A stretch of 64,000 nt of DNA from Pseudomonas thermotolerans DSM 14292 (GTDB lineage Bacteria > Pseudomonadota > Gammaproteobacteria > Pseudomonadales > Pseudomonadaceae), in contig NZ_KB822601.1 of NCBI RefSeq assembly GCF_000364625.1, positions 186,001-250,000 on the forward strand. Reading direction: 5' to 3'. Below the pieces are notes generated by a model that was not told the origin of the DNA, made no database searches, and saw only the letters and a program-made list of their open reading frames with translations. Of the stretch, positions 1 to 64,000 are shown one piece after another (position 1 is the stretch's first letter; every line of letters starts with the position of its first letter). Position numbers and translations under genes: made by a program.

Positions 1-750
1 TTCCGCGCTGCGTTCGGCGAGCATCGCCTCGACGAGCATCTCCCGCGCCACCTGGTTGATAAGCCCCGGCCAGCCCCTGGACTGCTCGTGGATCTCCGCG
101 ATCTGCTCATCGCTGAACACCGCCAGCCCCTGCCCGGCACCCTCCAGACGCTGCGCCAGATACTCCGCGGTCTCCTCCTCGGTATAGGGCTGCAGCTCGA
201 TGGCATGGAAGCTTTCGCCGCCGTCGGCCAGCTGCTCCAGACGCGGCAGCAGCGACGGGTGGCCGAACAGGAAGACGTGCGGGCGCCCTTCGGCACGCCC
301 GGCGGCCAGGCCCAGTAGGGCCTCCAAGGCGGAATCGTCCAGTTCCTCGGCGTCATCGACCAGCAGGTACACCTCCTGGTCGGTCAGCGCCAGCTGGGCC
401 ACCTGGGCCTGGATGCTGCGCAGCTCCGCCTGCGGCGAGTTCAGCCCCTGGGCCACCTGGCGCAGCAGGCCGCCGGCGTCCATCCCGCCGCGTGCCGAGA
501 CCACCACGCTGTGCACCGTCTGCTTGTTGGTGCTGGCCACCAGGGCCTGACGCAACAGCGTCTTGCCACTGCCCTTGGGGCCGGTGACCACCAGCAGCAG
601 CTGGCTGTAGCGCGCCAGATGGTGCAACTGGCCGAGCACCGGCTTGCGCTGGGCGGGGAAGAACTTGAATCCCGGCACCCGAGGCGCGAAGGGGTCGTGA
701 CTGAACTGGTAGTGACTGAGGAACGCCTCGTCGGCATGCAAACTGGTCAT
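1..750 (-). CDS. DamX-like AAA ATPase, C-terminus outside window
   Basis: Read on the minus strand, an open frame starts with ATG at 750 and leaves the window at position 1, so only the first 250 residues are visible. A Walker A motif GPKGSGKT lies near residue 60, followed by an LLVDDAEEL-type Walker B. The fold resembles the ExeA/DamX-type AAA domain that in pseudomonads is followed by a periplasmic peptidoglycan-binding SPOR domain; that part would lie beyond the edge. It sits 17 bases after aroB in the same direction, the usual place of damX. The role in cell division or envelope is inferred from family and position only. Confidence 0.8.
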   Translation of the reverse strand, partial: MTSLHADEAFLSHYQFSHDPFAPRVPGFKFFPAQRKPVLGQLHHLARYSQLLLVVTGPKGSGKTLLRQALVASTNKQTVHSVVVSARGGMDAGGLLRQVAQGLNSPQAELRSIQAQVAQLALTDQEVYLLVDDAEELDDSALEALLGLAAGRAEGRPHVFLFGHPSLLPRLEQLADGGESFHAIELQPYTEEETAEYLAQRLEGAGQGLAVFSDEQIAEIHEQSRGWPGLINQVAREMLVEAMLAERSAE

Positions 751-767
751 GGTGCTCTCGATAGGTC

Positions 768-1865
768 TCAAAGCTGCTCCACCAGCGCCCGGTAGTCGGT
801 CGCCAGCGTTGCCTCCAGAATCTCGCGCGGGAAATCGGCGGTCACCACGGCATCGCCCATCTTCCGCAGCAGGACCAGGCGCAGGCGCCCGGCCTGGACT
901 TTCTTGTCGACCGCCATGTGCTGGAGGAAGTCCTCAGGCGTCATGTCCTGCGGCGGCGCCACCGGCAGGCCGGCACGCTGCAGCAGACGGATCCCGCGAT
1001 CGCGCTCCTGCGCAGTGATCCAGCCCAGACGTCTGGACATCTCCATCGCCATCACGGTTCCCGCGGCCACCGCCTCCCCGTGCAGCCAGGCGCCATAGCC
1101 CTGGTGCGCCTCAATGGCATGACCGAAGGTATGCCCGAGGTTGAGGATGGCACGCAGTCCGGACTCACGCTCATCGGCGCCGACCACCCGGGCCTTGGCC
1201 GCACAGGAGCGCTCGATGACCTCGCTCAGAGCCTGCTGGTCGAGTCCGCGCAGCGCCTCCAGATGTTCCTCCAGCCAGCCGAGGAAGGGCTCGTCGCAGA
1301 TCAGCCCGTACTTGATGACCTCCGCCAGGCCGGCGGACAGCTCGCGGGGCGGCAGGGTCGCCAGGGTGGCGGTATCGATCACCACCGCCTTGGGCTGGTA
1401 GAAGGCCCCCACCATGTTCTTGCCCAGCGGGTGGTTGATGCCGGTCTTGCCGCCCACCGAGGAGTCCACCTGGGACAGCAGGGTAGTCGGCACCTGGACG
1501 AAGGCCACGCCGCGCTGGTAGCAGGCCGCGGCGAAGCCGGCCATGTCACCCACCACACCGCCGCCGAGAGCGACGACGGTGGTACCCCGGTCGTGGCGAG
1601 CCTCGAGCAACCCGTCGAAGATCTTCTGGAGGGTTTCCCAGTTCTTGAACGCCTCGCCATCGGGCAGCACCACGCAGGCCACCTCAAAGCGCTGCAGGGC
1701 GGCCTTTAGCTTGTCCAGATACAGGGGGGCAATGGTTTCGTTGGTGACGATGGCGACCTGCCGGCCGCCGATGTGCTGCGCGAACAGCTCCGGCTGTTCG
1801 AGCAGGCCGGCGCCGATATAGATGGGATAACTGCGATCGCCCAGGTTTACATGGAGAGTGTGCAT
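768..1865 (-). CDS. aroB: 3-dehydroquinate synthase
   Basis: AroB converts DAHP to 3-dehydroquinate with NAD and a divalent metal, the second step of the shikimate pathway, in the cytoplasm. The 365-residue product has the normal family length. The NAD-binding [11 protein letters not shown] motif is near residue 101, the substrate loop [19 protein letters not shown] follows, and the metal-binding segment [12 protein letters not shown] lies around residue 245. It is downstream of aroK with a 49-base gap, so the two are probably co-transcribed at the end of the pil operon. No missing catalytic residue was seen. Confidence 0.97.
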
Positions 1866-1914
1866 ACGGCCCCCACTGTGAAAAGGGCTCTAGGATAGCG
1901 CAAATCCCCGGGTC

Positions 1915-2433
1915 TCAACGCGGCGGCAGCGAATGCACACGCTCGAGGATTTCCTGCACGACCATGCGCGGCGGACGAGTGTCGGTCTCGATGACCAGAT
2001 CGGCGATTTCCCGGTAGAGGGGGTCGCGCACCGCCATCAGGTCGCGCAGCACCTTGCCCGGATCGGCGGTGCGCAGCAACGGCCGGTTGCGGTCACGGGC
2101 GGTGCGTTCGATCTGCTGTTCCACCGAGGTATGCAGATAGATCACCCGCCCGCCGGCCCGCAGTGCGCGGCGATTGTCCTCACGGAGCACCGCGCCGCCG
2201 CCGGTGGCCAGCACCAGACCGTCGGCGCCGCAGAGCTCGGCGATCACCGCATGCTCGCGCTCCCGGAAGCCCTGCTCACCCTCCACGTCGAAGATCCAGG
2301 GGATGTCCGCCCCGGTCCGCTGCTCGATTTCCTTGTCGGAATCCTTGAACGGCAGTTTCAGTTCTTTTGCCAACAAACGCCCGATGGTGCTCTTTCCAGC
2401 TCCCATCGGGCCGACCAGAATCAAATTTCTCAC
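1915..2433 (-). CDS. aroK: shikimate kinase
   Basis: AroK phosphorylates shikimate at the 3-hydroxyl using ATP. The Walker A motif GPMGAGKS is at residues 8-15, and the shikimate-binding DSDKEIE and GGGAV segments follow. The GTG at 2433 is preferred over an in-frame TTG at 2442: it gives a 172-residue protein beginning [11 protein letters not shown], the usual length and N-terminus in Pseudomonas. It begins only 5 bases after the pilQ stop, so translation is probably coupled to pilQ, an arrangement conserved in this genus. Confidence 0.95.
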
Positions 2434-2438
2434 GAAGA

Positions 2439-4601
2439 TCAATGGTTCACTGCAATCGCCTGACTGTTCATGATACGCGGAGTCAGGAAGATCAGCAGCT
2501 CAGACTTCTTGTCCGTAACGGTATCCCGACGGAACAGGCGACCGAGGAACGGCAGGTCTCCGAGGAACGGCACCTTGTCGACGGCCTTCGTCTGGGTGTT
2601 GGAGAACACCCCACCGATCACGATGGTCTCGCCATCGGACACCAGCACCTTGGCATTCACCTCGTTCTTCTTGATCGGCGGCACGTTGTTCAGCGCGTTG
2701 GCGAAGTCCGGCTCGTCCTTGGTGACCTTGACGTCCATCATCACCCGGTTGTCCGGGGTGATCTGCGGGGTCACCTCCAGCGACAATGAGGCTTCCTTGA
2801 AGGAGGTACTGGTGGCACCGCTGGAGCTCGCCTCCTGGTAGGGCACTTCCGAGCCTTTCAGGATCTTCGCGGTTTCCTTGTCGGAGGTCACCACCTTCGG
2901 CTGCGACACCACCTCGCCGTTGCCGGTCTTCTCCATGGCGGAGAGCTGCAGGTCGAGGATCAGGTGATCGGAAATGAAGCCGATGCCGATGCCGGAGGTG
3001 CTGTCTTTCGCGCCCATGTCGACGAAGGGCACCGGCGCCACGCCATCCTGGGCCGTCCAGTTGCCGATGGTGTCGCTACCCGGCAGGAAGCGCTGGCCAT
3101 CCTCGAAGGTCTGGGCGCCGTCCTTACCGTAGACACTCCACTTGTTGTTGGTCCAGGCACCGCCCCAGCGCACGCCCAGGGACTTGTCGTAATCGACGTT
3201 GGCCTCGACGATGCGCGCCTCGATCATCACCTGGCGCACCGGGATGTCCAGCTGCGAGACGATGCGCCGCAGCTCGTCGAGCTTGTCCTGAGTCTGGTAG
3301 GCGATGATGCTGTTGGTGCGGTCGTCCACGGTGATGGAGCCGCGCTCATCCTGGGTGCTGCTGCCGTCGCCGCTGGTCACCGACTGGAACAGCTTGGCGA
3401 TGTCGGCCGCCTTGGCATAGTTCACCTGGATCAGCTCGCGGCGCAGCGGCGCCAGTTCGGCGATCTGCTTCTGCGACTCCAGCTCCTGACGCTCGCGCTC
3501 GGCGATCTCGGCGGCCGGGGCCACCAGCAGCACGTTGCCGACCTTGCGCTTGTCCAGGCCCTTGGTCTTCAGAACCAGGTCCAGAGCCTGATCCCAGGGC
3601 ACGTTCTGCAGGCGCAGGGTGATGTTGCCCTGCACGGTATCACTGGCAACCAGGTTCAGATCGGTGAAGTCGGCGATCAGCTGCAGCACCGAACGCACGT
3701 CGATGTCCTGGAAGTTCAGGGACAGCTTCTCGCCGGTGTAGGCGAAGCTCTCGGCACGGCGGCGCTCGGCGTCCTGCTGGGTGAGCGGCTTGACGCTGAT
3801 GGTCAGCTTGTTGTCGGTCTGGAAGGCCAGGTAGTCATAAAGGCCGGTCGGTTCGATGACGATGCTGGCGCTGTCGACACCGCCACTGGCGCTGACGAAC
3901 TGCACCGGGGTGGCGAAGTCCTTGACGTCCAAGCGCACCCGCAGGTTCTCCGGCAGCTGGGTCTTGGCGAAGTCCAGACGAATCTTGCCGCCCTGCTCCT
4001 TGATGTCCGGGCTCACCGAAGGATCGGAAAGCACGATGACCACGTTGCCCTCGCCCTTCTCGCCACGCTGGAAGTCGATGTTGCCAATGGCACGACGTGC
4101 GGCATAGACCGGTTTGGCGGCGACCGGCGCCGGGGACACGACCGCGCCGGAAGCCGGAAGTGCAGCGGTCTGGGTCGAACCTGCCGAATCCCCCACGACC
4201 ACGAACAGGTTGTTGCCCTCGCTGCGGGTGCTGTAGGGCACCAGGGTGGTCAGGTTGATGATCAGCCGGGTACGGTCCTTGGCCTCGACCACGGTGACGC
4301 TACGGGCATTGCCCACGCCCAAGTCGCGATTCTTGGCACCCAGCTTGTTCTTGACCCCGGGCAGGTCGAGCGCGATGCGTGCCGGCTGGTCGATGGTGTA
4401 GCCGCGCGGCGAGGCCACCGGCTCGTCGAAGGCCAGCTTCAGCTCCACCTTCCCCCCCGGAAGAGCCGCTACATCCAGCGCCTGCAGGTCGGCGGCCAGC
4501 AGGGCCGGCGACAGGAAGGCCGCGATCAGGGACGCGCAAAGGCGCGAAAGAGTGTTGTTCATCCTCGAATTCCGTTGTGCAGACCGGTCGTTGTTTTTCA
4601 T
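2439..4601 (-). CDS. pilQ: type IV pilus secretin
   Basis: PilQ forms the outer-membrane ring through which the type IV pilus passes. A signal peptide ends near ALLAADLQ. Two AMIN-type domains (roughly residues 40-270) should bind peptidoglycan, an N-domain region follows (about 300-450), and the C-terminal secretin domain (about 480-710) contains the [14 protein letters not shown] signature. Two starts are possible. ATG at 4601 has an AGGGTGG element five bases upstream but adds a charged 13-residue extension; ATG at 4562 (MNNTLSRL) resembles known PilQ N-termini but has a weaker ribosome site. The pilP stop is 18 bases upstream of the longer start. Confidence 0.96.
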
Positions 4602-4619
4602 TTCCCCACCCTAAATGCT

Positions 4620-5144
4620 TCAGGAGCGCTCTTTCAGAGCGAGGCTTCTGGGCCGCTCCAGCCAGCCGCCTTCGCCATCGGGAACGATCTCGATGACTTC
4701 CACCTTGGCTTCGTCGATCGACACAATGCGGCCGTGGTTACGCCCCAGGTAATCCCCCACCTTGACCCGGTGCACTCCCCCGGCACCGCTGACCAGGGCA
4801 TATTTGCCATCCTTGTTGGAAAGGGTTCCCACCATCTCGAAGGTCTCGATGTTGAAACCTTCCAGGAACTGTTTGACGCGCGTTTCGTCCGGCTTGACCT
4901 CCTTGGAGCCCTTCGGCCGGCTGGTCAGATCGATCTTGACAGGCGGCTGGAAAGGGCTGCGCAGGGTCGAGGCGTTGTAGGTGAAGGCCTCGTACGGCTG
5001 GAACTTGGGCAGCGGCTCGATGGAACCCTTCGGCCGTGCCCGCACCTCGTCCATATAGGCCTGCAGGTCCGCGAAATCGCCGCCCCCGCAGCCAGCCAAT
5101 CCCAGGACAATCACGCCATAAAGAGCAACATGGGAGCTTTTCAC
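4620..5144 (-). CDS. pilP: type IV pilus alignment lipoprotein
   Basis: PilP is an inner-membrane lipoprotein that links the PilM/N/O platform to the PilQ secretin. The 174-residue product begins with a lipoprotein signal ending in the lipobox LAGC (Cys at about residue 19), followed by a Pro-rich stretch and the C-terminal beta domain that contacts the PilQ N-domains. Its ATG overlaps the pilO stop by four bases (ATGA), which indicates translational coupling. Confidence 0.96.
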   Translation of the reverse strand: MKSSHVALYGVIVLGLAGCGGGDFADLQAYMDEVRARPKGSIEPLPKFQPYEAFTYNASTLRSPFQPPVKIDLTSRPKGSKEVKPDETRVKQFLEGFNIETFEMVGTLSNKDGKYALVSGAGGVHRVKVGDYLGRNHGRIVSIDEAKVEVIEIVPDGEGGWLERPRSLALKERS

Positions 5145-5764
5145 TTCTGCAGCCCCTTTTCGTTGTAGCGGTAGGTTTTCGCCAGGATGCTCATACGCAG
5201 CTTGGTACTGCTGTCTTCCGACACCGGCTTGATCTCGAAATCGTGCAGCGTGACGATGCGCGGCAGGCTGGAGACGCCGCTTACGAAGGTGGCCAGGTCA
5301 TGGTAGGCACCTACCACCGAGATCTGGATCGGCAGCTCGACGTAGAACTGCTGGGTGACCTCCGGCAGCAGCTTGATTTCCTCGAACTCCAGACCACTGC
5401 CCAGGCCGGTACGGGTGATGTCCTCCAGCAGTCCTGGCACCTCGGTATCGCTCGGCAGCTGTCGCAGCAGCGCGCCGAACGACACTTCCATCTCCTTCAT
5501 CTGCGCCTTGTAGGCCTCCAGGTTGGCCGCCTGGAAGGCCTTGGTGGAGAACTGCTCCTTGAGCGTCGCCTCCTCGGCGCGTTTCTGGTCGAGCTGCGCT
5601 TCCAGATCGCGCAGGTGGAAGTTGTACCCCAGCACCAGGACCAGAATGAGCAGCAGGGCGCAGACGATGACCTTGACCGGGGTGGGCCAGGACCCCAGGT
5701 TGTTGAGGTCGAGATCGTTGATGTCGATCTTGCGGAGGCTTTCCAGCGAGTCGGCAAAGCTCAT
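5141..5764 (-). CDS. pilO: type IV pilus inner-membrane protein PilO
   Basis: PilO pairs with PilN in the periplasm to form the alignment subcomplex of the pilus machine. The 207-residue protein has a short cytoplasmic N-terminus, one membrane span at about residues 30-48 (VIVCALLLILVLVLGYNF), a coiled coil (about 50-95) and a ferredoxin-like periplasmic domain. The start overlaps the pilN stop by four bases. Confidence 0.96.
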   Translation of the reverse strand: MSFADSLESLRKIDINDLDLNNLGSWPTPVKVIVCALLLILVLVLGYNFHLRDLEAQLDQKRAEEATLKEQFSTKAFQAANLEAYKAQMKEMEVSFGALLRQLPSDTEVPGLLEDITRTGLGSGLEFEEIKLLPEVTQQFYVELPIQISVVGAYHDLATFVSGVSSLPRIVTLHDFEIKPVSEDSSTKLRMSILAKTYRYNEKGLQK

Positions 5765-6332
5765 TTCTTGACTCCTTCCTCTTCAACCGAAGGCTGGGTC
5801 TGCTGGACGGTCAACTGGAACACGTTGGCCTGGTCCAGGGTGCCAGCGGTCACCGCCTTGACGGCGGTGAGGTTCGGCTGAGTCAGCCAGTCCGAGGCAT
5901 CCAGGTTACGCATCAGGCTGGAGACGCGGTTGTTGGATTCCGCCGCCCCCTGGATGGAAATGGTCTTGTCTTTCATGCCGAGCGAGGTGTAGTACACCCC
6001 GTCCGGGAGGGTACGCACCAACTGGTCGAACAGACGGACGATGATCGGCCGGTTGCCCTGCAGGTCCTGGATGATCTTCATCCTTTCCAGCAGTTGCTGC
6101 CGACGGGTCTTCAGTTCGCTGATTTCCTTGATGCGCGCATCCAGAACCGCAATTTCCTTGCGGATGAACTCGTTGCGCGCGTTCTGCTGCTCGATGGCCC
6201 CGTTCAGGTACTGGTCACCCAGGAACACCAGACCGGCAGCCACCACCAGCACGCCGACCAGAGTCGCCAGGAAGCGCTGCTTGCGTTCCTCGCGGAGCTG
6301 TTCACGCCAGGGCAGAAGGTTTATGCGCGCCA

Positions 6333-6333
<1 letters not shown>
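5761..6333 (-). CDS. pilN: type IV pilus inner-membrane protein PilN
   Basis: PilN carries the conserved cytoplasmic N-terminal motif INLLPWR (residues 4-10) that docks into PilM, then one membrane span (about 20-42), a coiled coil and a periplasmic ferredoxin-like domain. I chose the ATG at 6333 because the INLLPWR segment then begins at residue 4, and an AGGAG lies nine bases upstream. An in-frame GTG at 6363 would overlap pilM needlessly. The pilM stop and pilN start share one base (TGATG), so the genes are coupled. Confidence 0.95.
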
Positions 6334-7585
<1,252 letters not shown>

Positions 7586-10024
7586 ATGCGCCTGCTGAAG
7601 CTTGTCTGGTGGTTCTGCGTCGCCGTTTTTTGTGGACTGTTACTCAGTTTCAGCGGTGCCTACCTCTACCTCGGACCCAATCTCCCCTCCGTCGATGCGC
7701 TCCGACGCATCCAGCTGCAGATCCCCCTCCGGGTCTACAGCAACGATGGCAAGCTGATCGCCGAGTTCGGCGAGATGCGCCGTTCCCCCATCCGCTTTGC
7801 GGATATTCCCCCAGATTTCATCAACGCGCTACTGTCCGCGGAAGATGACAATTTCGCGCACCATTATGGCGTCGATCTTAGCAGCCTAATGCGCGCCGCC
7901 ACTCAATTATTGAAAAGCGGCCAGATCCAGACCGGCGGCAGCACCATCACCATGCAGGTGGCGAAGAACTACTTTCTCACCAGCGAGCGCAGCTTCTCGC
8001 GCAAGATCAACGAGATCCTCCTCGCCCTGCAGATCGAGCGCGAGCTGACCAAGGACGAGATCCTCGAGCTCTACGTCAACAAGATCTACCTGGGCAACCG
8101 CGCCTACGGCATCGAGGCCGCCGCGCAGGTCTACTACGGCAAGTCCATCCGCGACCTGACCCTGGGACAGATGGCGATGATCGCCGGCCTGCCTAAGGCG
8201 CCCTCGCGCTTCAACCCGCTGGTCAACCCGGAGCGCAGCAAGGAGCGCCGCGACTGGATCCTCGGCCGCATGTACCGTCTCGGCAAGATCGACGAGGCAC
8301 GCTACCGCGCCGCGCTGAACGAGCCGATAGACGCCAGTTACCACGTGCCGAGCCCGGAGATCAGCGCCCCCTACGTCGCCGAGATGGCCCGCGCCGAGAT
8401 GGTCGGCCGCTACGGCAGCGACGCCTATACCGAGGGTTTCCACGTCACCACCACGGTACCCAGCCAGATGCAGGAGGCCGCCAACCGCGCCGTCCAGCAG
8501 GGGCTGATCACCTACGACCAGCGCCACGGCTACCGCGGTCCGGAAACCCGCCTTCCGGGCATGACCATGGAAACCTGGCGCCAGGAGCTGGCGAAGCAGA
8601 AGAACATCGGGGGTCTGGAGCCGGCCATCGTCACCCAGGTGACCAAGAGCGGCATCATGGTGCTGACCCGCAGCGGCCAGGAAGAGGCCGTGGCCTGGGA
8701 CAGCATGAAGTGGGCGCGGCCCTTCCTCAACACCAACAGCCTGGGGCCGCGGCCGCAGCAGCCAGCCGACGTGGTGCAGATCGGCGACCTGATCCGCGTG
8801 CAGCGCCTGGAGGACGGCAGCCTGGCCTTCCGCCAGGTACCGGCTGCGCAGAGCGCCCTGGTGTCGCTGAACCCCTATAACGGCGCGATCCTCGCCTTGG
8901 TCGGCGGCTTCTCTTTCGAGCAGAGCAACTACAACCGCGCCACCCAGGCCAAGCGCCAGCCCGGCTCCAGTTTCAAGCCCTTCATCTATGCGGCGGCGCT
9001 GGACCGCGGCTATACCGCCGCCACCCTGGTCAACGATGCACCCATCGTATTCTACGAAGCAGGCATGGAATCCGCCTGGCGGCCGAAGAACGACAACAAC
9101 ACATTCCTCGGCCCGATCCGCCTGCGCGAGGCGCTGTACAAGTCGCGCAACCTGGTGTCGATCCGCCTGCTGCAGTCCATCGGCATCGACTACACCCTCG
9201 ACTACATCAGCAAGTTCGGCCTCAACCGCCAGGACCTGCCGCGCAACCTGTCGCTGGCCCTGGGCACCGCCAACCTGACGCCGCTGGAGATCGCCGGCGG
9301 CTGGACCGCCTTCGCCAACGGTGGCTACCGGATCCAGCCGTACCTGATCGAGCGCATCGACAGCCGCTTCGGCGAGCCGCTGTTCATCGCCAATCCGCCC
9401 ACCGTGCCCGGCACCGACAGGACTCCCGCCGTGGAGGAAGAACAGGATCCGGCGGAGAGCGGCCTGATGTCCGCCAGCACCTCAAGCCTGACGCCGGTCC
9501 CGCCGCAGCCGGTGGAGGCCGAGCGGATCATCGACGCACGCACCGCCTACATCATGACCAGCATGCTGCAGGACGTGATCAAGAAGGGCACCGGTCGCCG
9601 CGCCCTGGCCATGGGTCGCGACGACATCGCCGGCAAGACCGGCACCACCAACGAATCCAAGGACAGCTGGTTCACCGGCTACAACGCCGACTACCTGACC
9701 ACCGTGTGGGTCGGCTTCGACCAGCCGGAAAGCCTGGGTCGCCACGAGTTCGGCGGCACCGTGGCCCTGCCGATTTGGATGGACTACATGGGCGCCGTGC
9801 TCAAGGACAAGCCGTCGCATCTGCCGCCCGAGCCGGAAGGTCTGCTCACCCTGCGCATCGATCCGCTGAGCGGCCGCACCGCCCCGCCGGGGACTCCGGG
9901 CGCCTACTTCGAGCTGTTCAAGAACGAGGATTCGCCGCCGCCGATGAGCGAGCTTGACCAGAACGGCTACGTGCCTGGAAGCCCGCTGCCGGCCGACGAC
10001 GCAGCCCCCATCGACCTGTTCTAG
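7586..10024 (+). CDS. ponA: penicillin-binding protein 1A, bifunctional glycosyltransferase/transpeptidase
   Basis: This class A PBP polymerises and cross-links peptidoglycan at the inner membrane. I chose ATG 7586 (MRLLKLVWWFCV, 812 residues), which puts the membrane anchor at the N-terminus as in other pseudomonads; 7511 would add 25 unconserved residues. The GT51 glycosyltransferase motifs are EDDNFAHHYGVD, GGSTITMQVAKN and ELYVNKIYLG (about residues 85-175). An OB-like insert follows. The transpeptidase has SSFK (catalytic Ser), the SRN motif in YKSRNLVSIR, and KTGT in AGKTGTTNESKDSW. All catalytic residues are present. Confidence 0.97.
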   Translation: MRLLKLVWWFCVAVFCGLLLSFSGAYLYLGPNLPSVDALRRIQLQIPLRVYSNDGKLIAEFGEMRRSPIRFADIPPDFINALLSAEDDNFAHHYGVDLSSLMRAATQLLKSGQIQTGGSTITMQVAKNYFLTSERSFSRKINEILLALQIERELTKDEILELYVNKIYLGNRAYGIEAAAQVYYGKSIRDLTLGQMAMIAGLPKAPSRFNPLVNPERSKERRDWILGRMYRLGKIDEARYRAALNEPIDASYHVPSPEISAPYVAEMARAEMVGRYGSDAYTEGFHVTTTVPSQMQEAANRAVQQGLITYDQRHGYRGPETRLPGMTMETWRQELAKQKNIGGLEPAIVTQVTKSGIMVLTRSGQEEAVAWDSMKWARPFLNTNSLGPRPQQPADVVQIGDLIRVQRLEDGSLAFRQVPAAQSALVSLNPYNGAILALVGGFSFEQSNYNRATQAKRQPGSSFKPFIYAAALDRGYTAATLVNDAPIVFYEAGMESAWRPKNDNNTFLGPIRLREALYKSRNLVSIRLLQSIGIDYTLDYISKFGLNRQDLPRNLSLALGTANLTPLEIAGGWTAFANGGYRIQPYLIERIDSRFGEPLFIANPPTVPGTDRTPAVEEEQDPAESGLMSASTSSLTPVPPQPVEAERIIDARTAYIMTSMLQDVIKKGTGRRALAMGRDDIAGKTGTTNESKDSWFTGYNADYLTTVWVGFDQPESLGRHEFGGTVALPIWMDYMGAVLKDKPSHLPPEPEGLLTLRIDPLSGRTAPPGTPGAYFELFKNEDSPPPMSELDQNGYVPGSPLPADDAAPIDLF

Positions 10025-10038
10025 GGGCCAGGAAAAGC

Positions 10039-10064
10039 GCGGGCCGGCAAATTGCCGGCCCCGC
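10039..10064 (+). terminator. possible ponA terminator hairpin
   Basis: A GC-rich inverted repeat (GCGGGCCGGCAA with its complement, 12 base pairs with one bulged C) lies 15 bases after the ponA stop. It lacks a T tract, so it is a likely but not classical intrinsic terminator. The rest of 10065-10224 shows no gene. Confidence 0.45.
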
Positions 10065-10224
10065 TCGCATTCCGAGCCAGCGCCCCAGGAACAGGGCCGC
10101 CGCCGCAGGGATGGCCGCCCTCGTCCCGAAGCCCCGGGCCATTCCCCTCGATGAAAGGAGGCGCACGCCTCGCGGCCCACCGCGGCAGCCTGCTGAAGGC
10201 TCGCCTCCTTCCGCGGACGCCTGC

Positions 10225-10668
10225 CTATTCGATCGCCACGTCCCGGGCGCGGCGCGGTGATTCAGCGCGCTTGGGCAGGGTCAGGTTGAGCACGCCATCG
10301 CGATACTCGGCCTTGATGTGCTCCTCGTCGGCGTCATCCGGCAGGCTGAAGGCCCGCGAGAAGCTGCCGTAGAAGCGTTCCACGCGATGCTGCTTGTGAT
10401 CCTTGTCCTCCTTCTCGTAGCGTCGCTCGCCCCGCAGGATGAGCTGGCCAGCCTCGACCTTGACCTGGATGTCCTCGCGCTTGACCCCGGCAAGCTCGGC
10501 CTTGATCAGGTAGGCTTCCGGTGTCTCGCTGATGTCCACCGCCGGTACCCAGTCCGTGGCGGTCATCAGCTCCTGGCCGGAGCCGCTACCAGCCTTGCCC
10601 AGCAGGCGCGGATACTGATTGAAGAATTCCTCGAACTCCCGGAACGGATTCCAACGCGAAAGCGACAT
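10225..10668 (-). CDS. Hsp20 / alpha-crystallin family small heat shock protein
   Basis: This 147-residue ATP-independent holdase has the family architecture: an N-terminal arm MSLSRWNPFREFEEFF, an alpha-crystallin domain (about 42-135) and a short tail. The conserved end-of-domain motif appears as the segment DGVLNLTLPK. The C-terminal IXI-like motif is weak. An AAGGAGG lies seven bases before the ATG. The promoter contains a perfect Anr/FNR-type palindrome rather than a recognisable sigma-32 promoter, suggesting induction by low oxygen. It is convergent with ponA. Confidence 0.93.
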   Translation of the reverse strand: MSLSRWNPFREFEEFFNQYPRLLGKAGSGSGQELMTATDWVPAVDISETPEAYLIKAELAGVKREDIQVKVEAGQLILRGERRYEKEDKDHKQHRVERFYGSFSRAFSLPDDADEEHIKAEYRDGVLNLTLPKRAESPRRARDVAIE

Positions 10669-10714
10669 GGTGGTTTCCTCCTTGGTGCGCGGTCACGACG
10701 GCCGCAGCAACCAA

Positions 10715-10753
10715 CTTATGCCCGGCAGCGGCAGCCACCTTGACCTGGATCAA
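10715..10753 (-). promoter_or_regulatory. Anr (FNR-type) box and -10 upstream of hsp20
   Basis: TTGACCTGGATCAA at 10740-10753 exactly fits the Anr/FNR consensus TTGAY-N4-RTCAA. On the minus strand a -10-like CATAAG (10720 to 10715) places the likely start of transcription near 10706-10708, so the box is centred about 39-41 bases upstream, close to the class II activator position at -41.5. The motif and spacing are seen directly; regulation by Anr is inference. Confidence 0.6.
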
Positions 10754-10782
10754 GCCACCGAACGCATTGTCGGACAAAGACC

Positions 10783-11895
10783 ATGGAGCATCTCGACACC
10801 CTGATCATCGGCGCCGGCGCCCTCGGCCTGGCCTGCGCCGCCCGCCTGGCAGGCCACGGCCGCAGCCTGCTGATCGCCGAGGCGGAAAAGCGAATCGGCA
10901 GCCATACCTCCAGCCGCAACTCGGAGGTCATCCATGCCGGCCTCTACTACCCGCCCGGCTCCCTCAAGGCCGAACTCTGCCTGGAAGGCCGCGAACGCCT
11001 GTATGCCTGGTGCGCGCGCCATGGCGTCGGCCATCGGCGGATCGGCAAGCTGCTGGTGGCGGTCCACGAAGACGAATGCGCCAGGCTGGAAGGCCTGCAA
11101 GCCAATGCCGCGGCCTGCGGGCTGCACGAACTGCAGCCGCTGGACCGCGACCAGCTGCGTCGCCTGGAGCCTGAGGTCAAGGCCGTCGCCGGGCTGCTCT
11201 CTCCGCACACCGGAATCCTCGACAGCCACGCCTACCTGCAGTCGCTGCTCGCCGCCACCGAGCGCCAGGGTGGCCAGTTGGCCCTGGCGACCCGTATCGA
11301 GCGCCTGGAGCCACACCCCGACGGCTGGCTGGTCAGCGGCACCAGCGCCAGCGAGCCCTTCCAGATCCTCGCCGACGAGGTGATCAACGCCGCCGGGCTC
11401 GACGCCCAGGCACTGGCCGCGCGCATTCCCGGCCTGCCGGCGGCGGCCGTACCGCGCCTGCACCTCTGCCAGGGACGCTACTTCAGCTACAGCGGCCGCT
11501 CGCCGTTCCAGCACCTGATCTATCCGATGCCGGAGGCCAACACCGCCGGCCTGGGCATCCATGCCACCCTGGACCTCGGCGGCCAGCTGCGCTTCGGCCC
11601 GGACGTGCACTACCTGGAGCGGCTCGACTACAGCGTCGACGAGGCCCTGCGCGCCCCCTTCGCCGCGGCGATCCGCCGCTACTGGCCGGGGCTGGACGCC
11701 GACCGCCTGGTCCCCGCCTACAGCGGCGTGCGCCCCAAGCTGTCCGGTCCGGGTGAACCGCCGGCGGATTTCGTCATCCAAGCCCCTGCACAACACGGGC
11801 TGGTCGGTCTCATCAACCTGTTCGGCATCGAGTCGCCGGGGCTGACCGCCAGCCTGGCCATCGCCGAGCGCGTCGCCGCGGCACTCCGGCAATAG
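10783..11895 (+). CDS. FAD-dependent oxidoreductase, L-2-hydroxyglutarate dehydrogenase-like (DAO family)
   Basis: The 370-residue protein begins with an FAD-binding Rossmann motif (LIIGAGALGLACAARLA, residues 7-23) and belongs to the D-amino acid oxidase/glycerol-3-phosphate dehydrogenase fold. The segments SSRNSEVIHAGLYYPP (about 44-59) and GLINLFGIESPGLTASLAIA at the end are typical of the LhgO group, which oxidises L-2-hydroxyglutarate to 2-oxoglutarate. The substrate is assigned by resemblance only. It is divergent from hsp20 across 114 bases; the Anr box there is 29 bases before this ATG, so it may also affect this gene. Confidence 0.8.
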   Translation: MEHLDTLIIGAGALGLACAARLAGHGRSLLIAEAEKRIGSHTSSRNSEVIHAGLYYPPGSLKAELCLEGRERLYAWCARHGVGHRRIGKLLVAVHEDECARLEGLQANAAACGLHELQPLDRDQLRRLEPEVKAVAGLLSPHTGILDSHAYLQSLLAATERQGGQLALATRIERLEPHPDGWLVSGTSASEPFQILADEVINAAGLDAQALAARIPGLPAAAVPRLHLCQGRYFSYSGRSPFQHLIYPMPEANTAGLGIHATLDLGGQLRFGPDVHYLERLDYSVDEALRAPFAAAIRRYWPGLDADRLVPAYSGVRPKLSGPGEPPADFVIQAPAQHGLVGLINLFGIESPGLTASLAIAERVAAALRQ

Positions 11896-11964
11896 AAGCC
11901 CGCCCCGGCCGCGGCGCTATACTCGCCCCTTCGGCAAGCGATCATCACAAAGGAATAGTCGTCC

Positions 11965-14199
11965 ATGAAATCCATCGGCAGAATCCTGGGTCTGCTCTTC
12001 CTCGGGCTATTGCTGATTCTGGTGGCCCTGGGCTTCGCCCTCACCCACCTCTTCGACCCCAATGACTACAAGGACGAGATCCGTCAGATCGCCCGCGACA
12101 AAGCCAATCTCGAACTGACCCTGAACGGCGACATCGGCTGGAGCCTGTTCCCCTGGCTCGGCCTCGAGCTGCACCAGGCCAGCGTGGCCAGCGTGATCAC
12201 ACCGGACAAGCCGTTCGCCGAACTGGACATGCTCGGCCTCTCGGTGCGGGTGCTGCCGCTGCTGCACCGTGAAGTGCAGATGAGCGACATCCGCGTCGAA
12301 GGCCTCAAGCTCAGCCTCAATCGCGACAAGCAAGGGCGCGGCAACTGGGAAGACATCGGCCGCCCGGCCAAGCCGGCCGAGGGCAGCGCCCAGGCACCGG
12401 CGGAAGCGCCCAAAGGCGAGGCACCGGACGTCGACGGCCAGGCCAAGCCGACCGGTCAGCCCCTCAAGCTGGACATCGACAGCCTGATCGTCAACAACGC
12501 GCGAATCGACTACAGCGACGAGCGCAGCGGTCAGCAACTCAGCGCCGAGAGCATCCAGATCACCACCGGCGCCATCCGCGAAGGCATCAACATCCCGCTG
12601 AAGATGACCGCTTTCCTCGGCACCAACCAGCCGCTGATGCGCGCCAAGACCGAGCTGACCGGCGAACTGCGCTTCGACCGCAGCCTCGGCCGCTACCAGC
12701 TCGAGAACCTGCGCCTGAGCGGCGAGGCCTCCGGTCAGCCGCTGGAAGGCAAGACCGTCACCTTCGTCGCCCAGGGCCAGCTGCTGCTCGACCAGGCCGC
12801 GCAGATCGCCGAATGGAACGGCCTCAAGCTATCGGTCAACCAACTGCGCGCCCTCGGCGAGCTCAACGTCCGCGGTCTGGACAAGGCGCCCAAGCTCAGC
12901 GGCGCACTGTCCATCGCCGAATTCAACCTGCGTCAGTTCCTCGAAGGGCTCGGCCAGCAGCTGCCGGCCATGGCCGACGCCAAGACCCTCAGCAAGGTCG
13001 AGCTGGTCAGCCGCCTGGACGGCAGCGCCAACAGCCTGGCCCTCGAGGAGCTCAAGCTGAAACTCGACGACAGCAGCTTCAGCGGCCGCCTGGCGCTCGC
13101 CGACCTGGCCAAGCGCGCCCTGCGAGTGCAGCTCAAGGGCGACCGCCTGGATCTCGACCGCTACCTGCCGGCCAAGGCCGCCAGGGAGGCCGACGCGGCC
13201 AGCACCAGCCGCAAGGCCGAGGTGAAAAGCACGGTCACCGCCGCCACCACCAGCGGCACCAGCCCGCTGCCGGTCTCGCCCACGCAGCAGGCCTGGAGCG
13301 ACGCGCCCATGCTGCCGGTCGACCAGTTGCGCGACCTCGACCTGCAGCTGGAACTCAGCCTCGGCCAACTGCTGTTCGACAAATTGCCGATCGACAACGC
13401 CGCACTCAAGATCCAGGGCCAGGGTGGCCTGTTAAGCCTCCAGGATCTGCGCGGCGAGCTGTTCAACGGCCGCTTCGAATCCAAAGGCACGCTCGACGTC
13501 CGCCAGGCGGTGCCGCAGCTCAGCCTGCAAAACCGCATCAGCCAAGTGCCGTTGGAGAAGCTGATCGAAAGCCAGGGCGAGAAGTCGCCGCTCAGCGGCC
13601 GCCTCGACCTGAGCAGCGACCTGAAGACCAGCGGCAACAGCCAGAAGGACTGGATCGACACCCTCAACGGCACCGCCAGCTTCACCCTGCACAACGGCGT
13701 GCTGCTCGACGCCAACCTCGAGCAGCAGCTCTGCCAGGGCATCGCCCTGCTCAACCGCAAGAGCCTGGGCATCACCCCGCGCGGCAAGGACACCCCCTTC
13801 GAGGAACTGCGCGGCAGCCTGACCTTCACCAACGGCGTGGCCAGCAACCCGGACCTGCGCGCACGCATCCCCGGCCTCAGCGTCAAGGGCAACGGCGACC
13901 TCGACCTGCGCGTGCTGGGCATGGACTACCGCCTCGGCGTGGTCATCGAAGGCGACAAGAGCGAGATGCCCGACCCGGCCTGCCAGGTCAACCCTCGCTA
14001 CGTCGGCCTGGAGTGGCCGGTCCTGTGCCGTGGCCCGCTGGAACTGGGCGCCCGTGCCTGCCGCCTGGACCGCGACGGCCTCGGCAAGATCGCCGCCAAG
14101 CTGGCCGGCGAGAAGCTCACCGAGAAACTCGAGGAGAAGATCGGCGACAAGGTCAGCCCCGAGCTGAAGGACGCCCTCAAGGGCCTGTTCAAGCGATGA
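11965..14199 (+). CDS. AsmA family envelope protein
   Basis: This 744-residue protein has one N-terminal membrane anchor (about residues 7-28) followed by a long periplasmic beta-rich region. AsmA proteins belong to the bridge-like lipid-transfer group thought to move phospholipids between membranes. The N-terminal AsmA domain includes [19 protein letters not shown] (about 32-50) and [13 protein letters not shown] low-complexity Ala/Pro/Lys linker lies near residues 133-170. The stop overlaps the mutY start by ATGA, as in other pseudomonads. Confidence 0.9.
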
Positions 14200-15263
14200 G
14201 TCCGGAGCAGTTCGCCGCGGCCGTGCTCGCCTGGTACGACGTCCACGGCCGCAAGGACCTGCCCTGGCAGCAGGGCATCACCCCCTACCGGGTGTGGGTC
14301 TCGGAAATCATGCTGCAGCAGACCCAGGTGAGCACCGTGCTCGGCTACTTCGACCGTTTCATGGCCGCCCTGCCGAGCGTGCACGAGCTGGCCGCGGCGC
14401 CCGAGGACGAGGTGCTGCACCTGTGGACCGGGCTGGGCTACTACACCCGCGCCCGCAACCTGCAGAAGGCCGCGCGGATCATCGTCGAGGAGTACGGCGG
14501 CGAGTTCCCCCGCTCGGTGGAACGGCTCGCCGAACTGCCCGGCATCGGCCGCTCCACCGCCGGCGCCATCGCCAGCCTGAGCATGGGCCTGCGCGCGCCC
14601 ATCCTCGACGGCAACGTCAAGCGCGTGCTGGCTCGCTACGCCGCCCAGTCCGGCTATCCCGGAGAGCCCAAGGTAGCGGCGAAGCTCTGGGAGCTGGCCG
14701 AGCGCCTGACTCCGTACCAGCGGGTCAACCACTACACCCAGGCGATGATGGATCTGGGCGCTACCCTCTGCACCCGCAGCAGGCCCAGCTGCCTGCTCTG
14801 CCCGGTGCGTAGCGGCTGTCGCGCCCATCTGCTCGGCCGCGAGACCGCCTACCCGGAACCCAAGCCGCGCAAGGCACTGCCGCAGAAGCGCACCCTGATG
14901 CCCATCCTGGCCAGCCGCGAGGGCGCCATCCTGCTCTACCGGCGGCCTTCCAGCGGGCTCTGGGGCGGGCTCTGGAGCCTCCCCGAGCTGGACGACCTGA
15001 GCGCCCTGGCGCCGCTCGCCGCCAAGCACCGGCTACACCTCGGCGAGCGCCGCGAGCTACCGGGCCTGACCCACACCTTCAGCCATTTCCAGCTGGTCAT
15101 CGAGCCCTGGCTGGTCCGCGTGGAGTCGGCCGCCCCCGGCGTGGCCGAAGGCGACTGGCTCTGGTATAACCTCGCCACCCCGCCGCGCCTGGGGCTCGCC
15201 GCCCCGGTGAAGAAACTGCTCAAGCGCGCGGCTGCCGAGTTGAATGCAGGAGAGTCGCCATGA
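14196..15263 (+). CDS. mutY: A/G-specific adenine DNA glycosylase
   Basis: MutY removes adenine mispaired with 8-oxoguanine. From ATG 14196 the product is 355 residues, the normal length. The catalytic Glu is in [13 protein letters not shown] (about 36-48). The helix-hairpin-helix [16 protein letters not shown] lies near 112-127 and the catalytic Asp in [13 protein letters not shown]. The [4Fe-4S] ligands follow the CX6CX2CX5C spacing in [19 protein letters not shown]-terminal NUDIX-like domain recognises 8-oxoG. It overlaps asmA by four bases and yggX by four bases, forming one operon. Confidence 0.97.
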
Positions 15264-15532
15264 CCCGCACCGTGATGTGCCGCAAGTACAAAGAGGAATT
15301 GCCCGGTCTCGACCGGCCGCCCTATCCGGGGGCCAAGGGTGAGGACATCTACAACAACGTCTCGAAGAAGGCCTGGGACGAGTGGCAGGCGCACCAGACC
15401 CGGTTGATCAACGAACGCCGCCTGAACATGATGAACGCCGAGGACCGCAAGTTCCTCCAGGAGGAGATGGACAAGTTCCTCTCCGGCGAGGACTACGCCC
15501 AGGCGGAAGGCTACGTGCCACCCAGCCACTGA
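15260..15532 (+). CDS. yggX: probable Fe(2+)-trafficking protein
   Basis: YggX is a small cytoplasmic protein (90 residues, normal length) that helps protect Fe-S proteins from oxidative damage. The conserved N-terminus [17 protein letters not shown] with Cys7 and the [20 protein letters not shown] segment are diagnostic. The ATG overlaps the mutY stop (ATGA). Pairing with the Fe-S enzyme MutY is conserved in gammaproteobacteria. Confidence 0.96.
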
Positions 15533-15585
15533 GGCGGGTCGGACGTAACCGCCCGTCATTGTTGGAAAATTTTTTGCGCCGTTGC

Positions 15586-15614
15586 TTGACAGCGAAGTCT
15601 TAAATCCGTTTAAT
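15586..15614 (+). promoter_or_regulatory. sigma-70 promoter of tRNA-Phe
   Basis: A perfect -35 TTGACA (15586-15591) is followed after exactly 17 bases by -10 TTTAAT (15609-15614). The GC-rich stretch GGCGCCCC between the -10 and the tRNA is a stringent-type discriminator, typical of stable RNA genes. Confidence 0.8.
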
Positions 15615-15625
15615 GGCGCCCCGTT

Positions 15626-15701
15626 GCCCAGGTAGCTCAGTTGGTAGAGCAGGGGATTGAAAATCCCCGTGTCGGCGGTTCGATTCCGTCCTTGGGCACC
15701 A
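15626..15701 (+). tRNA. tRNA-Phe (GAA)
   Basis: A 76-base cloverleaf with acceptor stem GCCCAGG/CTTGGGC, D-loop AGCTCAGTTGGTAGAGC, anticodon stem GGGGA/TCCCC around loop TTGAAAA (anticodon GAA) and T-arm GGTTCGATTCC. The CCA end is encoded. Confidence 0.98.
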
Positions 15702-15707
15702 TCTTCG

Positions 15708-15743
15708 AAGCCCCTGGTTCTTCCTGAGACCCAGGGGCTTTTT
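15708..15743 (+). terminator. intrinsic terminator after tRNA-Phe
   Basis: An inverted repeat AAGCCCCTGG / CCAGGGGCTT with a 13-base loop is followed by a T run (TTTTT). It begins seven bases after the tRNA. Confidence 0.9.
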
Positions 15744-15899
15744 CGTTTCCGCCTTCCGGCTGCCGCCCGCCTCGGGTGGAATCCCCATTTTCATGAAGCA
15801 TTTCAATAAGGACCATGGATTTTCTGCGTTTGCCCGGATAATCCTGCCTCGCCGATCCTGTGCGCACTTCGAACGACATGCGAATCACGGGAGGCTCCC

Positions 15900-16334
15900 A
15901 TGAAAACCGTCGCACAGCTCCTCGCGACCAAGCAAAACCAGCAGGTCCACACCATTGCCCCGCAAAGCACCGTGCTGGATGCCCTGCGGCTGATGGCCGA
16001 GAAGAACGTCGGCGCTCTGCCGGTGGTCGAGGACGGGCAGTTGGTTGGCGTGATCAGTGAACGCGACTACGCCCGCAAAGTGGTCCTGCAAGGCCGCTCC
16101 TCGGTGGGCACGCCGGTCAGTGCGGTGATGAGCGCACCGGTGGTCACCGTGGCGCCGAAGCAGGACCTGCGCACCTGCATGGAGCTGATGACCGCCCGCA
16201 AACTGCGCCATCTGCCGGTGGTGGACGACACCCGACTGATCGGCCTGCTGTCGATCGGCGACCTGGTCAAGGAAGTGATCGCCGAGAAGGACGGCCTGAT
16301 CGACCAGTTGGAGAAATACATCCGCGGCGAATGA
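15900..16334 (+). CDS. CBS-domain pair protein
   Basis: The 144-residue protein consists of two tandem CBS motifs (about 15-62 and 80-128), a Bateman module that binds adenine nucleotides or other adenosyl ligands. The repeats are marked by VGALPVVEDGQLVGVISERD and LRHLPVVDDTRLIGLLSIGD. A GGGAGG lies six bases before the ATG. No catalytic domain is attached, so it is probably a stand-alone energy or redox sensor; its partner is unknown. Confidence 0.9.
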   Translation: MKTVAQLLATKQNQQVHTIAPQSTVLDALRLMAEKNVGALPVVEDGQLVGVISERDYARKVVLQGRSSVGTPVSAVMSAPVVTVAPKQDLRTCMELMTARKLRHLPVVDDTRLIGLLSIGDLVKEVIAEKDGLIDQLEKYIRGE

Positions 16335-16704
16335 GACCCCACCGCCATCCGCCTGCCGCTGGCGCTCCACCGGGAACGCCAGCACAGCCACCAATTCGGC
16401 GAGAAACCCGGCGTCGGCCCTGTTAAGATGTCGCGCCGATACTCCGGCACCGCACCTATTCGGCACCGTCACCGCTCCCGCCTGGCCGCCTCTCCGCCGC
16501 CACCGGCTGGCATCGACACAGGCTTCCGACCAATCTTGTGTCCTGGCGACAACTGTCGTCAGCGATGCGACAAGCTGCCGCACGTGCCCGCTTCGCCCCG
16601 GTTCGCGAGCTTGGCTGGCCTTCCGACGCTATGCTAGCTTGGCGCCTCGCAAGGATGGCCAGCAGTGCCGGAGTGCATCCGCAGAGAAAACAAGAGGACC
16701 CCCT
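16335..16704. other. 370-base intergenic region before the ABC transporter
   Basis: No gene is supported here. A hairpin GCTGGCG (16358-16364) / CGCCAGC (16377-16383) just after the CBS gene may end transcription, although it has no T tract. A TATGCT -10-like element at 16630-16635 could belong to the transporter promoter, but no convincing -35 was found. An AAGAGGA ribosome site precedes the next ATG. Confidence 0.5.
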
Positions 16705-17478
16705 ATGGCCGAGGCGAAACCCGCGTTGGAAATCCGCAATTTGCACAAGCGCTACGGCGACCTCGAGGTGCTCAAGGGGATCTCCCTGACCGCTCGCGAC
16801 GGCGACGTGATTTCCATCCTCGGCTCCTCGGGCTCCGGCAAGTCCACCTTCCTGCGCTGCATCAACCTGCTGGAAAACCCGCACCAGGGGCAGATCTTCG
16901 TCGCCGGCGAGGAGCTCAAGCTCAAGCCCGGCCGGCACGGCGAACTGGTCGCCGCGGACGGCAAGCAGATCAACCGCCTGCGCAGCGAGATCGGCTTCGT
17001 CTTCCAGAACTTCAACCTGTGGCCGCACATGACGGTGCTCGACAACATCATCGAGGCGCCGCGCCGTGTGTTGAAGCAGAGCAAGGCCGAGGCCATCGAG
17101 GTGGCCGAGGCGCTGCTCGCCAAGGTCGGCATCGCCGACAAGCGCCACGCCTACCCCAACCAGCTCTCCGGCGGCCAGCAGCAGCGTGCCGCCATCGCTC
17201 GCACCCTCGCCATGCAGCCGAAGGTGATCCTCTTCGACGAGCCCACCTCGGCCCTCGACCCGGAGATGGTACAGGAAGTGCTTAACGTCATCCGTGCGCT
17301 CGCCGAAGAGGGGCGTACCATGCTGCTGGTCACCCACGAAATGAGCTTCGCCCGCCAGGTCTCCACCGAGGTGGTCTTCCTGCACCAAGGCCTGGTGGAA
17401 GAACAAGGGCCGCCGGAACAGGTGTTCGACCACCCGACCTCGGCGCGCTGCAAGCAGTTCATGTCCAGCAATCACTAA
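16705..17478 (+). CDS. polar amino acid ABC transporter, ATP-binding protein
   Basis: This ATPase of the HisP/AotP type powers an importer for basic or other polar amino acids. The 257-residue product has Walker A GSSGSGKST (about 39-47), the Q-loop FVFQNFNLW, the signature LSGGQQQR, Walker B VILFDEPTSALDPE and the switch His in LLVTHEMSFA. I chose ATG 16705 because AAGAGGA is placed correctly before it and homologues begin here; an upstream frame to 16639 has no support. It leads a four-gene operon with a 21-base gap to the binding protein. Confidence 0.95.
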   Translation: MAEAKPALEIRNLHKRYGDLEVLKGISLTARDGDVISILGSSGSGKSTFLRCINLLENPHQGQIFVAGEELKLKPGRHGELVAADGKQINRLRSEIGFVFQNFNLWPHMTVLDNIIEAPRRVLKQSKAEAIEVAEALLAKVGIADKRHAYPNQLSGGQQQRAAIARTLAMQPKVILFDEPTSALDPEMVQEVLNVIRALAEEGRTMLLVTHEMSFARQVSTEVVFLHQGLVEEQGPPEQVFDHPTSARCKQFMSSNH

Positions 17479-17499
17479 AACATACGGAGCGACATCGAA

Positions 17500-18252
17500 A
17501 TGATGAACTACAAGAAGATTCTGCTGGCGGCAGCCGCTACCCTGGCATTCGGCTCCGGCGCCTTTGCCGCGGAGAAGCTGAAACTCGGTACCGAGGGCGC
17601 CTACCCGCCCTTCAACATGATCGACGCCAGCGGTCAGGTCACTGGCTTCGACGTGGAGATCGGCCTGGCGCTGTGCGCCAAGATGAAGGTCGAGTGCGAG
17701 ATCGTCACTTCCGACTGGGACGGCATCATCCCGGCTCTGAACGCCAAGAAGTTCGACTTCCTGATCGCCTCCATGTCGATCACCCCCGAGCGCCAGCAGG
17801 CCGTTGACTTCACCGACCCCTACTACACCAACAAGCTGCAGTTCATCGCCGCCAAGGACGCCGACTTCAAGACCGACAAGGACAGCCTGAAGGGCAAGGT
17901 GATCGGCGCCCAGCGCGCGACCATCGCCGGCACCTGGCTGGAGGACAACCTGCGTGACGTGGTGGACATCAAGCTCTACGACACCCAGGAAAACGCCTAC
18001 CTCGACCTGGCCTCCGGGCGCCTCGACGGCGTGCTGGCGGACACCTTCGTGAACTGGGAATGGCTGAAGAGCGACGCCGGCAAGGACTTCGAGTTCAAGG
18101 GCAACCCGGTGTTCGACAATGACAAGATCGGCATCGCCGTGCGCAAGGGCGACCCGCTGCGCGAGCGCCTGAACGCCGCGCTGAAGGAAATCGTCGCCGA
18201 CGGCACCTACCAGAAGATCAACGACAAGTACTTCCCGTTCAGCATCTACTGA
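17500..18252 (+). CDS. polar amino acid ABC transporter, periplasmic binding protein
   Basis: This is a 250-residue cluster 3 solute-binding protein of the lysine/arginine/ornithine/histidine type. A signal peptide is cleaved near GAFAAEKLKLG (about residue 23). Family marks are GTEGAYPPFNMID at the mature N-terminus, DVEIGLALCAKM and the internal SMSITPERQQAVDFTDPYY. A Cys pair (in LALCAKMKVECEI) probably forms a disulfide as in HisJ/LAO. The ligand cannot be settled from sequence. Two adjacent ATGs (17500, 17503) are possible starts. Confidence 0.94.
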   Translation: MMNYKKILLAAAATLAFGSGAFAAEKLKLGTEGAYPPFNMIDASGQVTGFDVEIGLALCAKMKVECEIVTSDWDGIIPALNAKKFDFLIASMSITPERQQAVDFTDPYYTNKLQFIAAKDADFKTDKDSLKGKVIGAQRATIAGTWLEDNLRDVVDIKLYDTQENAYLDLASGRLDGVLADTFVNWEWLKSDAGKDFEFKGNPVFDNDKIGIAVRKGDPLRERLNAALKEIVADGTYQKINDKYFPFSIY

Positions 18253-18304
18253 TCTGCGCCGGGGGCGCCGCGGCGGCGGCGTTCCCCGCCAGTCCTGATC
18301 GCCC

Positions 18305-19000
18305 ATGACCCTCGATCTCTACGGATTCGGCCCGGCCCTGGCCGCCGGCACCCTCATGACCATCAAGCTGGCGCTCTCCGCGCTGAGCCTGGGTCTGGTG
18401 CTCGGCCTGCTCGGCGCCCTGGCCAAGACCTCGCCCTTGCGGCCCCTGCAGTGGCTGGGCGATGCCTACTCGACCATCGTCCGCGGCGTCCCCGAACTGC
18501 TCTGGGTGCTGCTGATCTACTTCGGCACGGTCAACGGCATGCACGCTCTTGGTGCCCTGTTCGGCCGGCCTGACCTGGAACTGAGCCCGTTCGCCGCCGG
18601 TACCATCGCCCTCGGCCTGTGCTTCGGCTCCTACGCCACCGAGGTGTTCCGCGGCGCCATCCTGGCCATCCCCAAGGGCCACCGGGAGGCAGGCCTGGCC
18701 CTCGGCCTGAGCAAGACGCGCATCCTCTGGCGCCTGGTGCTGCCGCAGATGTGGCGCATCGCCCTGCCCGGCCTGGGCAACCTGTTCATGATCCTGATGA
18801 AGGACACCGCCCTAGTTTCCGTTGTCGGCCTCGGCGAGATCATGCGCAGCGCGCAGATCGCCGTGTCGGTCACCAAGCAGCCGTTCACCTTCTTCATGGT
18901 GGCCGCGCTGATCTACCTGAGCCTGACGATCATCGCCATGATCGGCCTGCACTTCCTTGAAAAACGCGCCAGCCGCGGATTCGTGAGGGGTTCGCGATGA
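18305..19000 (+). CDS. polar amino acid ABC transporter, permease 1
   Basis: A 231-residue HisQ-type inner-membrane permease with about five membrane spans. The EAA loop that contacts the ATPase is EAGLALGLSKTRILWRLVLP near residues 124-143. It follows the binding protein by 52 bases and overlaps the next permease by four bases (ATGA). Confidence 0.94.
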   Translation: MTLDLYGFGPALAAGTLMTIKLALSALSLGLVLGLLGALAKTSPLRPLQWLGDAYSTIVRGVPELLWVLLIYFGTVNGMHALGALFGRPDLELSPFAAGTIALGLCFGSYATEVFRGAILAIPKGHREAGLALGLSKTRILWRLVLPQMWRIALPGLGNLFMILMKDTALVSVVGLGEIMRSAQIAVSVTKQPFTFFMVAALIYLSLTIIAMIGLHFLEKRASRGFVRGSR

Positions 19001-19689
19001 ACTGGGAAGTCATCATCAAGTGGCTGCCGCGCCTCGCCGAAGGCGCCACCCTGACCATCGAGCTGGTCGCCATCGCCGTGCTGGCCGGGCTGATCCTCGC
19101 CCTGCCGCTGGGCATCGCCCGCGCCTCGCAGCACTGGTACGTGCGCGCCCTGCCCTACGCCTACATCTTCTTCTTCCGCGGCACCCCGCTGCTCGTGCAA
19201 CTGTTCCTCGTCTACTACGGCATGGCGCAGTTCGAGGTGATCCGCAAGGGCCCGCTGTGGCCCTACCTGCGCGATCCCTACTGGTGCGCGATCATCACCA
19301 TGACCCTGCACACCGCCGCCTACATCGCCGAGATCATCCGCGGCGCCATCCAGGCGGTACCGCCGGGCGAGGTGGAGGCCGCGCGGGCGCTGGGCATGTC
19401 CAAGTGGCAGGCGCTGTTCCACATCATCCTGCCGCGCGCCGCGCGCATCGGCCTGCCGGCCTACAGCAACGAGGTGATCCTGATGCTCAAGGCCAGCGCC
19501 CTGGCCAGCACCATCACCCTGCTGGAACTCACCGGCATGGCGCGGACCATCATCGCCCGCACCTACCTGCCGGTGGAGATCTTCTTCGCCGCCGGGCTGT
19601 TCTATCTGCTGATCGCCTTCGTGCTGGTCCGCGCCTTCCGCCTGCTGGAACGCTGGCTGCGCGTCGATGCCATGCATCAGGGGCGCTGA
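18997..19689 (+). CDS. polar amino acid ABC transporter, permease 2
   Basis: A 230-residue HisM-type permease, partner of the preceding gene. It contains FFFRGTPLLVQLFLVYYG (about 56-73), diagnostic for this family, and the EAA loop VEAARALGMSKWQALFHIIL (about 127-146). It is the last gene of the transporter operon. Confidence 0.94.
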   Translation: MNWEVIIKWLPRLAEGATLTIELVAIAVLAGLILALPLGIARASQHWYVRALPYAYIFFFRGTPLLVQLFLVYYGMAQFEVIRKGPLWPYLRDPYWCAIITMTLHTAAYIAEIIRGAIQAVPPGEVEAARALGMSKWQALFHIILPRAARIGLPAYSNEVILMLKASALASTITLLELTGMARTIIARTYLPVEIFFAAGLFYLLIAFVLVRAFRLLERWLRVDAMHQGR

Positions 19690-19755
19690 GCCTGCCTTGG
19701 GGCGGTGGCGGCCAAGCCGGGCTAAGATAGGCGCCCAGCCACTCGCCGCCCCCCC

Positions 19756-20961
19756 ATGATGCTGTCCGGTCCCGCCCTGCACGAGCGCTTCCAGGCCCTC
19801 GACGACTTTCTCCTCGCCCACCAGGCACTCTGGCGGCCACGGCCGTTCCGGCACCGCCGCCTACCCTGGGAGGAACGCCATCCCGAACTGGCCGCCTGGC
19901 TACGTCGCCGCACCCTGGCCGAGGCCGAAACCGCCCACGGCCAACCGGAACAGCTTGACGCCCCGGAGCCCTTCCCTCAGCTGGCGGCCCGCGCCCATGA
20001 GCTCGCCAGCCTCGGCGAACTGCCAAGCCGGGACATACTCCTACCGGAAGCGCGCTTCGCCAGCGACGTGCCCGGACGCAAGTGGCAGCAGATCCAAGCC
20101 TTCTCCCGGCACCTGCGCTTCGCCACGGAACCTCGCCACTGGCTGGACTGGTGCTCCGGCAAGGGGCACCTCGGTCACCTGCTGGCCTGGCAGACAGGCG
20201 AAACCACCTGCCTGGAACACGACCCCGCTCTAGTAGAAGCCGGCCGGCAGCTGGCCCAACGCCGCAAAGTGGCCGCACGGCATCTGCAGCAGGACGTGCT
20301 CGCCGCGGACGCCATCCTGCAGGTGCGCGCCGAACACACCCCGGTGGCCCTGCACGCATGCGGCGACCTGCACGTACGTCTGCTGCAGCTGGCCAGCCGC
20401 GCCGGCTGCCGGCAACTGGCGGTCGCCCCCTGCTGCTACAACCGCACCAGCACGCCCCGCTACCAACCCCTCTCGATCGCCGCCCGAGCCTCGCAACTAA
20501 CACTCGACCGCGATGACCTCAGCCTGCCGCTCAGCGAGACCGTCACCGCCGGCACCCGCGTCCGCCAGCAACGCGACACCTCCATGGCCCGCCGCCTGGC
20601 CTTCGACCTGCTGCAACGGGAACTACGCAGCGAGGATGCCTACCTGCCTATCCCCTCGCTGCCCAGCACCTGGCTGCACAAGGACTTCCACACCTACTGC
20701 CGCGACCTGGCCGCCCTCAAGGATCTGCCCACGCCACCCGAGCGCGACTGGCCCGCCCTGGAGGCCCAGGGGTGGCAGCGCCTGGCCGAAGTTCGCAACC
20801 TCGAACTGCTCCGCGCCCTGTTCCGCCGCCCTCTGGAACTCTGGCTGCTGCTCGACCGTGCCCTGTACCTGGAGGAGCGCGGCTACCAGGTGCGCCTCGG
20901 CCGCTTCTGCGCCCACCAGCTCAGCCCGCGCAACCTTCTGCTACTTGCCGAGCGGCCCTGA
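19756..20961 (+). CDS. predicted SAM-dependent methyltransferase
   Basis: The 401-residue protein has a Rossmann-type methyltransferase core in its middle. Motif I is unusual: LDWCSGKGHLGHLLA (about 130-144), with a Cys before the Gly-rich loop, followed by an acidic motif II (TTCLEHDPALVEAGR) and a post-core LAVAPCCYN segment. This is the arrangement in the Methyltransf_32/METTL25-like group. The substrate is not known. It stands alone, with 66 bases after the transporter and the tRNA-Thr region downstream. Confidence 0.75.
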   Translation: MMLSGPALHERFQALDDFLLAHQALWRPRPFRHRRLPWEERHPELAAWLRRRTLAEAETAHGQPEQLDAPEPFPQLAARAHELASLGELPSRDILLPEARFASDVPGRKWQQIQAFSRHLRFATEPRHWLDWCSGKGHLGHLLAWQTGETTCLEHDPALVEAGRQLAQRRKVAARHLQQDVLAADAILQVRAEHTPVALHACGDLHVRLLQLASRAGCRQLAVAPCCYNRTSTPRYQPLSIAARASQLTLDRDDLSLPLSETVTAGTRVRQQRDTSMARRLAFDLLQRELRSEDAYLPIPSLPSTWLHKDFHTYCRDLAALKDLPTPPERDWPALEAQGWQRLAEVRNLELLRALFRRPLELWLLLDRALYLEERGYQVRLGRFCAHQLSPRNLLLLAERP

Positions 20962-21222
20962 GTTACCCCCACAAACTGTGGATAACTCTGTGGAGCCTTT
21001 TGGGGCAAAACGCTGCGAGGTACGGCAGACGGGGGCGGGAAGAAACTGGCGAAAAATCACCCACACACACAGAAAAGCCAATGAAAACAGCAGCTTGTGA
21101 AAAATAGTCATATCCGCGGGAGAGAATACGGCACCTCCGTGCTAACCAAATGCCGCATGTGCATAAGCGCCGCGTCTCCCCAGCCCCTGCCACCCTCAGC
21201 TTTACTCCCCCCCGCCAACCGC
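20962..21222. other. intergenic region with a DnaA-box-like site
   Basis: No gene is supported. A 9-base match to the DnaA box on the minus strand (TGTGGATAA on plus, 20977-20985) lies 16 bases after the methyltransferase stop, followed by a partial copy CTGTGGAG. The stretch 21040-21140 is richer in A than its surroundings. Confidence 0.4.
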
Positions 21223-21228
21223 TATAAT
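21200..21228 (+). promoter_or_regulatory. sigma-70 promoter of tRNA-Thr
   Basis: A perfect TATAAT (21223-21228) is preceded after 17 bases by CTTTAC (21200-21205). A GC-rich discriminator GGCCGCCCGCC follows, as expected of a stringently controlled tRNA promoter. Confidence 0.75.
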
Positions 21229-21242
21229 GGCCGCCCGCCAAG

Positions 21243-21318
<76 letters not shown>

Positions 21319-21327
21319 TACAAATCA

Positions 21328-21357
21328 AAGGCTTACGTGAAAACGTAGGCCTTTTTT
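21328..21357 (+). terminator. intrinsic terminator after tRNA-Thr
   Basis: An imperfect inverted repeat AAGGCTTACGT / ACGTAGGCCTT with a GAAA-type loop is followed by TTTT. It lies 10 bases after the tRNA. Confidence 0.85.
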
Positions 21358-21614
21358 GTGGATAAAATCCGGGCCGGGGTAGGATTGGGGTAGGGATTTG
21401 CCACAAGTCCTTATTTTTCTTAGAAAAAATCCACCCTCCTGCCTTGTTCCCAGGCACTAGATCTTCCCTCTCCTCAACACAGCTCCATCTCCTTCACACC
21501 CACCGCCCGCGTCACACTGCCGCGATCCAGCATGGGGCAGCCTTCATGATGCACGTGTTTCTCATGCCCGGCGCCTCTTACCCAGCCTTGTAAAAACCAC
21601 CAAGGACTGCATTC
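21358..21614. other. non-coding stretch after tRNA-Thr, possible integration scar
   Basis: Two direct copies of GGGGTAGG (21376-21383 and 21387-21394) lie close to the tRNA 3' end, and a near-perfect A/T inverted repeat ATTTTTCTTAGAAAAAAT follows at 21413-21430. No integrase frame is visible. The composition is more AT-rich than the flanking genes. The position suggests a remnant of a tRNA-targeted element, but no duplicated tRNA end was found. Confidence 0.35.
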
Positions 21615-21776
21615 ATGGATGGACACTCGCCGACCCCGAAGCTGCCTATGCACCAGAACACCAGCGACCACATCCCGTGCTCCCTGACACAGGATCTGGA
21701 TCAAGCGCTGAGCGTCAGAGGCGACGCCGCACCGGATCAACTCCATGACGCCGCCCAGCTACGCCAGCAGCTTTGA
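21615..21776 (+). CDS. small ORF of unknown function (53 aa)
   Basis: ATG at 21615 is preceded by AAGGA at the correct distance. The predicted acidic, soluble protein contains SLTQDLDQALSVRGDAAPDQ and has no motif that I recognise. Its stop overlaps the possible TTG start of the next ORF, the arrangement of a translationally coupled pair. It lies between a tRNA and a damaged CRISPR array, so it may be a leftover from a mobile element. It is not recognised; its reality is moderately supported. Confidence 0.4.
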   Translation: MDGHSPTPKLPMHQNTSDHIPCSLTQDLDQALSVRGDAAPDQLHDAAQLRQQL

Positions 21777-21938
21777 CCGGGGTGCGGCATGCACTGACCT
21801 GCTCGCAGGAACTGAACAACCTGGAGAACGCCTTGCTCAGCAATTGCCTGCTTGCGCTGCGGATCCTCAGCACCGACGCAGCCACTCTGTATGCAGCCGC
21901 ATATGCGAAACAACAGGCGCCCACCTACCCCCCTGGAC
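21773..21938 (+). pseudogene. small unknown ORF truncated by the CRISPR array
   Basis: A frame beginning at TTG 21773 (or GTG 21782) reads MTGVRHALTCSQELNNLENA and continues LLSNCLLALRILSTDAATLY, a plausible helical small protein. Near 21938 it enters the partial CRISPR repeat without a stop and then runs through the array, where the sequence is clearly not protein. The natural C-terminus therefore seems to have been lost at the junction. The function is unknown; the relation to the preceding 53-residue ORF is inferred from the overlap. Confidence 0.4.
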
Positions 21939-22209
21939 GCAAGGGGCGTGACGGTTTCGAGTTTCTGTTGGACGCTGGGCTCGACGTTGTTTCAATCCAC
22001 AGCGTGACCCGACTCCAATCTGGGTGGTTTTGGCCGCATCGACCAGTTTCAATCCACACGCCCGCGAGGGGCGTGACGAGGCGCGGGAGAAAGAGCTGCT
22101 TGCCGAGCTGGTGTTTCAATCCACACGCCCGCGAGGGGCGTGACTCTGCTTCAGCGATTCGAGGCAATCCCCCAGGTGTTTCAATCCACACGCCCGCGAG
22201 GGGCGTGAC
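21938..22209 (-). CRISPR. short orphan type I-C-like CRISPR array
   Basis: Three identical 32-base repeats lie at 22046-22077, 22113-22144 and 22178-22209. On the plus strand they begin GTTTCAATCCACACG and end GAGGGGCGTGAC; the reverse complement ends GTGGATTGAAAC, the type I-C hallmark, so the array is read on the minus strand. A repeat with a 12-base internal deletion is at 21989-22008 and a partial repeat at about 21938-21952. Spacers are 33 (22145-22177), 35 (22078-22112), 37 (22009-22045) and 36 bases (21953-21988). Degeneration at the low-coordinate end marks the trailer. No cas gene is in the window, and no AT-rich leader precedes the first repeat. Confidence 0.9.
21989..22008 (-). repeat. 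internally deleted CRISPR repeat
   Basis: This copy keeps the first 13 bases and the last 7 bases of the plus-strand repeat but lacks the 12 bases between them, which include most of the hairpin (stem CGCCC/GGGCG). It can no longer fold, so a type I-C Cas5-like nuclease would probably not process it. Confidence 0.8.
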
Positions 22210-22335
22210 CTGGCTGTCGGCGATCAGGTCGGCACAGGCCGCCAGCGGGGACAGCAAGCCGAAGGACAGCAGACATGCCCCGCTCAACCGACCGGGCAGC
22301 AAGGTGTTGGCAAGGGGTATGGCAGTAGGTGCCAT
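22210..22335 (-). pseudogene. 5' remnant of an OprD-family-like porin gene, fused to the CRISPR array
   Basis: ATG at 22335 is preceded by GCGGAG at a good distance. The frame encodes a signal peptide (MAPTAIPLANTLLPGRLSGA, then a hydrophobic stretch ending PLAACA) and the mature start DLIADSQ. This resembles the N-terminus of OprD-family porins (A-D-L/F-I-x-D-S-K/Q), which should continue with a strand like LRNFYFNRDF. Instead, the next codon is the first base of the outermost CRISPR repeat. The frame stays open to 21925 only by reading repeats and spacers. A lipoprotein reading (LAAC lipobox) is an alternative. Confidence 0.6.
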
Positions 22336-22522
22336 GGTGTTCTCCGCAAGGGCTTGTTGTTGTTTTCCCGAGGGAGTATTCGCAAGATGCCGGGCAAGCC
22401 GTTATCGGCTCAGCGCAGCCACTTGCGTGAGCGCGCAATTATTCGCGGCAGGCCCTGTTACGGGGCTGCGGCGCTGGGCAGCATAGGGGCTGCGATACCT
22501 TATTTCCGGATCCGGCCACCAC
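22336..22522. promoter_or_regulatory. divergent spacer between porin remnant and multiheme cytochrome
   Basis: On the minus strand an A-rich leader (AAAACAACAACAAG, about 22347-22360) precedes the porin ribosome site, a feature common upstream of porin genes in this genus. No clear -35/-10 pair could be assigned for either direction. No ribosome site is evident before the cytochrome ATG. Confidence 0.4.
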
Positions 22523-24853
22523 ATGCTGATCACGTTGAGCCTTCTCTGGGCGCTACGCTCGTCGCGTCCCCTGCTGCGCTGGCTTCTGGCCGCCGCGCTG
22601 CTCGCTGGGCTGGTCGGCGGCTGGCCGGACAGCAACGAGGCCAGGGCCGCACAGCCGGAATTCGTCGGCAGCCAGGCCTGTGCCAGCTGTCATCTGCGCG
22701 AACACCAGGCCTGGCAGTCCTCCCAGCACGCCCAGGCCATGCAGCACGCCAGCGCCGCCACCGTGCTGGGCAACTTCGACGATGCCCGCTTCACCTACGC
22801 AGGCGTGGAAACCCGTTTCTACCAGCGCGACGGCCGCTACTTCGTCTACACCGACGGTCCCGACGGGCAACTCGCCGAATTCGAGATCCGCTATACCTTC
22901 GGCGTCGAACCGCTGCAGCAGTACCTGGTGGAGTTTCCCGACGGACGCCTGCAGGCACTGTCCATCGCCTGGGACAGCCGTCCGGCCAGCGCTGGCGGGC
23001 AACGCTGGTTCCACCTCTACCCGGACGCCGAGGTGGACCACCGCGACCCACTCCATTGGACCCGCCCGGCACAGAACTGGAACCACATGTGCGCCGACTG
23101 TCATTCCACGAACCTGCGCAAGGGCTACGACAGCAGCCGGGATCGCTTCGCCACCCGCTGGGCGGAGATCAGCGTCGGCTGCGAGGCCTGCCATGGACCA
23201 GGTTCCGCCCATCTACAGTGGGCCCGCCAGGGCGCCGGCGGAGAGGCCCACAAGGGACTGACCCTGCTGCTCGACGAGCGCAAGGGCATAAGCTGGCGGC
23301 GTAGCCTGGAGCAGCTCACCGCCCACCGCGAGTCGCCGCTGGAGAGCCGCAAGGAACAGCAGGTCTGTGCCCAGTGCCATTCGCGGCGCCTGCAGGTCGC
23401 CGAGGGCTATCACGCCGGCAAGCCACTGGCCGACCACTACCTTCCGGCACTGCTCGAACCCGGGCTGTACTACCCGGACGGCCAGCAGCGCGAGGAGGTA
23501 TTCGTCTCCGCCTCCTTCGAGCAAAGCCGCATGCATGCCGCCGGGGTAACCTGCAGTGACTGCCACGAGCCGCACAGCCAGCAACTACGCGTCCAGGGCA
23601 ATGCACTGTGCACCCAGTGCCATGCCCAGAGCCATTACGACAGCCCGCGCCATCACTTCCATGACGAAGCCTCCCCCGGCTCCCAGTGCGTGTCCTGCCA
23701 CATGCCGGAAACCACTTACATGGTGATAGACCCGCGCCGCGATCACAGCCTCAGGATTCCCCGCCCGGACCTCAGCGCCAGCCTGGATGCGCCCAATGCC
23801 TGCAACCAGTGCCATGCCGATCGCTCGACCGCCTGGGCGACGGAGGCCATCCGCAGGCATCACCCCGAGCCACGTCAGGGCTACCAGCAGTTCGCCGCCA
23901 GTTGGTCGGCGGCCGAACGGGGCCTGCCTGGAGCGACGGCGGCGCTCGCCCGTCTGCTCAGCGATCCCCGCCAGCCGGCGCTGATCCGCGCCAGCTCGGC
24001 CAGGCGCCTCGGCCAGCCGGACAGTCCCCTGGCCCTGGATGCCCTGCGCCAGGGCCTGGCCGACCCCGACGCCCAGGTACGGCGCGCCAGCCTGGGCGCC
24101 CTGGAGAGCCTCCCGGCAGCCCGCCGCGTGCAGTGGATTGCCCCGCTGCTGAGCGACCCGGTCCGCAGCGTCCGGGCCGAAGCGGCGCGTCTGCTGGCAG
24201 ACGCCCCCGTGACTGAAGAGCTGCAGGCCTCCTTCGCCAGCGCCCTGGAGGAATACGAAGCCCAACTGCGGTTCAATGCCGACCGGGCCGACGCCCGCAC
24301 CGAGCTGGCCAGCCTTCGTCGCCGCCAGGGCCTGCAGCTGGCAGCCATGGAGCAGTTGAACGCGGCCCTGCGCCTGGATCCCCTGTACGAGCCGGCCTAC
24401 GTGGAACTGGCCGACCTGCAGCGCCAGGCCGGCGACGAAGCCCGAGCCACGGCACTCCTGGAAGAAGGCCTGCGCCAGCGTCCGCAATCAGCCCTGCTGC
24501 ACTATGCCCTGGGCCTCGGCCTGGTCCGCCAACAGCGCCAGGCGGAGGCCCTGCCCCACCTGCAAAAATCCCACGAGCTGGCGCCCACGGATGCACGCTA
24601 CGGCCTGACCCTGGCCCTGGCCTTGCACCCCGGCCAGCCACGCCAGGCCCTGCAGGTCCTGGAGCGGGTCCTGAAAAGCCGTCCGCACGACACCAATCTG
24701 CTCTGGCTGGCCGCCGTGTACAGCCTGGAACAGGGCCAGGCGCCCCGTGCAGCCGGCTACGCCGAGCGTCTGCTACGCCTCAACCCGACATCGACCAAGG
24801 CTGTGACGCTGTTGAACCTGGCACGCCGGCAGGCTGACGGCCAGCCCCGATAA
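22523..24853 (+). CDS. octaheme c-type cytochrome with HEAT and TPR repeats
   Basis: The 776-residue protein has an N-terminal hydrophobic signal or anchor (about 16-33) and eight CXXCH haem sites: CASCH (53), CADCH (about 190), CEACH (220), CAQCH (282), CSDCH (344), CTQCH (363), CVSCH (389) and CNQCH (428). The C-terminal half carries HEAT-like repeats (about 470-560) and tetratricopeptide repeats (about 580-770). Proteins of this design are predicted periplasmic electron carriers or multihaem enzymes; the reaction is unknown. No partner reductase or quinol oxidase is next to it. The start has no good ribosome site, so it may lie downstream. Confidence 0.85.
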   Translation: MLITLSLLWALRSSRPLLRWLLAAALLAGLVGGWPDSNEARAAQPEFVGSQACASCHLREHQAWQSSQHAQAMQHASAATVLGNFDDARFTYAGVETRFYQRDGRYFVYTDGPDGQLAEFEIRYTFGVEPLQQYLVEFPDGRLQALSIAWDSRPASAGGQRWFHLYPDAEVDHRDPLHWTRPAQNWNHMCADCHSTNLRKGYDSSRDRFATRWAEISVGCEACHGPGSAHLQWARQGAGGEAHKGLTLLLDERKGISWRRSLEQLTAHRESPLESRKEQQVCAQCHSRRLQVAEGYHAGKPLADHYLPALLEPGLYYPDGQQREEVFVSASFEQSRMHAAGVTCSDCHEPHSQQLRVQGNALCTQCHAQSHYDSPRHHFHDEASPGSQCVSCHMPETTYMVIDPRRDHSLRIPRPDLSASLDAPNACNQCHADRSTAWATEAIRRHHPEPRQGYQQFAASWSAAERGLPGATAALARLLSDPRQPALIRASSARRLGQPDSPLALDALRQGLADPDAQVRRASLGALESLPAARRVQWIAPLLSDPVRSVRAEAARLLADAPVTEELQASFASALEEYEAQLRFNADRADARTELASLRRRQGLQLAAMEQLNAALRLDPLYEPAYVELADLQRQAGDEARATALLEEGLRQRPQSALLHYALGLGLVRQQRQAEALPHLQKSHELAPTDARYGLTLALALHPGQPRQALQVLERVLKSRPHDTNLLWLAAVYSLEQGQAPRAAGYAERLLRLNPTSTKAVTLLNLARRQADGQPR

Positions 24854-24968
24854 GTCCGCTCCTGCAGCGGGCGATCACTAGCGAACCTTGGGGATCCCCC
24901 CTTGTCCATGTCTGCCCAACCTCTTGGCGGCATAATCTCCTCTCGCACCCCCATCGCGTAGCCAAACC

Positions 24969-26777
24969 ATGACCACCGCCCCGCCCCGTCGTCCCCGCTG
25001 GCGCAGCCTGATCCTGCTGGCCCTGCTGCTCGCGCCGCTGCTCTGGCCGCTACAGCAGCTCGCCGAGCGCTACTACAGCACCCAGCTGGCCGAGCAGAAC
25101 CGCCAGACCCTCGATCTCTACGTCGCCAACCTGCTGGGCACGCTGCGGCGCTTCGAAGTGCTGCCGGCGATCCTCGGCGGCCTGCCGGCGCTGCGCGACC
25201 TGCTCTCCGAGCCCGCTGACCCGGCGCGGGTCGACGCCGCCAACCGACTGCTCACCGAGGTGCGCGGCGCCACCGGCGCCGACGTGATGTACCTGCTCGC
25301 CCCCAGCGGGCTGACCCTGGCCAGCTCGAACTGGGACCAGCCGGACAGCTTCGTCGGCCTCAACTTCTCCTTCCGGCCCTATTTCCAGGAGGCGCTGTCC
25401 GGCCGGCTGACCGGCTTCTTCGGCCTCGGCACCACTTCGGGACGGCGCGGCTATTACTATGCGGCGCCCATCGGCGAGCCCGGGCATGTGCTCGGCATCC
25501 TGGTGGTCAAGGTCAACCTGGACGACGCCGAGAAGCTGTGGGGCAACACCCCGGAACAGGTGCTGGTCACCGACGGTCACGGCGTGGTGATCCTCACCTC
25601 GCGCGCCGACTGGCGGTTCCGGGCCAGCCGCCCGCTGAGCGCCGAGGAACACCGGCGGATCGCCGCCGAGCAGCCCTACCCGACCCTCGATCCCCTGCCC
25701 CTGGCGCTCGACGCCAACGCCTGGCTGATCCAGAGCCGCGAGCTTGCCGAAACCGGCTGGACGGTGAGCATCCTCGCCCCGCATCGCCTGGTCGACCGTC
25801 CGGTGCGCACCGCGGTGGCGATCGGCGGCGCGGCGCTGCTGGTGCTGCTCCTGCTCCTCGGCCTGCTTCTGCAGCGCCGCCGCCACTACCTGGAGCGCAT
25901 CGCCCTGGACGCCCAGGCGCGCCGCGAGCTGGAGCTGCGCGTGCTGGAGCGCACCCGCGACCTGGAGACCCTGAACAGCCGCCTCAAGGAGGAGGTGCTG
26001 GAGCGCGAGCAGGCCCAGCAAGAGCTGATCCGCGCCCAGGACGAGCTGGTCCAGGCTGGCAAGCTGTCGGCCCTCGGCACCATGAGCGCGAGCATCAGCC
26101 ACGAGCTCAACCAGCCGCTGGCAGCGATCCGCAGCTACGCGCAGAACGGCGAGGTGCTGCTCGACCACGGGCGCGTCGAGGAGGCGCGCGGCAACCTGCG
26201 TTCGATAGGCGAGCTGACCGGGCGCATGGCGTCGATCATCGCCCACCTGCGCGCCTTCGCCCGCCGCGACCACCACGCCCCGGAGCGGGTCGCCCTGCAG
26301 CCGGCCATCGACGACGCCCTGGCGCTGCTCGCCAAGCGCCGCCGGGCGCTGGACGTGGAACTGATCCGCGACCTGCCGGAAGCCACCTTCTGGGTGCAGG
26401 CCGGCGAGACCCGCCTGCGCCAAGTGCTCGGCAACCTGCTGGCCAACGCCCTCGACGCGCTGAGCGAGAAGGCCCCTCCGCGGCGCATCTGGATCAGCGC
26501 CAGCCAGGACGAGGAGGGCGTGCGCCTGACTCTGCGCGACAACGGCCCGGGGTTCAGCGCCGAGGCCCTGGTCCACGCCCGTGAGCCCTTCTTCACCACC
26601 AAGACCAGCACCCAGGGGCTGGGCCTCGGCCTGGCCATCTGCGATACCCTGATGCGCGCACTCGGCGGCGAACTGCTGCTGGACAATCACCCCGAAGGCG
26701 GCGCTCTGCTGACCCTGCGCCTGCGCAATGCCGAGCCCGGCGCCGCCCTGCCGTCTCCCGAGGACACCTTTGCATGA
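24969..26777 (+). CDS. dctB: C4-dicarboxylate sensor histidine kinase DctB-like
   Basis: The 602-residue kinase has two membrane spans (about 14-32 and 280-302) around a periplasmic double-Cache sensor that includes NFSFRPYFQEALSG, the ligand loop typical of DctB. A coiled coil is followed by the H-box SASISHELNQPLAAI (phosphorylated His), an N-box LANALDAL, and G-boxes DNGPGF and GLGLGLAI. It overlaps the response regulator by four bases. In P. aeruginosa this pair senses succinate, fumarate and malate and controls dctA and dctPQM; the dctPQM genes are absent here. Confidence 0.9.
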   Translation: MTTAPPRRPRWRSLILLALLLAPLLWPLQQLAERYYSTQLAEQNRQTLDLYVANLLGTLRRFEVLPAILGGLPALRDLLSEPADPARVDAANRLLTEVRGATGADVMYLLAPSGLTLASSNWDQPDSFVGLNFSFRPYFQEALSGRLTGFFGLGTTSGRRGYYYAAPIGEPGHVLGILVVKVNLDDAEKLWGNTPEQVLVTDGHGVVILTSRADWRFRASRPLSAEEHRRIAAEQPYPTLDPLPLALDANAWLIQSRELAETGWTVSILAPHRLVDRPVRTAVAIGGAALLVLLLLLGLLLQRRRHYLERIALDAQARRELELRVLERTRDLETLNSRLKEEVLEREQAQQELIRAQDELVQAGKLSALGTMSASISHELNQPLAAIRSYAQNGEVLLDHGRVEEARGNLRSIGELTGRMASIIAHLRAFARRDHHAPERVALQPAIDDALALLAKRRRALDVELIRDLPEATFWVQAGETRLRQVLGNLLANALDALSEKAPPRRIWISASQDEEGVRLTLRDNGPGFSAEALVHAREPFFTTKTSTQGLGLGLAICDTLMRALGGELLLDNHPEGGALLTLRLRNAEPGAALPSPEDTFA

Positions 26778-28138
26778 CTGCCATCCCCGACGCCCAGGTT
26801 CTGCTGATCGACGACGACCCCCACCTGCGCCAGGCGCTGGCCCAGACCCTGGACCTCGCCGGCCTGCGGGTCGCCGCCCTGGAGGACGCCCGCGGCGTCG
26901 CCGAGCGACTCGACCGCGACTGGCCGGGGGTGGTGGTCAGCGACATCCGCATGCCCGGGGTGGACGGCCTGCAGCTGCTCGAACAGCTGCACGCCCGCGA
27001 CCCGGAGCTGCCGGTGCTGCTGATCACCGGCCACGGCGACGTGCCCCTGGCGGTGCAGGCGATGCGCGCCGGGGCCTACGACTTCCTGGAGAAGCCGTTC
27101 GCCAACGAGGCGCTGCTCGACGGCGTGCGCCGCGCCCTGGAGCTGCGCCGTCTGGTCCTCGACAACCGCAGCCTGCGCCTGGCCCTGGCCGACCGCCGCC
27201 AGCTGGAGGCGCGGCTGCTCGGCCAGTCACCGGGCGTGCAACGCCTGCGCGAACAGATCGGCGCCCTGGCAGCGATCAACACCGACGTGCTGATCCTCGG
27301 CGAGACCGGCTCCGGCAAGGAGGTGGTGGCACGCGCTCTGCACGACCTGTCGGCGCGCCGCGCCGGCCCCTTCGTGGCGATCAACGCCGGCGCCCTGGCC
27401 GAGTCGGTGGTGGAGAGCGAGCTGTTCGGCCATGAGCCGGGGGCCTTCACCGGCGCGCAGAAGCGCCGCATCGGCAAGTTCGAATTCGCCAACGGCGGCA
27501 CCCTGTTCCTCGACGAGATCGAAAGCATGAGCCTGGACGTGCAGGTCAAGCTCCTGCGCCTGCTCCAAGAGCGGGTGGTCGAGCGCCTCGGCGGCAACCA
27601 GTCGATCCCCCTGGACATCCGGGTGATCGCCGCCACCAAGGAGGACCTGCGCCAGGCCGCCGAGCAGGGCCGCTTCCGCGCCGACCTCTACTACCGGCTT
27701 AACGTCGCGCCACTGCGCATCCCGCCGCTGCGCGAGCGCGGCGACGACATCCTCCTGCTGTTCCAGCACTTCGCCGCCAAGGCCGGCGAGCGCCACGGCC
27801 TGCCGCCGCGCAGCCTGCTGCCGGCACAGCGCGCCGAGCTGCTTCGCCACGCCTGGCCGGGCAACGTGCGCGAGCTGCAGAACTGCGCGGAACGCTTCGC
27901 CATCGGCCTGGACCTCGAGCTGCCGCTGGACGGCCCCGCGCCCACCGAACCGGCGCCGGCCGCCCAGGGCCTCAGCGCCCAGGTGGAGGCCTACGAGCGC
28001 AGCCTGATCCTTGCCGAGCTGGCCAACCCGCACCCCTCGCTGCGCAGCCTCGCCGAGGCCCTCGGCATCCCGCGCAAGACCCTCCACGACAAGCTGCGCA
28101 AGCACGGCCTGAGCTTTTCCGGACCGAGCGGCGACTGA
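26774..28138 (+). CDS. dctD: sigma-54-dependent response regulator DctD-like
   Basis: The receiver domain (about 8-120) has the acidic pocket DDD, the phospho-acceptor Asp in VVVSDIRMPG and Lys in FLEKPF. The AAA+ domain (about 150-385) has Walker A GETGSGKE, the sigma-54 contact loop GAFTGA, and Walker B GGTLFLDEIE. A Fis-type DNA-binding domain ends the 454-residue protein (SLAEALGIPRKTLHDKLRKH). It is co-transcribed with dctB. Its natural target promoter was not found in the window. Confidence 0.93.
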   Translation: MTAIPDAQVLLIDDDPHLRQALAQTLDLAGLRVAALEDARGVAERLDRDWPGVVVSDIRMPGVDGLQLLEQLHARDPELPVLLITGHGDVPLAVQAMRAGAYDFLEKPFANEALLDGVRRALELRRLVLDNRSLRLALADRRQLEARLLGQSPGVQRLREQIGALAAINTDVLILGETGSGKEVVARALHDLSARRAGPFVAINAGALAESVVESELFGHEPGAFTGAQKRRIGKFEFANGGTLFLDEIESMSLDVQVKLLRLLQERVVERLGGNQSIPLDIRVIAATKEDLRQAAEQGRFRADLYYRLNVAPLRIPPLRERGDDILLLFQHFAAKAGERHGLPPRSLLPAQRAELLRHAWPGNVRELQNCAERFAIGLDLELPLDGPAPTEPAPAAQGLSAQVEAYERSLILAELANPHPSLRSLAEALGIPRKTLHDKLRKHGLSFSGPSGD

Positions 28139-28334
28139 GCGCTCCCCCACCCTGCGCCTGCCCCCGCGCCACAGGGGCAGGCGGCGCTCGCCCCCGCTCG
28201 CCGGCCGGACCAGCCCTGGCAGACACCGCCCCTGTGCCGCTCGACCGCCCTGGCGCCGGCCAGCGAAGCACAGCGCACGGCGGCGGGTCGAATCCCTACC
28301 GTTCCTCTCCCGCCCCCGAAATAGTCGCCTGCCG
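28139..28334. other. dctD-arcD intergenic region with terminator-like hairpin
   Basis: A hairpin GCGCCTGCCCC (28154-28164) with GGGGCAGGCG (28174-28183) follows the dctD stop and probably ends its transcript, although no T tract is present. The remainder is GC-rich and holds no gene. Confidence 0.45.
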
Positions 28335-28376
28335 TTGATCCACGTCATGTCCCGCCATCGCAGTCGGTCTTAACTG
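28335..28376 (+). promoter_or_regulatory. Anr box and promoter of arcDABC
   Basis: TTGATCCACGTCAT at 28335-28348 matches nine of the ten defined bases of the Anr/FNR box (one mismatch in the last position). A weak -10 (TTAACT, 28370-28375) would place transcription start near 28382, 41 bases from the box centre, the class II position. Anr control of the arc operon at this position is established in P. aeruginosa; its use here is inferred. Confidence 0.65.
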
Positions 28377-28410
28377 GAGACGACGGCTTCGTCACACCAG
28401 GAGGTTTGCA

Positions 28411-29838
28411 ATGTCAGGCTCCACTCAGAAGTTACGTCTCCCCGCACTGGTGGCCCTGGTGGTGGGCTCCATGGTGGGCGGCGGGATATTCTCCCTTCCC
28501 CAGAACATGGCCGCCAGCGCCGATGTCGGTGCCATCCTGATCGGCTGGGCGATCACCGCGGTGGGCATGCTGGCCCTGGCCTTCGTGTTCCAGACCCTGG
28601 CCAACCGCAAGCCCGACCTGGACGCCGGCGTCTACGCCTACGCCAAGGCCGGCTTCGGCGACTACATGGGCTTTTCCTCGGCCTGGGGCTACTGGATCAG
28701 CGCGTGGATCGGCAACGTCGGCTACTTCGTGCTGCTGTTCAGCACCCTGGGCTACTTCTTCCCGGTGTTCGGCGAGGGCAATACTCCGGCGGCGATCATC
28801 GCCGCCTCGGCCCTGCTCTGGGCGGTGCACTTCCTGGTCCTGCGCGGCATCCGCGAGGCGGCCTTCGTCAACACCATCACCACCATCGCCAAGCTGGTGC
28901 CGCTGCTGCTGTTCATCCTGATCTGCTTCTTCGCCTTCCGCCTGGAGATCTTCACCCGCGACATCTGGGGCAGCTCGAACCCCGAACTGGGCAGCGTGCT
29001 GAACCAGGTGCGCAACATGATGCTGGTCACCGTCTGGGTGTTCATCGGCATCGAGGGGGCGAGCATCTTCTCGGCGCGCGCCGAGAAGCGCAGCGACGTC
29101 GGCAAGGCCACGGTGATCGGCTTCGTCACCGTGCTCCTGCTGCTGGTGCTGGTCAACGTGCTGTCCCTCGGCATCCTCACCCAGCCGGAGCTGGCCAGAC
29201 TGCAGAACCCGTCGATGGCCGGGGTGCTGGAACAGGTGGTCGGCCACTGGGGGGCGGTGCTGATCAGCATCGGTCTGGTGATCTCCCTGGTCGGCGCCCT
29301 GCTCTCCTGGGTGCTGCTCAGCGCCGAAATCCTCTTCGCCTCGGCCCGCGACCACACCATGCCGGCCTTCCTGCGCCGCGAGAACGCCCGACACGTACCG
29401 GCCAACGCCCTGTGGCTGAGCAACGCGCTGGTCCAGCTGTTCCTGGTCGTCACCCTGTTCAGCGCCAGCACCTACCTGAACCTGATCTACCTGGCCACGT
29501 CGATGATCCTGGTGCCCTATTTCTGGTCGGCGGCCTACGCGGTGCTGCTGCCGCTGCGCGGCGAGACCTACGAGAACGACGCCCGCGAGCGCAACAAGGA
29601 CCTGGCGATCGCCCTCGTCGCCCTGCTCTACGCGGCCTGGCTGCTGTACGCCGGCGGCATCAAGTACCTGCTGCTCTCCGCACTGCTCTACGCGCCGGGG
29701 GCGCTGCTGTTCGCCAAGGCCAAGCACGAGCTCGGCCAGCCGGTGTTCACCCCCCTCGAGAAGTTAATCTTCGCCGCCGTGGTGGTCGGCGCCATCGTCG
29801 CCGCCTACGGACTCTATGACGGCTTCCTCACCCTCTAG
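28411..29838 (+). CDS. arcD: arginine/ornithine antiporter
   Basis: ArcD exchanges external arginine for ornithine, feeding the deiminase pathway without energy cost. The 475-residue protein is an APC-superfamily carrier with about 12-13 membrane spans; the first contains VGSMVGGGIFSLPQNMA, the conserved substrate loop of basic amino acid antiporters. An AGGAGG lies seven bases before the ATG. It is the first gene of arcDABC and is 21 bases from arcA. Confidence 0.96.
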   Translation: MSGSTQKLRLPALVALVVGSMVGGGIFSLPQNMAASADVGAILIGWAITAVGMLALAFVFQTLANRKPDLDAGVYAYAKAGFGDYMGFSSAWGYWISAWIGNVGYFVLLFSTLGYFFPVFGEGNTPAAIIAASALLWAVHFLVLRGIREAAFVNTITTIAKLVPLLLFILICFFAFRLEIFTRDIWGSSNPELGSVLNQVRNMMLVTVWVFIGIEGASIFSARAEKRSDVGKATVIGFVTVLLLLVLVNVLSLGILTQPELARLQNPSMAGVLEQVVGHWGAVLISIGLVISLVGALLSWVLLSAEILFASARDHTMPAFLRRENARHVPANALWLSNALVQLFLVVTLFSASTYLNLIYLATSMILVPYFWSAAYAVLLPLRGETYENDARERNKDLAIALVALLYAAWLLYAGGIKYLLLSALLYAPGALLFAKAKHELGQPVFTPLEKLIFAAVVVGAIVAAYGLYDGFLTL

Positions 29839-29859
29839 ATTCGCAAGGAGATCGCGACC

Positions 29860-31116
29860 ATGAACCAGGAGAAGATACCCCTTGGCGTGCATTCCGAGGT
29901 CGGCAAGCTGCGCAAGGTGATGGTTTGCTCGCCGGGGCTGGCGCACCTGCGCCTGACCCCCAACAACTGCGACGAGCTGCTGTTCGACGACGTGATCTGG
30001 GTGTCCCAGGCCAAGCGCGACCACTTCGACTTCATGACCAAGATGCGCGAGCGCGGCGTCGAGGTGGTGGAGATGCACAACCTGCTCGAGGAGACGGTGC
30101 AGAACCCGGCGGCGCTGGCCTGGATCCTCGACCGCAAGATCACCGCTCACCAGGTCGGCCTCGGCCTGGTGAGCGAGGTGCGCGACTTCATCGCGCAGCT
30201 GCCGCCGCGCCGGATCGCCGAGTTCCTGATCGGCGGGGTGTCCGGCGCCGACCTGGCGCGCTGGCGCAACAGCGAGACGGTGAAGATGTTCAACGCCTAC
30301 CTGGGCGAGGCCAGCTTCATCCTCCCGCCCCTACCCAACACCCAGTTCACCCGCGACACCACCTGCTGGATCTACGGCGGCGTCACCCTCAACCCCATGT
30401 ACTGGCCGGCGCGCCGCCAGGAGACCCTGCTCGCCGCGGCCATCTACAGGTTCCACCCGGACTTCGCCGGCGAGGACTTCCCGATCTGGTTCGGCGACCC
30501 CGACCAGGACCACGGCGCTGCCACCCTGGAGGGCGGCGACGTGATGCCGATCGGCAACGGCACGGTGCTGATCGGCATGGGTGAGCGCACCTCGCACCAG
30601 GCCGTCGGCCTGCTCGCCAAGCGCCTGTTCGAGGCCGGCGCGGTGGACAAGGTGGTGGTCGCCGGGCTGGGTCGCTCACGGGCCACGATGCATCTGGACA
30701 CGGTGTTCAGCTTCTGCGACCGCGACCTGGTGACCATCTTCCCGGAAGTCGCCCACCGCATCGTGCCCTTCGTGCTGCGCCCGGACGAGAGCAAGCCCGG
30801 CGGCATCGACGTGCGCCGCGAGGACAAGCCCTTCCTCCAGGTGGTCGCCGACTGCCTGGGCCTGAAGAAGCTGCGCGTGGTGGAAACCGGCGGCGACGCC
30901 TACGAGGCCGAGCGCGAGCAGTGGGACGACGGCAACAACGTGGTGGCCCTGGAGCCCGGGGTGGTGATCGGCTACGACCGCAACACCTACACCAACACCC
31001 TGCTGCGCAAGGCCGGCGTCGAGGTGATCACCATCAGCGCCAGCGAGCTGGGCCGCGGTCGCGGCGGCGGACACTGCATGACCTGCCCGATCATCCGCGA
31101 CCCGGTCGACTACTGA
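29860..31116 (+). CDS. arcA: arginine deiminase
   Basis: ArcA hydrolyses arginine to citrulline and ammonia in the cytoplasm. The product is 418 residues; the catalytic Cys is residue 406 in GGGHCMTCP, identical in position to the P. aeruginosa enzyme. Other active-site segments are [15 protein letters not shown] (about 159-173), [10 protein letters not shown] with the Asp/Glu pair, and ERTSHQAV with the active-site His. An AAGGAG ribosome site precedes the ATG. Confidence 0.98.
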
Positions 31117-31131
31117 CCGTCCCAAGCCGTC

Positions 31132-31161
31132 CGGCACGGCCCGCCCGCCGGCGCCGTGCCG
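31132..31161 (+). other. stem-loop in arcA-arcB spacer
   Basis: CGGCACGGC (31132-31140) pairs with GCCGTGCCG (31153-31161), a nine-base-pair stem. The arc operon transcript is known to be processed between genes in P. aeruginosa. This hairpin could protect the 3' end of an arcA message, which is inference. Confidence 0.45.
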
Positions 31162-31211
31162 CCCGCTGCCGTAGCGGCGGAGCCAAGACTTCAGCCTTCG
31201 AGGAGGAGCCC

Positions 31212-32222
31212 ATGGCCTTCAACCTGCACAACCGCAGCCTGCTCAGCCTGCTGCACCACAGCCCGCGCGAGCTGCGCTACCTGCTCGACCTGTCCCGCGA
31301 CCTCAAACGCGCCAAGTACACCGGCACCGAGCAGCAGCACCTGAAAGGCAAGAACATCGCACTGATCTTCGAGAAGACCTCCACCCGCACCCGCTGCGCC
31401 TTCGAGGTGGCCGCCTACGACCAGGGCGCCCATGTCACCTACATCGACCCCAACTCCTCGCAGATCGGCCACAAGGAGAGCATGAAGGACACCGCCCGGG
31501 TGCTCGGCCGCCTGTACGACGCCATCGAGTATCGCGGTTTCAGCCAGGAGACCGTCGAAGAGCTGGCCAGCTACGCCGGGGTGCCGGTGTTCAACGGCCT
31601 GACCGACGAATACCACCCGACCCAGATGCTCGCCGACGTGCTGACCATGCGCGAGCACAGCGACAAGCCACTGCACGACATCCGCTACGCCTACCTGGGC
31701 GATGCGCGCAACAACATGGGCAACTCGCTGCTGCTGATCGGCGCCAAGCTCGGCATGGACGTGCGCATCGCCGCGCCCAAGGAGCTCTGGCCCAGCGACG
31801 AGCACGTCGCCACCTGCATGAAGTTCGCCGAGGAGAACGGCGGCCTGATCACCCTCACCGAGGATCCCAGGGAAGCGGTACGCGGCGTGGACTTCGTGCA
31901 CACCGACGTCTGGGTGTCCATGGGCGAGCCGATGGAGGCCTGGGGCGAGCGCATCCGGTTGCTGCTGCCCTACCAGGTCAACCGCGAGATCATGCGCGCC
32001 ACCGGCAACCCGCGGGTCAGGTTCATGCACTGCCTACCGGCCTTCCACAACAGCGAGACCAGGGTCGGCAGGCAGATCGCCGAACGGTATCCGCAGCTGG
32101 CCAACGGCATCGAGGTCACCGAGGAGGTCTTCGAATCGCCCTGGAACATCGCCTTCGAACAGGCGGAGAACCGCATGCACACCATCAAGGCGATCCTGGT
32201 GGCGACCCTGGCGGATATCTGA
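31212..32222 (+). CDS. arcB: catabolic ornithine carbamoyltransferase
   Basis: ArcB phosphorolyses citrulline to ornithine and carbamoyl phosphate. From ATG 31212, preceded by GGAGGAG, the product is 336 residues, the family length. The carbamoyl-phosphate site STRTR is in [15 protein letters not shown] (about 53-67) and the HCLP motif is in [11 protein letters not shown] (about 270-280). The deiminase operon setting indicates the catabolic form rather than ArgF. A stem CTCCCCTC/GAGGGGAG (32229-32258) follows before arcC. Confidence 0.97.
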
Positions 32223-32309
32223 CCACCGCTCCCCTCGCCAGCCCGCCGGAGAGGGGAGTCGCGCCCCAAGCCACTACCGACCCGTTCCCCGACAAAGGAG
32301 CCCCACCCC

Positions 32310-33242
32310 ATGCGCATCGTCATCGCTCTGGGCGGCAACGCCCTGCTGCGTCGCGGCGAACCCCTGACCGCGGAGAACCAACGCGAGAACGTGCGGATCG
32401 CCTGCCAGCAGATCGCCAGGGTGCATCCCGGCAACCAGCTGGTGATCGCCCACGGCAACGGTCCGCAGGTCGGCCTCCTGGCCCTGCAGGGCGCCGCCTA
32501 CGACGCCAGCCATCCCTACCCGCTGGACGTGCTGGGCGCGCAGACCGAAGGCATGATCGGCTACATGATCGAGCAGGAGCTGGGCAACCTGCTGCCCGCC
32601 GAAGTGCCCCTAGCCACCCTGCTCACCCAGGTGGAGGTGGACGCCAAGGACCCGGCCTTCCAGCACCCGAGCAAGCCCATCGGCCCGGTCTACGCGAAAG
32701 AGGAAGCCGAGCGTCTGGCCGCTGAGAAGGGCTGGCGCATCGCCCCCGACGGCGACAAGTACCGCCGCGTGGTGGCCAGTCCGCGGCCGCGGCGCATCTT
32801 CGAGATCCGCCCGGTCAAGTGGCTGCTGGAGAAGGACACCGTGGTGATCTGCGCCGGCGGCGGCGGCATCCCCACCCTGTACGACGCCAGCGGCAGGCGC
32901 CTGTCCGGCGTCGAGGCAGTGATCGACAAGGACCTCTGCGCCTCGCTGCTGGCCCGCGAGCTGGACGCCGACCTGCTGGTGATCGCCACTGACGTGGACG
33001 CCGCCTACCTGGACTGGGGCCGGCCGAACCAACGGGCCATCGCCGCGGCCCATCCGGAGGAGCTGGAAGGGCTCGGCTTCGCCGCCGGTTCCATGGGCCC
33101 CAAGGTGCAGGCCGCCTGCGAATTCGCGCGGGCCACCGGGCGACCGGCGGTGATCGGCTCGCTGGCGGACATCGAGGCCATAGTCGCCGGTCAGGCCGGT
33201 ACCCGGGTATCCACCGCCCATGCCGGGCTGTACTGCCGCTGA
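32310..33242 (+). CDS. arcC: carbamate kinase
   Basis: ArcC converts carbamoyl phosphate and ADP to ATP, CO2 and ammonia, the energy-yielding step of the deiminase pathway. The 310-residue protein shows the amino acid kinase fold: [16 protein letters not shown] at the N-terminus, [14 protein letters not shown] (about 48-61), the Lys-containing [10 protein letters not shown] loop and [15 protein letters not shown]. It is the last arc gene; 228 bases separate it from fabY. Confidence 0.97.
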
Positions 33243-33470
33243 GGCGCGCGGCGACGGCCCTGCCGCCATCCGCCCGGCGGTCGCGTGACCAGGCGCACCC
33301 ATCGTGACTCGGAGGTCACCAATCACGTCATCATAAGCATTCCAATCTTGGCCGTTGCGCCGCCGGCAGGTACCTCCACCCACCGGCACCGCCGAGCTGA
33401 CGCCGTTTCCCGGGACGCCGCCGCTCTCGGCCCCCCATGCGCAGCGGTCTAATCAAAGGAGTCGCTTGTG

Positions 33471-35378
33471 ATGTCTCGTTTGCCGGTCATTGTTGGCTTC
33501 GGTGGCTACAACGCCGCCGGCCGAAGCTCCTTCCACCACGGCTTCCGCCGCACCGTGATCGAATCCCTGGACGCGACCGCCCGTCAGGAGACCCTCGCCG
33601 GCCTGGCGGTGATGACCAAGCTGGTCAAGGTGGTCGACGGCCAGTTCCGCTCCAGCGAAGGGGAAGCCCTCAGTCCGGCCGACATCGAACGCCGCTATGC
33701 CCGGCAGATCCTCGACTCCACCCTGGTGCGGCGCATCGAGAAGAGCTATCTGGACGTGGACGCCGCCCACTGGCAGAAGAACCTCAGCCTCGCCGGCCCG
33801 GACGGCGCGCCGCTGACCTTCGTCACCCAGCGCAAGCAGCTGCCCGAGCCGCTGCCGGCCAGCTGGACGGTAGAGGAGCTGGACGGCAACGCAGTGCGCG
33901 TCACCCTGCATGGCAGCTGCGACGTCAAGGTGGACAGCTTCCGCGAGCTGCCGGTGAAGTCCGCCGGTCAGCTGCCCAGCGGCTTCGAGCCCGGCGAGCT
34001 GTACAACTCGCGCTTCCACCCGCGCGGCCTGCAACTGGCGGTGGTCGGCGCCACCGACGCGCTGCGCTCGGTGGGCATCGACTGGTCTACCATCCTTGAG
34101 CAGGTGGCCCCCGACGAGGTGGCGGTGTTTTCCGGCAGCATCATGAGCCAGCTCGACGAACACGGCTTCGGCGGCATGCTGCAGTCACGCCTGAAGGGCG
34201 GCCGGGTCAGCTCCAAGCAGTGCCCGCTGGGTCTCAACACCATGCCGGCGGACTTCATCAACGCCTACGTGCTGGGCAGCGTCGGGACCACCGGCAGCGT
34301 CACCGGCGCCTGTGCCACCTTCCTCTACAACCTGCAGAAGGGCATCGACCTGATCACCAGCGGCCGCGCCCGAGTGGTGCTGGTCGGCAACAGCGAGGCA
34401 CCGATCACCCAGGAGTGCATCGACGGCTATGGCGCCATGAGCGCCCTGGCCACCGAGGACGGCCTACGCAGCGTGCAGGGCGGCGGCGAGGAAGTGGACT
34501 TCCGTCGCGCCAGCCGGCCGTTCGGCGAGAACTGCGGCTTCACCCTGGCCGAGTCCAGCCAGTACCTGGTGCTGATGGACGACGCCTTGGTCATGGAGCT
34601 GGGCGCCGACATCCACGGCGCGGCCACCGACGTGTTCATCAACGCCGACGGCTTCAAGAAGTCCATCTCCGCCCCCGGCCCGGGCAACTACCTGACCCTC
34701 GCCAAGGCGGTGGCCAGCGCCATCCAGCTGGTCGGCTTGGAAGGCGTGCGCCGGCACAGCTTCGTGCATGCCCACGGCTCCAGCACCCCGGCCAACCGGG
34801 TCACCGAATCGGAGCTGCTGGACCGCGTCGCCGCGGCCTTTGGCATCGAGGACTGGCCGCTGGTGGCGGTCAAGGCCTTCGTCGGCCACTCCCTGGCCGC
34901 GGCCAGTGCCGACCAGGCGGTGTCCGCCCTGGGCACCTTCCACTACGGCATCCTGCCGGGGATCAAGACCATCGACCGGGTGGCCGACGACGTGCATCGC
35001 GAACACCTGAGCATCGCCACCCAGGACCGCCAGTTGGACCGCCCGATGGACGTCTGCTTCGTCAACTCCAAGGGATTCGGCGGCAACAACGCCACCGGCG
35101 TGCTGCTCTCTCCGCGCAAGGTCGAGCGGATGCTGCGCAAGCGCTACGGCGAGGCCGCCTTCGCCGCCTACCAGGCCAAGCGCGAGGCGACCCGCGCCGC
35201 CGCCCGGCGCTACGACGAACAGGCGATCCGCGGCCAGTTCGACATCATCTACAACTTCGGCCACGACATGATCGACGAGCAGGCCATCGAGCTGGGCGCA
35301 GACGGCATCCGGGTGCCGGGCTTCCCGCAGCCGCTGCGCTACCGCAAGGACGAGCGCTTCAGCGATATGCTCGACTGA
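33471..35378 (+). CDS. fabY: beta-ketoacyl-ACP synthase FabY
   Basis: FabY is the alternative ketoacyl synthase that starts fatty acid synthesis in P. aeruginosa by condensing acetyl-CoA with malonyl-ACP, replacing FabH. The 635-residue protein has the family's long N-terminal extension (about 1-200) before a thiolase-fold core. The catalytic triad is visible: Cys in VTGACATFLYN (about residue 281), His in VHAHGSSTPANRVTES and His in KAFVGHSLAAAS. ATG 33471 follows AAAGGAG at 10 bases; a GTG three bases upstream is an alternative. The position after arcC matches PAO1. Confidence 0.93.
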   Translation: MSRLPVIVGFGGYNAAGRSSFHHGFRRTVIESLDATARQETLAGLAVMTKLVKVVDGQFRSSEGEALSPADIERRYARQILDSTLVRRIEKSYLDVDAAHWQKNLSLAGPDGAPLTFVTQRKQLPEPLPASWTVEELDGNAVRVTLHGSCDVKVDSFRELPVKSAGQLPSGFEPGELYNSRFHPRGLQLAVVGATDALRSVGIDWSTILEQVAPDEVAVFSGSIMSQLDEHGFGGMLQSRLKGGRVSSKQCPLGLNTMPADFINAYVLGSVGTTGSVTGACATFLYNLQKGIDLITSGRARVVLVGNSEAPITQECIDGYGAMSALATEDGLRSVQGGGEEVDFRRASRPFGENCGFTLAESSQYLVLMDDALVMELGADIHGAATDVFINADGFKKSISAPGPGNYLTLAKAVASAIQLVGLEGVRRHSFVHAHGSSTPANRVTESELLDRVAAAFGIEDWPLVAVKAFVGHSLAAASADQAVSALGTFHYGILPGIKTIDRVADDVHREHLSIATQDRQLDRPMDVCFVNSKGFGGNNATGVLLSPRKVERMLRKRYGEAAFAAYQAKREATRAAARRYDEQAIRGQFDIIYNFGHDMIDEQAIELGADGIRVPGFPQPLRYRKDERFSDMLD

Positions 35379-35427
35379 GCCTGGAGAACCGGAGCCGACC
35401 GCTTGCCGGGCAGCCCCGCAGAGGCCC

Positions 35428-36249
35428 TCAGGCCAGCTCGCGGGCCAGACGCAGCAGGTCGTCGCGCCACACCGCCTCGGCCGGCAGGGCGAGGAACCAG
35501 GGGTTCAGGTAGTCCTCCCGCGCCGCGTAGTCCAGCGGCGCGCCGTCGAGGCCCAGCACCAGGCCGCCGGCGCCTTCCAGCACGCCCTGGGCCGCCGCGG
35601 TGTCCCACTGCGAGGTGGGCGCCAGGCGCGGGTAGCAGTCGGCCTGGCCCTCGGCGAGCAGGCAGAACTTCAGCGAACTGCCGATGCCGGCCAGCTCCAG
35701 GTCGCCGAGCCGGCGGCTCAGGCCGGCCAGCAGGCTTTCCTGGGCCGGGCTGCTGTGCCGGCGGCTGGCCACCACCACCAACGGCCCATCATGCGCCTCG
35801 CGCACGCCGATCGCCTCGGCCTGCCCCGGCGCCTCGCTGCGCCAGGCCCCCAGCCCGGCACCGCCGTAGAAGCAGCGCCCGCTGCTCGGCTGGCCGACCA
35901 CCCCGAAGCGCACCCGACCGAACTCGATCAGCGCCACGTTGACGGTGAACTCTTCGCTGCCGGCGATGAATTCCTTGGTACCGTCCAGCGGATCCACCAG
36001 CCACCAGCGCTGCCAGCGCTGGCGTTCGCTCAGGGGAATCTCGCTGGCCTCCTCGGAAAGCACCGGAATCTGCCCATCCAGCGCCGCCAGACCCGCAGCC
36101 AGCAGGCGGTGGGCGGCCATGTCGGCGGCGGTCACCGGCGAGGCGTCGGCCTTCTCGCGGACCTGTAGCTCGCCGCGCCAGTAGGGCAGGATGGCCGCGC
36201 CGGCGGCGCGCACCAGGTCGATCACCGCGGGCAGCAGGGGATGGCTCAC
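35428..36249 (-). CDS. cysQ: 3'(2'),5'-bisphosphate nucleotidase
   Basis: CysQ removes the 3'-phosphate from PAP, the by-product of sulfate reduction, and related nucleotides. The 273-residue protein belongs to the inositol monophosphatase fold: metal ligands are in LSEEASEIP and DPLDGTKEFIAG (about 85-96), and the late motif APTSQWDTAAAQGVLEGAGG (about 209-228) is present. Its start overlaps the nudE stop by four bases; it is convergent with fabY. Confidence 0.95.
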   Translation of the reverse strand: MSHPLLPAVIDLVRAAGAAILPYWRGELQVREKADASPVTAADMAAHRLLAAGLAALDGQIPVLSEEASEIPLSERQRWQRWWLVDPLDGTKEFIAGSEEFTVNVALIEFGRVRFGVVGQPSSGRCFYGGAGLGAWRSEAPGQAEAIGVREAHDGPLVVVASRRHSSPAQESLLAGLSRRLGDLELAGIGSSLKFCLLAEGQADCYPRLAPTSQWDTAAAQGVLEGAGGLVLGLDGAPLDYAAREDYLNPWFLALPAEAVWRDDLLRLARELA

Positions 36250-36812
36250 AGGACGAACTCCCCACGCTGGGTCAGCACGTCGCGGGCCAGGTACAGGGCG
36301 GCCAGGGCGCGGCCTTCGCTGAACTGCGGGTGCTGGGCCAGGCTGGACAGCTCGCGCAGGTTGACCCGGTCGACCCGCATCGGCTCCGGCTCGTCGCCGG
36401 GCAGGTGCTCCTCGTAGAGGTCGCGGGCCAGCACCACCTGGATGCGCTGGCTCATGTAGCCGGGGGACAGGCTCAGTTCGGTGAGGAACTCCAGCTGCCG
36501 GGCGCCAAAACCGGCCTCCTCCTTGAGCTCGCGGTTGGCCGCGGCCAGCACGTCCTCTCCGGGCTCGATCAGCCCCTTGGGCAGAGACAGCTGGTAGTCG
36601 TCGGTGCCCGCGCAGTACTCCTCCACCAGGAGCGCGTGCTCGGCATCGGCCAGGGCCACCACCATCACCGCGCCGTAGCCGTTGCCCCGGTTGGCCAGCC
36701 GTTCATAGGTCCGCTCCACTCCATTGGCGAAACGCAGCTGCAGTTCTTCGACGGTGAACAGGCGGCTCTTCGCCACGACTTCGCGACCGAGCACTGTGGG
36801 TTTCTCACGCAT
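36246..36812 (-). CDS. nudE: ADP-ribose / ADP compounds diphosphatase NudE
   Basis: NudE hydrolyses ADP-ribose, Ap3A and NADH-type dinucleotides. The Nudix box is complete: GLIEPGEDVLAAANRELKEE followed by AGF (about residues 87-109). ATG 36812 (MREKPTVLGREVV, 188 residues) is chosen because GGAG lies eight bases upstream and homologues begin here; ATG 36848 would add 12 residues. It heads a two-gene unit with cysQ. Confidence 0.93.
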   Translation of the reverse strand: MREKPTVLGREVVAKSRLFTVEELQLRFANGVERTYERLANRGNGYGAVMVVALADAEHALLVEEYCAGTDDYQLSLPKGLIEPGEDVLAAANRELKEEAGFGARQLEFLTELSLSPGYMSQRIQVVLARDLYEEHLPGDEPEPMRVDRVNLRELSSLAQHPQFSEGRALAALYLARDVLTQRGEFVL

Positions 36813-36923
36813 GGGACGACTCCGGGGCTTGAGCTGGCGGGTTATCATACCCCGACTTTACCGCGGGACGGCCTGCGCTGCCGACCGCCACGTCCCGCCT
36901 TCACCAGCTTCAGGATACCCACA

Positions 36924-37586
36924 GTGCCGACGCTCCCCTGGTCCGCCATCGACACCGTACTGCTCGACATGGACGGCACCCTGCTCGACCTGCACTTCGA
37001 CAACCACTTCTGGCTGGAGCATCTGCCACAGCGCTACGCCGAGCACCACGGCATCAGCCGCGCACAGGCCGACGCCGCGCTGCTGCCGCTGTTCCAGGAG
37101 CACGCCGGGACCCTGAAGTGGTACTGCACAGACTTCTGGAGCCGCGAGCTGCAGCTGTCGATCCCCGACCTCAAGCGCGAGGTGGCCGAGCTGATCCGCC
37201 TGCGCCCGGACGCCGACCGCTTCCTCGCCGCCCTGCGCCGCGCCGGCAAGCGGGTGGCGCTGATCACCAACGCGCACCGCGATTCGCTGTCGCTGAAGCT
37301 GGAACGGGTCGAGCTGGCCGCCTACTTCGACCGCCTGATCAGCTCCCACGACTACGGCTTTCCCAAGGAGGACCAGCAGTTCTGGTTCGCCCTGCGCGAG
37401 GACTTCGGCTTCGACCCGGCACGCTGCCTGTTCATCGACGACAGCCTGCCGATCCTGCGCAGCGCCCGGCAGTTCGGCGTCGCCCATCTGCTGGCGGTAC
37501 GCCAGCCGGACAGCCGCAAGGGCCCCAGGGACACCGAGGAGTTCGCCGCCCTGGAGGACTACCGGGCGCTGCTCGAAGGCATCTAG
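36924..37586 (+). CDS. HAD-family GMP/IMP nucleotidase (YrfG-like)
   Basis: This 220-residue HAD hydrolase has motif I LLDMDGTLLDLHFD (nucleophile Asp at about 14), motif II ALITNAHRDSL and motif IV LFIDDSLPILRSA. The N-terminal DMDGTLLDLHFDNHFW pattern is typical of the YrfG group that hydrolyses purine 5'-monophosphates. The start is GTG 36924, with AGGA eight bases upstream. It is divergent from nudE and ends four bases from the thyA stop. Confidence 0.85.
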   Translation: MPTLPWSAIDTVLLDMDGTLLDLHFDNHFWLEHLPQRYAEHHGISRAQADAALLPLFQEHAGTLKWYCTDFWSRELQLSIPDLKREVAELIRLRPDADRFLAALRRAGKRVALITNAHRDSLSLKLERVELAAYFDRLISSHDYGFPKEDQQFWFALREDFGFDPARCLFIDDSLPILRSARQFGVAHLLAVRQPDSRKGPRDTEEFAALEDYRALLEGI

Positions 37587-37590
37587 GCGC

Positions 37591-38385
37591 TCAGACCGCC
37601 ACCGGCGCCTTGATGTGCGGATGGCTCTGGTAGCCGATCAGCTCGAAATCCTCGTAGCGGAAGGCGAACAGGTCCTTCACTTCGGGGTTGAGGCGCATGG
37701 TCGGCAGCGGCAGCGGCTCGCGGGACAGCTGCAGGTCGGCCTGCTCCAGGTGGTTGGCATACAGGTGGCAGTCGCCGCCGGTCCAGATGAACTCGCCGGG
37801 CTCGAGGCCGGTGACCTGGGCGATCATCAGGGTCAGCAGCGCATAGCTGGCGATGTTGAAGGGCACGCCGAGGAAGATGTCCGCCGAGCGCTGGTACAGC
37901 TGGCAGCTCAGCCTGCCCTCGGCCACGTAGAACTGGAACAGCGCATGGCAGGGCGGCAGAGCCATCTGGTCCACCAGCGCCGGGTTCCAGGCAGAGACGA
38001 TCAGCCGCCGCGAGTCCGGGTTGGTCTTGATCATCTCGACCAGCTTGCTGATCTGGTCGATGGACTCGCCGTTCGGCCCCGGCCAGCTGCGCCACTGGTA
38101 GCCGTAAACCGGGCCGAGGTCGCCGTTCTCGTCGGCCCACTCGTCCCAGATCGAGACGCCGTTTTCCTTCAGGTAGCGGATGTTGGTGTCGCCCTTCAGG
38201 AACCACAGCAGCTCGTGGATGATGGACTTCAGGTGGCACTTCTTGGTGGTCACCAGAGGAAAGCCCTCGGCCAGGTCGAAGCGCATCTGGTAGCCGAACA
38301 CGCTGTAGGTGCCGGTGCCGGTGCGGTCGCTCTTGTAGGTGCCGTGCTCACGCACGTGACGCATCAGGTCGAGGTACTGTTTCAT
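37591..38385 (-). CDS. thyA: thymidylate synthase
   Basis: ThyA methylates dUMP to dTMP with methylene-tetrahydrofolate. From ATG 38385 the product is 264 residues, the canonical length. The catalytic Cys is in [11 protein letters not shown] (about residue 146), the dUMP phosphate site includes [18 protein letters not shown], and the C-terminus ends PVAV. A longer frame to 38445 has no support. It is 91 bases downstream of lgt. Confidence 0.97.
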
Positions 38386-38476
38386 CGCATGCTCGCGGCG
38401 AGGAAATGGGGCGCCCATGGTAAGGACAGCCCCGGTGCAGGACAAGAACAGCCGACAGCAGGCCGCAGGTGCTCCT

Positions 38477-39274
38477 TCACGCCGCGGACGAGGCCGCTCG
38501 ACGGTAGGCCCAGAGCATCAGGATCAGGCCGCCGAGGACCATCGGCAGGCAGAGCACCTGCCCCATGGTCAGCCAGCCGAAGGCCAGGTAGCCCAGCTGG
38601 GCATCCGGGACGCGGACGAACTCGACGATGAAGCGGAAGATCCCGTAGCACAGGGCGAACAGCCCGGACACCGCCATGGTCGGCCGCGGCTTGCGGGAAT
38701 AGATCCAGAGGATGGCGAACAGCGCCACGCCCTCCAGAGCGAACTGGTAGAGCTGCGAAGGATGGCGGGCCAGCTGCTGCGGGTCGGTAGGGAACACCAT
38801 GGCCCAAGGCAGGTCGGTGGCCTTGCCCCACAGCTCGGCATTGATGAAGTTGCCGATCCTCCCGGCACCCAGGCCGATGGGCACGAGGGGGGCGATGAAG
38901 TCGGTCAGCTCGAAGAAGCCCTTGCCGTTGCGCCGGCCGAACAGCCAGGTGGCGAACATCACCCCGAGCAGCCCGCCGTGGAAGGACATACCGCCCTCCC
39001 AGACGCGCAGCACCTTGAGCGGGTCGTGCAGGTAGGCGGACAGGTCGTAGAACAGCACGTAGCCCAGGCGGCCACCGAGGATCACCCCCATAGCCACCCA
39101 GAACACCAGGTCGGAGAGCTTCTCCCGGCTCCAGCGGGCGTCGAAGGCGGACAGCCGGCGCGCCGCCAGCCACCAGGCGCCGCCGATGCCGATCAGGTAC
39201 ATCAGGCCGTACCAGTGGATCTTCAGCGGGCCCAGGGCGAAGGCCACCGGGTCGATCTGCGGATAAGGCAGCAT
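38477..39274 (-). CDS. lgt: prolipoprotein diacylglyceryl transferase
   Basis: Lgt transfers diacylglycerol from phosphatidylglycerol to the lipobox Cys of prolipoproteins at the inner membrane. The 265-residue protein has seven predicted spans. The Lgt signature with the essential Arg is [17 protein letters not shown] (about 136-152), and the HGGLLGV segment (His near 96) is present. It is nine bases downstream of the TauE/SafE gene, so both are probably in one transcript. Confidence 0.97.
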
Positions 39275-39283
39275 CCTAGTTCC

Positions 39284-40066
39284 TCAAAGCAGGAAATTCA
39301 GGCCAACGCCCAGCAACAGCAGGGCGAACAGGCGTTTCAGCACGCGCTGCGGCAGGCGGTGGGCCAGCCGCGCACCGACCCGGGCGAACGGCATGCTGGC
39401 CACGGCGATGCCGACCAGCGCCGGCAGGTACACGTAGCCCAGGCTCCAGTCCGGCAACCGCGCCGCGCTCCAGCCGATCACCATGAAGCTCAGCGCGCCC
39501 ATCAGAGCGATCGGCAGACCGCAGGCCGCCGAGGTGGCCACCGCCTGCTGCATGCTCTGTCCGCGCCAGACCAGGAAGGGCACGGTCAGCGAGCCGCCAC
39601 CGATGCCGAAGATCGCCGAGGCCCAGCCGACCACCCCGCCGGCGACGCCCAGGCCGGCCTTGCCGGGCAGGCTGCCGGCGGCCTTGGGACGCAGGTCGAA
39701 GGCCATCTGGATGGCGATGCAGATGGCGAAGGTGCCGATGATCTTCTGCAGGATCGGCCCGGAAATCGCCTCGGCAGTCAGCGAGCCGAGCGCCGCGCCG
39801 ATCAGGATGCCCAGAGCCATCCAGATGAACACCGTCCAATTGACCGCGCCTTTGCGGTGGTGTTCCAGGACCGAATTGACCGAGGTGAAGACGATGGTGG
39901 CCAGCGAGGTCCCCACCGCCATGTGGGTGAGGATCGCCGGATCGAAGCCCTGAGCGGTGAAGCTGAACACCAGCACCGGCACTATGATCATGCCGCCGCC
40001 GACCCCGAACAGGCCGGCCAGCACCCCGGCCCCGGCCCCCAGCAGCAGATACAGCAGGAACTCCAT
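39284..40066 (-). CDS. TauE/SafE family sulfite exporter-like permease
   Basis: This 260-residue membrane protein has about eight spans and the duplicated TauE/SafE halves, each with a Gly-rich motif: LAGLFGVGGGMIIVPVL (about 15-31) and ASAIFGIGGGSLTVPFLVW (about 150-168). The family exports sulfur-containing anions, but many members have unknown substrates. ATG 40066 follows AAGGGGG; the frame extends to 40171 but that extension is not hydrophobic or conserved. Confidence 0.88.
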   Translation of the reverse strand: MEFLLYLLLGAGAGVLAGLFGVGGGMIIVPVLVFSFTAQGFDPAILTHMAVGTSLATIVFTSVNSVLEHHRKGAVNWTVFIWMALGILIGAALGSLTAEAISGPILQKIIGTFAICIAIQMAFDLRPKAAGSLPGKAGLGVAGGVVGWASAIFGIGGGSLTVPFLVWRGQSMQQAVATSAACGLPIALMGALSFMVIGWSAARLPDWSLGYVYLPALVGIAVASMPFARVGARLAHRLPQRVLKRLFALLLLGVGLNFLL

Positions 40067-40212
40067 CGCCACCCCCTTGCAAAGAGGGCCAATACTACCG
40101 GATGCCGCCCCATCCCCTCCAGCCAAGCCGCATCGGGGCCGGGCGACGATACCTACTAGAACGCCCGCCAAGCCGATAAGCTGTGGCTTTCCACCTGCCT
40201 GGAAGCTGCCCG

Positions 40213-40965
40213 ATGTGCCTGATCGTTCTCGCCTGGCGCCCCGGCCACGACTGGCCGCTGCTGGTCGCCGCCAACCGCGACGAGTTCTACGCGCGGCCCA
40301 GCCGCCCGCTGGCCGAGTGGGAGGACGCCCCGGGCCTCTACGCCGGCCGCGACCTGGAGGCCGGCGGCACCTGGCTGGGGGTTACCGCCGGCGACCGCTT
40401 CGCCGCCCTGACCAACATCCGTGACCCGCGCCAGGCGCCGGGCAGCCGCTCGCGCGGCGAGCTGGTGGCCGGCTTCCTGCGCGGCCAGCTGTCCCCTGCC
40501 GAGTACCTGGAACAGGTCGCCGCCGCGGCGCGGGCCTACTCGGGCTTCAACCTGCTGGTCGGCAACCGCGACGAGCTGCACTACCTGAACGCCCGGGAGG
40601 GCCGGCCGCGCCCGCTGGCGCCAGGCCTCTACGGGCTGTCCAACGCGGCCCTGGACACTCCCTGGCCGAAGCTGCAGCGCAGCAAGGCGGCGTTCGCCGA
40701 ATGCCTGGATTCGCCCAGCGCGGAAGCCCTCCTGGAACTGCTCGCCGATCCCGAGCCGGCCAGCGATGCCGACCTGCCGGACACCGGCGTCGGCCTGGCC
40801 ACCGAGCGGCTGCTGTCCAGCCCCTTCATCGCCAGCCCGACCTACGGCACCCGCGCCAGCACCGCGCTGCTGCGCCGCGCCGACGGCCACCAGTTGCTGG
40901 TCGAGCGCAGCTTCGGGCCCCTCGGGGCCCGACTCGGGGAAGTGCGGGTGGAGATCCGCCCCTAA
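40213..40965 (+). CDS. NRDE/TANGO2 family protein
   Basis: The 250-residue protein begins MCLIVLAWRPG, so removal of Met would expose Cys2, the N-terminal nucleophile-like residue of the family. The name-giving motif ANRDE is in LLVAANRDEFYARPS (about 17-31). Eukaryotic TANGO2 affects lipid and haem handling; the bacterial role is not established. It is convergent with ptsP (11-base gap). Confidence 0.85.
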   Translation: MCLIVLAWRPGHDWPLLVAANRDEFYARPSRPLAEWEDAPGLYAGRDLEAGGTWLGVTAGDRFAALTNIRDPRQAPGSRSRGELVAGFLRGQLSPAEYLEQVAAAARAYSGFNLLVGNRDELHYLNAREGRPRPLAPGLYGLSNAALDTPWPKLQRSKAAFAECLDSPSAEALLELLADPEPASDADLPDTGVGLATERLLSSPFIASPTYGTRASTALLRRADGHQLLVERSFGPLGARLGEVRVEIRP

Positions 40966-40976
40966 CCGGAACGCAC

Positions 40977-43256
40977 TCAGACCTGGATGGTCGCGGCCGG
41001 GTTGATCACCCGGCCCAGGCCCAGGTTGCGCAGGGCCAGTTGCAGGGTGCTGTGGGTGACCTGCGGGTTGTCGATGGTCATCACCTGCTCGAGCAGCTCC
41101 TTGGCCTTGCTCAGGGTGATTTGGCGCAGCAGCCACTTCACCTTGGGCAGGTTGGTGGCGTTCATCGACAAACTGTCGAAGCCCATGGCCAGCAGCAGCA
41201 CCGCGGCCGCCGGATCGCCGGCCATCTCGCCGCAGATGCTCACCGGCCGGCCCTCGGCATGGGCACCGTCGACCACCAGGCGCAGCGCCTGGAGCACCGC
41301 CGGGTGGAGGAAGTCGTAGAGGTCGGCGACCCGCGGGTTGTTGCGATCCACCGCCAGCAGGTACTGGGTCAGGTCGTTGGAGCCGACCGAGAGGAAGTCC
41401 ACCTGGCGGGCCAGCTCGCGCACTTGATAAACCGCCGCGGGCACCTCGATCATCACCCCGACCGGCGGCATGGCGATGTCCACGCCCTCGTCGCGCACCT
41501 CGCCCCAGGCGCGATGGATCAGGTGCAGGGCCTCTTCCAGCTCGTGGGTGCCGGAGATCATCGGCAGGAGAATGCGCAGGTTGTTCAACCCCTCGCTGGC
41601 CTTGAGCATGGCGCGGATCTGCACCAGGAAGATTTCCGGATGGTCGAGGGTCACGCGGATGCCGCGCCAGCCGAGGAAGGGGTTGTCCTCCTTGATCGGA
41701 AAGTAGGACAGCGCCTTGTCGCCGCCGATGTCCAGGGTGCGCATGGTCACCGGCAGAGGATGGAAGGCGGCCAACTGCTCGCGGTAGGTGGCCAACTGCT
41801 CCTTCTCGCTGGGAAAGCGCTCCTTGATCATGAAGGGCACTTCGGTGCGGTACAGGCCGACGCCCTCGGCGCCACGCTCCTGGGCACGCACCACATCGGC
41901 GAGCAGGCCGGTGTTGACCCACAGCGGCATGCGGTGGCCGTCGAGGGTCTCGCAGGGCAGCTCGCGCAGGGCGTTCAGGCCCTGGGTCAGCTGGCGTTCC
42001 TCCTCGACCACCTCGGCGTACTGGCGGCGCAGCACTTCGCTGGGGTTGGTGAACACCTCGCCGTGGTAGCCGTCGACGATCAGCTCGATGCCGTCCAGCT
42101 TGGAATAAGGCAGGTCGACCGCGCCCATCACCGTGGGGATGCCCATGGCGCGGGCGAGGATGGCGACATGCGAGTTGCTCGAACCGAGCACCGAGACCAG
42201 GCCGACCAGTTTGCCCTCCGGCACCTCGCCGAGCATCGCCGGGGACAGCTCCTCGCTGACCAGGATGGTGTTGTCGGGGTAGATCAGGCTCTGCTTGCGC
42301 TCCTCTTGCAGGTAGGCGAGCAGGCGCCGGCCGAGGTCGCGCACGTCGCTGGCACGCTCGCGCAGGTAGGCGTCGTCCATCAGCTCGAAGCGCTTGACGT
42401 GCTCGCCGACCACCCGGCGCAACGCGCCCTGGGCCCACTGGCCGGTCTTGATGACCTTGATCACCTCGCTGCCCAGAGCGCCGTCGTCGAGCATCATCAG
42501 GTAGACGTCGAACAGTGCGCGCTCCTCGGGGCGCAGCTGGCTGGCCAGCTTGGCGGAGAGCTGGCGCATGTCGGCGCGCACGCCCTCCAGGGCACTGGCG
42601 AACAGCTTGATCTCCGCGTCGACGTCCTCGACGGTCTTGTCCGGCACCACGTCCAGGTCGGCCGGCGGCAGCACCACCACCGCCTTGCCCACGGCCACGC
42701 CCGGCGAGCCGGGCACGCCGACGAAGCGCGCCTCCTGGATGCCCTTGCCCTGGCGGCCCAGGCCGCGGATCGAGCCCGTAGCCTCGGCGTGGGCGATCAC
42801 CCCGGCGAGCTGGGCGCTCATGGTCACCAGGAAGGCCTCCTCGCCCTCGTCGAAGCGCCGGCGCTCCTTCTGCTGGACCACCAGCACGCCCATCACCCGG
42901 CGGTGGTGGATGATCGGCGCGCCGAGGAAGGAGGCGTAGCGTTCCTCGCCGGTCTCGGCGAAGTAGCGGTAGCGGGGGTGTTCGGAGGCGTGCTCGAGGT
43001 TGAGAGGCTCCTCGCGGCTGCCCACCAGGCCGACCAGGCCCTCGCTGGGCGCCATGCTGACCTTGCCGATGGCCTTCTTGTTGAGGCCCTCGGTGGCCAT
43101 CAGCACGAAGCGGTTGGTCTCCGGATCCAGCAGGTAGACCGAGCAGACCTGGCTGCCCATGGCCTCCTTGACCCGCTGCACGATGATCGTCAGCGCCGCC
43201 TTGAGATCCTGGGCAGCGTTCACTTCCTGGACGATCTTGCGCAGCGTGTTGAGCAT
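40977..43256 (-). CDS. ptsP: phosphoenolpyruvate-protein phosphotransferase PtsP (EI-Ntr)
   Basis: PtsP starts the nitrogen phosphotransferase chain PtsP-PtsO-PtsN, which carries regulatory phosphate rather than sugar. The 759-residue protein has an N-terminal GAF domain (about 20-160) thought to sense glutamine/2-oxoglutarate status, then an enzyme I region. The phosphorylated His is in SNSHVAILARAMGIPTVMG (about 358-376). PEP-binding segments include GLYRTEVPFM and SVGSNDLTQY. It is 12 bases after rppH, the usual pairing in pseudomonads. Confidence 0.96.
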   Translation of the reverse strand: MLNTLRKIVQEVNAAQDLKAALTIIVQRVKEAMGSQVCSVYLLDPETNRFVLMATEGLNKKAIGKVSMAPSEGLVGLVGSREEPLNLEHASEHPRYRYFAETGEERYASFLGAPIIHHRRVMGVLVVQQKERRRFDEGEEAFLVTMSAQLAGVIAHAEATGSIRGLGRQGKGIQEARFVGVPGSPGVAVGKAVVVLPPADLDVVPDKTVEDVDAEIKLFASALEGVRADMRQLSAKLASQLRPEERALFDVYLMMLDDGALGSEVIKVIKTGQWAQGALRRVVGEHVKRFELMDDAYLRERASDVRDLGRRLLAYLQEERKQSLIYPDNTILVSEELSPAMLGEVPEGKLVGLVSVLGSSNSHVAILARAMGIPTVMGAVDLPYSKLDGIELIVDGYHGEVFTNPSEVLRRQYAEVVEEERQLTQGLNALRELPCETLDGHRMPLWVNTGLLADVVRAQERGAEGVGLYRTEVPFMIKERFPSEKEQLATYREQLAAFHPLPVTMRTLDIGGDKALSYFPIKEDNPFLGWRGIRVTLDHPEIFLVQIRAMLKASEGLNNLRILLPMISGTHELEEALHLIHRAWGEVRDEGVDIAMPPVGVMIEVPAAVYQVRELARQVDFLSVGSNDLTQYLLAVDRNNPRVADLYDFLHPAVLQALRLVVDGAHAEGRPVSICGEMAGDPAAAVLLLAMGFDSLSMNATNLPKVKWLLRQITLSKAKELLEQVMTIDNPQVTHSTLQLALRNLGLGRVINPAATIQV

Positions 43257-43268
43257 CTGTCGTTTCCG

Positions 43269-43748
43269 TCAGTCGCGCACCGGCAGGCGCGGGGCGAGTT
43301 CCTTGAGGGCGCGCCGATAGACCTCGCGCTTGAACGTGACCACCTGGCCCAGCGGGTACCAGTAGCTGACCCAGCGCCAGCCGTCGAACTCCGGCTTGCC
43401 GGACAGGTCCATGCGCACCCGCTCCTCGGAGGACTGCAGGCGGAGCAGGAACCACTTCTGCTTCTGGCCGATGCACAGCGGCTGGCTGTGTGTGCGCACC
43501 AGACGCTGCGGCAGCCGGTAGCGCAGCCAGCCGCGGGTGCAGGCGAGGATCTGCACGTCCTCGGGGTCGAGGCCGACCTCCTCGTTCAGCTCGCGGTACA
43601 GGGCCTGTTCCGGCGTCTCGTTGGGGTTGATGCCCCCCTGCGGGAACTGCCAGGCGTCCTGGTTGATCCGGCGCGCCCAGAGCACCTGGCCAATGTCATT
43701 GGTCAGGATAATGCCGACATTGGGGCGGAAACCATCGGGATCGATCAC
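43269..43748 (-). CDS. rppH: RNA pyrophosphohydrolase
   Basis: RppH removes pyrophosphate from triphosphorylated 5' RNA ends and so triggers mRNA decay. The Nudix box is [20 protein letters not shown] plus VGL (about 38-60). The start is GTG 43748, giving 159 residues and beginning [14 protein letters not shown] like other Pseudomonas RppH; GAGG lies nine bases upstream, whereas the TTG at 43757 abuts that site. Confidence 0.95.
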
Positions 43749-43893
43749 GGCAGACAACCTCGCAAGCGCTTATCTCCGCATTGTTCCACAAAGCTCGTGA
43801 CAGCGGCAACGCGACCTCCCGGCCGGTGGGCAGGGGCGGCAAAAGGCCTTATCCTGTCGGCCCTTTTTCCCCTTCCCTAGCGAGCGAATCATC

Positions 43894-44547
43894 GTGCGTC
43901 TGGCTCTCTTCGACCTCGACAACACCCTGCTGGCCGGCGACAGCGACCACCTCTGGGGCGACTTCATCTGCCAGCGCGGGCTGGTGGACGCCGCCGAGTA
44001 CCAGGCCCGCAACGACGCCTTCTATGCCGACTACTGTGCCGGCAAGCTGGACGTGGTGGCCTACCAGAACTTCAGCCAGGCGATCCTCGGGCGCACCGAG
44101 CCTGCCCAACTGGACGCCTGGCACCGGGACTTCATGCGCGAGGTGATCGAGCCGATCATCCTCGCCAAGGGCGAGGCACTGCTTGAGGAGCACCGCCGCG
44201 CCGGCGACAAGCTGGTGATCATTACCGCCACCAACCGCTTCGTCACCGCGCCCATCGCCCGGCGCCTGGGGGTCGACACCCTGATCGCCACCGAATGCGG
44301 CATGGCCGCCGGCCGCTATACCGGGCAGATCACCGGCATCCCCTGCTATCAGGAAGGCAAGGTGGTGCGCCTCAAGCAGTGGCTCGAGGAAACCGGCTTG
44401 GGCCTGGAAGACAGCTATTTCTACAGCGATTCGCGCAACGACCTGCCGCTGCTGGAGACCGTGGCCCACCCGGTGGCCGTGGACCCCGACGAAGTGCTGC
44501 GGGCTACCGCCACCGAGCGCGGCTGGCCGGTTATCTCCCTCCGCTAG
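43894..44547 (+). CDS. HAD-IB family phosphatase (SerB-like)
   Basis: This 217-residue HAD subfamily IB hydrolase has motif [20 protein letters not shown] (nucleophile Asp near 7), motif [12 protein letters not shown] (Thr), and motif [16 protein letters not shown]. Members act on small phosphomonoesters; some in this group dephosphorylate histidinol phosphate or phosphoserine. The substrate is undecided. The start codon is GTG 43894. It is divergent from rppH. Confidence 0.85.
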
Positions 44548-44591
44548 GCGCCCTTCTCCGGGCCGAGGCAGCCCCGCTCCCTGGCCGGCGC

Positions 44592-45032
44592 CTAGAGCGG
44601 CTTGACGCTGACCAGCAGCAGGAGCACGGCGAACAGCCCTAGGGTCAGCACCGCCAGCAGCGTCAGGGCGCGCGGCACCGCGACCTGCTCGCCGCCGGCC
44701 TGCAGCGCGGCTGCCAGACGCTGCAGACGGCCGGCGAGCAGCAGCCAGCCGATAAACGCCGGGATATAGAGCAAGGCGCTGCCAAGCAACCAGAGGGCGT
44801 CCAGCGGCCAGGGCTGCAGATGGGCCAGCCACCAGGCGCTGACCGGCAGGCTTAGAATGCTGAGCAGCGCTAGTGCCCAGCCACCCCAGCCGATCTGGCG
44901 CAGCCGCTTCGCCGCTTGCTCGCCGCCGAGCTTCACGGCCCGCCAGGCCAGCCAGGCGAGACCCAGGGCGGCGACGAGCAGCAGCGCGGTGCCGCCGATC
45001 AGGGCCAGGTTGAGAGTCTGTACGCTGTCCAT
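44592..45032 (-). CDS. hypothetical four-span membrane protein
   Basis: The 146-residue product has four hydrophobic segments (about 10-30, 52-72, 77-99 and 120-142) and few charged residues outside the loops. I recognise no family. It precedes ilvA in the other order: its start is 33 bases before the ilvA stop, on the same strand, so it lies downstream of ilvA and may share its transcript. Confidence 0.7.
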   Translation of the reverse strand: MDSVQTLNLALIGGTALLLVAALGLAWLAWRAVKLGGEQAAKRLRQIGWGGWALALLSILSLPVSAWWLAHLQPWPLDALWLLGSALLYIPAFIGWLLLAGRLQRLAAALQAGGEQVAVPRALTLLAVLTLGLFAVLLLLVSVKPL

Positions 45033-45065
45033 GGTGAACCTCCGGGAATTCCCTTTCGCAACAGG

Positions 45066-46580
45066 CTAGCCCAGGAACAGGTGATAGGCCGGGTTGTCGG
45101 TCTCGTCCCAGAACGGGTAGCCGATCTTCTCCAGGGTCGCCGCCAGCTGCTCGCGCTCGTCCTCCGGCACCTGCAGGGCGGCCAGCACCCGACCGTCCGC
45201 CGAGCCGTGGTTGCGGTAGTGGAACATGGTGATGTTCCAGCGCCCGCCGAGCTTGTTGAGGAAGTTGAACAACGCGCCGGGACGCTCGGGGAACTCGAAG
45301 CGGAACACCAGTTCTTCCGGTACCGCCGCAGCATGTCCGCCGACGGTGTGGCGGATGTGCAGCTTGGCCAGCTCGTTCTCGGTCAGGTCGAGGACCGGGA
45401 AGCCCTGGGCGCGCAGGCTGTCGATCAGCAGCTCGCGGGGGTCGTTCTCCGGATGGGTCTGCACGCCGACGAAGATGTGCGCTTCCTTGTCGGTGTGGTA
45501 GCGGTAGTTGAACTCGGTGATCTGCCGCTTGCCGATGGCCTCGCAGAAGGCCTTGAAGCTGCCCGGCTTCTCCGGGATGGTCACGGCGATGATCGCCTCG
45601 CGCTTCTCGCCCAGCTCGGCGCGCTCGGCGACGTGGCGCAGGCGGTCGAAGTTGATGTTGGCGCCGGAGTCGATGGCCACCAGGGTCTGTCCGCGGGCGC
45701 CCTCGCGCTGGACGTACTTCTTGATCCCGGCCACCGCCAAGGCGCCGGCCGGCTCGGTGATCGAGCGGGTGTCGTCGTAGATGTCCTTGACCGCCGCGCA
45801 GATCTCGTCGCTGCTGACGGTGACCACCTCGTCCACGTAGCGCTTGCAGAGGTCAAAAGTGTGCTCGCCGATCTGCGCCACCGCCACGCCGTCGGCGAAC
45901 AGCCCGACCTGCGGCAGCACCACCCGCTCGCCGGCGGCCATGGCGGCCTGCAGGCAGTTGGCATCGTCCGGCTCGACGCCGATCACCTTGACCTCGGGGC
46001 GCAGGTACTTGACGTAGGCGGCGATCCCGGCGATCAGCCCGCCGCCGCCGACCGGTACGAAGATGGCGTCCAGCTGGCCCGGGTGCTGCCAGAGAATCTC
46101 CATGGCCACGGTGCCCTGGCCGGCGATCACGTCCGGATCATCGTAGGGGTGGATGTAGACGTAGCCCTTCTCCTCCACCAGCTTCAGCGAGTGGGCCAGC
46201 GCCTCAGGGAAGGCGTCGCCGTGCAGCACCGCCTTGCCGCCGCGGGCGCGCACGCCCTGGACCTTGAGCTCCGGGGTGGTGCGCGGCATCACGATGGTGG
46301 CCTTGATGCCCAGCTGCTTGGCGGCCAGGGCCACGCCTTGGGCATGGTTGCCGGCCGAGGCGGTAATCACCCCGCGAGCCTTCTCCTCTTCGCTGAGCTG
46401 GGCGATGCGGTTGTAGGCACCACGAATCTTGAACGAGTACACCGGCTGCAAATCCTCGCGCTTGAGGAGAATCTGGTTGCCCAGCCGCTCGGAGAGCTGG
46501 CGGGCCGGCTGCAGGGGGGTTTCCACCGCGACGTCGTAGACACGCGAGGTGAGGATTTTCTTCACGTACTGTTCAAGCAT
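45066..46580 (-). CDS. ilvA: threonine dehydratase, biosynthetic
   Basis: IlvA deaminates threonine to 2-oxobutyrate, the first step of isoleucine synthesis. From ATG 46580 the protein is 504 residues. The PLP-binding Lys is in VYSFKIRGAYNRI (about 50-62), the phosphate-binding Gly loop is VPVGGGGLIAGIAAY, and two ACT-like regulatory domains occupy about 325-504, where isoleucine normally binds. The frame to 46652 adds residues unlike any IlvA. It is divergent from rpiA (143 bases). Confidence 0.96.
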   Translation of the reverse strand: MLEQYVKKILTSRVYDVAVETPLQPARQLSERLGNQILLKREDLQPVYSFKIRGAYNRIAQLSEEEKARGVITASAGNHAQGVALAAKQLGIKATIVMPRTTPELKVQGVRARGGKAVLHGDAFPEALAHSLKLVEEKGYVYIHPYDDPDVIAGQGTVAMEILWQHPGQLDAIFVPVGGGGLIAGIAAYVKYLRPEVKVIGVEPDDANCLQAAMAAGERVVLPQVGLFADGVAVAQIGEHTFDLCKRYVDEVVTVSSDEICAAVKDIYDDTRSITEPAGALAVAGIKKYVQREGARGQTLVAIDSGANINFDRLRHVAERAELGEKREAIIAVTIPEKPGSFKAFCEAIGKRQITEFNYRYHTDKEAHIFVGVQTHPENDPRELLIDSLRAQGFPVLDLTENELAKLHIRHTVGGHAAAVPEELVFRFEFPERPGALFNFLNKLGGRWNITMFHYRNHGSADGRVLAALQVPEDEREQLAATLEKIGYPFWDETDNPAYHLFLG

Positions 46581-46723
46581 GGGAGGTGGCACTTTGGCAG
46601 GAAGGAGCGAAGGGGGGCAGTCTACTCCACTGCATCCCGGCTGTGGGAGCAATCTTGGCCGCTTATTCCCGGCCTCCGGCGCTATAATTCGCCGCCTCCC
46701 ACCCCCAACCTCGCGGAAGCCTC

Positions 46724-47395
46724 ATGAACCAGGACCAGCTCAAGCAGGCCGTCGCCCAGGCCGCGGTCGACCACATCCTCCCTCACCTCGACAGCAAGAG
46801 CGTAATCGGCGTCGGCACCGGTTCCACCGCCAACTACTTCATCGATGCCCTGGCCAGACACAAGATGGAATTCGACGGCGCGGTGGCCAGCTCGGAAGCC
46901 ACCGCGGCGCGCCTGAAGAGCCACGGCATTCCGGTCTACGACCTCAACTCGGTCGGCGAGCTGGAGTTCTACGTGGACGGCGCCGACGAGAGCGACGAGC
47001 ACCTGCACCTGATCAAGGGCGGCGGCGCGGCGCTGACTCGCGAGAAGATCGTCGCGGCGGTGGCCAAAACCTTCATCTGCATCGCCGACCAGAGCAAGCT
47101 GGTGCCGGTGCTCGGCCGCTTCCCGCTGCCGGTGGAGGTGATCCCCATGGCGCGCAGCCACGTCGCCCGCCAGCTGGTCAAGCTGGGCGGTGACCCGGTG
47201 TACCGCGAGGGCGTGGTGACCGACAACGGCAACGTGATTCTCGACGTGCACAACCTGCAGATCGTCAATCCGGTGGAGCTGGAGGCGCAGATCAATGCCA
47301 TCGTCGGGGTGGTCACCAACGGCCTGTTCGCCGCCCGCCCGGCGGACATCCTGCTGCTCGGCACCCCGGAGGGCGTGCGCCAGCTGAACCGCTGA
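46724..47395 (+). CDS. rpiA: ribose-5-phosphate isomerase A
   Basis: RpiA interconverts ribose 5-phosphate and ribulose 5-phosphate in the pentose phosphate pathway. The 223-residue protein has the phosphate-binding [15 protein letters not shown] (about 27-41), the catalytic DGADESDE segment (about 85-92) and the [14 protein letters not shown] loop (about 99-112). The ilvA-rpiA divergent arrangement is shared with P. aeruginosa. Confidence 0.97.
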
Positions 47396-47414
47396 TCCTC
47401 CGGTCCGGAGCGTG

Positions 47415-47452
47415 CCGGCATCTGGCCAGCCAGAGAGCTGGCCAGATGCCGG
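47415..47452 (+). terminator. long hairpin terminator after rpiA
   Basis: A perfect 16-base-pair inverted repeat (47415-47430 with 47437-47452) encloses the six-base loop CAGAGA, 19 bases after the rpiA stop. There is no T tract; the strength of the stem suggests a terminator or an RNA-stabilising element. Confidence 0.65.
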
Positions 47453-47501
47453 AGGCCGGCTAGGCTTAAAGGAATTCATCACGCGTCAGGAGAGACGACA
47501 C

Positions 47502-47837
47502 ATGCCCGGCAAGTTCGAACTGAAAAAGGCCAAAGACGGCCAGTTCCACTTCAACCTGCTGGCCAGCAATGGCCAGGTGATCCTCAGCAGCGAGCTGTAC
47601 AAGGCCAAGGACTCGGCCCTCAACGGCATCGAGTCGGTCCGCAAGAACGCCATCCGCGAAGGCGCCTTCGAGGCCAAGAGCGCCGCCAACGGCAAGTTCT
47701 ACTTCGTGCTCAAGGCTACCAACGGCCAGGTGATCGGACAGAGCCAGATGTACGCCAGCGCCGCCAACCGCGATGCCGGCATCCAGTCGGTGATCAAGCA
47801 CGCCCCCGACGCCAAGCTGGAAGACGGTACCGCCTGA
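47502..47837 (+). CDS. YegP family DUF1508 protein
   Basis: The 111-residue protein contains two tandem DUF1508 repeats: GKFELKKAKDGQFHFNLLAS (about 3-22), NGQVILSSELYKAKDSALNG and the second copy NGKFYFVLKATNGQVIGQSQ. Each repeat forms a small beta-beta-alpha fold. The function is not established. ATG 47502 follows AGGAGA; a longer frame to 47412 reads through the rpiA hairpin and is rejected. Confidence 0.92.
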   Translation: MPGKFELKKAKDGQFHFNLLASNGQVILSSELYKAKDSALNGIESVRKNAIREGAFEAKSAANGKFYFVLKATNGQVIGQSQMYASAANRDAGIQSVIKHAPDAKLEDGTA

Positions 47838-47864
47838 GCCGCGCGACAGCCACCGCGAAGGGGG

Positions 47865-47894
47865 AAAGGCCGAGCGCATCACTCGGCCTTTTTC
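47865..47894 (+). terminator. intrinsic terminator after the DUF1508 gene
   Basis: AAAGGCCGAG (47865-47874) pairs with CTCGGCCTTT (47882-47891), followed by further Ts. The distal arm overlaps the last codons and stop of the convergent SdiA-regulated-type gene, so the element may end transcription in both directions. Confidence 0.85.
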
Positions 47895-48796
47895 TTGAAG
47901 ACGTAGAACAGGTTGGGCTCGCTGACCAGGTAGAGGTTGCCCTCGTCGTCGCTGGTCAGCCCCTCTGCCTGCGGGACGAAGCGCTTCAGGCCGTGCTGGC
48001 CGCGCAAGAGCGACAGACTGCTGATCGGCTCGCCGTCGGCGTTCAGCTCCAGGGCCAGGCGCGACTCGTCGGAAAGCGCCAGCAGGTGGCCGGTGCGGAC
48101 GTCGTAGTGCAGGCTGGAGATATCGCGCACGAACAGCCGCGCATCGCGCTGCGGATCGTTGGCCACGTGCACCGCGAACGGCTGCTGCGGGTCCAGCAGG
48201 GGGAAGCCGCGGATCTCGTAGATGCGCACCGGGTCGCGTTCCTTGGCCACGAACAGGCGGTGCCCCTGCGGGTCGTAGGCCAGCCCCTCGAAGCCCTTGT
48301 TGCCGTTGGTGCCGATGCCCAGGCTGATCTGCTGGCCGGCGGAGGCGTCTAGCTCGCGGGTCTGCTCGTCGATCTGCACCCTGACCAGGCGCTGCTCGCG
48401 TTCGTCGCTGATCACGTAGACCCCGGGGCCGATGTACTCGACCGCCTCCGGGTCCACGAAGCCGCGTAGGGCGATGCGCCGCAAAATACGGCCGTCCAGG
48501 GACAGCTCGACCAGCTGCATGTCGCGGTTGGTGACGGTGAACAGGCTCTTGCGGTCCGGATCGTAGGTAAGCGCCGAGACATCCTCCAGATCCTCCAGCT
48601 CCAGGCCGTCGATCACCACCCGGTAATCCGGCAGCCACAGCGACACGTCCTTCCAATGGGCCTCGTGGTGCCACTCCTGGACGGTAAACCAGGCACGCTC
48701 GTAAAGACGGAATTCCTTGGCCGCGACGGCCAGCAGCAGCAGGACCACCAGCCCCAGCAGGGCGAGCAGGCTCTTGAGAGTGAAGCGTGAAGACAT
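47879..48796 (-). CDS. SdiA-regulated-type beta-propeller protein, membrane anchored (copy 1)
   Basis: The protein has an N-terminal membrane anchor (LKSLLALLGLVVLLLLAVAA) followed by an SdiA-regulated/YjiK-type domain, predicted as a five- or six-bladed propeller in the periplasm. Blades carry repeats such as DVSALTYDPDRKSLFTVTN and KGFEGLAYDPQGHRLFVAKE. The protein ends SEPNLFYVFKKKAE. ATG 48796 gives 305 residues; ATG 48841 would add 15. A second copy lies at 49394-50311, with carO between them. CarP of P. aeruginosa, a propeller linked to calcium response, is a possible relative. Confidence 0.8.
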   Translation of the reverse strand: MSSRFTLKSLLALLGLVVLLLLAVAAKEFRLYERAWFTVQEWHHEAHWKDVSLWLPDYRVVIDGLELEDLEDVSALTYDPDRKSLFTVTNRDMQLVELSLDGRILRRIALRGFVDPEAVEYIGPGVYVISDEREQRLVRVQIDEQTRELDASAGQQISLGIGTNGNKGFEGLAYDPQGHRLFVAKERDPVRIYEIRGFPLLDPQQPFAVHVANDPQRDARLFVRDISSLHYDVRTGHLLALSDESRLALELNADGEPISSLSLLRGQHGLKRFVPQAEGLTSDDEGNLYLVSEPNLFYVFKKKAE

Positions 48797-48945
48797 CCGT
48801 GGCGCTCGCGGCGAGAAGAAGGTCAGTGGAGTCATGCGCAACAGAACCCTGAGTGATGATTCCCCTCAGCCGGCATCAAGCCCGACCAAGCATTACGGGC
48901 CCCAGGTGGGCCCGCCCCCTTCCCGAAGGAGGGAGCGGACGGCGC

Positions 48946-49296
48946 TCACTGCACCAGCTCGACGATGTCCACGTCGATCTCGCGGCCGGTCAGGTCGCGC
49001 TCCACCTCGCCGGTCAGCTTGACCGTGGCACTTTCGGAGATCTGCTGCGGCGGCCAATCGTCGTCGTCGATCTCCACCTGGATGGTGCCGGTGGCGTCCT
49101 TGAACTCGTACTTATCGCCTTTCAGGCGCTTGACGATCTGCCCGGTGAGTACCACCGGCGTGTCGTCGGGGGCCTCCAAGGCAGCGGCGACGGTGGTCAC
49201 CTGCGGCGTGTTGCTCGGGCCAGTGTAGCCGCCGGCAGCGAAGGCCGAGGCGGACAGCAGCGGAACGAACAGCAGGGCTAGAGCTTTGGGTTTCAT
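48946..49296 (-). CDS. carO: BOF/YgiW-type periplasmic OB-fold protein, CarO-like
   Basis: The 116-residue protein has a signal peptide cleaved near ASAFAAGGYTG and a single bacterial OB-fold (about 35-116) with the pattern VVLTGQIVKRLKGDKYEFKD and a C-terminal VTGEV-like strand (VKLTGEVERDLTGREIDVDI). In PAO1 the gene in this neighbourhood (PA0320) is carO, a calcium-induced OB-fold protein; the symbol is transferred by resemblance and position. YgiW in E. coli is linked to stress tolerance. Confidence 0.82.
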   Translation of the reverse strand: MKPKALALLFVPLLSASAFAAGGYTGPSNTPQVTTVAAALEAPDDTPVVLTGQIVKRLKGDKYEFKDATGTIQVEIDDDDWPPQQISESATVKLTGEVERDLTGREIDVDIVELVQ

Positions 49297-49393
49297 GAGA
49301 AGGATCCCCTATCGGTGGTTGACGGGATCAGCTTAGGTCGGTCACCTGAACCCAGCCTTAACGGGCCCTTAAGCCAGGCTTAAATCGCCGGCT

Positions 49394-50311
49394 TCAGCCT
49401 TCGGCCGCGGCCTCGCCGCCCCTGCGGAACACGTAGAACAGGTTCGGCTCGCTGACCATGTAGATGGTGCCCTGCTCGTCGATGGCCACCCCCTCGGCGC
49501 GCGGAATGCGGTTGTCCAAGCCGTTGAAGCCGCCGATCAGGCTGATGAAGCTGACCGGCTCGCCCTCCTCGTCCAGCTCCAGAAGCAGCCGGGACTGCGC
49601 CGAGAGCACCAGGATGTGCCCGGTGCGCGGGTCGACGCTGAGCGCCGAAAGGTTGCGCAGACCCAGGCTGTCATTGGGCAGCGGCTGCATCCGCCCGGCA
49701 AAGCGCGTGGCGCCGTTGCCCGGCCAACTGAACACGGACAGCGGCGAGCGCTCCTTGCCGAGCAGCAGGCGCTGGCGCGCCGGATCCCAGGCGACGCCCT
49801 CGAAGCCCTTGTTGCCGGAATCGGGGAAGCCGAGGTCGATCTCCTGGGTCTGCGCGACGTCGATCTCCCGGGTCTGCGCGTCCAGCGTGAAGATCGCCAG
49901 GGTCCGCCGGCGCTCGTCGGTGATCGCCAGATGTCCGTCGGCGAGCACCGCCACGCCCTCCGGGTTGGCGAAACCGCGCAGCGGGATGCTGCGCAGCACC
50001 TCGCCGGAGAGGCTCAGTTCGACGAGCTTGGGGTTGCGCCCGGTGACGGTGAACAGGGTGCCGCTGGTCGGGCTGTAGCTGAGGTCGGAGGTCTCGTCCT
50101 CGTCCAGCCCGGCCAGCGGCTTGGCCTGGATCACCGCCTGGTAACCCGGCAGCCAGATGCTCGCGGCGCGCTCGGCCTCGCTGAGGGTGAGCTCGCGCAG
50201 CCAGATCCGCGCCTGGTCGTCGAGGTGGAAGGCCCGCCCACCGGCGATCAGGGCGGTCAGCAGAAACAGGCAGGCCAGCCAGCGGGGGCGGCGCAGAAAG
50301 GAAAGCGGCAT
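49394..50311 (-). CDS. SdiA-regulated-type beta-propeller protein, membrane anchored (copy 2)
   Basis: A 305-residue paralogue of the gene at 47879: N-terminal anchor (PRWLACLFLLTALIAGG), the same blade motifs (SDLSYSPTSGTLFTVTGRNP, NKGFEGVAWDPARQRLLLGK) and a nearly identical end (MVSEPNLFYVFRRGG). ATG 50311 is chosen because it places a short positive N-region before the hydrophobic segment; the frame extends to 50362. Two copies around carO suggest a tandem duplication. Confidence 0.82.
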   Translation of the reverse strand: MPLSFLRRPRWLACLFLLTALIAGGRAFHLDDQARIWLRELTLSEAERAASIWLPGYQAVIQAKPLAGLDEDETSDLSYSPTSGTLFTVTGRNPKLVELSLSGEVLRSIPLRGFANPEGVAVLADGHLAITDERRRTLAIFTLDAQTREIDVAQTQEIDLGFPDSGNKGFEGVAWDPARQRLLLGKERSPLSVFSWPGNGATRFAGRMQPLPNDSLGLRNLSALSVDPRTGHILVLSAQSRLLLELDEEGEPVSFISLIGGFNGLDNRIPRAEGVAIDEQGTIYMVSEPNLFYVFRRGGEAAAEG

Positions 50312-50484
50312 GGCGATGACACCGGCAGTGGATGGGAAGAAACTAGACCACCCGATGACCATCTGGTTGCATCGGGCCTCCAGCCTAGGCCGGTATCGAT
50401 GAAAAAATCGTGAACGGGGCGCTCGCGCCGCCGGGGGAAGCGCACCCTGTCCGGCGCCCCCGGACAGGGCGCGTCGCCTGCGCC

Positions 50485-51150
50485 TTACAGCACCCGGCCG
50501 TGGAAGCGCGGCTGGCCGACCAGCTCCAGCACCAGCTCGGCGCCGGAGCGCAGCGGGCCGACGCCGGCCGGAGTGCCGGTGGACACCACGTCGCCGGCCT
50601 GCAGGCTGAAGTGCCCGGCGATGTGCTGGATCAGCGGCACTATGGGGTAGAGCATGTCGCGGCTGTTGCCGTCCTGACGCACCTCGCCGTCGATGGTCAG
50701 GCGGATGCCGATGTCGGCGGGGTCGGCGATGGCGTCGCCGGGCACGAAGGGAGCCAGCACGAAGGCGCCGTCGAAGGCCTTGGCCAGTTCCCAGGGGTAG
50801 CCCTTCTCCTTGAGCTTGGCCTGCACGTCGCGCAGGGTCAGGTCGAGGGCCGGGGCGTAGCCGGAGATGGCGTCGAGAACCTCCTCCCTGCTCGGCTTGC
50901 GCGACAGCGGCTTGCCGATCAGCACGGCGATCTCCGCCTCGTAGTGCACCGCCCCACGGTCCTGGGGAATGGCGAAGCCGCCCTCCAGAGGCACCACGCA
51001 GCTACCGGGCTTGATGAACAGCAGCGGCTCGCTGGGCACCGGGTTGTTCAGTTCCTTGGCGTGCTCGGCGTAGTTGCGGCCGACGCATACCACCTTGCCC
51101 ATGGGAAAATGAATGCGGGTGCCGTCGCTGTACTGATGCTGGTAGCTCAT
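50485..51150 (-). CDS. fumarylacetoacetate hydrolase family protein
   Basis: This 221-residue protein has the C-terminal FAH fold shared by acylpyruvases and oxaloacetate decarboxylases (FAHD1-like). The metal-binding Glu residues lie in the segment VHYEAEIAVLIGKPL (about 68-82), and GRNYAEHAKELNN (about 24-36) is a typical N-terminal motif. It lies downstream of the D-2-hydroxyglutarate dehydrogenase, in the same direction, with a 78-base gap. The exact substrate is unknown. Confidence 0.9.
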   Translation of the reverse strand: MSYQHQYSDGTRIHFPMGKVVCVGRNYAEHAKELNNPVPSEPLLFIKPGSCVVPLEGGFAIPQDRGAVHYEAEIAVLIGKPLSRKPSREEVLDAISGYAPALDLTLRDVQAKLKEKGYPWELAKAFDGAFVLAPFVPGDAIADPADIGIRLTIDGEVRQDGNSRDMLYPIVPLIQHIAGHFSLQAGDVVSTGTPAGVGPLRSGAELVLELVGQPRFHGRVL

Positions 51151-51228
51151 TGGGATTCCTCCGGGGCTGCAAGCTCCGGTCCGCGGGGACTGCCCCCCCG
51201 CGGCTCCTGGCGGGACGCTTGCGCGTGC

Positions 51229-52623
51229 TTAATTGTTGAAGATCTTGCCGGGATTCATGATGCCGTTCGGGTCGAATACCGCCTTGATGGCCTTCATGTA
51301 GGCGATCTCGGCCTCCGAGCGACTGTAATGCAGATAGTCGCGCTTGGTCATGCCCACGCCGTGCTCGGCGCTGATCGAACCGTTGTACTTCTGCACGGTC
51401 TCGAATACCCACTTGTTGACCGTGGCGCACTTGGCGAAGAACTCGTCCTTGTCCATCTGCTCGGGCTTGAGGATGTTCAGGTGCAGGTTGCCGTCGCCGA
51501 TGTGGCCGAACCAGACCACCTCGAAGTCCGGGTAGTTGGCCTCGACGATGGCGTCGATGTCCCTAAGGAAGGCCGGCACCTTGCCGACGGTGACCGAGAT
51601 GTCGTTCTTGTACGGGGTCCAGTGGCTGATGGTCTCGGAGATGTACTCGCGCAGCTTCCAGAGGTTCTGCAGCTGCTGCTCGGACTGGCTCATCACCCCG
51701 TCGAGCACCCAGCCCTGCTCCACACAGTGCTCGAACACCGCCAGGGCCTCGTTGGCCACCTCCTCGGTGGTCGCCTCGAACTCCAACAGGGCGTAGAACG
51801 GGCAGTCGGTCTCGAAGGCGCGCGGCACGTCGCCGCGGGCCAGCACCTTGGCCAGCGCCTTGTCGGAGAAGAACTCGAAGGCGGTCAGGTCCAGCTTGCT
51901 CTGGAAGGCGTGCAGCACCGGCATGATGGCCTCGAAGTCCGGCGTGCCGAGGACCATGGCGGTGAGGTTCTTCGGCGCACGCTCCAGGCGCATGGTGGCC
52001 TCCACCACGAAGCCCAGGGTGCCTTCGGCGCCGATGAACAGCTGGCGCAGGTCGTAGCCGGTGGCGTTCTTGATCAGGTCCTTGTTCAGTTCCAGCAGGT
52101 CGCCCTTGCCGGTGACCACCTTGAGGCCGGCCACCCAGTTGCGGGTCATGCCGTAGCGGATCACCTTGATGCCGCCGGCGTTGGTGCCGATGTTGCCGCC
52201 GATCTGGCTGGAGCCGGAGGAGGCGAAGTCCACCGGGTAGTACAGGCCCTTCTCCTCGGCGAACTGCTGCAGCTGCTTGGTCACCACGCCCGGCTGGCAG
52301 ACCACGGTGCGGTCGTATTCGTTGAAGGCGAGGATGCGGTTCATGTAGTCGAAGGCCACCACCACCTCACCGTTGGCCGCCACCGCGGCGGCGGACAGCC
52401 CGGTGCGACCGCCAGAGGGCACCAGGCCGATGCGGTGCTCGTTGGCCCAGCGGACGATGGCCTGGACCTGCTCGATGGTCTTCGGGAACACGATGGCCAG
52501 CGGCGCCGGCGCGAAGTGCTTGGTCCAGTCCTTACCGTAGGTGTTGAGGGAGTCGGCGTCGGTCAGCACCTTGCCGGGCTCGACCAGGGTCTTCAGCGCT
52601 TCGATCTGGGCAGCGTGGGTCAT
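51229..52623 (-). CDS. D-2-hydroxyglutarate dehydrogenase (FAD-linked)
   Basis: The 464-residue flavoprotein has a PCMH FAD-binding domain (about 45-225) with VPSGGRTGLSAAAVA and the SSGSSQIGGNIGTNAGG segment, and a C-terminal GlcD/D-lactate dehydrogenase-type domain with the metal-binding HIGDGNLHLN and AEHGVG motifs. The position next to serA supports conversion of D-2-hydroxyglutarate, made by SerA, back to 2-oxoglutarate; this link is established for the orthologue in Pseudomonas. ATG 52623 gives the usual length; ATG 52647 has a good AGGGTG site and cannot be excluded. Confidence 0.9.
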   Translation of the reverse strand: MTHAAQIEALKTLVEPGKVLTDADSLNTYGKDWTKHFAPAPLAIVFPKTIEQVQAIVRWANEHRIGLVPSGGRTGLSAAAVAANGEVVVAFDYMNRILAFNEYDRTVVCQPGVVTKQLQQFAEEKGLYYPVDFASSGSSQIGGNIGTNAGGIKVIRYGMTRNWVAGLKVVTGKGDLLELNKDLIKNATGYDLRQLFIGAEGTLGFVVEATMRLERAPKNLTAMVLGTPDFEAIMPVLHAFQSKLDLTAFEFFSDKALAKVLARGDVPRAFETDCPFYALLEFEATTEEVANEALAVFEHCVEQGWVLDGVMSQSEQQLQNLWKLREYISETISHWTPYKNDISVTVGKVPAFLRDIDAIVEANYPDFEVVWFGHIGDGNLHLNILKPEQMDKDEFFAKCATVNKWVFETVQKYNGSISAEHGVGMTKRDYLHYSRSEAEIAYMKAIKAVFDPNGIMNPGKIFNN

Positions 52624-52697
52624 CTGCGGAACTCTCAAACGGTTCATGGTCACCCTGAGCACGCTTCATCGTGCGGGGGTGGGGCTTTCGGGGGGCC

Positions 52698-52713
52698 CGT
52701 ATGCTAGCATACG
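52698..52713. promoter_or_regulatory. perfect 16-base palindrome in the serA promoter region
   Basis: CGTATGCTAGCATACG is a perfect palindrome, flanked by G and C runs that almost extend the symmetry. It lies 102 bases before the serA ATG and 75 bases before the dehydrogenase start. It contains TATGCT, a -10-like hexamer, on both strands. It could be an operator or two overlapping divergent -10 elements. Confidence 0.5.
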
Positions 52714-52814
52714 CCCCCCGTTAATCGCGCCCGCCAGAGGGTGTTCCGACTTGCGGGACCGGCCCTCCCCCTCCGGCCGACCAGACCTTTCTACCGGGAT
52801 CGACAGGTACGCAG

Positions 52815-54047
52815 ATGAGCAGCAAGACCTCTCTCGACAAGAGCAAGATCAAGTTCCTTCTCCTCGAAGGTGTGCATCAGAACGCGGTGGACACCCTGAA
52901 AGCCGCCGGCTACAGCAACATCGAGTATCTCAAGACGGCGCTGTCCGGCGACGAGCTGAAGGAAAAGATCGCCGACGTGCACTTCATCGGCATCCGCTCG
53001 CGTACCCAGCTCACCAAGGAAGTCTTCGACTGCGCCAAGAAGCTGATCGCCGTCGGCTGCTTCTGCATCGGCACCAACCAGGTGGACCTCAAGGCCGCCC
53101 GCGAGCGCGGCATCGCGGTGTTCAACGCGCCCTACTCGAACACCCGCTCGGTGGCCGAACTGGTGCTCGGCGAGGCCATCCTGCTGCTACGCGGCATCCC
53201 CGAGAAGAACGCCTCTTGCCACCGCGGCGGCTGGATCAAGAGCGCTGCCAACTCCTACGAGATCCGCGGCAAGAAGCTGGGGATCATCGGCTACGGCTCC
53301 ATCGGCACCCAGCTGTCGGTGCTGGCCGAGGCTCTGGGCATGCAGGTCTACTTCTACGACGTAGTGACCAAACTGCCGCTCGGCAACGCCCAGCAGGTCG
53401 GCAACCTCCACGAGCTGCTCAGCATCGCCGACATCGTCACCCTGCACGTCCCCGAGCTGCCGTCCACCAAGTGGATGATCGGCGAGAAGGAAATCCGCGC
53501 GATGAAGAAGGGCAGCATCCTGATCAACGCCTCGCGCGGCACCGTGGTGGAGCTGGACGCCCTGGCCGCGGCGATCAAGGACGAGCACCTGATCGGCGCC
53601 GCCATCGACGTGTTCCCGGTCGAACCGAAGTCCAACGACGAAGTGTTCGAGAGCCCGCTGCGCGGCCTGGACCGGGTGATCCTCACCCCGCACATCGGTG
53701 GCTCCACCGCCGAGGCGCAGGCCAACATCGGCCTGGAAGTGGCCGAGAAGCTGGTCAAGTACAGCGACAACGGCACCACCACCTCGGCGGTCAACTTCCC
53801 GGAAGTGGCCCTACCGTCGCACCCCGGCAAGCACCGTCTGCTGCACATCCACAAGAACATCCCCGGGGTGATGAGCGCCATCAACCGGGTGTTCGCCGAC
53901 AACGGCATCAACATCTCCGGTCAGTTCCTGCAGACCAACGAATCGGTCGGCTACGTGGTGATCGACGTGGACGCCGCCTACTCCGACCTGGCCCTGCAGA
54001 AGCTGCACGAGATCGAGGGCACCATCCGTACCCGCGTGCTGTTCTGA
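52815..54047 (+). CDS. serA: D-3-phosphoglycerate dehydrogenase
   Basis: SerA oxidises 3-phosphoglycerate to 3-phosphohydroxypyruvate, the first step of serine synthesis, and can reduce 2-oxoglutarate to D-2-hydroxyglutarate. The 410-residue protein has the NAD-binding GIIGYGSIGTQLSVLAEALG (about 156-175), the catalytic Arg in INASRGTVVE, Glu in FPVEP and His in LTPHIGGST (about 290-298). A C-terminal ACT domain (about 335-410) binds serine for feedback inhibition. Confidence 0.97.
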   Translation: MSSKTSLDKSKIKFLLLEGVHQNAVDTLKAAGYSNIEYLKTALSGDELKEKIADVHFIGIRSRTQLTKEVFDCAKKLIAVGCFCIGTNQVDLKAARERGIAVFNAPYSNTRSVAELVLGEAILLLRGIPEKNASCHRGGWIKSAANSYEIRGKKLGIIGYGSIGTQLSVLAEALGMQVYFYDVVTKLPLGNAQQVGNLHELLSIADIVTLHVPELPSTKWMIGEKEIRAMKKGSILINASRGTVVELDALAAAIKDEHLIGAAIDVFPVEPKSNDEVFESPLRGLDRVILTPHIGGSTAEAQANIGLEVAEKLVKYSDNGTTTSAVNFPEVALPSHPGKHRLLHIHKNIPGVMSAINRVFADNGINISGQFLQTNESVGYVVIDVDAAYSDLALQKLHEIEGTIRTRVLF

Positions 54048-54065
54048 GCCGTCAAGCGGACAGTA

Positions 54066-54093
54066 AAAAAGGGAGGCTGCGGCCTCCCTTTTT
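54066..54093 (+). terminator. bidirectional intrinsic terminator after serA
   Basis: GGGAGGC (54071-54077) pairs with GCCTCCC (54082-54088) around TGCG, with A and T runs on the two sides. It can end the serA transcript and the convergent transcript of the DUF4399 gene. Confidence 0.93.
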
Positions 54094-54113
54094 CGTTTTT
54101 CCTGCCGCCCGCG

Positions 54114-54548
54114 TCACTTCACCGTGACGGTGATCTTCTCGGAGACCACCGGCGGGTCGAACGGCACGTGGTTCTTGTCGCCCACCACCAGCTGCAGGGT
54201 GTGCTTGCCAGGCGTCAGGGTGACCTCGGTCTCGGTCTGCCCCTTGCCGAAGTGGCGCACCGCGTCGGAGGTCGGCAGCGGCTGATCGAGGGCCGGCATC
54301 TGGTCGACGTCGATCAGCAGGTGATGGTGGCCGGTGTCCGGCACGTCCACCCCGGCCGGCGCCACCCCCATGCCCTTGAGGCCGAACTTGACGGTGAAGG
54401 TCTGGTCCACCTCGGCGCCGTCGGCCGGCTCGATGAAGTACACCTGGGCGCCAGCGGGCGCCGAGGTGCGCGGCACTTCGGCCTGGACGGAGGCAATGCC
54501 GGCGAACAGCGCGGCACTCAGACAGACGCTAGGCAACAGGAATTTCAT
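54114..54548 (-). CDS. DUF4399 periplasmic protein
   Basis: The 144-residue protein has a Sec signal peptide (cleavage near VQAEVPRT) and one DUF4399 domain with the pattern AQVYFIEPADGAEVDQTFTV, a His-rich TGHHHLLIDVDQ segment (about 72-83) and a C-terminal Ig-like strand. The His cluster might bind a metal, but the function is not established. A 27-base gap separates its start from the upstream DUF523 gene on the same strand. Confidence 0.85.
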   Translation of the reverse strand: MKFLLPSVCLSAALFAGIASVQAEVPRTSAPAGAQVYFIEPADGAEVDQTFTVKFGLKGMGVAPAGVDVPDTGHHHLLIDVDQMPALDQPLPTSDAVRHFGKGQTETEVTLTPGKHTLQLVVGDKNHVPFDPPVVSEKITVTVK

Positions 54549-54575
54549 GTTGTTTTGCTCCTTGCATGGCTGGAA

Positions 54576-55106
54576 TCAGGACTGGACCTGAATGGCGCTC
54601 GGGACTGCCCCGGGTTCAGCGACATCCAGCTCGGCCAGGGCTTGGGCAGCCTCGGCCAGCTGGTCTTCGTTGAACACCCGGATCCCGGCGCGACGCAGCA
54701 GCGCGGCGGTAACACCTTCGCCGGCCACCCGACGGCCTGTGAAGCTGCCGTCGTAACCCTCAAGATTACCGCAAGATGGGCTGCGCGCCTTGAGCACGGC
54801 AATCCGCACCCCGTGTTCCTCGGCCAGCTCGAGGGCGCGCCGGGCACCGGCCAGGAAGGCGGCGGTGACATCGATGCCCTCGATGCTCAGTACCGGCAGG
54901 CGGCCATCCAGCACGGCCGCCCCCTGGGCTCCGGGGATTTCCGCCGGCGGCCGCGGGGTCGGCAGGCCACCGGCCACCTCCGGGCAGATCGGCACCACCC
55001 GGCCTTCCGCCTGCCAGCGCGCCAATGGCTCCAGCGGCCCGTTGCTGCCGCCGTCGTAGCGCACCCGCTCGCCGAGCAGGCAGCGGCTGACCAGGATCTT
55101 GTGCAT
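54576..55106 (-). CDS. DUF523 domain protein
   Basis: The 176-residue protein begins MHKILVSRCLLGERVRYDG, the typical DUF523 start with Cys9, and carries VPICPEVAGGLPTPRPPAEI (about 38-57) and the second conserved Cys motif ARSPSCGNLEGYDGSFTG (about 107-124). The three Cys residues suggest a metal or Fe-S site. The function is not known. The start at 55106 is chosen over a longer frame that lacks conservation. Confidence 0.88.
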   Translation of the reverse strand: MHKILVSRCLLGERVRYDGGSNGPLEPLARWQAEGRVVPICPEVAGGLPTPRPPAEIPGAQGAAVLDGRLPVLSIEGIDVTAAFLAGARRALELAEEHGVRIAVLKARSPSCGNLEGYDGSFTGRRVAGEGVTAALLRRAGIRVFNEDQLAEAAQALAELDVAEPGAVPSAIQVQS

Positions 55107-55162
55107 GGGACGCTCTCGATTCAGTGCGTGGGACTGTTCAGCATAGGCCAGGCCGGCGCGCT

Positions 55163-55630
55163 TCAGGCCCCGGACTGCACCTGGCGTAGCAGGCGGGTGA
55201 GGGTGCGGTCCAGGGCATTGGCGAAGGCCTGGCGGTCGCGCTCGCCGTATGGGGGCTGGCCACCGCCGACCTGACCCTGCTCGCGCAGGTCGGTGAACAG
55301 ATTGCGCACCGCCAGGCGCTCTCCCATGTTGCGCTCGTCGAACTCGCGGCCGCGCGGGTCCAAGACGGCGACCCCCTTCTTCACCAGCCGGTCGGCCAGG
55401 GGCACGTCGCTGCAGATCACCAGCTCTCCGGGCTGGGCATGTTCCACCAGATAGTCGTCGGCGGCGTCCGGGCCGCTGGGCACCACGATCAGCCGCACGC
55501 AGGCGAAGGCCGGCTTGCTCTGCCCCTGACCGGCCACCAGGACCACCTCGAAGCGGCGCTTGAGGGCGAACTTGACGACTTGGTCCTTGGCCGCCTTGGG
55601 ACAGGCGTCGGCATCGATCCAGACACGCAT
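55163..55630 (-). CDS. YaiI/YqxD family protein (UPF0178)
   Basis: The 155-residue protein belongs to the PIN-like UPF0178 family. It begins MRVWIDADACPKAAKDQV with the conserved acidic DADACP motif and has the GPDAADDYLVEHAQPGELVI and CSDVPLADRLVKKGVAVLDPRG segments. Acidic residues at the N-terminus resemble a nuclease active site, but no activity is established. Confidence 0.9.
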   Translation of the reverse strand: MRVWIDADACPKAAKDQVVKFALKRRFEVVLVAGQGQSKPAFACVRLIVVPSGPDAADDYLVEHAQPGELVICSDVPLADRLVKKGVAVLDPRGREFDERNMGERLAVRNLFTDLREQGQVGGGQPPYGERDRQAFANALDRTLTRLLRQVQSGA

Positions 55631-55687
55631 GGAGAATCCTGCAGGAGGGAAAGCGGGCGGCCAGTCTGGCCCGGCCGCCCACGCAAC

Positions 55688-57589
55688 TCAAGTGTCGAGG
55701 GCCGCGGCTCGGCGCCGGCCGATCCTGCGACTGCGTCCGTAGAGCAGGACGATGGCCAGCAGGACCAGGACCTGGGCACCGAGAGTGTAGGCGTCCGGGT
55801 GGATGCCCAGCCAGTCGCACTCGACGAAGGCCAGCGGCCGGGTACCGAACACCCCGGCCTCCTGCAGTGCCTTGACGCCGTGCCCGGCGAACACCACCGA
55901 GAGCGCACAGAGCAGCACCGCGTTGATCAGGAAGAACTGCCCCAGGGGCAGCTTGGCCGAGCCACGCAGGATCACCCAGGCCAGGCCGAGCAGCGCCATC
56001 AGGGCAGTGGCCGCGCCGGCCAGCACCGCGCCGTGGCCGGCCGGGCCGGCTTGCAGCCAGAGGGTTTCGTAGAACAGGATCACCTCGAACAGCTCACGGT
56101 ACACCGAGAAGAACGCCAGTACCGCGAAGCCGAAGCGCCCGCCACCACTGACCAGACTGCTCCTGATGTAGTCCTGCCAGGCCGCGGCATGCCGGCGGTC
56201 GTGCATCCATACGCCGAGCCAGAGCACCATCACCGCAGCGAACAGCGCGGTGCAGCCCTCCATCAGCTCGCGCTGGGCGCCGCCGATGTCGAGGAGCCAG
56301 GCGGCCAGCGCCCAGGTGGCGAAGCCGGCCACCAAAGCCAGGCCCCAGCCGACATGGACGCTGTGCGCCACCTGGTGCTGGCCGGTGTTGCGCAGGAAGG
56401 CGAGGATCGCCGCCAGCACCAGGATCGCCTCCAGGCCCTCGCGGAGCAGGATCAGCAGGCTGGAGAGGAAGCTCAGCGACCAGTTCAGGCCGTCGCCGGA
56501 AAGCAGCTCGGCGGCAGCCTGCAACTTGCCCTTGGCGTCCTCCAGCAGGCGCGCCGCGGCGGCCGGCGACTGGCCGTCGCGCAGCGCCTGGCGGTAGGCC
56601 ATCAGCGCCTGCTCGGTGTCGCGGCGCAGCCCGGCGTCGAGGTTGTCCAAAGAGCTTTCCACCAGCTCGAAGCCTTCCAGGTAGGCGGCCACCGAGAGGT
56701 CGTAGGCCTGCTCCTGGTCGCCCTCGCGGTAGGCGGCGAGGCTCTTGTCCAGGGTGACGGCGGTGTAGTCGAGCAGCTGCCGCGGGCCGCGCTGGACCTG
56801 GTGCGGCTGGGCACGCTGGGCACGGAAGGCCGCGGCGGCGGCGCTGCCCTGCGCGGCGGCGACTTCCGCCGGGGTCAACCGGGCCAGCTCGCCGATGTCG
56901 AAGCGTGGCACGGCATCAGCGACCGGCGCGGCGCTCAGGCCGGCGACGTAGCTGGCCAGATCCCAGCGCTGGCGCTCGTCCAACTGGTCGGCGAAGGCCG
57001 GCATGTCGGTGCCGTCGATGCCCAAGGTCAGGGTATTGAACAGGCCGTAGAGGCTCAGCTGGTCCATGCGGGCCGGATCGCGCAGGTTGCTCGGCGGCGG
57101 CTCCATGGCCACCCCGGCCGGGCCGTCGCCGGCACCGCTGGCACCGTGGCAGACCGCACAATGCTGGGCGAACAGCGGTTCGCCGCGGGCCGGATCGGGG
57201 GTGATCAGCGGCGCCTGGCTGAGCTCGTAGACCACCGCCAGCTGGGCGCTCAGGCGCCGCGCCTCGCGAGCCACGGCGGCACCCTCGCGGCGCTCCTCGA
57301 TGGCCTGGCGCAGTTCGCGCAGTCCCTGCTGCAGCTCGGTCTGCTGCGGGCGCGCCGGCAGCGAGGCAATCAGGTCCTGCAGATGGGCGAGGAATTCCAG
57401 CTGTTCGCGGTATTCGCCGTCGTCGACGACTTGCCCCCCGGCCACGGTGGCCGGATAGTCGGCGGCGATGTAGTCGAGCAGATGCACGGCCTGGACCACC
57501 TCGCCCTGGGGCGCGGCGGACAGATTCAGGCTGGCGAGGCTCAGCAGGGCGAACAGCAGCCAGACAAGAGAGCGGATAGGAAGGGACAT
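55688..57589 (-). CDS. cytochrome c-FTR1 iron permease fusion
   Basis: The 633-residue protein has a signal peptide (cleaved near LNLSAAPQG), a periplasmic helical region, a cytochrome c domain with the haem site CAVCHG (about 147-152) and an axial Met in GTDMPAFAD, a helical linker, and a C-terminal FTR1-type permease (about 365-625) with seven spans. Both REXXE iron-binding motifs are visible: REGLEAI (about 376) and RELFEVI (about 505). It probably oxidises and imports Fe(II). ATG 57589 is used; the frame extends two codons to a TTG. Confidence 0.9.
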   Translation of the reverse strand: MSLPIRSLVWLLFALLSLASLNLSAAPQGEVVQAVHLLDYIAADYPATVAGGQVVDDGEYREQLEFLAHLQDLIASLPARPQQTELQQGLRELRQAIEERREGAAVAREARRLSAQLAVVYELSQAPLITPDPARGEPLFAQHCAVCHGASGAGDGPAGVAMEPPPSNLRDPARMDQLSLYGLFNTLTLGIDGTDMPAFADQLDERQRWDLASYVAGLSAAPVADAVPRFDIGELARLTPAEVAAAQGSAAAAAFRAQRAQPHQVQRGPRQLLDYTAVTLDKSLAAYREGDQEQAYDLSVAAYLEGFELVESSLDNLDAGLRRDTEQALMAYRQALRDGQSPAAAARLLEDAKGKLQAAAELLSGDGLNWSLSFLSSLLILLREGLEAILVLAAILAFLRNTGQHQVAHSVHVGWGLALVAGFATWALAAWLLDIGGAQRELMEGCTALFAAVMVLWLGVWMHDRRHAAAWQDYIRSSLVSGGGRFGFAVLAFFSVYRELFEVILFYETLWLQAGPAGHGAVLAGAATALMALLGLAWVILRGSAKLPLGQFFLINAVLLCALSVVFAGHGVKALQEAGVFGTRPLAFVECDWLGIHPDAYTLGAQVLVLLAIVLLYGRSRRIGRRRAAALDT

Positions 57590-57603
57590 GATCAAAACGC
57601 AAA

Positions 57604-57629
57604 TGAGAATGGCTGAGCGTTGATTCTCA
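57604..57629. promoter_or_regulatory. inverted repeat before the FTR1 gene, possible Fur region
   Basis: TGAGAAT and its complement ATTCTCA lie 12 bases apart, 15-40 bases upstream of the iron permease start. Each arm resembles a Fur half-site (TGATAAT), but the spacing does not fit the 7-1-7 model, so the assignment is weak. Confidence 0.3.
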
Positions 57630-57687
57630 CCTTCCTAACTGCTCCTCGCAATAGTTTGTAACAAAAGACCGGTCCGGCCGGCCCGGC

Positions 57688-58317
57688 TCAGGCGGCGCGG
57701 CGCACCGTGGCCAGCAGTGCCGCGGCGCCGACGAACAACCCGGCGAAGGTGCGGTTCAGCAGCCGCTGCTGGCGCGGCGAGCGCAGCGCGCGCAGCACCC
57801 GCGCGGCCAGGCCGGTGTAGCCGGCCATGACGATCAGGTCGACACCGATCATGGTCACCCCCATCAGCAGGTACTGCGGCAGCAGCGGCGCCTGCGGATC
57901 AAGGAACTGCGGCAGCACGGCGAGCATGAAGACGATCGCCTTGGGGTTGCTGATGTTGACCAGGAAACCGCGCACCACCAGTGTCAGCGGCCGGCCCAGC
58001 GGGCGCCGCGCGTCCTCGGCGCGCAGCTCGCTCGGCTCGGCGCGCCACTGCAGCACGGCCAGGTAGACCAGGTAGGCCACGCCGAACCACTTGATGAGGC
58101 TGAAAGCCAGCGCCGAGGCGGCGAGGATGGCGCCCACCCCGGCGGCGACGATGGCGATCTGCAGGGCCAGGCCCAACTGCAGCCCGATGGCATTCCAGTA
58201 GCCGCGCCAGAAGCCGTACTGCAACCCGCTGGACATGGAGGCGATGGCCCCGGCGCCGGGCGACAGGCTGATCACCCAACAGGCGACGAAGAAGGCGAGC
58301 CAGGTATGCAGGGCCAT
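57688..58317 (-). CDS. LysE/RhtB family amino acid exporter
   Basis: The 209-residue membrane protein has six predicted spans and the RhtB signature near its N-terminus (SLSPGAGAIASMSSGLQYGF, about 17-36), followed by GFLVNISNPKAIVFMLAVLP (about 117-136), where the NPKA motif is diagnostic. The exported amino acid cannot be told from sequence. Confidence 0.92.
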   Translation of the reverse strand: MALHTWLAFFVACWVISLSPGAGAIASMSSGLQYGFWRGYWNAIGLQLGLALQIAIVAAGVGAILAASALAFSLIKWFGVAYLVYLAVLQWRAEPSELRAEDARRPLGRPLTLVVRGFLVNISNPKAIVFMLAVLPQFLDPQAPLLPQYLLMGVTMIGVDLIVMAGYTGLAARVLRALRSPRQQRLLNRTFAGLFVGAAALLATVRRAA

Positions 58318-58412
58318 GGAAATCTACCTCGACGAATAATGACGCGGGCCGAACGAAGAAGGGGCAGGCCCTACAGCCTACCCCTTCGCCAGGTTGCCGC
58401 CCAGCCTCGTGC

Positions 58413-59180
58413 TCAGTCCGGCAGCCCCTTGCGCAGCTTCACCGGCTCCGGCTCGGGCTGCCGGTTGCGCCGCGCCATGGCCGTGCGCAGGCGGATGTTG
58501 ATGGCCTCCACCGCCAGGGAGAAGGCCATGGCGAAGTAGACGTAGCCCTTCGGCACGTGCACCTCGAAGGCCTCGGCAACCAGCACGGTGCCGACCACGA
58601 TGAGGAACGACAGGGCCAGCATCTTCAGCGACGGATGGCGGTCGATGAAGGCGCTGATGGTCCCGGCGGCGGCCATCATCACCAGCACCGAGATGACGAT
58701 GGCGGAGATCATCACCGGCACGTTCTGCACCAGGCCCACCGCGGTGATCACCGAGTCCAGGGAGAACACGATGTCGATGATGGCGATCTGGATGACGATG
58801 CCAAGCAGGCCGGCCGAGCCGCCGGCGCTCTTCTGCTCCTCCTCGGCGCCCTCCAGGCTGTGCCAGATCTCCAGGGTGCTCTTGAACAGCAGGAACAGGC
58901 CGCCGAAGAACAGGATCAGGTCACGCCCGGACACCCCGTGGCCCCAGAGGCTGAACAGGTCGTCGGTCAGGCGCATCACCCAGGTGATCGACAGCAACAG
59001 CAGGATGCGCGTGCCCATCGCCAGGGCCAGGCCGAAGAAGCGGGCCTTGGGCTGCTGGGCGACCGGCAGGCGGCTGGCCAGAATGGAGATGAAGATGATG
59101 TTGTCGATGCCGAGGACGATCTCCAGGGCGGTCAGGGTGAAGAATGCAACCCAGATTTGCGGGTCGGCGAGCCATTCCAT
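58413..59180 (-). CDS. TerC family membrane protein
   Basis: This 255-residue protein has about seven spans with conserved acidic residues inside the membrane: TALEIVLGIDNIIFISILAS (about 17-36) and IIDIVFSLDSVITAVGL (about 136-152). TerC/YgdQ members are linked to manganese export or co-translational metalation. It is five bases upstream-to-downstream from the mscS-type gene on the same strand. Confidence 0.92.
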   Translation of the reverse strand: MEWLADPQIWVAFFTLTALEIVLGIDNIIFISILASRLPVAQQPKARFFGLALAMGTRILLLLSITWVMRLTDDLFSLWGHGVSGRDLILFFGGLFLLFKSTLEIWHSLEGAEEEQKSAGGSAGLLGIVIQIAIIDIVFSLDSVITAVGLVQNVPVMISAIVISVLVMMAAAGTISAFIDRHPSLKMLALSFLIVVGTVLVAEAFEVHVPKGYVYFAMAFSLAVEAINIRLRTAMARRNRQPEPEPVKLRKGLPD

Positions 59181-59185
59181 GTCGT

Positions 59186-59761
59186 TCAGTTCTCGTCGTG
59201 TTTGCCAAGGGTGGGGAAATCGGGCCCGCGCCAGCGGCGTACCGCCTTCTGGAAGAACAGGCTGTTGGGCACCTGCAGCAGGGCGCCCTGGTTATCCACG
59301 TCGGACAGCGTGGTGTAGAACGGATTGATGCCGACTACCCGGCCCTTCACCCCGGGCTTGTCGCCGCTGTCCACCACCTCGACCACGTCGCCCAGGCGGA
59401 ACGGCCCGAGGGCGAAGATCAGCACCGAGCAGAACAGGTTGGAGAGCACGCTCCAGATCGCGAAGAACGCCACCGCGGCAACCGCCGCGAAGCCGGTCAG
59501 CGCGGTCCACAGCACCTCGGCGGAAACCCCCAGGCGCTCCAGCACCAGGATGAAGGCGCTGCCCATGATCAGCCAGCGCAGCCCGCCGCGCAGCGGCAGC
59601 AGCAGCTCCTGGGGCAGCTGCGGATAGTGCCCGCCGAGACGGCTGATGGCCCGGGTGACGATGCGCTGTACCAGCCAGGCCAGCAACAGGATCAGACTGA
59701 CCTGGGCGAAGCGCAGCAGCGGCTCGCTCCACTCCAGGACCAGTTGGCGGAACTCGTCCAT
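59186..59761 (-). CDS. small MscS-type mechanosensitive channel protein
   Basis: The 191-residue protein has membrane spans at about 15-35, 60-80 and 85-108, the last resembling the pore-lining helix (GFAAVAAVAFFAIWSVLSNL), then the MscS beta domain GPFRLGDVVEV (about 118-128). The C-terminal vestibule is short for the family. It may be a channel or a regulatory homologue. It lies between TerC and ABC-F genes with gaps of 5 and 3 bases, so the three are one transcript. Confidence 0.88.
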   Translation of the reverse strand: MDEFRQLVLEWSEPLLRFAQVSLILLLAWLVQRIVTRAISRLGGHYPQLPQELLLPLRGGLRWLIMGSAFILVLERLGVSAEVLWTALTGFAAVAAVAFFAIWSVLSNLFCSVLIFALGPFRLGDVVEVVDSGDKPGVKGRVVGINPFYTTLSDVDNQGALLQVPNSLFFQKAVRRWRGPDFPTLGKHDEN

Positions 59762-59764
59762 GCC

Positions 59765-61678
<1,914 letters not shown>

Positions 61679-61728
61679 GATGGGCGCGGAGTCTACCAGC
61701 TTCGCCCCGGCGCCGCACGGAGACCGAA

Positions 61729-62190
61729 ATGCCGTCTGACCTGTGGAGTTTTGCCGTTCATTTCTACCAGCGAGAAGGCATCGAGGAGGCCTGCCTGCAG
61801 CTGCAGGAGGCCGGAGCCGACGTCTGCCTGCTGCTCGCCGGCGCCTGGCTGGGTCAGCGCGGGGTGGCCTTCGCCACGGAGCGCGCGGATTGTCTGCGCG
61901 CCATCGCCACGCCCTGGCAGGCCGAGGTGATCAGTCCGCTGCGCACCCTGCGGCAGGCCTGGCGCGCCCGCGCCCAGACGGACGAGGCCCTCGGCGGCCT
62001 GCGCGAACAGCTCAAGGCTCTGGAACTGTCTGCGGAACGCCAGCTGCTGCTGCGCCTGGAAAGCGCTGCGCAGGCCTGGCCGGAGGATGAGGCGCGGAAT
62101 ACCCAGCTGTGGCTGTGGGGCCTGGCCGACGAGTCCGGCAGCCAGGCGCCCGAGGCCCTGCGCCGGCTGCGCGAGGCGCTGGGCGACTAG
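61729..62190 (+). CDS. TIGR02444 family protein
   Basis: The 153-residue soluble, helix-rich protein carries the N-terminal pattern DLWSFAVHFYQREGIEEACL (about 4-23), characteristic of the TIGR02444/DUF2390 family, whose role is unknown. It is divergent from the ABC-F gene (50-base gap). Confidence 0.88.
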   Translation: MPSDLWSFAVHFYQREGIEEACLQLQEAGADVCLLLAGAWLGQRGVAFATERADCLRAIATPWQAEVISPLRTLRQAWRARAQTDEALGGLREQLKALELSAERQLLLRLESAAQAWPEDEARNTQLWLWGLADESGSQAPEALRRLREALGD

Positions 62191-62214
62191 CAGGCTTTCA
62201 CAGGAATGGCGGCA

Positions 62215-62240
62215 GCCCGCACGCGAAAGGGCGTGCGGGC
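62215..62240. terminator. hairpin between convergent genes
   Basis: GCCCGCACGC (62215-62224) pairs perfectly with GCGTGCGGGC (62231-62240) around GAAAGG. It lies between the stop codons of two convergent genes and can serve both strands; no T tract follows. Confidence 0.7.
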
Positions 62241-62253
62241 CTGCAGGCGGGGC

Positions 62254-63126
62254 TCAGGATGCGCCGGACAGCGGAGCGCCGCCATTGGTGGCGGTCGCCG
62301 GAGCGGGCACCGGAGTAGTGGTCGGCGCCGGTTGGCTGGCCGCAGCCGGTTTGGCGGCAGGCTTGCGGGCGACCGGCTTGGCCGCGGCCTTCGCAGCGCT
62401 GCCGGCCGGCTTCGCGGCAGCAGGCTTGCTCGCGGCTTTCGCCGTCGGTTTGGCGGTCGGCTTGCTGGCCGTAGTCGCCGCCGGCTTGGCGCTGCTCTTC
62501 GCCGCAGCGGCCGGCTTCACAGCCGGTTTGCTCGCCACCTTGGTCGCCGGCCTGCTGGCGGCGGCCTTGCCGGCCGACCTTGCCGCAACCTTGGTCGCAG
62601 GCTTGGCAGCCGCCGTGGCGCTTTTCCTGGCAGGCTTCGCGGCTGGTTTCGATACCGGTTTGGCGGCGGGCCTTCTGGCACTGCCGGCTTTGACCGGGGT
62701 CTTGGCGGCCGGCGCCTGCTCTTCGGAGCGGGAATCCAACAGCTTGCTGACCGCCTCGCGCACCTTGCCGACGCCCTGGGCGAGCTTCAGGCTTTCCTGG
62801 GTGTCACGCTTGAGCTGGACGATATAGGCCCGGGTCTCAGCCTGGCGGACCTTGAGAGTGTCGAGGAGCTCCTCCAGTTCAGCCACGGCCTTCCTCGCCT
62901 TCGCTTGGGCCTTGGCCTTGCCGGCCTGGGCGGCTTCCTGGACCTTACTGCGGGTCTTGTGCAGTTTCTCCTGGGTCTTGGCGCGCTGTTTCTCCAGCTT
63001 GGTCAGCAGTTTCTCGGCATCCACCAGAGCCTGGGAACAGGCCTGCTCCAAGTGCTCGAGGAGGCTGCCCGAGAGCTGCTGAAGCAAATGCAGAGGAGTG
63101 GATACCTTCTTCTTTTTGGCCGGCAT
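62254..63126 (-). CDS. algP: histone H1-like DNA-binding protein AlgP-like
   Basis: The 290-residue protein begins MPAKKKKVSTPLHLLQQLSG, then has a helical region with a coiled coil (about 20-130), followed by a Lys/Ala/Pro-rich tail (about 135-290) built from many KPAAK-, KPA- and KSA-type repeats like histone H1. AlgP (AlgR3) in P. aeruginosa binds DNA and was reported to affect algD expression. The gene next to the FKBP-type gene matches the order PA5253-PA5254. The tail length varies among strains because it is made of short DNA repeats. Confidence 0.9.
   Translation of the reverse strand: MPAKKKKVSTPLHLLQQLSGSLLEHLEQACSQALVDAEKLLTKLEKQRAKTQEKLHKTRSKVQEAAQAGKAKAQAKARKAVAELEELLDTLKVRQAETRAYIVQLKRDTQESLKLAQGVGKVREAVSKLLDSRSEEQAPAAKTPVKAGSARRPAAKPVSKPAAKPARKSATAAAKPATKVAARSAGKAAASRPATKVASKPAVKPAAAAKSSAKPAATTASKPTAKPTAKAASKPAAAKPAGSAAKAAAKPVARKPAAKPAAASQPAPTTTPVPAPATATNGGAPLSGAS
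62290..62710 (-). repeat. degenerate short tandem repeats encoding the AlgP tail
   Basis: The sequence is dominated by units related to GCCGGCTTG/GCGGCAGG that encode Lys-Pro-Ala and Ala-Ala-Lys. They are in the reading frame of the gene and have no other reading that makes sense. Such tracts change length by slippage. Confidence 0.75.
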
Positions 63127-63244
63127 GGTGGTCTCCTGACGGACAGAGGGTGCGCCCCCATACTAGTCGTCCCGCCACGGGCTCGCCAACATCCGGCCGA
63201 ATGGCAGGCATAATCGGCACTCACCGCCCGAGAGAGCCGTCCCC

Positions 63245-63883
63245 ATGCCGCGTTTCCTGCCCCTCTACCTGCTACTTGCCGCCACACCCCTGCTGGCTGT
63301 CGAGCCCGGTGACGACCTCGCCTACGCCCTCGGCGCACGACTCGGCGAACGGCTGCGCGGCGAGGTTCCCGGACTGAACGTCGAAGAACTGCTGACGGGG
63401 CTGCGCCAGGCCTACCGCGGCGAAACACTGCGCCTCGACGCCCGGCACATCGACCATCTGCTCGCCGAGCACGAGGTCCACCAGCAGGACGCCGAAGTGG
63501 AACGGGCGATGGCCCGCGAGCGGCGCTTCCTGGCCAACGAGAAGGCCCGCCCCGGAGTACGCGAGCTGGCCGGCGGCGTGCTGCGCAGCGAGCTGCGGGC
63601 CGGGCTGGGCGCCAGACCGAAGGCTGACGGCCGGGTGCGGGTGCGCTATGCCGGCTGGCTGGCCGACGGCAGCCTGTTCGACGAAAGCCAGACGCCGCAG
63701 TGGTTCAAGCTGGATAGCGTGATCGCCGGCTGGCGCACCGCCCTGCTGGAGATGCCGACCGGCGCGAAATGGCGGCTGGTGATTCCCTCGGCGCAGGCCT
63801 ACGGGGCGCAAGGCGCAGGCGATCTGATCCCGCCCCACACCCCGCTGGTGTTCGAGGTGGAACTGCTGGAGGTGGCCGACTGA
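63245..63883 (+). CDS. FKBP-type peptidyl-prolyl isomerase, periplasmic
   Basis: The 212-residue protein has a signal peptide (MPRFLPLYLLLAATPLLA, cleaved near residue 18), an N-terminal dimerisation domain of the FkpA/Mip type (about 20-100), and an FKBP fold (about 115-210) with VRVRYAGWLADGSLFDES and YGAQGAGDLIPPHTPLVFEV. It should catalyse proline isomerisation in the periplasm. It is divergent from the algP-like gene, as in P. aeruginosa. Confidence 0.93.
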   Translation: MPRFLPLYLLLAATPLLAVEPGDDLAYALGARLGERLRGEVPGLNVEELLTGLRQAYRGETLRLDARHIDHLLAEHEVHQQDAEVERAMARERRFLANEKARPGVRELAGGVLRSELRAGLGARPKADGRVRVRYAGWLADGSLFDESQTPQWFKLDSVIAGWRTALLEMPTGAKWRLVIPSAQAYGAQGAGDLIPPHTPLVFEVELLEVAD

Positions 63884-63907
63884 AGCGGCGGCACGCCGCG
63901 GGCTAGG

Positions 63908-64000
63908 TGTGATCTCTCAGTAGGTTGTTCATCCGGGGCATTCCCGGAATTCTGGAAGTGCGACCAACACAGCCTTCCAGGAGCCCCGGATGAACCTGCA
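63908..64000 (+). mobile_element. left end of a probable IS481-type insertion sequence, cut by window edge
   Basis: After the FKBP stop, the sequence changes to a non-coding stretch starting TGTGATCTCTCAGTAGG at 63908, as in many insertion sequence ends (TGT...). An AGGAG (63979-63983) precedes an ATG at 63990 that encodes MNLH, the beginning of many IS481-family transposases. Only the first four codons lie in the window, so this rests on resemblance of the end and the start codon region. Confidence 0.45.
63990..64000 (+). CDS. start of putative transposase (partial)
   Basis: ATG at 63990 with AGGAG six bases upstream begins MNLH and leaves the window. The first residues match the usual opening of IS481-type transposases. 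Nothing more can be judged. Confidence 0.4.

Follow-up and report, generated by a model that had tools for sequence, protein, structure and literature searches.

How does a CRISPR array come to be joined, at the first base of its first repeat, to the start of a porin gene, and is such an arrangement a new way of expressing CRISPR RNA or the scar of a lost locus? The question is raised by a short array in the window, by which we mean the whole 64,000-nt stretch of the Pseudomonas thermotolerans DSM 14292 genome that was analysed. The original prediction, made from the letters of this DNA, had seen here a leaderless CRISPR transcript under the control of a porin promoter.

A degenerate type I-C array

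The array is about 272 bp long, is CRISPR sequence throughout, and has the make-up of CRISPR arrays in general, that is, direct repeats of ~21-47 nt and unique spacers of like size. Its three perfect 32-nt copies, set at near-regular spacing, are not due to chance. The features of the array and of its flanks are the following, in the coordinates of the window:

19756-20961, plus strand: methyltransferase gene, also found upstream of tRNA-Thr in four relatives (L005, L006, L007 and L014)
21243-21318, plus strand: tRNA-Thr(TGT), left flank
21669-21919, plus strand: small-gene remnant downstream of tRNA-Thr, with homologues in L005, L006 and L014
21938-21952, minus strand: R5, 15 nt, only the 5' half of the terminal repeat
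21953-21988, minus strand: spacer S4, 36 nt, 29/36 positions matched in an IMG/VR contig, in its P2-like major capsid gene
21989-22008, minus strand: R4, 20 nt, with an internal deletion that takes out the hairpin
22009-22045, minus strand: spacer S3, 37 nt
22046-22077, minus strand: R3, same sequence as R1 (genome repeat search)
22078-22112, minus strand: spacer S2, 35 nt, phage matches at chance level
22113-22144, minus strand: R2, same sequence as R1 (genome repeat search)
22145-22177, minus strand: spacer S1, 33 nt
22178-22209, minus strand: R1, intact type I-C repeat, leader-proximal (sequence, genome repeat search, hairpin of -12.8 kcal/mol)
22210-22335, minus strand: OprD-like porin stub with start codon, signal peptide and, by eye, seven mature residues (alignment, synteny)
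22336-22522, minus strand: 5' region between the stub and the divergent cytochrome gene, partly conserved in four relatives
22523-24853, plus strand: multihaem c-type cytochrome with TPR repeats, right flank

The hairpin of the intact repeat has a folding energy of -12.8 kcal/mol (z-score -1.91); R4, the shortened one, forms none (-0.7), and the two degenerate repeats, R4 and R5, both lie at the trailer end of the array. At up to three mismatches the repeat has three copies in the genome, all of them in the array, and at the same threshold it was absent from the 397 other genomes of the genus that were searched.

The repeat has the form of a type I-C repeat, with the GTC start and the TGGATTGAAAC end shared by the arrays that lie downstream of Csd1/Cas8c, and on the Csd1 strand, in four of five comparator loci; with the pattern applied, no array came up in the fifth (L149), which was left out of the count. 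These five loci come from the 5 genomes in which Csd1/Cas8c was present among 95 searched, a set that counts the window's own genome, itself negative. The four comparator arrays downstream of Csd1 on the same strand, together with the degenerate repeats at the far end, support the minus strand as the orientation of the window array, in agreement with the orientation relative to the porin that had been claimed for it.

The junction with the porin

The porin start codon at 22335 has GGAG upstream and opens MAPTAIPLANTLLPGRLSGACLLSFGLLSPLAACADLIADSQ, and the base that follows is base 1 of the repeat: R1 (22209-22178) begins directly after the stub (22335-22210), joined to it base-to-base just as had been proposed. 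The stub has 42 residues, with the signal-peptide cleavage and the seven mature residues read by eye and not by a predictor. On its own it has no Pfam match, it stops where the OprD domain of the orthologue in L144 starts, and its protein matches are weak (E 0.003-0.005 among the relatives' loci, 6.8e-5 against two loci). The porin identity is drawn from position and from the syntenic orthologues; judged by orthology only, the stub is a porin remnant.

When the DNA of the window is aligned with that of four relatives (L021, L023, L024 and L144), conserved blocks appear ahead of the start codon and within the signal-peptide region, and the alignment reaches the repeat edge. Here GACAGCCA before the junction is common to all four relatives, the last base before the junction is G in three of them and C in L023, and past the junction the relatives read CTGAAC or CTCAAC where the window reads GTCACG. 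What adjoins R1 is therefore 126 nt that align with the relatives' porin coding sequence, and not a leader. Both the missing leader and the porin-like nature of 22210-22335 are in this way borne out, the latter from syntenic orthologues of which the L144 copy is an OprD. A+T content is a weak test for a leader because its contrasts vary among the comparators, the porin alignment being the stronger test: the 200 nt before the first repeat have 37.5% A+T against 32.6% for the whole window, compared with 47.0% against 34.2% for the locus in G054, a type I-C genome of the same genus, and with 65.0 against 59.8%, 56.0 against 56.2% and 66.0 against 49.5% in the other three I-C comparators.

The exact repeat-edge junction is the one odd feature of the locus. 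A random breakpoint would fall on a repeat start once in 54 to 68 times (four or five starts in ~272 bp), and these odds of about 1 in 60 are not a test, as the finding was chosen for that very feature. Matches spanning the junction in two genomes of the same genus (G024 and G001) were rejected as chance matches in unrelated genes.

The flanking genes in relatives

Eight loci were inspected on the cytochrome side: six neighbourhoods (L021-L026) of the 80 cytochrome loci kept, plus G242 and G284, which were taken from 62 matched genomes, the window's own included. A complete porin divergent from the cytochrome relative is present in four of the eight, namely L021 (Pseudomonas oligotrophica), L023 (Stutzerimonas stutzeri TS44), L024 (Pseudomonas sp. 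MMS21 TM103) and L144 (G242), the porin of the last being an OprD (PF03573, 2.5e-135) with 76% identity to that of L021. A sulfatase follows the porin in L021, L023 and L144, with 85% identity between the L023 and L144 proteins, and the L024 contig stops ~320 bases past the porin. We also record, as an arrangement in its own right, the OprD-like porin and sulfatase pair divergent from a multihaem cytochrome (L144, 3685-6964, as well as L021 and L023).

The pairing of porin and cytochrome is not universal, four loci (L022, L025, L026 and L145) having no adjacent porin. Read by eye, L022 has no porin-length frame beside the cytochrome and does have a sulfatase-like frame, L025 has a different frame beside the cytochrome and a sulfatase-like frame at the contig edge, and L026 offers nothing beyond a sulfatase-like frame; over the 12 kb covered, L145 (G284) matched neither the porin nor the sulfatase. 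The window's genome itself has no orthologue of the porin, only paralogues at 34-46% identity (ten matches, two being parts of one frame), and none of the sulfatase, for which three partial matches at 29-33% identity were obtained. The expectation that close relatives would show porin and array intact held for the porin, in the four loci above, and failed for the array: no intact I-C locus was present at this site among the relatives searched, which represent part of the genus. Beyond the cytochrome gene, the window carries a Cache-domain sensor kinase and a sigma-54 activator response regulator (24969-28138), a pair that had no tblastn match in the stretches of L021-L026 examined.

The left flank matches the tRNA-Thr neighbourhood of relatives, a setting other than that of the right flank. 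In L005, L006 and L014 the tRNA-Thr gene is followed by the small gene, whose L014 copy has no Pfam match, and then by a regulator-like gene. The remnant in the window has an internal frame change and no stop codon at the relatives' gene end, and its homology stops at 21919, just short of the half repeat R5. Lost loci are commonly met in islands next to tRNA genes. Further downstream of tRNA-Thr in G027 (L119, 38-2200) lies a frame of 720 residues that is relaxase-like by eye, and on this ground the tRNA-Thr site may be one where mobile islands insert.

cas genes and transcription

Cas5d is the nuclease that cleaves I-C repeats, and Cas6e is specific to its own repeats. The original prediction had looked to type I-C cas genes elsewhere in the genome to process the RNA, and neither Cas8c (Csd1; E up to 0.001) nor the pre-crRNA nuclease Cas5d (E up to 1) had a match in the window's genome, whose completeness is given as 100. 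This genome-wide search covered Cas8c, Cas5d and Cas1, and the Cas1 match sits in a type I-E locus. The genome's own CRISPR system is of this type, with Cas1e, Cas5e, Cas7e, Cas6e, Cse2, Cse1 and a Cas3 (NCBIfam), and its locus (L108, contig C6) contains a long array with a repeat that differs from that of the window. Within the window, none of the plus-strand frames taken from the I-C locus of G054 had a match at E up to 0.01, and the window array, as an orphan array, has no matching cas genes within 10 kb.

In a scan of 21200-22700 the minus strand upstream of the array lacked any sigma-70-like site, and no terminator-like site turned up; shuffles of the same stretch gave, for both strands together, 0.4 sigma-70-like and 1.4 terminator-like sites. 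The partly conserved 5' region may hold a non-sigma-70 promoter, and a sigma-54 activator gene is near (26774-28138). A statement on the -35 region of the porin promoter was dropped, that block varying among the relatives too. No stop codon interrupts the 136 codons that run from the porin ATG through the array; we rejected the idea that this 136-aa frame is coding, as 23% of 20,000 spacer shuffles stay open too. CRISPR DNA, when translated, is known to yield spurious proteins, according to the available part of PMC7673337. Since the I-C nucleases were not found, putative transcription from the porin side is unlikely to give crRNAs.

Spacers and their targets

Judged by its match, S4 may be a genuine phage spacer. 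One IMG/VR contig (L121) contains an exact 21-nt match to it, extending to 29/36 positions over the full spacer, and 30 shuffles of S4 reached 19-24 matches in the same contig. The match falls in a major capsid gene of the P2 family (PF05125, 7.1e-33), in the frame of which S4 gives NVEPSVQQKLET versus AVEPSVQQTLEN. The usual I-C flank is TTC; that of the S4 target is TTT, and the first bases mismatch. A further, weak match of S4 is to the portal gene of a Vibrio phage (E 5).

For S2 there were 19 phage records with matches; the six listed comprise five Pseudomonas records, matched over 22 nt (E 4), and a Mycobacterium phage in which 19 bases match exactly (E 0.4). Over its full length S2 matches two Pseudomonas phages at 24/35 positions, without a TTC flank, which places it at chance level, and the phage searches with S1 and S3 gave no useful match. 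Against the host genome, the spacers found the array itself and a neighbouring repeat, then five matches with E 0.06 to 0.73; a strong self-target is absent from the window's genome. Self-targeting was considered as the cause of a deletion and discarded, the best spacer match in L021-L024 being 23/35 (S2 in L023), which is shuffle level. The locus as a whole had no match in the phage collection, and in plasmids it matched four records, one in a cytochrome gene and three, from Nitratidesulfovibrio, over the array region, with no annotated feature at the matched site.

Origin of the locus

We consider it very probable that the locus is what a deletion left of a type I-C locus, now lost, beside tRNA-Thr. 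A type I-C CRISPR-Cas locus would once have adjoined the tRNA-Thr gene, with the leader and the cas operon between the array and the sulfatase-porin pair; given the minus-strand orientation of the array, leader and cas genes would have lain at higher coordinates, between array and porin. One deletion, or a few, would then have removed the leader, the cas genes, the sulfatase and the porin past codon 42, running from the leader-repeat edge to that codon and fusing codon 42 to base 1 of the repeat. A single deletion is the simplest account. The original idea of a deletion that took away the leader along with the remaining porin sequence is supported; the deletion itself, in preference to an insertion, and the former presence of an I-C cas operon at the site are what we infer and did not observe. 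The array would have decayed after the deletion, unless its far end was already decaying before. Without leader and I-C proteins it should gain no new spacers, and RNA from the porin side, if any, would be unprocessed read-through, as Cas5d was not found.

Other histories would lead to the same arrangement. An array fragment might have moved in as filler DNA when a break was repaired by joining the tRNA-Thr and the porin sides. Such an event would fit two flanking genes that are both broken (the small gene at its end, the porin at its start), an insert of just ~272 bp that is wholly CRISPR, and relatives that, where inspected, have no I-C locus at the site. However, no donor array is left in the genome and tRNA-side islands are the usual home of lost loci, and we regard this origin as unlikely; that an I-C operon never stood at the site, as it would require, we also think unlikely. 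Quite improbable, in our view, is that the junction was made by Cas1-Cas2 as a product of adaptation, while the cas genes were still present. Cas1-Cas2 attaches DNA ends to a repeat at its 5' edge; the 3' end of a chromosomal break within the porin could have been attached in this way to the first repeat, much as in half-site spacer integration, with the leader cut off and a chromosomal deletion as the result. If this were true, the locus would be the fossil of a rearrangement made by Cas1-Cas2.

Hardly credible is the proposal that the porin promoter drives a functional leaderless CRISPR transcript which is processed and used. The fusion is indeed direct and in the right orientation, three intact repeats keep their hairpin, the frame is open from the ATG through the array, and 21200-22700 contains no terminator-like site where shuffles expect 1.4. 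Nevertheless, Cas8c and Cas5d were not found, the repeat of the type I-E array in this genome is a different one, the window array is degenerate and the R4 hairpin lost, no promoter-like site of the sigma-70 kind was seen upstream on the minus strand, there is no strong self-target, and the open frame recurs in 23% of the spacer shuffles; the working transcript of the original prediction is not supported. The junction might, finally, be an assembly error, the assembly being a draft of 75 contigs, but it is internal to a contig of at least 250 kb, and a 32-nt repeat that occurs in the array only should be too short to mislead most assemblers, so that we give this explanation almost no chance.

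Comparison with known systems

The locus that very probably remained after a deletion is thus probably a relic and not a new way of running CRISPR. The literature searches, only some of which were directed at leaderless or externally driven arrays, listed no porin-CRISPR fusion, a weak negative given that most subscription papers lay outside them. The novelty claimed for the locus does not otherwise stand: isolated arrays without cas genes, some of them expressed but unprocessed, are described as probable remnants in the available parts of PMC5294841 and PMC6737040, and the latter, to the same extent, cites the existence of leaderless systems. What we describe is a further orphan-array remnant, with a neat scar. 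It shows how an array, once severed from its leader, can come to lie behind the 5' region of some other, unrelated gene, and it is a warning that scars of this sort can be mistaken for new control systems. Should exact junctions of this kind recur across many genomes, this would point to a spacer integrase able to rearrange chromosomes.

Set beside the systems already described, the window array shows the following similarities and differences: (i) Like orphan arrays, it has few repeats and no companion cas genes, and its repeat is unlike that of the genome's complete system, which is one of the two grounds for calling an array orphan in the available part of PMC5294841, spacer turnover being the second; unlike them, it is fused on its leader side to a protein-coding stub, at the repeat edge. 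(ii) Like the leaderless arrays cited in the part of PMC6737040 available, it has no upstream leader; unlike them, it has in the porin junction an explanation for this loss. (iii) With the Pseudomonas type I-C loci, namely that of G054 and that of P. aeruginosa ST277, where the I-C system is carried by the pKLC102-like element PAGI-34 (PMC7092672, available part), it shares a 32-nt repeat with a GTC start and a GTGGATTGAAAC end, and the repeat period of ~65-68 nt is that of the G054 array. In contrast to the G054 locus, which has at least 33 intact repeats, the window array retains three, and has neither a leader nor Cas8c or Cas5d beside it.
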